This document shows, one piece after another, positions 1 through 32,973 of a stretch of 32,973 nucleotides of DNA. The notes beneath the pieces are model-generated. The model saw only the letters and a list, made by a program, of their open reading frames with translations, had not been told where the DNA came from and searched no databases. Each line of letters starts with the position of its first letter. Positions within the stretch are counted from its first letter, which is position 1. Source of the stretch: Thermodesulfovibrionales bacterium (lineage in GTDB: Bacteria > Nitrospirota > Thermodesulfovibrionia > Thermodesulfovibrionales > Dissulfurispiraceae); assembly GCA_020062545.1 (NCBI GenBank), contig JAGUWD010000040.1, forward strand, positions 1-32,973, given 5' to 3'. Both the position numbers and the translations under genes were made by a program.

Positions 1-106
1 CCTGTTGTGCTTATGGAGGACTTGCTTAAATTAGCAGGGTTAATTACTCTGTTCCTTAAATCTCATTTGACTGGTAAATATGTCCATACCAAGTGCCACC
101 GATGAG

Positions 107-1687
107 CTACATCTGCGTCCTTGCCTTAGCCTTCTGTACCTTAACCCTTCTACCCTTCATCATTATATCATCCACAGAGCGTATTACCCTGTCTGCAAGG
201 TCTTCAGGGACTTCAACAAAAGTAAACTTGTCAAGGACATCGATATTCCCGATCTTGCTGTAAGGAATATTCGCCTCCGAGGCAATAGACTTTACAATAT
301 CGGGTACCTTTATCCTGTCCTTCCTTCCTATTGTCATGAACAGACGAACCATCCCGTCCTTTGGTCCATCTTTAGCTCTGGCCTTTTCGTACCGTTCTTC
401 CACAGGCGTTTCTTTCACTTCCCCATAAGCAGCATAAAGTGCTGCTGCTGCAATGTCGCCGAAGCTATATTGTTCTGACAGCTCTTTAACAGCGGAAACA
501 TAGCTCGCGTGTTTATCCCCTTTTATTATCTCTTCTATATCCTTAGCAATGTTCTTCTCTCTTGCCTTAATAACATCTGCTGCCGTAGGCAGTCTCTTCC
601 TGTCTATTACTGTCTTTGCAGTCTTCTCTATAAGCCTCAAATGCCTGTATTCCCTCGGCGTGACAAGGGTAATCGCCATACCGGACTTCCCTGCCCTTCC
701 TGTCCTTCCAATCCTGTGTATATAGCTTTCAGGGTTCTGGGGAATGTTGTAATTGATCACGTGGGTCACATTCTGTATATCGAGTCCCCTTGCAGCCACA
801 TCGGTTGCAACGAGAATATCAAGCATGTTGTTTTTAAACTTGCTCATTACCTCTTCCCTTCTTGCCTGCGTATAGTCTCCATGAAGGGCGCCTGCATTGT
901 ATCCCATCTGTGCAAGCTTCATGGAAACTTCATCAACCTCACGCTTTGTATGACAGAATACAATGGCTAACTGCGGGTCTTCCACATCGATTAATCTTGA
1001 AAGGGCGTTTATTTTGTCCTCTTCTCTGACCTCGTAGAATATCTGCTTTATCTTGGGGACAACAACGTCTTTTGTATTCACCTTTACCTTTTCGGGGCTT
1101 TTCATATACTTTTTCGCAATGCTCATTATGGGCTGGGGCATTGTGGCTGAAAACAAAAGGGTCTGTCTCTCTGCTGGCGTGGTCTTAAGTATTGTCTCTA
1201 TATCCTCAATAAAGCCCATATTAAGCATCTCATCGGCTTCGTCGAGAACCACGATTTTTATATCTGAAAGGGAAATGGTCTTCCTGTTTATGTGGTCTAT
1301 AACGCGACCGGGAGTTCCCACAATGACATCCACGCCGCGTTGCAATGCCTTTATCTGACGTTCAATGGAAGTGCCTCCATAGACAGGCAGTACATTGATT
1401 TTTCTGTATTTCCCTATCTTGTTGATCTCTTGGGAGACCTGTACTGCGAGTTCTCTTGTGGGTTCAAGTATAATAGCAAAAGGATTTTTGCCCTTCCGGC
1501 ATTTCTCGACTATAGGAATACCAAAGGCAGCGGTTTTGCCTGTACCTGTCTGTGCCTGCCCGACAATATCCAATCCTTCTAATAACAACGGGATTGCGGA
1601 GACCTGAATCGGTGTCGGCTCCTCAAACCCTATCTCTGATATGGACTTCAATGTCTCTTTACTTAAAGAAAAATCTTCAAACTTCAT
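107..1687 (-). CDS. deaD: DEAD-box ATP-dependent RNA helicase (DeaD/CsdA type)
   Basis: An ATP-dependent RNA helicase that remodels RNA, typically in ribosome assembly, mRNA turnover and cold adaptation. Seen in the 526-residue product: the Q motif (PTPIQ, residues 24-28), Walker A AQTGTGKT (45-52), PTRELA (76-81), TPGR (125-128), DEAD (149-152), SAT near 180, ARGLDI and HRIGRTGR in the second RecA domain. The C-terminal region, about residues 447-515, looks like the DbpA RNA-binding domain, which separates DeaD/CsdA from shorter RhlE-type helicases. The ATG is preceded by a GAGAGG Shine-Dalgarno. The gene is divergent from glyQ and its leader carries a terminator-like hairpin (1720-1753), suggesting attenuation. 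Family assignment is firm; the exact cellular role is inferred. Confidence 0.95.
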   Translation of the reverse strand: MKFEDFSLSKETLKSISEIGFEEPTPIQVSAIPLLLEGLDIVGQAQTGTGKTAAFGIPIVEKCRKGKNPFAIILEPTRELAVQVSQEINKIGKYRKINVLPVYGGTSIERQIKALQRGVDVIVGTPGRVIDHINRKTISLSDIKIVVLDEADEMLNMGFIEDIETILKTTPAERQTLLFSATMPQPIMSIAKKYMKSPEKVKVNTKDVVVPKIKQIFYEVREEDKINALSRLIDVEDPQLAIVFCHTKREVDEVSMKLAQMGYNAGALHGDYTQARREEVMSKFKNNMLDILVATDVAARGLDIQNVTHVINYNIPQNPESYIHRIGRTGRAGKSGMAITLVTPREYRHLRLIEKTAKTVIDRKRLPTAADVIKAREKNIAKDIEEIIKGDKHASYVSAVKELSEQYSFGDIAAAALYAAYGEVKETPVEERYEKARAKDGPKDGMVRLFMTIGRKDRIKVPDIVKSIASEANIPYSKIGNIDVLDKFTFVEVPEDLADRVIRSVDDIMMKGRRVKVQKAKARTQM

Positions 1688-1719
1688 TCTTTCTAACCTC
1701 TCTTAATTTTGTTCCAAAT

Positions 1720-1753
1720 AAAAACCCTCAGGGTTTCTAAAATCTTCTGAGGG
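1720..1753 (-). terminator. Terminator-like hairpin in the helicase 5' leader
   Basis: On the minus strand CCCTCAG (1753-1747) pairs with CTGAGGG (1731-1725) around a 15-nt loop and is followed at once by TTTTTAT. It lies between the predicted promoter (1778-1807) and the helicase ATG at 1687, so it would end or attenuate the helicase transcript rather than an upstream gene, because upstream is the divergent glyQ. Confidence 0.6.
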
Positions 1754-1777
1754 ATTAAATGAAACTTATTTATATTT

Positions 1778-1807
1778 AGTATATGCTTACACATGTTGTT
1801 GTGTCAA
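1778..1807 (-). promoter_or_regulatory. Predicted sigma-70 promoter of the helicase gene
   Basis: Minus-strand TTGACA (1807-1802), 18-nt spacer, TATACT (1783-1778). This predicts a start near 1771 and a leader of about 84 nt containing the terminator-like hairpin at 1720-1753. Confidence 0.6.
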
Positions 1808-1824
1808 CAAAAATGACCTTTTAT

Positions 1825-1852
1825 TTGACAAAGGATTCGGTTTTTATATAAC
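1825..1852 (+). promoter_or_regulatory. Predicted sigma-70 promoter of glyQS
   Basis: TTGACA (1825-1830), 16-nt spacer, TATAAC (1847-1852). It predicts a start near 1859 and a structured leader of about 95 nt before the glyQ ATG at 1955. Confidence 0.55.
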
Positions 1853-1863
1853 ATTTTTATTCA

Positions 1864-1891
1864 TTTTAAAAGGGGCTTTGCCCTTTTAAAA
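1864..1891 (+). promoter_or_regulatory. Long hairpin in the glyQ leader
   Basis: A 12-bp stem with one bulged G and a TTT loop: TTTTAAAAGGGGC against GCCCTTTTAAAA. The A-GC-T layout resembles a bidirectional intrinsic terminator, but no clean T tract follows the full stem. It lies inside the predicted glyQ transcript, so it may attenuate glyQS. No T-box consensus was found. Confidence 0.4.
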
Positions 1892-1922
1892 ATTCAATGA
1901 TGAAAAAAATTTCATTATTTAT

Positions 1923-1949
1923 GGAGTTTGAGGGACAGAGTTCCTCAAA
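1923..1949 (+). promoter_or_regulatory. Shine-Dalgarno separated from the glyQ ATG by a hairpin
   Basis: GGAG at 1923-1926 is followed immediately by a perfect 7-bp hairpin, TTTGAGG (1927-1933) with CCTCAAA (1943-1949), then five bases and the ATG at 1955. In linear sequence the ribosome-binding site is too far away (28 nt). With the hairpin folded, the effective spacing becomes about 5 nt. This is the only good explanation I see for initiation at the conserved start. Confidence 0.45.
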
Positions 1950-1954
1950 GATAT

Positions 1955-2839
1955 ATGTACTTTCAAGATTTGATTTTAAAATTGCATGAATTCTGGTCTA
2001 AGAAAGGCTGCATCCTTCTTCAGCCTTACGATATAGAGGTTGGAGCAGGGACATTCCATCCTGCCACTTTCTTCAGGGTGCTCGGTCCTGAGCCATGGAA
2101 GACAGCCTATGTAGAACCATCGAGAAGACCTACAGACGGGAGATACGGCGAAAATCCGAACAGGCTTCAACACTATTACCAGTATCAGGTCATACTAAAA
2201 CCGTCTCCTCTCGAGAGTCAGGAACTCTATCTCGAAAGCCTTTCGCATATCGGCATAGACCCTTTAAAACATGACATCCGCTTCGTCGAAGATGACTGGG
2301 AGTCTCCAACATTGGGTGCATGGGGGCTCGGATGGGAGGTCTGGCTCGACGGCATGGAAATAACGCAATTCACATACTTCCAGCAGGTCGGAGGAATAGA
2401 CCTGAAGCCCGTATCCGTAGAAATAACCTACGGCCTTGAAAGAATAACCATGTATTTGCAGGAAATCGATAATGTCTTTGATATTGAGTGGTGCAAAGGG
2501 ATAAAATATGGCGAAATACACAAACAGGAAGAAATAGAGTTTTCAAAATTCAATTTTGACTACGCAAATACAGAATTACTCATAAGGCAGTTCGACTCCT
2601 ACGAAAAAGAGTCGAAAAGCATGAACGAGTTGGGATTGGTGCTTCCGTCATATGAATATTGTCTGAAATGCTCGCATACGTTCAATCTCCTCGATGCGCG
2701 TGGCGTTCTCTCTGTAACAGAAAGAACCGGTTACATCGCCCGGGTGAGGGCACTTGCAAAGCTCTGTGCAGAGGCATTTCTAAAACAAAGGGAAGACAAG
2801 GGGTTTCCTCTTTTAAAAACAGTAAAGAGTGACCTGTGA
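1955..2839 (+). CDS. glyQ: Glycyl-tRNA synthetase alpha subunit
   Basis: Catalytic alpha subunit of the bacterial alpha2beta2 glycyl-tRNA synthetase, which charges tRNA-Gly. The product (294 residues from the chosen ATG) begins [14 protein letters not shown] and contains the family hallmarks [24 protein letters not shown] and the class II core with YGLERI. The frame is open from a TTG at 1928, but homologues start at MxFQD, so the ATG at 1955 is preferred; its Shine-Dalgarno appears to be presented by a hairpin. glyS follows after six bases, so the two form an operon. Confidence 0.95.
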
Positions 2840-2845
2840 TGAGTT

Positions 2846-4957
2846 ATGAGTAAAAAAATAGAAAAAACAATTAACAATAATCCATCACCTATTACCCATT
2901 GCCCGTTACTATTATTAGAGATAGGAACAGAAGAGATACCTGCACGGTTTCTTCATGATGCGATCATAAAACTCAGAGAAAACGCTGAAAAAATATTCTC
3001 TGAACACAGGCTGCTTTATAAATCCATAAAGACATATGCCACTCCAAGAAGATTATCTATGATCGCAGAAGTAGATCCGGTGCAGAAGGCAGCAGAAATA
3101 GAAATATGGGGCCCTCCTGTGAATGCTGCATTCGACAGGAACGGTAAGCCAACAAAGGCAGCGGAGTCATTTGCAAAAACGCACGGTTTGTGTGTTAAAG
3201 ATTTAGTAAAAAAGGAAAAGGGCAAAGGCAATTACGTAGTGGCAGTAATCAAAGAAGCTGCACAGCAGACAATAGATTTGCTGCCCGAGATATTGCCAAA
3301 ACTTATCTTATCGCTAAATTTTCCAAAATCGATGAGGTGGGGCAGCGGTAGTTTGAGATTTGCCAGGCCGATTCACTGGATATTTTCAATATATGACAAC
3401 AAAAAGATTTCCTTTGAGATAGACGGCCTGAAAAGCAGCAATATGACAAGAGGACACAGGTTCCTCTCTCCCGCAGCCTTTGAAATAAAGGATTGCAAGG
3501 CATATATCAATCTGCTCAGGAACAATTTCGTTATCCTCGATCCTGATGAACGAAAGAAAATAATCGTGGATGGGGCACAAAAACTTGCATCATCTGTGGA
3601 TGCCTTTTTAATAGAAGACGAAGACCTTCTTCAACATGTAACGTATCTTGTGGAATACCCAGTGCCGGTGCTTGGAACTTTTCCAGTAGAATATCTATAT
3701 CTGCCGAAGGAGTTGCTTATAACAGTGATGAAGGGGCACCAGAAATATTTTGCCCTTCAGGATGCTCAGGGCAAACTCACAAACCATTTCATCATTGTGA
3801 GCAATACAAAAAATGACAATGCAGAGATAATTAAAAAAGGCGCCGAGAAGGTCATAAAGGCACGCTTTGAGGATGCACGTTTTTATTATGAAGAGGATAA
3901 AAAAATCCCTCTTAATAAAAGAGTTAAGGAATTGAAAAAGGTCATTTACCACGAAAAGCTCGGAAATCTCTATGATAAAAGCTGTCGAATAGCCTTAATT
4001 GCTGATTTTATAGCAGATAAATGCTGTCCCGAAAAAAAGGAAGACATACACACTGCCGCCTTATTGTCAAAAACAGACCTTATTTCCGGCGTTGTAGGAG
4101 AATTCCCAGAATTGCAGGGAATAATGGGTGGGTATTATGCATTAAATGACGGCTATAATAAAGATATTGCAAAGGCACTGTCAGAACAATATCTCCCGGC
4201 CTTTTCAGGCGATAGGCTGCCTGAAACTCCAATAGGGGCAGTCTTGAGCCTGTCTGATAAGCTGGATAATATAGCGTCATTCTTTATGTTAGGACTCACA
4301 CCAACAGGCACAGAAGACCCATTTGCACTAAGGAGGCAGGCACTTGGAATAATTTCCATACTCATAAAGAACCGTTACAATCTTAATATTTATGAACTCA
4401 TGGATAAGTCATTACAGGCATTTGAGCTTGATAATAAAGAAGTCCTCATGAATGATCTGATTAAATTCTTTGAGCAGAGAATTGAGCCCCTGTTTCAGTC
4501 ACACGGCTATCCCCTTGACTCCATATCTGCCGTCATGAGCTTTGTTAAAGACAAGCCTATTTACACAATAAAAGAAAGGCTTGACGCCATACAAAAATTA
4601 AAAGGAGAAACAGGTTACGAGTCGTTCCTCCTCGCGATCAAAAGGATAAATAATATAGCGCCGAAAGCCGGTTATGAGTCAAAAGTTGCTAATTATGAGT
4701 TATTTGAACAGGATGAGGAAAAAAATCTTTATAAAGCAGTTGAAGCCTTGACTCCTCAGATAAATTCTTTACTTGATGACCATAAATATTATGACGCGAT
4801 CAATGCCTTAATGACGCTAAAAGAGCCGATAAATATTTTCTTCGACAAAGTCCTCGTTATGGACAAACGGGAAGAGATAAAACAGAACCGCCTCTCATTG
4901 ATTAAGACAATCCGCGACATCGCGCTGCAGATAGCGGATTTTTCAAAGTTAAGTTAG
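2846..4957 (+). CDS. glyS: Glycyl-tRNA synthetase beta subunit
   Basis: Beta subunit that binds tRNA and partners GlyQ. The 703-residue length is normal. Visible: the N-terminal LEIGTEEIPARF block, the HD-like region with HEKLGNL, SKTDL and EFPELQGIMGGYYA, and a C-terminal DALR-type anticodon-binding segment. Two stretches look like inserted repeat DNA translated in frame: residues about 8-21, before LEIGTEEIP (2882-2913), and residues about 609-620 in the C-terminal part (4671-4705), both with about 7-nt periodicity. No strong Shine-Dalgarno precedes the ATG, so translation is probably coupled to glyQ. Confidence 0.95.
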   Translation: MSKKIEKTINNNPSPITHCPLLLLEIGTEEIPARFLHDAIIKLRENAEKIFSEHRLLYKSIKTYATPRRLSMIAEVDPVQKAAEIEIWGPPVNAAFDRNGKPTKAAESFAKTHGLCVKDLVKKEKGKGNYVVAVIKEAAQQTIDLLPEILPKLILSLNFPKSMRWGSGSLRFARPIHWIFSIYDNKKISFEIDGLKSSNMTRGHRFLSPAAFEIKDCKAYINLLRNNFVILDPDERKKIIVDGAQKLASSVDAFLIEDEDLLQHVTYLVEYPVPVLGTFPVEYLYLPKELLITVMKGHQKYFALQDAQGKLTNHFIIVSNTKNDNAEIIKKGAEKVIKARFEDARFYYEEDKKIPLNKRVKELKKVIYHEKLGNLYDKSCRIALIADFIADKCCPEKKEDIHTAALLSKTDLISGVVGEFPELQGIMGGYYALNDGYNKDIAKALSEQYLPAFSGDRLPETPIGAVLSLSDKLDNIASFFMLGLTPTGTEDPFALRRQALGIISILIKNRYNLNIYELMDKSLQAFELDNKEVLMNDLIKFFEQRIEPLFQSHGYPLDSISAVMSFVKDKPIYTIKERLDAIQKLKGETGYESFLLAIKRINNIAPKAGYESKVANYELFEQDEEKNLYKAVEALTPQINSLLDDHKYYDAINALMTLKEPINIFFDKVLVMDKREEIKQNRLSLIKTIRDIALQIADFSKLS
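2882..2913 (+). repeat. Heptad-periodic tract inside glyS (N-terminus)
   Basis: Units such as cacctat, tacccat, tgcccgt, tactatt follow one another every seven bases. The tract is translated as a short non-conserved N-terminal insertion in GlyS. Same family style as the tracts at 4671, 23153, 24484, 29805 and 31340. Confidence 0.5.
4671..4705 (+). repeat. Heptad-periodic tract inside glyS (C-terminal part)
   Basis: Five consecutive 7-nt units: gttatga, gtcaaaa, gttgcta, attatga, gttattt. The 35 nt are translated in frame into a segment that does not look like the conserved GlyS core. Confidence 0.5.
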
Positions 4958-5004
4958 CATTAAGGCTGTAAAGGTCTTTCTAAAATCTATTTTGGACAGA
5001 TAAG

Positions 5005-5052
5005 AGTTGAATAGGTTTCAAACTTTAATGGTAGGCACGAGGGGTATCGAAC
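5005..5052 (-). repeat. tRNA-Val 3'-end fragment with flank (inverted copy)
   Basis: Read on the minus strand, these 48 nt match 13467-13514 at 46 of 48 positions. They comprise the T-loop and 3' acceptor half of tRNA-Val(GAC), a two-base mismatch (CA instead of TG) just after the tRNA end, and 24 identical bases of downstream flank. The rest of the tRNA is absent, so this is not a functional tRNA gene. It lies between the convergent ends of glyS and the octaheme cytochrome gene. Confidence 0.9.
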
Positions 5053-5083
5053 TCTTTTGGTGATGAGGTATGCCGTTTTTTTT

Positions 5084-5115
5084 AAGAGAGGGGATGCGAT
5101 ATCCCCTCTCTCTTT
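5084..5115 (+). terminator. Intrinsic terminator after glyS
   Basis: A perfect 12-bp stem (5084-5095 with 5101-5112; core GAGAGGGG against CCCCTCTC), a five-base loop and a T run on the plus strand. It ends the glyQS transcript. On the minus strand the hairpin follows the cytochrome stop codon but has no T tract. Confidence 0.85.
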
Positions 5116-5124
5116 TTATTAAAA

Positions 5125-6357
5125 TTAATGTCTTGCAGACGCTTTTTCAGCCCTTAGTTTCGCAGCCTCGTCTTTGATCTTCTGCAATGTCTCTTTCATT
5201 GGCGCCCAGCCGTACCAGTGCATATAATCTGGGTTCATGTGGAATGCTCCCTGAAATGTTCTCATCCTGTATTCAAGGAACATGAGATAGAGGTCTTGCT
5301 CTATGGAACTCTTTGCCTCGTAGAACTGAAGCAGGTCAGGGGCAAATGTCCAGTCTGCAGGCTTCTGAAGCACACCGTCTTTGTAAAGACCCTGCACTAC
5401 CCTTATAGCGGTTGCAAATACCTTGTCCACATCTTTTATGACCATGTCTCCTGCCTCAAGCTGCTTTTTGGCATAGGAGGCTCCATGACACTTTGAGCAG
5501 ACATTAATCATCTTGTCCCTTTCCTTCTGGAAATCTTCTTTTGTGAGACGTGCAACCTTGCCGGCCTTTACAACATCCAGCCTTGCTGTAGGATTTCCTT
5601 TTTCGTCAAGAACTCCGAGCGCCTGAAGAATTGTAACCCTGTCATTCAACCAGTCCTTGTCATCTTCAGGAAGCCTCAATGCAAGGAAGCCCCATGCTGT
5701 CATAACTCCATGATTTCCTTCCTGCATATGGCATGTCTGGCATGTTGGTGCCCTTTTGCTTTTAGCGCCTTCTATCTGCCAGATAGTTCCGTGCTTTGAT
5801 GTTGACCACATCTCCCACTGGGGATGGTCAAATCCCATGTGGCATGTCTGGCAAGCCCTCGGGTCCTGTGCCTCTGACTTCTTAAATGAATGCCTTGTAT
5901 GGCATGAGTCGCACTGGGCATTTCCATAGCGGTACATGGCTTTCTCGGCATCTGATTTTACTCCTATCTTATGACAGCTTGAACATCCTTTGTATCCCTC
6001 ACCTACAACTGCCTTTGGTTGATGTGACCACATGGGCATTGCACTCGATGCAATCCAACCCAGGTGATGTTTCCCTGATTTAAACTGATCCACCTGTTTC
6101 TGGTGACATCCGGCACATGTCTCGGGGGTCGGCATTTTTGCCAGCTTTGCGTCATCCATCTTTTTATGGTCCGAGCCGTGACATGATGAGCAGTCAACGC
6201 CTTTCTTTGACATTTTCCCCTCGAGATGCTGCTTGACCACACCTGGGGTTACCTTCTTATGGCAATCGATGCACACACTTTTAGGGGCTGCCGCAAATGA
6301 CAGGCTGCTCATGGACAGAACAAATACAAATGCAAGCACTATTCTGAGATGCTTCAT
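5125..6357 (-). CDS. Octaheme c-type cytochrome, hydroxylamine oxidoreductase-like
   Basis: A periplasmic multiheme cytochrome. Residues 1-23 form a signal peptide. Eight CXXCH motifs start at residues 29, 56, 81, 125, 149, 169, 206 and 287; the last stands apart from the first seven, the spacing expected of the HAO family. Near the C-terminus lies YMHWYGW (378-384), the region where HAO carries its haem-crosslinking tyrosine. I cannot tell from sequence alone whether either Tyr does this. With the crosslink, family members oxidise hydroxylamine or hydrazine; without it they mostly reduce nitrite or hydroxylamine. No quinol-oxidising partner is adjacent. A strong AGGAGG precedes the ATG, and a TATGA-N6-TCATA box lies upstream. 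The fold family is fairly secure, the reaction open. Confidence 0.85.
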   Translation of the reverse strand: MKHLRIVLAFVFVLSMSSLSFAAAPKSVCIDCHKKVTPGVVKQHLEGKMSKKGVDCSSCHGSDHKKMDDAKLAKMPTPETCAGCHQKQVDQFKSGKHHLGWIASSAMPMWSHQPKAVVGEGYKGCSSCHKIGVKSDAEKAMYRYGNAQCDSCHTRHSFKKSEAQDPRACQTCHMGFDHPQWEMWSTSKHGTIWQIEGAKSKRAPTCQTCHMQEGNHGVMTAWGFLALRLPEDDKDWLNDRVTILQALGVLDEKGNPTARLDVVKAGKVARLTKEDFQKERDKMINVCSKCHGASYAKKQLEAGDMVIKDVDKVFATAIRVVQGLYKDGVLQKPADWTFAPDLLQFYEAKSSIEQDLYLMFLEYRMRTFQGAFHMNPDYMHWYGWAPMKETLQKIKDEAAKLRAEKASARH

Positions 6358-6505
6358 GGTCTCCTCCTCTTTTTAATTTTAGTTATAAAAAATGGTGCGA
6401 AACCTTTCTCTGCCTGTAATCCCTCCTTTCTGCCCCTGATTTACTCTCCCCAAAAGTATGCCAGAACTACGATAGAAAAGCGGATTTTATTTTTTGAACA
6501 CTATA

Positions 6506-6549
6506 ATAATAACGAGAAAATTTCAGCAGGAATATGATTTATATCATAT
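6506..6549 (-). promoter_or_regulatory. CRP/FNR-type activated promoter of the octaheme cytochrome
   Basis: A perfect palindrome ATATGAT-N4-ATCATAT at 6532-6549 (core TATGA-N6-TCATA). Its centre (6540.5) is 29.5 nt from the proximal edge of a TATTAT -10 hexamer (minus strand 6511-6506), so it sits at -41.5 in the class II position, with a predicted start near 6499 and a leader of about 142 nt. The same layout recurs at 27946-27989 and 28050-28092. Confidence 0.65.
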
Positions 6550-6585
6550 AGACATCATGGAATACAGGGTATATATCTTTCCGGA

Positions 6586-8762
<2,177 letters not shown>

Positions 8763-9044
8763 TTACACATTAACTGCTGCTGCCGGTACTTCCACAGGAT
8801 ATACGCTGATCTTCGTCCTCGTCTTATCCTTCCTTTCATACCTGACAACACCGTCTATCAATGCAAAGAGGGTATCGTCAGAGCCTTTTCCCACATTATT
8901 GCCTGGATGAAACCTTGTTCCGCGTTGCCTTACAAGTATATTCCCTGCACGAACAATCTGTCCGCCAAATCTTTTTACACCAAGTCTTTTTGCCTCGCTA
9001 TCGCGGCCGTTTCTTGAACTTCCGACTCCTTTTTTATGTGCCAT
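8763..9044 (-). CDS. rpmA: 50S ribosomal protein L27
   Basis: Large-subunit protein whose N-terminus reaches towards the peptidyl transferase centre. The 93-residue product begins directly with [16 protein letters not shown], without the cleavable N-terminal extension known in Firmicutes, and contains [20 protein letters not shown] and GVGKGSD-like blocks typical of L27. GGAGG before the ATG overlaps the rplU stop codon; the genes are separated by two bases. It forms a classic rplU-rpmA-obg operon. Confidence 0.98.
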
Positions 9045-9046
9045 CT

Positions 9047-9361
9047 TTAACCTCCAATGATCTCTTTAATCTTTAGGGTTGTATACTGCTGCCTGTGCCC
9101 TCTTAATTTCCTGTGAGCCTTTTTTGGTCGCGGGCCAAACACAAGCACCTTGGGCATCCTGCCTGCTTCTACGATCTCGGCCTTTACGCTTGCGCCTTCG
9201 ATATACGGCTTTCCGCAAACTATTTTATCATCCTTTGAAACCATTAAAACCTTATCTAATATTATCTCGGAATTAACTTCTCCTCTGATCTTTTCAACAC
9301 AAACCTTATCGCCAGCAGAAACCCTTATCTGTTCACCGCCTGTCTGTATTATTGCATACAT
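9047..9361 (-). CDS. rplU: 50S ribosomal protein L21
   Basis: Large-subunit protein binding 23S rRNA. The 104-residue product starts [14 protein letters not shown] and ends with the conserved [15 protein letters not shown] region. The ribosome-binding site GGAGGTGAT is a near-perfect match to the 16S tail. It is the first gene of rplU-rpmA-(terminator)-obgE-proB, transcribed from a promoter overlapping the divergent one of the FmdB-like gene. Confidence 0.98.
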
Positions 9362-9390
9362 AATATCACCTCCGAATTAATTAGAAAACT

Positions 9391-9420
9391 ATATTACCAG
9401 TTCTTGACCTGTTTAATCAA
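9391..9420 (-). promoter_or_regulatory. Predicted sigma-70 promoter of rplU
   Basis: Minus-strand TTGATT (9420-9415), 18-nt spacer, TAATAT (9396-9391). It overlaps face to face with the plus-strand promoter at 9404-9433, so the two probably compete. Confidence 0.55.
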
Positions 9421-9433
9421 GCTCAGTTATATT
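9404..9433 (+). promoter_or_regulatory. Predicted sigma-70 promoter of the FmdB-like gene
   Basis: TTGACC (9404-9409), 18-nt spacer, TATATT (9428-9433), with a start near 9440 and an AGGAGG at 9455-9460 ahead of the ATG. Confidence 0.55.
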
Positions 9434-9468
9434 TATATAGTAGCATTAAGTTTCAGGAGGTGTCAGCT

Positions 9469-9735
9469 ATGCCCATATACGAATACGAATGCCTACAGTG
9501 CGGGAAAAACCACGAGATAATGCAAAAATTCAGCGATGAGCCTTTAAGCACATGCCCTGAATGCGGTGGTCGGATAAAGAAACTCATATCAAATACTTCG
9601 TTTGTGTTGAAAGGAAGTGGTTGGTATGTGACAGACTATGCGTCACCCGAAAGGAAAAAGGCTATTGATTCCGAAAAAGGCACTTCATCTGAAGCAAAGA
9701 CAGAGACAAAAAAAGAAGCGGTTACAACAAAATAA
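9469..9735 (+). CDS. FmdB-family zinc-ribbon regulatory protein
   Basis: A small protein of 88 residues beginning [12 protein letters not shown], with a second CPECG knuckle, then a conserved hydrophobic [17 protein letters not shown] segment and a low-complexity Lys/Glu tail. These are the marks of the FmdB/CxxC_CxxC_SSSS family, whose role is poorly known. The frame is open from a GTG at 9460, but the ATG at 9469 matches the family start and has AGGAGG eight bases upstream. The next gene begins two bases after its stop. Confidence 0.85.
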
Positions 9736-9737
9736 TC

Positions 9738-10517
9738 ATGATCTCTCCCCATATCCATGTCCCCTATGAAAAGATAGGGGACTATATAAATTTTATCAGG
9801 GAAAACAGATTTAATCTCGAAATCTATTTCAATTCAACTTCTCTCGATTACATTAATGCCGACTCCGTTGTCAAACTCAAAGACATGTTCGATTACAATC
9901 CATCGCTTTCATTTCATGCACCGTTCATGGATCTTTCGCCGGGGGCTATAGATTCAAAGGTGAGAAACGCCACTATTGAAAGATTTAATCATATCCTCGA
10001 TATTGCAGAGGCATTAAAACCCAAAGCCGTAGTTTTTCATTCCGGCTACGAAAAATGGAAATATGCCCTGAAGGTAGAGGTCTGGCTTGAAAAAAGCCTC
10101 CAGACATGGAGGCCTTTAAACGAAAGAGCAAAAAATATCGGCGTAAAAATAGCCATTGAAAATATATTTGAAGACGAACCATCAAATCTAAGGTTATTAA
10201 TGGAGCAGATAAATTCTGATAATTTCGGGGTATGCTTTGACACAGGGCACTGCAATCTATTTTCGAACGTTTCACTGGTGACTTGGCTTAAAGAAATAAA
10301 GAAATATATTATTGAGCTGCATCTTCACGACAACGACAAAAGTGCTGATCTACATCATCCAATCGGGGATGGGAGTTTTGATTTCAACACCTTGTTCTCC
10401 GAATTGAAACCCAATAATTGTATTTATACAATCGAGGCACATACGCCGGAACGGGTGTTGAGAAGCATAGAAAAGTTAAAGGAATATTCACAGGTATTTC
10501 AGTTGATTCCTGAATGA
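9738..10517 (+). CDS. Sugar phosphate isomerase/epimerase-like TIM-barrel protein
   Basis: A 259-residue single-domain protein of the AP endonuclease 2 / xylose-isomerase-like TIM-barrel superfamily. Metal-ligand candidates appear in order: His in FHSGY, Glu in IAIENIF, Asp and His in CFDTGH, His in LHLHDN and Glu in YTIEAH. The superfamily includes sugar epimerases, hydroxypyruvate isomerases and endonuclease IV; the substrate cannot be read from sequence. No clear Shine-Dalgarno is present, and the ATG lies two bases after the FmdB-like stop, so translation may be coupled. Its 3' end overlaps the convergent methyltransferase gene by 30 nt. Confidence 0.75.
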   Translation: MISPHIHVPYEKIGDYINFIRENRFNLEIYFNSTSLDYINADSVVKLKDMFDYNPSLSFHAPFMDLSPGAIDSKVRNATIERFNHILDIAEALKPKAVVFHSGYEKWKYALKVEVWLEKSLQTWRPLNERAKNIGVKIAIENIFEDEPSNLRLLMEQINSDNFGVCFDTGHCNLFSNVSLVTWLKEIKKYIIELHLHDNDKSADLHHPIGDGSFDFNTLFSELKPNNCIYTIEAHTPERVLRSIEKLKEYSQVFQLIPE

Positions 10518-11612
10518 AAATCCTCTTAATCCCGGCTCGGTTTTCCCCTTATACTGAATCATCACTTTATGCGATTCGCCCATACCCTGAGGCATGATCA
10601 ATCCCTTAATTTTAGCTACATCAAAAACATCAGGGGAATCTCCATAAAGCTCCTTTATTATCTCGCCAATTCCGAGTGATACAAGATAAGTGCCTTGAGA
10701 ACAAAAACCTAAACTTTTTAAACCCAACTCATCGCCCCATTTTTTAAGAGACGAAAAATTCACATGAGCAGTTAAATCCTGCTCTCCTATATTCTGATAT
10801 GGATTTTCATTTATCTGGTGCTGATAATAACAGAGCAGAGTTCCTCTGTTCCTGTCTTCACTGTAATAATCCTGTGCAGGATAACCATAGTCTATCGTCA
10901 AAATAAAACCTTCCAAGAGTTTATTGGTGACCTCAATCAGCCAGTCCTTAATTTTCAGATTAACCTCGGTTTTGTAACCTTCTGGCAATTTAATATCGAA
11001 TTCATTGAGATATGTTTTAACTTCAGCACTGCACGGCATTTTTATTTCGACTAAATCATCTCCGTCTATAGATACATAAATTTCCTTCAGCCCGTTATCG
11101 GGGTTATTTGACACCTCAATGAGCCTGACAGGAAAGGCATCCAATAGTTCATTGGACAAAAAACAGCCGGTGACAGGCTCTATTTCATCTATACTGAAAA
11201 TCCATTTGATATTATCTTTGAATTCTGAGAGCAGTTCCTGTTGTTTTGCTCTTACTGTTGGATTTACCTCGACTATCGTATATTTAAGATGCTTAAATAT
11301 CTTTTTCCCTTCTAAATATTCAAGCATATCCTTTGCCAGATACCCCATTCCAGCACCCATTTCAACAACGTGGAAGATATCCGGATTTCCGATAATTGTC
11401 CACATCTCCTCCATCTGCCTGCCTATCATTGCGCCGAATATGGAATGCAGATGAGGGCTTGTATAAAAATCTCCTGCCCTGCCTATCTTTGTGGAATCCT
11501 TTGTGTAATAGCCAAGCCCCGGATAGTAAAGGGCCATTTCCATGAAGGTCTCGAAGTTGATGGGACCTTCAGATTCTATTCTTTCGATAATTTTTTCTTT
11601 AAGAGGAGACAC
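10488..11612 (-). CDS. SAM-dependent methyltransferase, MidA/NDUFAF7 family
   Basis: A 374-residue protein of the COG1565 family. Visible: the N-terminal PINFETFMEMALYYPGLGYY signature, GRAGDFYTSPH, the SAM-binding stretch VVEMGAGMGYLAKD, SNELLDAFP and TIDYGYP. The mitochondrial relative NDUFAF7 methylates an arginine of a complex I subunit; bacterial substrates are not established. The start is GTG, sharing its G with the nadA TAG stop (TAGTG), so it is coupled to nadA. The stop lies inside the convergent TIM-barrel gene. Confidence 0.85.
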   Translation of the reverse strand: MSPLKEKIIERIESEGPINFETFMEMALYYPGLGYYTKDSTKIGRAGDFYTSPHLHSIFGAMIGRQMEEMWTIIGNPDIFHVVEMGAGMGYLAKDMLEYLEGKKIFKHLKYTIVEVNPTVRAKQQELLSEFKDNIKWIFSIDEIEPVTGCFLSNELLDAFPVRLIEVSNNPDNGLKEIYVSIDGDDLVEIKMPCSAEVKTYLNEFDIKLPEGYKTEVNLKIKDWLIEVTNKLLEGFILTIDYGYPAQDYYSEDRNRGTLLCYYQHQINENPYQNIGEQDLTAHVNFSSLKKWGDELGLKSLGFCSQGTYLVSLGIGEIIKELYGDSPDVFDVAKIKGLIMPQGMGESHKVMIQYKGKTEPGLRGFSFRNQLKYL

Positions 11613-12598
11613 TACTTTATTTCCAGCATCCTGTCCAATGCCCTTTTGGCGCGAATCCTTATCTCTTCAGGAACCTTTATGACATTCTTCATCTCTCTCA
11701 ATGCAATCAGAATGCTGTTGAGCGTAGTCTTTTTCATATTCGGACAAACCATATCTTTCCTGAGTGGATAAAATATTTTGTCGGGATTCTCCTTCTTTAA
11801 TCTGTGCATAAGCCCAGTCTCTGTGCCAACAATGAATTCCTTTGCATCAGATGATTTTGCAAATCTGAGCATTCCCGATGTGCTCGTGACATGGTCTGCA
11901 AGTTCAAGAACCTCAAGCCTGCATTCGGGATGTGCCATAAAAACAGCGTTTGGATATTCCTCTCTTACCTTTAAGACATCTTTTTTCGTAATCCTGTCAT
12001 GGACATGGCAAAAGCCGTCCCATGCGATTATTTGTTTTTTCGTATTTTTTTGGGCCCACATAGAAAGATTTCTGTCAGGTATACATATTACCCTTTCATC
12101 AGGCAGGGATTCTACCACCTTCACAACATTGGCAGATGTGCAGCATATATCGCTCTCTGCCTTTACATCGGCAGTTGTATTAACATATGCAACAACAGGT
12201 ACTCCCGGATATTTTGCCTTTATATCCCTCAGGGTAAATTCATGGGGGAATGCAAATGTCGGCTGGGTCTCATATCCAGGAAATGTCTTCCAGACCTTTC
12301 TTGGAGAACTTACCTGAATCATGTCTGCCATAGGACATCCTGCTTCCAGTTCAGGTAAAAGTACAGTCTTGTTAGGAGAAAGTATCGAGGCGCTTTCTGC
12401 CATAAAATGCACTCCACAGAAAACTATAACATCGCAGTCTATCTCTGCTGCAGTCCTTGACAGTTCGAGAGAGTCACCTATAAAATCGGCAATATCCTGA
12501 ACCTCATCCCTCTGATAATTATGGGAGAGGATTATGGCATTTTTTTCTTCTTTTAACTTTAAAATCTCTTCTCTTATTACTTCGGTCTCTTTTGACAC
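11612..12598 (-). CDS. nadA: Quinolinate synthase
   Basis: Condenses iminoaspartate with dihydroxyacetone phosphate to quinolinate in de novo NAD synthesis, using an oxygen-sensitive 4Fe-4S cluster. The 328-residue product has AIILSHNYQRDEVQDIADF, VFCGVHFMAESA (first cluster Cys), the CCTSANVV block, MAHPECR and TSTSGM. The start is GTG directly after the TAG stop of the transglycosylase gene, with AGGGA upstream. nadB and nadC are not in the window, so the operon partners here (transglycosylase, methyltransferase) are not pathway partners. Confidence 0.95.
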   Translation of the reverse strand: MSKETEVIREEILKLKEEKNAIILSHNYQRDEVQDIADFIGDSLELSRTAAEIDCDVIVFCGVHFMAESASILSPNKTVLLPELEAGCPMADMIQVSSPRKVWKTFPGYETQPTFAFPHEFTLRDIKAKYPGVPVVAYVNTTADVKAESDICCTSANVVKVVESLPDERVICIPDRNLSMWAQKNTKKQIIAWDGFCHVHDRITKKDVLKVREEYPNAVFMAHPECRLEVLELADHVTSTSGMLRFAKSSDAKEFIVGTETGLMHRLKKENPDKIFYPLRKDMVCPNMKKTTLNSILIALREMKNVIKVPEEIRIRAKRALDRMLEIK

Positions 12599-13312
12599 CT
12601 AAAATCCCTGTTCTCCATATGAATTGGCAAGATATGAATTGGTAAAAAGTATTGTGCCGTCTTTTAATATCATTTTCTGAATTCTGGGGTCTCTTTTTAT
12701 TTCTTGGCTTTGAAAGCCTATATTCACTGCTGTTCCATTGCCTCTGGAGTAGTAATTTATAACCCGCTTAACATATGTAATAGTTTCAGGAATAGGCGGT
12801 ACGCTTTTTATTCTCTCCACCAGCTTTGGCCCTGCATTGTACGCAGCAAGAGCAAGGGTGAGATTTCCATTGAACTTTTGAAGCAAATATTTAAGATAAC
12901 GTATTCCACCATCTATGTTAGCCTCTGGATTAAAGGGATTACTGACACCCATAATAGAAGCAGTTGAAGGCATCAATTGCATAAGACCTTGTGCCCCTTT
13001 TGGAGAGACAGCATTAGGATTCCAGTTAGATTCAGCCTTTATTACAGCCTTTACAAGCTGCGGGTCAATATTATGCCGCCTCGCTTTTTCTTCTGCTACG
13101 TCATGAAACCTTTCCCTGTTGACATAGACTCTATCATATTCTTTATTTGGCTTCTGATAAGATTTTTTCTCTTTCATTACAACACTGCCATTTCTGTCCA
13201 TCGGCGCATTGGTGAAATATACTGTCCCATCATCTGATATATATTTATAAATATCAGCATGGGATTCTAAGCCCGAAAATAACACAAGCATTATGATTAA
13301 TATAGCAACCAT
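12599..13312 (-). CDS. Lytic transglycosylase with N-terminal DUF4124
   Basis: A secreted murein lyase of 237 residues. An N-terminal signal or anchor (residues 1-19) is followed by a DUF4124-like strand block (YKYISDDGTVYFTNAP), then a Slt70-type catalytic domain with the acid Glu in KAESNWNPNAVSPKGAQG, LMQLMPSTA and LALAAYNAGP. A second DGTILFTNSY motif at the C-terminus echoes the DUF4124 strand. It is the first gene of the cluster with nadA and the methyltransferase. Only a weak ribosome-binding site (GAG) precedes the ATG. Confidence 0.88.
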   Translation of the reverse strand: MVAILIIMLVLFSGLESHADIYKYISDDGTVYFTNAPMDRNGSVVMKEKKSYQKPNKEYDRVYVNRERFHDVAEEKARRHNIDPQLVKAVIKAESNWNPNAVSPKGAQGLMQLMPSTASIMGVSNPFNPEANIDGGIRYLKYLLQKFNGNLTLALAAYNAGPKLVERIKSVPPIPETITYVKRVINYYSRGNGTAVNIGFQSQEIKRDPRIQKMILKDGTILFTNSYLANSYGEQGF

Positions 13313-13368
13313 TTGCTCAAATCATACCATGCAAATGCATCTACGTTCAAGCATTTTAAGCCTTTATC

Positions 13369-13398
13369 TTGACAAAAATATGCCGTTTTGGTTTTAAT
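13369..13398 (+). promoter_or_regulatory. Predicted sigma-70 promoter of tRNA-Val
   Basis: TTGACA at 13369-13374, then TTTAAT at 13393-13398 with an 18-nt spacer (or TTTTAA with 17). The start would lie about 10 nt before the tRNA. Confidence 0.6.
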
Positions 13399-13415
13399 GA
13401 ATATCTCAATTATGT

Positions 13416-13487
13416 AGGCGCGTAGCTCAGTGGGAGAGCGCTACCTTGACACGGTAGAGGTCAGGGGTTCGATACCCCTCGTGCCTA
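13416..13487 (+). tRNA. tRNA-Val (anticodon GAC)
   Basis: A complete cloverleaf: acceptor AGGCGCG with CGTGCCT (one G-T), D stem GCTC/GAGC, anticodon stem CTACC/GGTAG with loop TTGACAC (anticodon GAC, valine), variable loop AGGTC, T stem AGGGG/CCCCT with loop TTCGATA, and discriminator A. The 3' CCA is not encoded. Its last 21 bases and the 27 bases beyond recur inverted at 5005-5052. Confidence 0.96.
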
Positions 13488-13514
13488 CTGTTAAAGTTTG
13501 AAACCTATTCAACT
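13467..13514 (+). repeat. tRNA-Val 3' end with flank (parent copy of the inverted repeat)
   Basis: Runs from the T arm of the tRNA through the discriminator and 27 bases of flank. It matches 5005-5052 in inverted orientation at 46 of 48 positions. The flank includes the stop codon of the convergent gene at 13505 and an AT-rich 8-bp palindrome, TTAAAGTT with AACTTTAA (13491-13518), that may help end tRNA transcription. Confidence 0.9.
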
Positions 13515-14263
13515 TTAAACTCAAAAGTTTTTGTTGTCTTAACTCCATCTGTATCCATAGCTGATGCCCTGAACTTGTATGTTCCCTTTTCTTTCTTCAC
13601 CGGCTTCCAGGTTATTTTTCCTGTTTCTTTATTAATTGTAATTCCTTCAGGGTACGGTTCTTCAAGTGAGAAAGTCACTTTATCATTGTCTGGATCTGTG
13701 CTTACGAGTTGTAGTTCGATTGTATTATTCAGTTTCTGCTTTGTCTCCCTCAATTCCAGAGATGGCGGAGCACTATGAACAACAATAAACATGCTCTCAT
13801 ACGGATAGCCTTTAATCTCACCTACAAAAGGTGTAACTATAACTCTAATAGCATCACCTTTTTTAAATAATCCTGCAGGCAGTGTATCGCCTTTAATATC
13901 TGTAACAGGTTTATTATTTATCTCCCACAGATATTCACAGGTAACTTTCCCTTTATTGTAATCAGTTGATGTCTCTGCTTTTATACTGTCAAGAATAGTA
14001 GGCTCTACAGGGATAAATCTTATGGATTTTATTACTGGGCGTTTTACCTCTTCTGGCATGCGTGGAGGCTCTTTACCCGCGTCTCTTCCTGCGATTATCT
14101 CTAAAATAGACGAAGAAGGTTCAGTAGGCTTTGTTACACTGACTTTTTTATCAGCAGGTCGCTGTAAGAGATAAAACACAATAACTATGGCAATCATGCC
14201 GAGCAATATGTAGACATAACTTTGCCTTTGTTTCTTTTTTCTTTTTCTTGTTACTGTTCTCAA
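13505..14263 (-). CDS. Membrane-anchored protein with Ig-like/cadherin-like repeats
   Basis: I do not recognise a named family. The 252-residue product has a very basic N-terminus, one transmembrane helix (about residues 16-34), a Pro-rich linker, then a beta-rich exported part. Its C-terminal 80 residues (TDPDNDKVTFSLE, NKETGKITWKP, FRASAMDTDG) resemble putative Ig or dystroglycan-type cadherin domains. It follows the PilY1-like gene by nine bases, so it is probably made with the pilus-tip proteins. The start is TTG with AGGA touching it, an imperfect site; no better in-frame start is visible. The last codons lie in the tRNA-associated repeat. Confidence 0.7.
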   Translation of the reverse strand: MRTVTRKRKKKQRQSYVYILLGMIAIVIVFYLLQRPADKKVSVTKPTEPSSSILEIIAGRDAGKEPPRMPEEVKRPVIKSIRFIPVEPTILDSIKAETSTDYNKGKVTCEYLWEINNKPVTDIKGDTLPAGLFKKGDAIRVIVTPFVGEIKGYPYESMFIVVHSAPPSLELRETKQKLNNTIELQLVSTDPDNDKVTFSLEEPYPEGITINKETGKITWKPVKKEKGTYKFRASAMDTDGVKTTKTFEFKVE

Positions 14264-14272
14264 TCCTTCGTC

Positions 14273-17260
14273 CTACTGTAATCTCCTGTCCTTCCAGTAT
14301 TTTATATTCCTCGTGTTTGAAAGTCCTTGTGGATTGATACCCGGTGGTTTAGTGGTCCTTGCATCCTGTCCAGCACCTCCGCTCACTGTAACATAAAGAT
14401 CCGGCGTCCCTGTATCAGGCCTCAATGAAATAATTGGAGCAGAAGGTATTCCTACCCCAGACAGTGTAGTGGTCCTTGCACCGCCGGTTAATACTCCTCC
14501 GCCGGTTGTGTAGCCTACTGCATAGAGTTTGGGGGTTCCAGCTTGCTCGCATGGATTTGATCCAGTAGCAGGGGTATATGTTGTGAAATAAACAACACCG
14601 CCAAAAACAGCGGGCTCTGCTAATATCTTTTCGCCGCTTCCCGAAAGATTTATATACCATCCTTGTTTAACACCGCTATATGTGCTGCCAGATGCAGTTA
14701 GATTTTCCATGTCATTAATTCCATAGCTTCCGCCGCCATCTTTTAATGCATAAAACTTTTCCTGTGCTGCGGACGATGTAGGGTCAGTTTTGTCGCCTGT
14801 TCCCCAGTAAACCCACATGTTGCCACTTGCATCTTTTGCCACAACAGCTTTTGTATAAATCGGTCTTATCACACCTGAAGATGCCTGAAACAAAAATCCT
14901 GCCCTTGTTGTCCATGTTGAAGTATTGCATGAGCTATCATCACTTGCCGTACATAGTTTAAATCTCCACATGCTTCCGCCTAAATCTCCAATATAAACTG
15001 TATCGACAAACCCATCATTGTCTGTATCTAATGCAGCAGGTGGGGCAGGGAAACTGTAATTCATGCTTGAATTATCAGCCCTTGTATAGCTCCATAAAAC
15101 ATTTCCATTGCTCATATCTACCACATAAAATCCTTTGCCCCTCGTATCGCAGCTTCCTCCACCGGAACAGTCTGAGGCATTATAACCTCCTCCTATAAAA
15201 CCAACCCATTTCTCATTACCGCCAATCTTTACCCTTCCTATAGACATTTTGCTCCACGGCTCGCCTAAATATGGAGCATTTGTTGAAGATGGAACAATGT
15301 TCCATTTGTATAATGGGCTCAATGTATTTGTAACATCCAGTGCATGATAGCCGCAATAATATCTGTATGTTGCTGAATATGTTGAGTTAAATCCAGAGTC
15401 GCACGAACTGGATGAACTCCATAAATATGCACCGGCACCCCTGCCTTCTCCAAATACAACAAGTGTCTTCCAGTCGTCAGCGCTTTTACTTGTTCCATCG
15501 CCTGTGCCGAGCCACACATCAGAGTGTGTTACAGGGCCATCAACAAAATATTGATGGGCAAGTCCTGTTGGATGAGTAGTGTGTGCGATAAGTTTCAGTT
15601 TTGGCAAGAGATTTGGAGGGATAAAACTCCATGCCTCCGAGCCGTCTGATGTCTTAAATGCATGGAACTGCCCGTCATTGGCGCCTGCAGCCACGATCAT
15701 CAGTCCATTGGCGGATGTCCTTTGATTATTTGTTCTGAATGTGGAAAAGGCATTATTTACATCTCTAAAATCATTGAAATATGTGAGCGGAGTTCCTACT
15801 AAAACAGGATTTGAACGAAATATATCGCCTAATTTCCAGTTGTCAGGATTATATGTGGCTTCTCCCCTGATGTATCCAACAACCGCATCCCTTTCTGCCG
15901 AAGTTGAAACCCCCAAATCTGCTGCTGTGATATTGGTTGTATTAAAAACAAGCGGGTTGGAACCTGATTTATATGTGTAGATATTTCTGTTTGCAGCGGA
16001 CTTTGCCTGCAATTGAGTTCCTGCATCCCATACCGCGCTGCCTACGCTGCCATCAGCATTTATAGTGTATTTTTTAAGATGTCCAAGCCAGAATGGGTCG
16101 TCATTTACAGGCTGAAACGATGCCTCATAAATATAATTTTCATCCTGTGTCCTTGTTGATGCAACAGCCGCTGCAGAGAATGCATAATTCGCCTCTCTGA
16201 TAATATTGATTGCCTGCCTTAAGGCTGCTGTCAGTTCATCGGCATTTGTTGCTAAAAATGCATACCCTGAAAGTGGAGCAGTGGCAGGGTCATTAGAGTT
16301 TGCAACTCTATCGCCAGTTCCTCCACCTTTACTGCATATGTCATTAATAACGCTCGTAGAAGTATCAGAACAGCTTGACACACCTGATGGATAAAAACTT
16401 CCAGCAGGTATGTTGTATCCGCTGGTATCTCCTGAATTTGCTTGAAGTGGATTGTCTGTTTGTCCATAATAAGCAGCCCAGTTAAGCGTCCTCTGAAGGC
16501 AGGTAGGCATACTTGCGCCAAATCCAATCACAAAAACTTTGTATCCTGCGTCTGCCAATGCCTTTGCCTTTGCAACTGTCTCCCTTCTTCTTTTGTACAT
16601 ATCGGATTGACTCTCCGTACCATCCCCGCTGCATGCATAGGTGTCAGCGCCGTCTGTGATGAGTATTGCAAATTTCTGGCGGCACCTCCCGGCAGTATCA
16701 CCTGCCTTATGGGCATCAAGATAGAGTTTTGCCTCATTCAATGCAGATGCAAGTGGTGTTCCTCCATTTGCCCTTTCACCGCTTATCCATGTAGCACTAC
16801 TGCTTTCACCTGCATTGGTTGTAATAGTGCAGCTTGTTGCATTATTGCAATATATACGGCTGTATCTTGAACCAATATCCCATATCAATTTAATATTGCC
16901 ACTTGTATAATTTCCGCTTGTATCATTTCCTTCCCGAAATCTCATGTATCCGATTCTTATATTAAGACTACTTTCATCGCTGCTATTTATTGTGTTGTCG
17001 TTGTTGTCATCAAGGATGTTAAAAATTGCTGTCTTTGCAATGGCAAGACGGCTACATGATGAAGTCGTGCATGGTAGGCTTGTAGATGTCGCAGTGTCTC
17101 CGGCAGGGTTCCAGTCCATGCTGCCGGATAAATCAAGGACTATCAGGGCATCAGGTGCAACAGTTGTAAAAAGTGCTGTTTCATCAGAATAAACATTCCC
17201 TGAAAAAACAAAACAGAGCATTATAAAGATTAAGAAAATTCTATTTATTATCTTAACCAT
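14273..17260 (-). CDS. pilY1: PilY1-like type IV pilus tip protein
   Basis: A large secreted protein (995 residues from the second ATG) that in other bacteria caps or primes type IV pili and mediates adhesion and surface sensing. A signal peptide (about 1-25) is followed by a von Willebrand A domain whose MIDAS begins DLSGSM (43-48) and includes ITDGADTY, then a C-terminal PilC/PilY1 beta-propeller with the calcium loop DTDNDGFVD followed by GDLGGSMWRF. The frame also allows an ATG six bases earlier at 17266, but the ATG at 17260 lies eight bases after AAGGAG. It follows four minor prepilin genes in the usual FimT-PilV-PilW-PilX-PilY1 order. Confidence 0.9.
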   Translation of the reverse strand: MVKIINRIFLIFIMLCFVFSGNVYSDETALFTTVAPDALIVLDLSGSMDWNPAGDTATSTSLPCTTSSCSRLAIAKTAIFNILDDNNDNTINSSDESSLNIRIGYMRFREGNDTSGNYTSGNIKLIWDIGSRYSRIYCNNATSCTITTNAGESSSATWISGERANGGTPLASALNEAKLYLDAHKAGDTAGRCRQKFAILITDGADTYACSGDGTESQSDMYKRRRETVAKAKALADAGYKVFVIGFGASMPTCLQRTLNWAAYYGQTDNPLQANSGDTSGYNIPAGSFYPSGVSSCSDTSTSVINDICSKGGGTGDRVANSNDPATAPLSGYAFLATNADELTAALRQAINIIREANYAFSAAAVASTRTQDENYIYEASFQPVNDDPFWLGHLKKYTINADGSVGSAVWDAGTQLQAKSAANRNIYTYKSGSNPLVFNTTNITAADLGVSTSAERDAVVGYIRGEATYNPDNWKLGDIFRSNPVLVGTPLTYFNDFRDVNNAFSTFRTNNQRTSANGLMIVAAGANDGQFHAFKTSDGSEAWSFIPPNLLPKLKLIAHTTHPTGLAHQYFVDGPVTHSDVWLGTGDGTSKSADDWKTLVVFGEGRGAGAYLWSSSSSCDSGFNSTYSATYRYYCGYHALDVTNTLSPLYKWNIVPSSTNAPYLGEPWSKMSIGRVKIGGNEKWVGFIGGGYNASDCSGGGSCDTRGKGFYVVDMSNGNVLWSYTRADNSSMNYSFPAPPAALDTDNDGFVDTVYIGDLGGSMWRFKLCTASDDSSCNTSTWTTRAGFLFQASSGVIRPIYTKAVVAKDASGNMWVYWGTGDKTDPTSSAAQEKFYALKDGGGSYGINDMENLTASGSTYSGVKQGWYINLSGSGEKILAEPAVFGGVVYFTTYTPATGSNPCEQAGTPKLYAVGYTTGGGVLTGGARTTTLSGVGIPSAPIISLRPDTGTPDLYVTVSGGAGQDARTTKPPGINPQGLSNTRNIKYWKDRRLQ

Positions 17261-17275
17261 AAACATTTCTCCTTT

Positions 17276-17722
17276 CTAATCAGTAGTTTTTGCGCATGTC
17301 CCGCTTTTAAAAAGACCTATCCCCACATCTACCTGAACTGTGCTTCCATATCGGGTATTAGTTCCTGTGACATTTGCCGCATACATATCTTCGCTCCATT
17401 TCTCAATATCAAACCCTGCCGGAGGAGGTGTGCAACCGCTTGAAGAAGCTCCGATAGTATATGAATATCTCGTATCAGGGTCCGTGGCAGGGTCAACCTG
17501 CACATTACTGGCAGTTCCTCCAACAGCAAAATTCTGTATTGCCTGATGCACACCTGTCTCGGCAGCAGAAAACGCCTTTTTCTCCCCTGCGATCCTCGCA
17601 CTTACCCTTATGTCCCTTGTTGTTACAGTAAAAACAAGGACGCCAACTGCAGTGAGTATCAAAATTGCAAGCAATGCAGCAATCATGGCAAAGCCCTTTT
17701 TATTTTTTATTTTCAACTTCAT
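17276..17722 (-). CDS. pilX: PilX-like minor pilin
   Basis: A 148-residue protein with the PilX N-terminal signature: short basic leader, Gly10 cleavage site (KKG followed by FAMIAALLAILILTAVG), long hydrophobic helix, then TTRDIRVSARIAGEKKAFSAAETG, the conserved amphipathic part. The mature position 5 is Ala rather than Glu, a feature seen in tip-positioned pilins such as GspK, consistent with capping the priming complex. GGGAG precedes the ATG; the gap to PilW is 14 nt. Confidence 0.85.
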   Translation of the reverse strand: MKLKIKNKKGFAMIAALLAILILTAVGVLVFTVTTRDIRVSARIAGEKKAFSAAETGVHQAIQNFAVGGTASNVQVDPATDPDTRYSYTIGASSSGCTPPPAGFDIEKWSEDMYAANVTGTNTRYGSTVQVDVGIGLFKSGTCAKTTD

Positions 17723-17736
17723 AAATTAACTCCCTG

Positions 17737-18399
17737 CTATGGATTGATTGCGTGGTTCCTCGGTATTACACTCGTTGAATAAATCATTCTTCTCCTCTGC
17801 CCTGTATTCGGGTCTATTGCATCTGTCTCAACTGCGAGGGTAATGTCTATCCTTCTTATATCCGGTATATTTGCTGTTTCTGCACCTGTACCATCAAAGT
17901 ATCTGAACACAGGAATCCCGATATCATTATTAATAACCCTGACAACCCTTGGACGTCTACTTGCAGGATCATCTCCCAAAAAGGGCTGTGCTACACCAGT
18001 GCCATTTCGTCTTGTTATACGCTGCTCAGCAATAACATATTCATACCTGATATCTTCATTACTGTCAGCAACATCGCCGTCATCGTTTATATCAGCCTGT
18101 ATCTGTATAATATTGTTTGCTGCGAGTATTATTCCTTTGTTTGCAGATGCACCCCATGGATTACTAATTCCGGTTCTGCGCCAGTACGATGCCATGCCTA
18201 TCTCCATTGCCATTAAATCAAGTGCAGCCCTTACATCCTGCTGAGCTGCAGTCTTTGCCTCAATAGCAACAGATGATCTCTGTCCTGACTGAACAGCAAC
18301 ATAAATGGCACTAAGCAAAAGCAAACCTATAGTAATCGCAAATAATACTTCGACAAGAGTAAAGCCCTTTTTATTAAGTAATGAGTTTTTTGAATTCAT
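17737..18399 (-). CDS. pilW: PilW-like minor pilin
   Basis: A type IV prepilin of 220 residues. Leader ends KKG, followed by FTLVEVLFAITIGLLLLS with Glu5, then a QQDVRAALDLMAMEIGMASYW block typical of PilW/GspJ-like proteins and a beta-rich globular part. The start overlaps the PilV stop by four bases (ATGA), so translation is coupled. Part of the predicted pilus-priming complex. Confidence 0.85.
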   Translation of the reverse strand: MNSKNSLLNKKGFTLVEVLFAITIGLLLLSAIYVAVQSGQRSSVAIEAKTAAQQDVRAALDLMAMEIGMASYWRRTGISNPWGASANKGIILAANNIIQIQADINDDGDVADSNEDIRYEYVIAEQRITRRNGTGVAQPFLGDDPASRRPRVVRVINNDIGIPVFRYFDGTGAETANIPDIRRIDITLAVETDAIDPNTGQRRRMIYSTSVIPRNHAINP

Positions 18400-18866
18400 A
18401 ATATACCCCAGTTCAGTGCTTGCGAATTATCAACACAGCCAACAGGAGACCTGAAATATTCCTGTCTTGTTACTACAACACTCTCTCTGACACCTACTAC
18501 ATTATTGCCAGGCCATGTAACTCTTATTGACAATCGCCAAGTATTAGTTCCTACCAATGCAATAGTTGTTTGAACTGTATATGGCGCATCCCCTGTGCCT
18601 GCTCCACCTGTGCCACTTGCAAAAATATTCTTATTAAATGTTCCCTCTGTAACTGTATTGCATGGATTCATTATTAATGCCTCTTTTGTTTCCAATTCCT
18701 TATGTAGCACCTCTGCTGCCCTGCCAAGATAATCAGACCTGCCTGATAATAACCATCCCTGAGGCTGCATGGAGATAAGCGCCATAACGCCAATCATTGT
18801 CAAAAAAAGTGCTATAAGCACCTCTACCATGCTCAGGCCCTTTTTATTGCAAATTAAATTGAACAC
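18396..18866 (-). CDS. pilV: PilV-like minor pilin
   Basis: A 156-residue prepilin with leader MFNLICNKKG and mature LSMVEVLIALFLTMIGVMAL (Glu5 present), then the MQPQGW and RAAEVLHKELETKEALI region seen in PilV/GspI-type pilins. The start is GTG, six bases after GGAG, and the gene overlaps the FimT-like gene by 23 nt. Confidence 0.85.
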   Translation of the reverse strand: MFNLICNKKGLSMVEVLIALFLTMIGVMALISMQPQGWLLSGRSDYLGRAAEVLHKELETKEALIMNPCNTVTEGTFNKNIFASGTGGAGTGDAPYTVQTTIALVGTNTWRLSIRVTWPGNNVVGVRESVVVTRQEYFRSPVGCVDNSQALNWGIL

Positions 18867-19299
18867 TTGTTCTCCCTGTAATGTTTGTTGTTATAGTTGC
18901 TGTAGAGCCCCTATCGTTAATTAAAACAACCGTTCCCGCGTTGACGGTGCCTCTCGTCTGAAAGGTATAAACGGTTTCTGTAGTTCCCACATTGGAAATC
19001 CTTATATCGTTTCCAAATGTTGTGGGTGTCTTAGTTTGAATAATGGTACCTGGAGGCTGTTCAATAGTATAGGTGTTCCCCCCTATATTAAATGTAATTC
19101 TGTATTGTCTATTCTCAGCTATAGCTCTTTCTTTATAAAGAAAAATATCGCCCATGACATCCCTCGCTGCACTTTTCAGCCTTGAGTTGGTAGCATAGCT
19201 CTGTAGTTGCGGTATGGCAATTGCTGCCACAACAGCAATTATTCCAATTGTTACCAAAAGCTCAACAAGTGAAAAACCTTCTTGTCCTCTGTATTTCAT
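18844..19299 (-). CDS. fimT: FimT/GspH-like minor pilin
   Basis: A 151-residue prepilin: leader MKYRGQEG, mature FSLVELLVTIGIIAVVAAIAIPQL (Glu5), then SRLKSAARDVMGDIFLYKERAIAENR, the FimT/GspH hallmark, and a small beta domain. First gene of the pilin operon. There is no Shine-Dalgarno: a sigma-54 -12 element lies 12 nt before the ATG, so the transcript is predicted to be leaderless or nearly so. Confidence 0.88.
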   Translation of the reverse strand: MKYRGQEGFSLVELLVTIGIIAVVAAIAIPQLQSYATNSRLKSAARDVMGDIFLYKERAIAENRQYRITFNIGGNTYTIEQPPGTIIQTKTPTTFGNDIRISNVGTTETVYTFQTRGTVNAGTVVLINDRGSTATITTNITGRTSVQFNLQ

Positions 19300-19310
19300 G
19301 TATAAATTAT

Positions 19311-19326
19311 AGCAATTAAAATGCCA
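19311..19326 (-). promoter_or_regulatory. Sigma-54 (-24/-12) promoter of the minor-pilin operon
   Basis: Minus strand: TGGCA (19326-19322), six bases, TTGCT (19315-19311), fitting the TGGCACG-N4-TTGCW consensus with invariant GG and GC at correct spacing. Twelve bases after the GC is the fimT ATG. The sequence TGCTATAAT overlapping it could also act as an extended -10 for sigma-70, giving the same start. A sigma-54 activator gene lies next door. Confidence 0.7.
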
Positions 19327-19441
19327 TAAGGCTACAAATCAGGATTTTCTTTTATTTTCAATATGCTTATTAAAGATGGAGAGATTGGTATGGCGCACTT
19401 TTATGTAACCGAATTCATAATGATGGGTAATTTGCTACATA

Positions 19442-20791
19442 TTACGATATCCCGTATTCTTTTATCTTATTGAGAAGGGTTTTATAGCTGACCTTTAGAA
19501 TTTCTGATGCCCTGCTTTTGTTTCCATGAGTTTGTCTAAGGGCATTTTCGATTCTTGACTTTTCGGCAAACCTTGCTGCTGATTCCGCGACCTCATGCAA
19601 AGGAGCATCTAAATTAATCCTTTCCTTCACATCCGTGCCAAAACTCAGATGTTCGGGCAAAAGTGTTGGCCCATCGCACAGGATAACCGCCCTTTCTATC
19701 ACATTTTTCAGTTCCCTTACATTACCCCTCCATTCATGGCTCAAAAGGATACTCTCGATTTCAGGTAGAATTAAAGGCTCATTTTTATTCATTTCTCTAC
19801 AAAACTGTGAAACAAAATAGCGTGCAAGAGTAGCTATGTCTTCCCTCCTGTCCCTCAATGGAGCGATAACTATGGGGAATACATTTAGTCTATAAAACAG
19901 ATCTTCCCTGAAACGTCCTTCAGAAACCTCCCTTTCAAGATTTTTATTGCTTGCTGCAATGACCCTTACATCAACCTTTATTGTTTTTGTCCCGCCTACC
20001 CTTTCAAATTCATTCTCCTGCAAAACCCTTAAAAGTTTTGACTGAAGAGGCATTTCCATATCCCCTATTTCATCAAGAAAAATCGTACCTTTGTCTGCGA
20101 GTTCAAATCTTCCTATTTTTGTTTCTCCTGCCCCTGTAAAGGCTCCCTTTTCGTGTCCGAATATTTCATTCTCTATCAAATCCTTCGGGATTGCCGCACA
20201 ATTGACTGCAACGAAGGGCTCTTTTGCCCTCTGGCTCAGATGGTGTATTGCCCTTGCAATAAGCTCTTTTCCTGTTCCGCTCTCTCCGAGGATTAACACT
20301 GTGGTTTTAAGAGGCGCCACCTTTTTCACCTTTTCCATTATTTCATTCCATGCCCTGCTCACTCCGATCATATCAGGCATTTTAAGAAATTTTGAAAACT
20401 CTTTTTTCAGGATTATGTTCTCTTTCTCAATGCTTCTTTCGCCTATCGCCCTTTTGATTATCAATAGAAGATGGTCCGGATCAAATGGTTTTGTAATAAA
20501 GTCATAAGCACCTTCTTTTACGGCCTTAACAGCCGTCTCGATGCTTCCGTATGCGGTCATTACAATAACTGGAATAAAGGGAAAGCCTTCCTTTATCGTC
20601 TTCACAATCTCCATGCCGTCTCCATCCGGAAGCTTCAGGTCTGTAATAACAGCACTCAAATCCGATGAAAGCAAGGCGACACCATCCTTAACATTATATG
20701 CTGTCTTAACACTGAACCCTTCAGACTGGAAGTTCTTGGTCAGCATGTCTGCCATACTCTTTTTGTCTTCTATGATTAAAATTGTCTGCAT
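19442..20791 (-). CDS. Sigma-54-dependent response regulator (PilR/NtrC family)
   Basis: A two-component activator of 449 residues. Receiver domain with acidic pair E8-D9, phospho-acceptor D51, VMTAYG and ITKPFD; AAA+ domain with GESGTGKE (about 169-176), GAFTGA (sigma-54 contact) and GTIFLDEIGDM (Walker B); C-terminal Fis-type helix-turn-helix (GNKSRASEILKVSYKTLLNKI). It lies one base after the kinase stop and 142 nt before the pilin operon, which bears a sigma-54 promoter, so regulation of pilin genes is the simplest inference. The general class is certain, the PilR identity likely. Confidence 0.93.
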   Translation of the reverse strand: MQTILIIEDKKSMADMLTKNFQSEGFSVKTAYNVKDGVALLSSDLSAVITDLKLPDGDGMEIVKTIKEGFPFIPVIVMTAYGSIETAVKAVKEGAYDFITKPFDPDHLLLIIKRAIGERSIEKENIILKKEFSKFLKMPDMIGVSRAWNEIMEKVKKVAPLKTTVLILGESGTGKELIARAIHHLSQRAKEPFVAVNCAAIPKDLIENEIFGHEKGAFTGAGETKIGRFELADKGTIFLDEIGDMEMPLQSKLLRVLQENEFERVGGTKTIKVDVRVIAASNKNLEREVSEGRFREDLFYRLNVFPIVIAPLRDRREDIATLARYFVSQFCREMNKNEPLILPEIESILLSHEWRGNVRELKNVIERAVILCDGPTLLPEHLSFGTDVKERINLDAPLHEVAESAARFAEKSRIENALRQTHGNKSRASEILKVSYKTLLNKIKEYGIS

Positions 20792-20792
20792 A

Positions 20793-21668
20793 TCAATCCT
20801 TTGGTAAAAACACCCTGAAAGTGCTGCCTTCTCCTTCTTTGCTTTCTACAGTAATGTTTCCGCCGTGCCCCATGACTATCTTCTGCACAAGAGCCAAGCC
20901 TATTCCCGAACCCTTCTCCTTTGTGGTATAAAACGGCATGAATATTCTGTCCACATCTCTGTCAGCTATTCCTTTGCCGTTGTCTCTGATGGTGATATAA
21001 ACACCATCCTTTTGACTTTCCGTGCCCAGCGATTGACGCTCCGCCCACGCTCCGCGCTTTACATCTATCCATACCCTCTCTCCTGCATCGATGGCATTAT
21101 GGACAAGATTTTTTATTGCCTGCTTTAGCAGGGTTTCATCGCCCTTTATTGAAACATCATCCAATAAACTAAAATCTATTTTATCAGCAGAATCACCCAT
21201 ACTTTGAATAACATCCTTTATGGATGTTGTGAGGTTTATATCGATTTTTTTAATCGGCTCTGACCTCGAAAATTTAAGCAACTCTTCCATAACACAATTC
21301 ATATCCTCAATTTCGTTAAGAATGCCTTGAACTATTTCTCTTCTGTTGTCGTTTTCATCAAGGCTCTTTAAAAGGAGTTTTGCATAGCCTGCTATTACAC
21401 CCATGGGGTTTCTGAATTCGTGTGCTATCCCGGCGGACACCTCTCCGAGCGCAGCAAGCCTCTCCTTTATGACAAGCTGTTCTTTAAGGGACTTTATTTC
21501 GTCTCCGAGTGCCCGGAATGCATTTACAACTGTATTTATCTCAGCACTTTCTTTTTTTGCTTCTTCTTTCTTTAAAAGGCGGGGCAGGAATATTGCAACA
21601 ATAAAGAGTAATATCAGAAAAATCGAGGCTGCCAGGAAAACAATGAGACTATCAGGACCGGCTTTCAT
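20793..21668 (-). CDS. Sensor histidine kinase, single membrane helix
   Basis: Partner kinase of the adjacent regulator, 291 residues. One N-terminal transmembrane helix (about 7-28), a short coiled linker, HisKA with phospho-acceptor H83 in AGIAHEFRNPMG, and HATPase_c with NLVHNAIDA, DNGKGI and GSGIGLALV. There is no extracellular sensor and not the six-helix domain of classical PilS, so the signal probably comes from the cytoplasm or a partner. Residues about 205-220, between two ATPase strands, are an odd GC-rich insertion (21009-21056). The start overlaps the DsbC-like stop (ATGA). Confidence 0.9.
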   Translation of the reverse strand: MKAGPDSLIVFLAASIFLILLFIVAIFLPRLLKKEEAKKESAEINTVVNAFRALGDEIKSLKEQLVIKERLAALGEVSAGIAHEFRNPMGVIAGYAKLLLKSLDENDNRREIVQGILNEIEDMNCVMEELLKFSRSEPIKKIDINLTTSIKDVIQSMGDSADKIDFSLLDDVSIKGDETLLKQAIKNLVHNAIDAGERVWIDVKRGAWAERQSLGTESQKDGVYITIRDNGKGIADRDVDRIFMPFYTTKEKGSGIGLALVQKIVMGHGGNITVESKEGEGSTFRVFLPKD

Positions 21669-22459
21669 TGCCTCCCGTTAATGAGTTCTATGAGTTTATC
21701 CGCAGGCATTGCTCCTGAATAGATCTTGCCATCGGGCATTATCATTGCAGGGGTGCCTGTAATACCAAGTGATTCTGCCAGTTTTATATTATTATCCACT
21801 TCCTTTGTGTCACAATCAGTTTTAGGAATGGGTTTATTCTCGAAATTGTCCTCGAGCATATTCAAAGATTTATTGCATACGATACTCCTGGATTTCCAGT
21901 ATGCATCCTTATGCATCTTTAATGGAAACAGTTTCAAATAAAACACGATATCCTTTCTCTTTTCTAAAACCTTCTTCATCTCCTGATGAAGTTTCCCGCA
22001 GTACGGTCAATCGGGGTCTGTAAATACAATCACCCTTTTTGGTGCATGGACGTTGCCCATGACTAATGCATTATTCACCGGTATCTTTGAAACATCCGCC
22101 TTTCCTATAGGAATCCTCTGGGCGCTTTCCGCAGTTTTATTTGAGCCGGTATTTACTTCGATAATTTGACCTGAAAGGAGATACTTTTTCGAGAAATCCA
22201 CATAAAAAATGCCCTTTTTGCCATTATCCTCTATTTGTATTTCCCATAGGCTCTTTACAGGGCTCAACTGTATATTCAGAACCTTTGCACGGGATAGCTT
22301 CATCTTCTTCAGGATGCCGTTAACTTCATGTGTGCTTAAAGAATGGCACTTCTTGCAATCCCCCTCGCAACCACCATTACTAAAAGAATAGGCTAAGGTT
22401 GAGGTTAAGGTTAAGAATGAAAAAACAATCAAAAGCATTATAAATTTAAATTTATACAT
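21665..22459 (-). CDS. DsbC-like thiol:disulfide protein with predicted selenocysteine (UPYC) and a CXXCH motif
   Basis: Read through one TGA (22009-22007), the frame gives a 264-residue periplasmic protein: signal peptide (about 1-25), CEGDCKKCH (31-39, a possible c-heme site), a DsbC-type dimerisation-like domain (about 45-110), and a thioredoxin fold where VFTDPD is followed by Sec151-Pro-Tyr-Cys154, a normal downstream sequence, and the cis-Pro loop GTPAM. TGA falls exactly on the first Cys of the CPYC motif. A 7-bp hairpin with loop AGGA begins 15 nt after it (21974-21991), as expected of a bacterial SECIS. Alternatives are a nonsense mutation or sequence error. AAGGAA precedes the ATG; the stop overlaps the kinase start. 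selA, selB, selC and selD are not in the window. Confidence 0.8.
21974..21991 (-). promoter_or_regulatory. Predicted bacterial SECIS element
   Basis: On the minus strand CTTCATC pairs perfectly with GATGAAG around the loop AGGA. The first loop G is the 24th base after the TGA, inside the 16-37-base range described for bacterial SECIS elements, and lies in the first two loop positions as the consensus asks. Confidence 0.6.
22384..22415 (-). repeat. Hexad-periodic tract encoding a signal-peptide core
   Basis: Repeats near cttaac/cctcaa/ccttag on the minus strand encode the LTLTSTLA core of the DsbC-like signal peptide. A similar tract (22497-22517, cccttaaccttagccttaa) lies in the same gene's upstream spacer. 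Confidence 0.45.
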
Positions 22460-22528
22460 AGTTCCTTTCCTTTTGACAAATTAATTAAATCGTTTCCCTT
22501 AACCTTAGCCTTAACATTGACTGTTTTT

Positions 22529-22558
22529 ATAATAAATAACTTTTCCTTTGAATTGCAA
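22529..22558 (-). promoter_or_regulatory. Predicted promoter of the DsbC-like/kinase/regulator operon
   Basis: Minus-strand TTGCAA (22558-22553), 18-nt spacer, TATTAT (22534-22529). It overlaps the divergent scpB promoter. Confidence 0.45.
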
Positions 22559-22576
22559 GGCATTTTTTGTTATAAT
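22548..22576 (+). promoter_or_regulatory. Predicted promoter of scpB
   Basis: TTGAAT (22548-22553), 17-nt spacer, perfect TATAAT (22571-22576). The start would fall at 22583-22584, one or two bases before the first scpB ATG, predicting a leaderless mRNA unless the internal ATG at 22630 is used. Confidence 0.6.
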
Positions 22577-22584
22577 TCTGGGCA

Positions 22585-23148
22585 ATGGAAGAATCGGTAG
22601 TATCGGCAACAACATCAGACAACAGGCACATGCATAAGTCAGCCCTCGAGGCCTTGCTTTTTGTTGCTGGAGAGTCTGTTCCCATCAGCAGCCTCGTTAA
22701 GGCGACCGAAATGCCAGAGTCCGAAATCAAAAAATTAATGGAGGAACTGATATCGGACTACAAAGGGAAAGATTCGGGCATACTGATCGTGGAGGTTGCA
22801 GACGGTTACCAGATGGTCACAAACCCGGATTTTTCCATGTGGGTAAAAAAGTTCAAAAATATAAACCAGTCGACTAAGCTCTCTCCCCCAACATTGGAGA
22901 CACTGGCAATAATAGCCTATAAACAGCCGATAACTAAATTAGAGATAGACCAGTTACGGGGTGTCAACTCTGATGGCGCTGTTAAAAGTCTGTTGGATAA
23001 AAGACTTATCAAGATTGTGGGTAAAAAAGAGACTCCGGGCAGACCGTTTCTTTACGGCACAACAAAGGAGTTTTTGCAATATTTCGGCCTTAAGAATTTA
23101 AGCGATTTACCGCCGATCAATGATTTTTTGAAGGATGAAGCAGCATGA
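22585..23148 (+). CDS. scpB: Segregation and condensation protein B
   Basis: Kleisin-associated subunit of the SMC-ScpAB condensin, with two winged-helix domains. Visible: ALEALLFVAGESVPISSL, TPDFSMWVKKF-like centre, LETLAIIAYKQPITKLEIDQLRGVNSDGAVKSLLDKRLIKIVGKKETPGRPFLYGTT, all diagnostic. Length 187 is normal. The first ATG (22585) is preceded only by a TATAAT and no Shine-Dalgarno; the ATG at 22630 (MHKSALEALLF) is a credible alternative start. scpA is not in the window. The stop overlaps the next start (ATGA). Confidence 0.93.
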   Translation: MEESVVSATTSDNRHMHKSALEALLFVAGESVPISSLVKATEMPESEIKKLMEELISDYKGKDSGILIVEVADGYQMVTNPDFSMWVKKFKNINQSTKLSPPTLETLAIIAYKQPITKLEIDQLRGVNSDGAVKSLLDKRLIKIVGKKETPGRPFLYGTTKEFLQYFGLKNLSDLPPINDFLKDEAA

Positions 23149-24101
23149 CTGAAAAATTAAGAGTTAAGAGTCAGGAATTAAGATCGGTCTACTGGCTGCT
23201 GGCTACTTTACTGGTTATTGGCTGCTGGCTAATGGCTACCAGTGCTTATGCTGAAACCTACACTGTAAAAAATGGCGATTCTCTCCATAAGATCGCAAAA
23301 AAATTCAATGTCTCTGAATCCGGGATAAAGAAGGCCAATAACCTGAAGTCCGGCAAACTCAAGGCAGGGACAAAACTGTCCATCCCCAGCAACAAAATCT
23401 ATCACACAGTAAAAAAAGGCGACACACCAAAGAAGATTACAAATAAAACAAACAAACTTAAGGCAGGCCAGCAGATTTTAGCAAAGAAGAAATCCCGTGA
23501 TATCGAAGAATCCCGCAAGGCGTTTTATAAAGAGAAGTCCACACGGGACGCAGAAGATGAACTAAAAGAACCTGAAGATATAAAATCCATAAAGGCGAAT
23601 TATGATAGAAAGGCAACGCCTGTCATAACATCCGCAAGATTGGAAGAGGTAAAAGAGTTGTCGAACTCCAAAGACCTTTCAAAGATGAGCATAAAAGAAA
23701 GGCTCATACTGTTTGCCAAGAAGATGCTGCATCTACCGTATCAATTCGGAGGCAACGGTTCCTTCGGGCTTGACTGTTCTGCATATGTGCAAAAGGTATA
23801 CAGCATCACAGGGATTGAGCTGCCCAGAAGTGCACGGGAGCAGTTCAAGATTGGAGAGGCAATTGATAAAGAGGAACTCGCCATAGGAGATTTAGTATTT
23901 TTCAGGACATATGCATCTTTCCCGTCCCATGTTGGTATCTATCTCGGCAATAACTTGTTTATCCATGCTTCCACAAGGTCAAGGAGGGTGACAATAGACA
24001 GCCTTGAAGAACCTTATTATGTTAAGAGATTTATTGGTGCAAAGCGACTCATTCCGGAAGATGAAGTCAAGATAGCCGAGACACCCACAAAAGAGAAGTA
24101 A
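23145..24101 (+). CDS. LysM and NlpC/P60 domain cell-wall hydrolase
   Basis: An exported murein endopeptidase of 318 residues. A hydrophobic signal (about 16-36) offers both a signal peptidase I site after AYA and a lipobox VIGC with Cys27, so it may be soluble or a lipoprotein. LysM domain at about 38-81 (YTVKNGDSLHKIAKKFNV), a degenerate second LysM (86-113), a charged linker, then NlpC/P60 (185-300) with Cys211 in LDCSAYVQ, His262 in SHVGIYLG and His274 in FIHAS. The N-terminal 33 residues are encoded by heptad-repeat DNA. Coupled to scpB by ATGA. Confidence 0.9.
   Translation: MTEKLRVKSQELRSVYWLLATLLVIGCWLMATSAYAETYTVKNGDSLHKIAKKFNVSESGIKKANNLKSGKLKAGTKLSIPSNKIYHTVKKGDTPKKITNKTNKLKAGQQILAKKKSRDIEESRKAFYKEKSTRDAEDELKEPEDIKSIKANYDRKATPVITSARLEEVKELSNSKDLSKMSIKERLILFAKKMLHLPYQFGGNGSFGLDCSAYVQKVYSITGIELPRSAREQFKIGEAIDKEELAIGDLVFFRTYASFPSHVGIYLGNNLFIHASTRSRRVTIDSLEEPYYVKRFIGAKRLIPEDEVKIAETPTKEK
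23153..23243 (+). repeat. Heptad-periodic tract encoding the N-terminus of the LysM hydrolase
   Basis: First a ttaag/gagttaag-type run (23153-23183), then a run built on tggct, actggct, tggttat (23190-23243), both with about 7-nt periodicity. The second run is translated as the hydrophobic core of the signal peptide. Confidence 0.5.
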
Positions 24102-24121
24102 TTAACTTGCTTGTAAAACCT

Positions 24122-24397
24122 ATGAAGACAAGGGCTCATCTCTATATCTCAGGAAGGGTTCAAGGCGTGTATTACAGGGCATTCACGCAGGAAGTTGCCG
24201 ACTCCCTCGGACTAAAAGGATGGGTTAGAAATCTCCCTGACAGAAGGGTGGAAGCAGTCTTTGAGGGTGAGCGGGAACTCATCGAAGAGGCTATATTGAA
24301 ATGTAAGCAAGGTCCGCCTTACGCAAATGTCACGAATATCGATGTCATATGGGAAGATCAACCGGAGGGCTTCAGCGATTTCAGTATCAGGTATTAG
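24122..24397 (+). CDS. acyP: Acylphosphatase
   Basis: Hydrolyses acyl phosphates such as carbamoyl or acetyl phosphate. The 91-residue product has both catalytic blocks: GRVQGVYYRAFTQ with the phosphate-binding Arg, and GWVRNLPDRRVEAVFEG with the catalytic Asn, and ends in FSIRY. An in-frame TTG exists at 24107, but the ATG at 24122 fits the family; neither has a clear Shine-Dalgarno. bioB begins five bases after the stop. Confidence 0.93.
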   Translation: MKTRAHLYISGRVQGVYYRAFTQEVADSLGLKGWVRNLPDRRVEAVFEGERELIEEAILKCKQGPPYANVTNIDVIWEDQPEGFSDFSIRY

Positions 24398-24402
24398 GGG
24401 GA

Positions 24403-25434
24403 ATGTCCGTGATTGACAGCCTGAGAGATAAGATATTAAGCGGATATTCAATAACTAAAGAAGAAGCACTCCGGATAGCGTCAAGGGTTAAGGGTCATGA
24501 GTCAAGCGATAAGCCAGACTCTAAACTCCAAACTCTAAGCTCACCCCCCAGCCTTCAGCCTTATTTCAACCTATTCGCTGCAGCCAATAAAATAAGGGAA
24601 ACATTCAGAAAGAATTCCATTGACCTTTGTTCTATTGTCAATGCAAAATCAGGTGCATGTCCAGAGGACTGTTCCTACTGCGCCCAGTCATCAAAGAGCA
24701 AGGCAGACATTCCCGTCTATCCACTCGTCAAAAAAAATATGGTAATCGATAAGGCAAAAGAGGCAAAGGACGCCGGCGTGAGAAGATTCTGTATTGTTAC
24801 GAGCGGCAGAAAGGTCGGTAAAAACGAGCTCAAAGAAATATCATCGATGATTGAAGACATACGAAATATTGGTCTTCTTCCATGCGCAACACTGGGGCTT
24901 ATGGGCAGCGATGAATTATCATTCCTTAAACAGAGCGGTCTTGAACGCTACCATCATAACCTTGAAACCTCGGAAAGGTTCTTCCCTGAAATCTGCAGGA
25001 CCCATACATATAACGATAAGCTGAAAACAATAGATGCGGCCAGATCCGCAGGTCTTTCCATATGCTCCGGAGGCATATTTGGCTTAGGAGAGACATGGCA
25101 GGACAGGATAGACATGGCCTTTGCAATAAAAGAATTAAATGTCGATTCTGTGCCGATTAATTTTTTGATACCTGTTAAAGGCACATCAATGGCTGAAATG
25201 GATTTCCTCCATCCGTTTGAAGCCCTTAAGATCATAAGCCTTTACAGGTTTATCCTGCCTGAAAAGGAGATACGGGTCTGCGGCGGTAGGATGCAGATAC
25301 TCGGCGAATTCAATTCAATGGTCTTCATGGCCGGTGCAGATGCCCTCCTTACAGGAAACTATCTGACAACAACAGGCAGGACATACAAAGACGACATTAG
25401 ACTTATAGAACAATATGGACTTAAGATAATCTAA
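24403..25434 (+). CDS. bioB: Biotin synthase with an N-terminal insertion
   Basis: Radical-SAM enzyme that inserts sulfur into dethiobiotin. Cluster motif CPEDCSYC (Cys86, 90, 93 from this ATG), then YHHNLETS, GGIFGLGET and the C-terminal AGADALLTGNY block place it firmly. Residues about 29-54, between the first helix and LFAAANKIRETF, are a Ser/Pro/Lys-rich insertion encoded by heptad-repeat DNA (24484-24560). The frame is open from 24349, but that would overlap the acylphosphatase gene. ATG 24403 is chosen; GTG 24409 has better spacing from GGGGG and is possible. Confidence 0.94.
   Translation: MSVIDSLRDKILSGYSITKEEALRIASRVKGHESSDKPDSKLQTLSSPPSLQPYFNLFAAANKIRETFRKNSIDLCSIVNAKSGACPEDCSYCAQSSKSKADIPVYPLVKKNMVIDKAKEAKDAGVRRFCIVTSGRKVGKNELKEISSMIEDIRNIGLLPCATLGLMGSDELSFLKQSGLERYHHNLETSERFFPEICRTHTYNDKLKTIDAARSAGLSICSGGIFGLGETWQDRIDMAFAIKELNVDSVPINFLIPVKGTSMAEMDFLHPFEALKIISLYRFILPEKEIRVCGGRMQILGEFNSMVFMAGADALLTGNYLTTTGRTYKDDIRLIEQYGLKII
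24484..24560 (+). repeat. Heptad-periodic tract inserted in bioB
   Basis: About eleven consecutive 7-nt units, for example gggttaa, gggtcat, gagtcaa, gcgataa, tctaaac, tccaaac, tctaagc, ccagcct, tcagcct. It is translated in frame as an insertion between two conserved parts of BioB. Confidence 0.6.
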
Positions 25435-25440
25435 CCCGAA

Positions 25441-27099
25441 TTACTCCATTACTGCCCCGTTGCCTGCCGAGCTAACAAGCCTCGCATATCTGGCAAGATA
25501 GCCATGCCTTATTTTTGGCGACGGCTGCCTCCATTGAGAAAGCCTTTTTTTAATATCCTCATCGGAAAGCAGAACATCTATTTTTCTTTTCGGAATATCT
25601 ATTCTAATCCTGTCTCCATTTTTTAATACAGCAATAGGGCCTCCTTCCATCGCCTCCGGAGATATATGGCCTATGCATGGGCCCCGTGTGCCGCCTGAAA
25701 ATCTGCCGTCGGTTATAAGGGCAACGGATTCACTGAGTCCCATGCCGGCAATTGCGGACGTAGGCGAAAGCATCTCTCTCATGCCCGGTCCGCCCTTTGG
25801 CCCTTCGTATCTTATAACAACAATATCCCCTGCCTTTATATTGCCGCTCAATATGGCCTTCATTCCTTCTTCTTCCGAATCGAATATCTTTGCAGTTCCT
25901 TCAAATTTCATCATGTTTTTGCTCACTGCAGTTTGTTTAACCACTGCACCATGAGGAGCAAGGTTACCTCTGAGAATCGCAATCCCACCCTCCTTATGGT
26001 AAGCCTTATTCAGCGGTCTGATGACTTCCCCGTCCATCACCTCTGCCTGCTCGGCAATCTCCAGAATATTCTTACCAGAAACTGTTGGATTTTGACTAAG
26101 CATATCCTTTAATCTTTTCAAAACAGCTGGAATTCCACCGGCATAATCGAGGTCTTCCATATAATACTGTCCCCCTGGGATCATGTTTGCTATGTGGGGT
26201 GTTTTTCTGCTCAGATCATCAAAAACCTCAAGTGATAGTTTAACTTTAGCCTCGTAAGCTATTGCTGGAATATGTAAAACAGTATTTGTAGAGCCTCCAA
26301 GTGCAAGGTCAACCATAATTGCATTTTTAAATGCCTTTTCTGTCATTATCTTTCTTGGTGTAATGTTCTTTTTTATTAATTCAACTATCTTTATGCCACT
26401 CTCAAAGGCTATTCTCTTTTTATTTGCCAGTACAGCAGGAGATGTGGCACAGCCCGGCAGGCTCATTCCGAGGGATTCGGTAATACATGCCATTGTGTTG
26501 GCAGTATACATCCCCTGACACGACCCAGCCCCTGGGCAGGCGCACATTTCAAGTGCCTGCAATTCATTATCTTTTATCAGACCCCTTTTGTATTTGCCAA
26601 CAGCCTCGAATGTATCGCTTGTAAGGTTCAGTCTTCTTCCCATGTAATGTCCTGAAAGCATGGGACCTGCAGTAACGACAATACTCGGTATATTTAGCCT
26701 TGCTGCCGCCATAAGCATACCAGGGGTTATCTTATCGCAGTTGGTAAGAAGCACAAGACCGTCAAGCTGATGGGCTTCTGCAATGGTTTCCACCATATCT
26801 GCGATCAATTCCCTCGAAGGGAGGGAATAATGCATTCCCCTGTGTCCCATGGCAATTCCATCGCATATCCCGGGAATGCCAAAAAAGAATGGATAGCCGC
26901 CACCTGTATGAACGCCTTTTTCGATAAATCTCTCGAGGTCTCTCATTCCTACGTGACCTGGAATAATATCTGTAAAACTGGTTGCAACCCCGATAAAAGG
27001 CTTGTTCATCTCGCTCTTTGGAATGCCTGTTGCATAAAGGAGTGCCCTGTGTGGAACCCTTTCAAGACCCTCCTTTATAGTCCTGCTCCTTTTGACCAT
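25441..27099 (-). CDS. ilvD: Dihydroxy-acid dehydratase
   Basis: Fe-S enzyme of branched-chain amino acid and CoA precursor synthesis, converting dihydroxyacids to 2-keto acids. The 552-residue product shows [28 protein letters not shown], the [17 protein letters not shown] cluster site, [29 protein letters not shown] and [18 protein letters not shown] precedes the ATG. It converges on bioB with only six bases between stop codons and no visible terminator. Confidence 0.96.
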
Positions 27100-27152
27100 A
27101 CAAATCCCCTTTCAATTTTTTAAGGCGCAAGTCAAAGATTGCAAACCCGATT

Positions 27153-27383
27153 TTAATTCATTGAATGATGCCTTTTGTACTCCCTTATCAACTCTGCTAT
27201 CTTATCCTTTTTATAGAGCTTTTCCTTTTTAATCCTGTGCATTTCCGTTTCTTCTTCAGGTGTAAGGTAGGGTTTTTTGTTAAATTCTAATAATTGGCTA
27301 TCAAGTTCTCTGTGTTCTTGATAAATGCGCCTGAACTCCTCGTTTTCCCTTTTTAATGCCTCTACGACGTCTTCTTCTCTCAT
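27153..27383 (-). CDS. YdcH/DUF465 family small coiled-coil protein
   Basis: A 76-residue, highly charged, helical protein with the DUF465 pattern: EFRRIYQEHRELDSQLLEF, TPEEETEMHRIKKEKLYKKDKIAELI. Function of the family is unknown. Strong AAGGAGG upstream of the ATG. It precedes ilvD by about 50 nt on the same strand and could be cotranscribed with it. Confidence 0.85.
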   Translation of the reverse strand: MREEDVVEALKRENEEFRRIYQEHRELDSQLLEFNKKPYLTPEEETEMHRIKKEKLYKKDKIAELIREYKRHHSMN

Positions 27384-27410
27384 GACAGCCTCCTTCGGGC
27401 ATAAGAGGGA

Positions 27411-27436
27411 CTTTCTCCCCCTTATAAAATCCCCCT
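27411..27436 (-). repeat. G-tract dispersed repeat, spacer copy
   Basis: Minus strand: AGGGGG, six bases, then ATAAGGGGGA. About 20 of 26 positions match 28373-28398, which lies inside a coding region. Confidence 0.45.
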
Positions 27437-27497
27437 ATAGTTTTTATAGAGCCGTAAATTAATTAACTAATTTTACAACAAACTCATAAAAAAAACA

Positions 27498-27905
27498 TTA
27501 CTCCTCTTTGGAAAACAGGGTAGCAAGCATATTATAAAAGAAAAGAACTATAGAGAGAACCTCCATAAGGCCAAAGGCCACAGAAAGGCCTCGGTATAAT
27601 GCGGCTTCGGGCATGTTCATCTGCATTGTATAGAATAACAGCATCCCCAAAAGACCGATATTGGCGAGATAGAACTGCACTTCGCCCAGTTTTACGCTCT
27701 TTAACCTCTTCCCTGCAAACCTCGGCAGTATGTGGTAACCTACCCCGTATATCATCATGGATACCCATCCCAGCATATTAAGATGCGAATGGATAAACCT
27801 GAGATAAAGATAGGAGGGGTTGGCAAGCATAATAACCCCAAAAAATGCTGCCATTACTAAATACACAATACTCATTACAATAAAGTTTCTTACGAATCTG
27901 TCCAT
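27498..27905 (-). CDS. Small four-helix membrane protein, heme-copper oxidase subunit I-like
   Basis: A 135-residue integral membrane protein with about four helices. The motif FIHSHLNMLGWV (His39, His41) and YGVGYHILPRF (His58) resembles short proteins annotated as cbb3/NorB-type subunit I relatives. It is far shorter than a catalytic subunit (about 12 helices), so it is not a complete oxidase; the histidines could bind heme or copper. Strong AAGGAGG before the ATG. A TATGA-N6-TCATA box with a TATTAT -10 lies upstream, shared in type with the octaheme cytochrome, suggesting an anaerobic or NO-related role. Function unproven. Confidence 0.65.
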   Translation of the reverse strand: MDRFVRNFIVMSIVYLVMAAFFGVIMLANPSYLYLRFIHSHLNMLGWVSMMIYGVGYHILPRFAGKRLKSVKLGEVQFYLANIGLLGMLLFYTMQMNMPEAALYRGLSVAFGLMEVLSIVLFFYNMLATLFSKEE

Positions 27906-27945
27906 ACTTCCTCCTTATGGTTTTTTGTATTTTTGTATTTTTAAA

Positions 27946-27989
27946 ATAATAAACCAAAATTGCGTTTAATGCTATGATAGAAGTCATAG
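27946..27989 (-). promoter_or_regulatory. CRP/FNR-type activated promoter of the heme-copper-like gene
   Basis: Palindrome CTATGA-N6-TCATAG (27972-27989), centre 27980.5, with TATTAT at minus strand 27951-27946, exactly 29.5 nt away. The start is predicted near 27939 with a 34-nt leader. Half-sites, spacing and -10 are identical to those at 6506-6549. Confidence 0.65.
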
Positions 27990-27992
27990 TTC

Positions 27993-28047
27993 AGAAAACA
28001 GAGGACAGACAAAAATTTCTGATAATCTGTCTTCTGTATCCTGTCTT
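27993..28047. repeat. Heptad-periodic inverted tract between two regulatory boxes
   Basis: Cag-headed units (cagaaaa, cagagga, cagacaa) face ctgt-type units (ctgtctt, ctgtatc, ctgtctt) across an AT-rich centre, so the tract can form an imperfect hairpin. It lies between the divergent TATGA-N6-TCATA sites. Confidence 0.45.
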
Positions 28048-28049
28048 TA

Positions 28050-28092
28050 TATGACCACCGTCATAAAATAAATGCCTGGTTTGGTGTATTCT
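28050..28092 (+). promoter_or_regulatory. CRP/FNR-type activated promoter of the DUF1858 gene
   Basis: TATGA-N6-TCATA at 28050-28065 (centre 28057.5), followed 29.5 nt later by TATTCT (28087-28092) as the -10. The start is predicted near 28099. The -10 is weaker than at the other two sites, but the geometry is the same. Confidence 0.6.
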
Positions 28093-28132
28093 AAAAATAA
28101 GAAAACTTAAACCTTTAAAGGAGGAGATTGCA

Positions 28133-28345
28133 ATGGAAGCAACAAAAAACAAGGTAACAAAAGATACCGTGATAGGAGAAATAATCAATGACCCTAATGC
28201 AAGAAAGGTCATCGAAAAATACTTCGGGAATGGATGCTTTACCTGTCCGGGGATAAAGGTCGAATCCATTTCATTCGGCGCCATGATGCACAATGTCGAT
28301 CCCGAAAAGGTAGTGAAAGAGATCAATGAACTGGAGGGAAACTAA
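28133..28345 (+). CDS. DUF1858 domain protein
   Basis: A 70-residue single-domain protein: TVIGEIINDPNARKVIEKYFGNGCFTCPGIKVESI, ending with a short helix. This is the DUF1858 (hybrid-cluster-protein-associated disulfide) domain with its CxxC pair, suggesting a redox or metal role. Strong GGAGG precedes the ATG. The zinc-ribbon gene follows after one base. Predicted to be under the CRP/FNR-type site upstream. Confidence 0.88.
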   Translation: MEATKNKVTKDTVIGEIINDPNARKVIEKYFGNGCFTCPGIKVESISFGAMMHNVDPEKVVKEINELEGN

Positions 28346-28346
28346 T

Positions 28347-28532
28347 ATGGCAGCAGAGCCGTCTATAAAATCAGGGGGTTCTCATAAGGGGGAAGAAGCC
28401 CCCCTTACGCCCAAATGCTTTGTTTGCGGGACAACCGACAAAGAGAGAGTTTACCTTCCCTGCGTACATGCAGGAGAGGAAAAACTTGTCTGTGTCAGAT
28501 GCCTTCCAATATTGATACATGGAGCACACTAA
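28347..28532 (+). CDS. Small zinc-ribbon-like protein
   Basis: A 61-residue protein from the ATG eight bases after GGAGG; the frame also opens upstream at 28326, which would overlap DUF1858. It has CFVC followed by CVRC with an intervening single Cys (PCVHAGEEKLVCVRCLP), suggesting a zinc or other metal site. I do not recognise a named family. Residues about 7-20 are encoded by a G-tract repeat (28373-28413) that forms an 8-bp hairpin TAAGGGGG/CCCCCTTA, so this part may be recent repeat insertion. Confidence 0.65.
   Translation: MAAEPSIKSGGSHKGEEAPLTPKCFVCGTTDKERVYLPCVHAGEEKLVCVRCLPILIHGAH
28373..28413 (+). repeat. G-tract dispersed repeat, coding copy
   Basis: AGGGGG, six bases, ATAAGGGGGA, then the complementary CCCCCCTTA, forming a stem-loop. 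It resembles 27411-27436. It is translated in frame in the zinc-ribbon protein. Confidence 0.45.
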
Positions 28533-28552
28533 AAGACAGGTTGAGGTAATAC

Positions 28553-29785
28553 TCATTTCTCGATAGGTTCAATAGGTTTTATAGGCTTTATGCCAACATC
28601 AGGCTTTGTTAAATCCTTTTTTTGCTTCTGCTTAGGGGCAGATTTTTCAACCTGTGTTTTCTTTACCTCTTCAGGCTTAGTCTTAGGAGGTGGCGGTGGT
28701 GCTGGCTTAGGCAGTGGTACCTGCTTTTGAGGTTCGGGCTTTGCAACTAATGGCTTTTTAGCCTGTTCAATAGCAGGTTGCGGAGTGGTTTTTAGCAGTG
28801 TCTCTTGCTTCGCACCAGGTACATTAATAGGCTTCTTTATTTCAATGGGCTCTTTGGGCTTTATGCCCGGCTCAAATACCCTTTTTTGCTCTTGTTTAGG
28901 GGCAGGCTTTTCAATCACGGGCTTTTTTACCTCTTCAGGCTGAGGAGATGGCGGAGGCAGAGGTTGCACGGGCTTAGCCGTGGGTGCTGGTGGCTGAACC
29001 GGCTCCTGAACTTTAGGGGGTTGTTCAACCTTTGACTGAAGAAGTATTATGCTTATTCTTCTGTTCCTCGGATCATTTGGATTCTCCTTGATTAACAACT
29101 CTGTATCGGCATACCCAACAACCCTTGCTATTCTTACAGGATCTATGCCATTCGCCTCAAGCTCCCTCCTTGCAGAAGACGCCCTGTCTGTAGAAAGTTC
29201 CCAGTTTGTAATTTTTCCTGTCTTTAAAGGCGAGGCATCTGTATGTCCTTCAACTGCAATCCTGTTAGGCAAATCTTTTATGTTTTCACCAACTAATTTT
29301 AATATCTCCTTTGCACTTGGCGTAAGCTGTGCACTGCCGGGCAGAAACATTGATTTTCCTTCCAGATCAACAAGCTGTATCCTTACGCCGCCTTCAAAGA
29401 TATCCACAACTGCCTGATCCTTCAAAGCCCTCAACTTTTCTTCTATGGCCTTTTTCAGTTTTTCCTTCAGGTCCTCTGGAGAAAGGGCTGCTTTCCCTTC
29501 TCCGAAATCAAAGGTCTTCATTTCCTGACCCTTCTCCAATACCTGTTGTTGCCCTTCCATCATAAAGGACTGACCTGCTTTTTCAAAAATGCTGAAATGC
29601 TTGAAATACTCTGACAGGGCTGCCCTTTTTTCTGGAGAAACCATTGCTAAAAGCCACATGAGCAGGAAGAAAGCCATCATTGCTGTAACAAAATCCGCAT
29701 AGGCGACTTTCCATGCACCCCCATGATGTCCCTCATGTCCTTTTTTAATTTTTTTAATGATTATTGATTTTGATTTGTCAGCCAT
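28553..29785 (-). CDS. motB: Flagellar stator protein MotB with a long Pro/Lys-rich tail
   Basis: Stator peptidoglycan-binding subunit. One N-terminal helix after GGAWKVAYADFVTAMMAFF contains the ion-carrying Asp31; the plug-linker follows; an OmpA-like domain occupies about residues 135-255 (EGHTDASPL, NWELSTDRASSARRELE, NRRISI). Most MotB proteins end there, but this one (410 residues) adds about 155 residues rich in Pro, Lys and Glu, with an internal duplication around EEVKKPVIEKPAPKQ and EEVKKTQVEKSAPKQ. No Shine-Dalgarno is visible; the spacer to motA is filled by a repeat hairpin. Confidence 0.9.
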   Translation of the reverse strand: MADKSKSIIIKKIKKGHEGHHGGAWKVAYADFVTAMMAFFLLMWLLAMVSPEKRAALSEYFKHFSIFEKAGQSFMMEGQQQVLEKGQEMKTFDFGEGKAALSPEDLKEKLKKAIEEKLRALKDQAVVDIFEGGVRIQLVDLEGKSMFLPGSAQLTPSAKEILKLVGENIKDLPNRIAVEGHTDASPLKTGKITNWELSTDRASSARRELEANGIDPVRIARVVGYADTELLIKENPNDPRNRRISIILLQSKVEQPPKVQEPVQPPAPTAKPVQPLPPPSPQPEEVKKPVIEKPAPKQEQKRVFEPGIKPKEPIEIKKPINVPGAKQETLLKTTPQPAIEQAKKPLVAKPEPQKQVPLPKPAPPPPPKTKPEEVKKTQVEKSAPKQKQKKDLTKPDVGIKPIKPIEPIEK

Positions 29786-29804
29786 ATGTATTCAGATTAT
29801 AGGT

Positions 29805-29868
29805 AATAGGTTATAGGTCATGGGTTATCTTTTTCCTAACACCAATCACCTATGACCTATAACCTATT
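29805..29868. repeat. Heptad-repeat hairpin between motA and motB
   Basis: AATAGGTTATAGGTCAT (29805-29821) pairs perfectly over 17 bp with 29852-29868, loop 30 nt. Each arm is built of 7-nt units (ataggtt, ataggtc). It begins at the motA stop codon and fills the spacer before motB, so the motAB mRNA should fold there. Confidence 0.75.
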
Positions 29869-30721
29869 TTTTGAGTTCTCTTAGTGCTTCTTCGACCTCT
29901 ACAAATGTGGGTTTCACATTGCCTGGTATGACCCTTCTGCCAAATTCAACTGCTATCTGAGGGGCTGCACCACCTACAAATGCAACGAGGGCAACCTTCA
30001 AAACATTTAAATATTCCTTTTCCTCATTTGCAATATATTCCAGGTTCCTTGAAGCAGGTCCGGCAAATCCATAACACATTAAAACACCCATAAATGTACC
30101 CACAAGTGCAGCGCCAATACTATGTCCTAAAACCTCTGGAGGCTCGTTTATCTTGCCCATAGTAATAACAACACCCATAACAGCAGCAACAATACCAAGA
30201 CCGGGTAAAGATTCAGCAACATTAGCAACACTTTTTGATGGAATCATCAATTCTTCATGATGTGCATCAAGTTCTGCATCGAGCAATGACTCCAGTTCAT
30301 GCGGCGCGATACTGGTGGTCATAACAGTCCTCAATGTATCGGCAACAAGATCTACAGCATGATGGTTTTTGAGAAATTTAGGATATTTGCTGAAAATCTT
30401 GCTTTCGTGTGGGTTATCAACATCCGCCTCGATAGAGACAAGACCCTCTTTTCTTATCTTGGAGAATATCTCGCTCATTAACATAAGGACTTCCATATAA
30501 TCAGCCTTTGAATATGCCTTGCCACTGAGTATATTGGAAATACCTCCGATAACCGCCTTTATAACCTTCATCGGAGAAGCAATTACAAAGCCTCCAATGG
30601 CAGCTCCGAAGATTATAACAACTTCGGCAGGTTGGAAAAGAACATGGAGATTGCCATGCTCCATGAGATACCCACCAATTACCGCACCCAGAACAATAAA
30701 AACACCTATTATTGCAAACAT
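29864..30721 (-). CDS. motA: Flagellar stator protein MotA (285 residues, proton-type form)
   Basis: Ion-channel subunit with four membrane helices: MFAIIGVFIVLGAVIGGYLMEHG, PAEVVIIFGAAIGGF, a long cytoplasmic loop, SLPGLGIVAAVMGVVITMG and GAALVGTFMGVLMCYG. The length and N-terminus resemble the E. coli type. It pairs with the motB downstream (79 nt later). The PilZ gene lies ten bases upstream, so c-di-GMP may control this stator. Confidence 0.92.
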   Translation of the reverse strand: MFAIIGVFIVLGAVIGGYLMEHGNLHVLFQPAEVVIIFGAAIGGFVIASPMKVIKAVIGGISNILSGKAYSKADYMEVLMLMSEIFSKIRKEGLVSIEADVDNPHESKIFSKYPKFLKNHHAVDLVADTLRTVMTTSIAPHELESLLDAELDAHHEELMIPSKSVANVAESLPGLGIVAAVMGVVITMGKINEPPEVLGHSIGAALVGTFMGVLMCYGFAGPASRNLEYIANEEKEYLNVLKVALVAFVGGAAPQIAVEFGRRVIPGNVKPTFVEVEEALRELKK

Positions 30722-30731
30722 TTAAATAAAA

Positions 30732-31265
30732 TTATCTCCTCTTTTCCCTGAGCATTTCCCTCTGTCTTCTGAAAACAAATTTGACTATCTCATCCCTTAT
30801 ATCTTCATCCATTGCTATAAATTTAACTGCAATGGCATAGCTGTTTATCTGTTGCTCGATCTTTACTACCTCTCCATAAATATAAAGGGCAACTGGGGGC
30901 ATCATGGGTAGCAGCATCTTTATTTCAAGGACATCCCCCTGATTGTATTTCTCTTTGGAATTGAACCCCAAACCGCCGCCACTGATATTGACCTGCACAA
31001 AGGGAAGCGAACCAAAACCTTCCCGCTGGAAAGTAAGCATACTGATGATCGAATCGAGCTTTGCATTCAGCATCTTCAACCAGTCGGAAAGAAGTTTATC
31101 TTCTACATCCGTTAATGTCTGAAACTCGGCTAAAATGGTCTCTCCTGATATTTTAGATTTTATATTAGGCCGTTCTTCAGGAGGAACAAGCCGGACAGCA
31201 AAAGGCACATGGGCGTCTACCCTCGAAAATTCCCTCATTCTCATATAACTCTCATCATTTTGCAT
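30732..31265 (-). CDS. PilZ-domain c-di-GMP receptor with helical insertion
   Basis: A 177-residue cytoplasmic protein. It has RxxxR (Arg11 and Arg15 in REFSR) and NxSxxG (NISGGG, 93-98), the c-di-GMP contacts of PilZ domains, but these are 78 residues apart instead of the usual 20-30, separated by a helical stretch (about 43-80). This resembles the atypical tetramer-forming PilZ type. It lies between two stator pairs; by analogy with YcgR it could brake the motor. GGGAGAG before the ATG. Confidence 0.8.
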   Translation of the reverse strand: MQNDESYMRMREFSRVDAHVPFAVRLVPPEERPNIKSKISGETILAEFQTLTDVEDKLLSDWLKMLNAKLDSIISMLTFQREGFGSLPFVQVNISGGGLGFNSKEKYNQGDVLEIKMLLPMMPPVALYIYGEVVKIEQQINSYAIAVKFIAMDEDIRDEIVKFVFRRQREMLREKRR

Positions 31266-31339
31266 CTTCTCTCCCTGTATAATAATATAGTAGCAGGTGT
31301 GCTAAAAAGACTTTACACTTCGGAATATTGTAAACATTA

Positions 31340-31373
31340 TCTTAAATCCGTCACCTACTACATTGCTAACTGA
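31340..31373 (+). repeat. Heptad-like tract upstream of the PilZ gene
   Basis: Units gtcacct, actacat, tgctaac in tandem. With TAGTAGCAGGTG at about 31288-31300 it can form an imperfect hairpin in the spacer between motB2 and the PilZ gene. Confidence 0.35.
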
Positions 31374-31382
31374 ATATGATAT

Positions 31383-32027
31383 TCACTGGCTTCCCCCGAT
31401 AACAAGCTCTACCCTTCTGTTTTTTGCCCTTCCATCCTCCGTTTCATTGCTTGCCAGTGGCCTGTATTCTCCATAACCAGCAATGGAAAACCTGTTTGGA
31501 TCAATTCCCTTTGTAATAAGGAAATGCAAAATGCTCGCTGCCCTCGCTGTTGAGAGTTCCCAATTCGATGCATATTTACCAGATGATATTGGAACATTAT
31601 CTGTGTGTCCCTCTATTACGATCCTTCCCGGTGCTGTATTAATAACCTTTGAAAGCTTCTCAAGCACGCCGAATGCCTCTTGTTTGATTTCAGCCGCCCC
31701 TGAAGCAAAAAGCACAGCATCAGAAAACGTTACAACAACACCCCTCGGATCGGTCTTCACAGAAATCCCTTCAATGCCCTGTATATTTTTACTTATATCC
31801 TGAACCAATGTCCTTGTTCTTTCTTCGTATAATGGGATTGGTTCCTCTATCACTTTAAAAGCCTGTTTTAATGAGCCGGAAAAACTCTCGACCTTTGCTT
31901 TATCCACCGATGAAAGCGCGTAAAGTGCTGCAAAAAAGGTGAACATCAAGGTAATAAAATCAGCGTAAGATATCAGCCACCTTTCATGGCTTGGTCTCTC
32001 ATAATGCATTTTGCGTCTTTTCCTCAA
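31383..32027 (-). CDS. Second MotB-like stator protein
   Basis: A compact MotB of 214 residues: basic N-terminus, helix beginning WLISYADFITLMFTFFAALYAL with the ion-carrying Asp23, then an OmpA-like domain (IEGHTDNVP, NWELSTARAASILHFL, KNRRVEL) with no tail. The TTG at 32027 has GAGG six bases upstream, overlapping the motA2 stop; the alternative ATG at 32009 lacks such spacing. Phylogenetically it looks like the MotD/PomB-type group more than the first MotB, an inference from length and motif only. Confidence 0.9.
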   Translation of the reverse strand: MRKRRKMHYERPSHERWLISYADFITLMFTFFAALYALSSVDKAKVESFSGSLKQAFKVIEEPIPLYEERTRTLVQDISKNIQGIEGISVKTDPRGVVVTFSDAVLFASGAAEIKQEAFGVLEKLSKVINTAPGRIVIEGHTDNVPISSGKYASNWELSTARAASILHFLITKGIDPNRFSIAGYGEYRPLASNETEDGRAKNRRVELVIGGSQ

Positions 32028-32035
32028 CTATTGCC

Positions 32036-32794
32036 TCACTCAGATTTTTCGTGTTCTGATAAAAATGCATTCAATCGTGTTTTAAGGAAATAAGGGTTCA
32101 TGCCGCTCTCAACGCCAATAATGCCTTCTATAATTAATTCCCTGATAAATACTTCCTCTTTCACTTTATTCATTATCTTACGTGCTATCGGCAAAAATAT
32201 AAGGTTTGCAGAGCCGACTCCGTATATAGTCGCAACAAAGGCAACCGCTATACCGCTGCCTATCTTCGAAGGGTCGCTCACATTCCTCATGACCTGAATA
32301 AGACCCAGGACGGCACCGAGTATTCCTATGGTAGGAGCATACCCCCCGGCGGCTCCCAATACATCGGCTGCATTCTTCATATTCTCTTCATACGTGGCAA
32401 TCTCCTGATAAAGCACATCTTTTATCATTGCAGGAGACATTCCATCAACAACAAAGGTCAATCCCTTCCTCAAAAAAGGGTTATCTATATTTTTAATGTC
32501 TGACTCAAGGGCAATGAGGCCTGCTTTCCTTGCTTTAACAAGAATGCCAAGAATATCTTCTATTATCTCCGAAGGGGTATGAGGCCTTCCCCCGAATACC
32601 ATGCCGAGGGCTTTGAATGCGTTTAATACATCCCTCATGGAGAAACTCAGAAGGGTTGCACCAAAAGTACCTCCAAAAACAATAAGAGCAGCAGCAGCCT
32701 GAACAAGATGGGCGGTATTGCCGCCCTCAATAATGTTGCCGATAACAATTGCACCTATGCCTAAAATAATGCCTAAAAATGCAGCAAGATCCAT
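32036..32794 (-). CDS. Second MotA-like stator protein (MotC/PomA/MotP-type)
   Basis: A 252-residue MotA of the shorter type, close in length to PomA and MotP, with helices at the N-terminus (LGIILGIGAIVIGNII, AAAALIVFGGTFGATLL) and after the loop (YAPTIGILGAVLGLIQVM, GSGIAVAFVATIYGVGSANLIF). Ion choice cannot be settled, but such short types include sodium-driven stators. motB2 begins eight bases after its stop. GGAAG precedes the ATG. The region beyond (32795-32973) shows no confident gene. Confidence 0.92.
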   Translation of the reverse strand: MDLAAFLGIILGIGAIVIGNIIEGGNTAHLVQAAAALIVFGGTFGATLLSFSMRDVLNAFKALGMVFGGRPHTPSEIIEDILGILVKARKAGLIALESDIKNIDNPFLRKGLTFVVDGMSPAMIKDVLYQEIATYEENMKNAADVLGAAGGYAPTIGILGAVLGLIQVMRNVSDPSKIGSGIAVAFVATIYGVGSANLIFLPIARKIMNKVKEEVFIRELIIEGIIGVESGMNPYFLKTRLNAFLSEHEKSE

Positions 32795-32973
32795 TTAATA
32801 ATCTTCCACCCTCTCACATGAATATATTTATTTTACTAATTATTTTCAGGATTTGTAAACAAAATATGCAATAAAAAACCACATAGGTATAGACATATTA
32901 ACCAGTTTATAGATGCATTTGAAACAGAAGGACAAAAAGGTAAGGATATTAAAGAAAGGATAAGCAGGAAAGA

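Follow-up and report, generated by a model that had tools for sequence, protein, structure and literature searches.

A predicted DsbC-type selenoprotein with a U-P-Y-C active site and a conserved SECIS hairpin in the phylum Nitrospirota

A predicted selenoprotein family named 'Thiol:disulfide interchange protein' has been listed with the domain PF13098, a UxxC motif and the representative WP_011366075.1 (PMC13188914 Table 1; PMC9312934), and a DsbG-like selenoprotein of COG1651, also with a UxxC motif, has been reported (PMC1088965, PMC2398784, PMC13188914). A small apical loop containing a guanosine is a named feature of the bacterial SECIS (bSECIS) element (PMC1088965), and selenoproteins of the SelD type carry their selenocysteine (Sec) near the N-terminus (PMC13188914). 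The DsbC proteins of E. coli and its relatives (PDB 1EEJ, 4NPB, 4I5Q) have a DsbC_N domain, a thioredoxin domain, a KLH(x)EM helix past the active site, a cis-Pro loop and a second cysteine pair in common with the protein considered here.

The window (the whole stretch of 32,973 nucleotides analysed, from a Thermodesulfovibrionales bacterium) contains a minus-strand frame, 22459-21665, that terminates in its own TGA and has a sole internal TGA at 22009-22007. A preliminary description made from the letters alone had proposed that this single TGA splits an otherwise continuous DsbC-like frame at the first cysteine of a CxxC motif, and its placement is exact to the base, as are all the other coordinates it gave. 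Under the standard code the frame falls apart into ORFs of 150 and 104 amino acids, the two broken genes that had been expected from automatic annotation. Read through, it gives 264 residues, with the active-site context FTDPD-U-PYCGKLHQEM in which U replaces the first Cys. The gene is read as encoding a DsbC-type selenoprotein in which UGA151 is decoded as Sec in place of the nucleophilic first Cys of the CxxC site, a reading to which a probability of roughly 96% is assigned. The features concerned are as follows.

21665-22459, minus strand: full gene of the predicted DsbC-type selenoprotein, 264 residues (from frame, translation, domain matches and model)
22343-22357, minus strand: CxxCH motif, Cys35-Lys-Lys-Cys38-His39, a possible c-type heme attachment site
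22007-22009, minus strand: in-frame TGA, codon 151, predicted Sec at the first position of the U-P-Y-C active site
21998-22000, minus strand: TGC encoding Cys154, which partners the predicted Sec in the UxxC motif
21974-21991, minus strand: bacterial SECIS hairpin with a 7-bp stem and the loop AGGA (from the fold and from conservation in 50 TGA homologues)
21749-21754, minus strand: Thr236-Pro237, the cis-Pro loop position of the thioredoxin fold (from alignment numbering and sequence)
20793-21668, minus strand: sensor histidine kinase gene lying downstream (identified by its translated sequence)

The protein consists of an N-terminal hydrophobic, signal-like segment, a DsbC_N domain (residues 54-109; 35.7 bits against a Pfam cut-off of 25) and a thioredoxin domain (residues 143-259; Thioredoxin_2, 69.4 bits against a cut-off of 27), and both PF10411 and PF13098 were matched by all 40 of the family members scanned. 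DsbC structures rank first when the PDB is searched with the family profile. Prediction of the structure from the single sequence was poor (pLDDT 46) and was superseded by an AlphaFold model built on a 40-sequence alignment, which has a mean pLDDT of 92. In a Foldseek search with this model the top matches are DsbC chains (E about 1e-13), with TM-scores near 0.5 and a large rmsd that are taken to mean a different angle between the two domains. Judged from the Pfam matches, the profile search and the confident model, the protein is of the DsbC type; since it scores 76 bits against the cut-off of 215 for the NCBIfam DsbC equivalog NF008129, it is termed DsbC-type and not a certified equivalog. 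None of the NCBIfam selenoprotein models reaches its cut-off for this protein.

The gene immediately downstream bears on how the internal UGA is to be understood. The selenoprotein gene's stop codon and the start codon of the histidine kinase overlap within an ATGA (21665-21668), and because this overlap is kept in most close relatives, translational coupling of the two genes is likely. Most close relatives also retain, within the 3' end of the gene, a GGGAGG resembling a ribosome-binding site, and close relatives share the gene order ScpB, DsbC, histidine kinase, NtrC-type regulator, the Cys forms L133 and L138 included. These arrangements would suit an explanation in which the UGA is mainly a selenium-dependent regulatory stop: at low selenium, termination at codon 151 would leave less of the kinase to be translated, making the two-component system a selenium sensor. 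Scarce selenium could depress kinase synthesis through termination at the UGA, but Cys relatives (L027, L029, L030) have the overlap just as often, so it is not Sec-specific, and many TGA copies of other lineages do not adjoin the kinase. Regulation of this kind would add to the selenoprotein reading without replacing it, and as the main function of the codon it is improbable. Elsewhere in this neighborhood, a type IV pilin-like cluster with a PilY1-like protein was read from translations at 14273-19299 (minus strand), downstream of the NtrC-type regulator, and in the nearest relatives pilin-like genes also lie beyond that regulator. An inverted repeat around the start codon, at about 22390-22515 (minus strand; GGCTAAGGTTAAGG / CCTTAACCTCAACCTTAGCC; fold z-score -2.4), was considered as a regulatory element and rejected, as it is not conserved in relatives.

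Homologues of the gene are widespread among related genomes. A match was found in 29 of 31 genomes of the same family, many with exactly one TGA, and a phylum-wide sample gave a strong match in 103 of 296 genomes, with many of those matches containing TGA. A separate collection supplied 49 loci, most of them carrying the label Nitrospirae/Nitrospirota, Thermodesulfovibrionales or Nitrospiraceae. Overall, removal of duplicates left 84 distinct homologues. The codon aligned to position 151 is TGA in 50 of these and TGC or TGT in the other 34, with no other codon in any of the 84, so that the comparison proposed in the preliminary description returned only the Sec and Cys codons expected of the first active-site position. 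The alignment of 40 members is invariant at columns 151 and 154 and, downstream, at Cys195, Cys216 and Pro237. In same-genus pairs, dN/dS past the hairpin is 0.07-0.09, no weaker a constraint than before the UGA, and in a second genus it is 0.12-0.19; protein-level selection persists beyond the UGA. The frame had been described as intact through the cis-Pro loop to a normal stop, and the 264-residue reading, the invariant Pro237 and the gene's own stop codon bear this out.

The evidence specific to Sec insertion lies just downstream of the UGA, in a hairpin (CTTCATC-AGGA-GATGAAG, 21991-21974) whose first loop G, at 21983, is the 24th base past the TGA. The stem, the GG-containing loop and the spacing are all as first described: it folds as a perfect 7-bp stem (-12.1 kcal/mol and z -2.0 for a 56-nt segment). 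A search of the 2.6-Mb genome with the hairpin pattern gave a single site (reversed-pattern control, 0), and in a scan of the window allowing up to three mismatches, for which 0.09 matches were expected by chance, the two matches found are a single palindromic site seen on both strands. All seven stem pairs are formed in each of the 50 TGA genes, versus 2-6 of 7 in the 34 Cys genes, and the identical 18-mer is present in 46/50 TGA genes versus 0/34 Cys genes. The remaining four TGA genes deviate from the 18-mer in the loop only; in one of them, L044, the loop AGTC lacks the GG, a point against the Sec reading. Among TGA genes the first base of the loop is variable (A, T, C or G) and the stem is constant, as expected of a hairpin read by SelB.

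The same constraint is visible in codon choice, each of six residues being written with one codon in the TGA genes (Lys+5 AAA, Leu+6 CTT, His+7 CAT, Gln+8 CAG, Glu+9 GAG and Lys+11 AAG). Synonymous entropy at +5 to +9 and +11 is 0.00 in TGA genes versus 0.92-1.87 bits at the same codons in Cys genes, with a mean of 1.37 bits outside these positions; related sequences such as these are not independent, but a fair control is provided by the Cys homologues, which are interspersed among them in the tree. KLHQEMKK was one of the peptide patterns used to assemble the 49-locus collection. Since these patterns are degenerate, they bias amino acids and leave synonymous codons unbiased; the same-family genome search and the phylum-wide sample were not seeded with these patterns. 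The hairpin downstream of UGA151 is under RNA-level selection, and its frozen synonymous sites are the strongest single line of evidence for reading the codon as Sec.

These comparisons also dispose of the explanation that a former Cys gene has acquired the TGA by nonsense mutation or through a base-call error. One base separates TGA from TGC or TGT, and the two short ORFs under the standard code are what such a lesion would produce, but the 50 TGA homologues come from independent assemblies and nearly all lack any other internal stop, same-genus dN/dS past the TGA is about 0.08, and only in TGA genes are the synonymous positions of the hairpin invariant. A TGC concealed by read error and additional inactivating changes in homologues had both been named at the outset as observations that could overturn the selenoprotein proposal; the same TGA recurs in dozens of independent genomes, which argues against read error, and beyond it the homologues are nearly free of extra stops and strongly constrained. 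A pseudogene or sequencing error is rejected on this comparative evidence and has a negligible probability.

The genome itself (2.6 Mb, completeness rating 100%) encodes the complete Sec system, all four of the genes selA, selB, selC and selD that had been recommended for a search being present; a lack of selB or selC had been the third observation named as able to overturn the proposal. The tRNA-Sec was detected both by Infernal (71 bits) and by ARAGORN (tRNA-SeC, anticodon tca), and SelA, SelB and SelD matches score 627, 396 and 320 bits, respectively. The selD gene (L018; G000:C19:20916-21830) carries its own in-frame TGA near the N-terminus, in the N-terminal loop, at what we take to be the known Sec position of SelD selenoproteins, and so its product is itself a predicted selenoprotein. 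Two draft assemblies run counter to the Sec reading. In G163, an order-level genome with a completeness rating of 99%, there are two TGA copies (L119, L120), each with a perfect hairpin, and a tRNA-Sec, with no SelA or SelB found above cut-off in this draft, and a second draft (G232) has a TGA copy, a tRNA-Sec and a partial SelB match only, with no SelA found; the genes may simply be missing from these assemblies. Co-occurrence with SelA across the phylum was dropped as a test, since genomes that have the Cys form alone commonly encode SelA too, which makes it a weak discriminator. That TGA is reassigned to Trp, or generically read through without Sec, would account for a frame that is open once the codon is read as a residue, but TGA terminates 11 of the 32 window genes taken as real (the DsbC-type gene included), the aligned alternatives at codon 151 are always Cys and never Trp, and a complete Sec system is present, so that a reassigned code is rejected on comparative evidence and read-through is likewise exceedingly improbable. 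The selenoprotein (UPYC) reading put forward in the preliminary description is thus supported from several directions, namely the Sec machinery, the homologue codons, the conservation of the hairpin and the constraint downstream.

In a tree computed with the active-site residue masked, the distribution of Sec and Cys states requires about 10 changes, at least 5 of which are forced by well-supported branches; on this phylogeny the predicted Sec forms and the Cys forms have switched repeatedly. Some genomes carry both Sec and Cys paralogues, which are adjacent in L121 and L124; the several paralogues, like the CxxCH motif and the translational overlap, go beyond the preliminary description. One Cys gene (L080), a tree neighbor of a Sec gene, has kept the hairpin sequence largely intact, suggesting that its change from Sec to Cys was recent. 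The partner cysteine has been lost in the Sec paralogues L126 (G171, UPFS) and L123 (G017, UGVS), both of which keep the SECIS hairpin.

The protein probably acts as a periplasmic isomerase or reductase. SelB carrying Sec-tRNA-Sec would bind the hairpin and decode UGA151, the signal-like N-terminus would direct export, and the DsbC_N domain would form the dimer. The selenol would then attack wrong disulfides and Cys154 would resolve the intermediate, with electrons presumably supplied by a DsbD/CcdA-like reductase. Secreted Cys-rich proteins and apocytochromes c are among the possible substrates. A further element is the CxxCH motif, located in an N-terminal extension just ahead of DsbC_N in 77 of the 84 homologues (Sec 43/50, Cys 34/34) and absent from seven, all of them Sec members. 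Another gene in the window (5125-6357) has eight CxxCH motifs, making heme attachment plausible in this organism, and the motif of the DsbC-type protein could bind heme c. That the enzyme joins a covalent heme c to a Sec active site is nevertheless doubtful; if it did, a cytochrome could exchange electrons with the selenenyl-sulfide centre, and disulfide repair would be coupled to the periplasmic cytochrome network.

Widespread periplasmic disulfide enzymes of the Nitrospirota are thus predicted to use active-site selenium, in Sec and Cys forms that interchange and sometimes coexist, and they form a natural series on which to ask how an exported redox enzyme benefits from Sec. The comparison also flags genes that automatic annotation would split, in a TGA form common to many relatives in the phylum. 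No DsbC_N-containing Sec form was found among 119 tabulated selenoprotein families and subfamilies, and searches of the open-access literature for DsbC selenoproteins and for DsbC with CxxCH, mostly of titles and abstracts, turned up no account of the family. UxxC thiol:disulfide selenoproteins are already known, and a new family is not claimed. The listed 'Thiol:disulfide interchange protein' family shares Thioredoxin_2 and a UxxC motif with Sec first; its listing names PF13098 only, and the DsbC-type protein may belong to that family or form a separate subfamily. In the DsbG-like selenoproteins, Sec likewise stands first in the active site of a thiol oxidoreductase of the DsbG/DsbC superfamily; these proteins are listed under NF041057 or PF13462, and the DsbC-type protein, to which NF041057 has no match at E 0.1 or better, is far closer to DsbC than to DsbG. 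Compared with DsbC itself, the first active-site Cys is here predicted to be Sec and most family members have an extra N-terminal CxxCH segment. With this family, DsbC_N-type proteins join the selenoprotein candidates.
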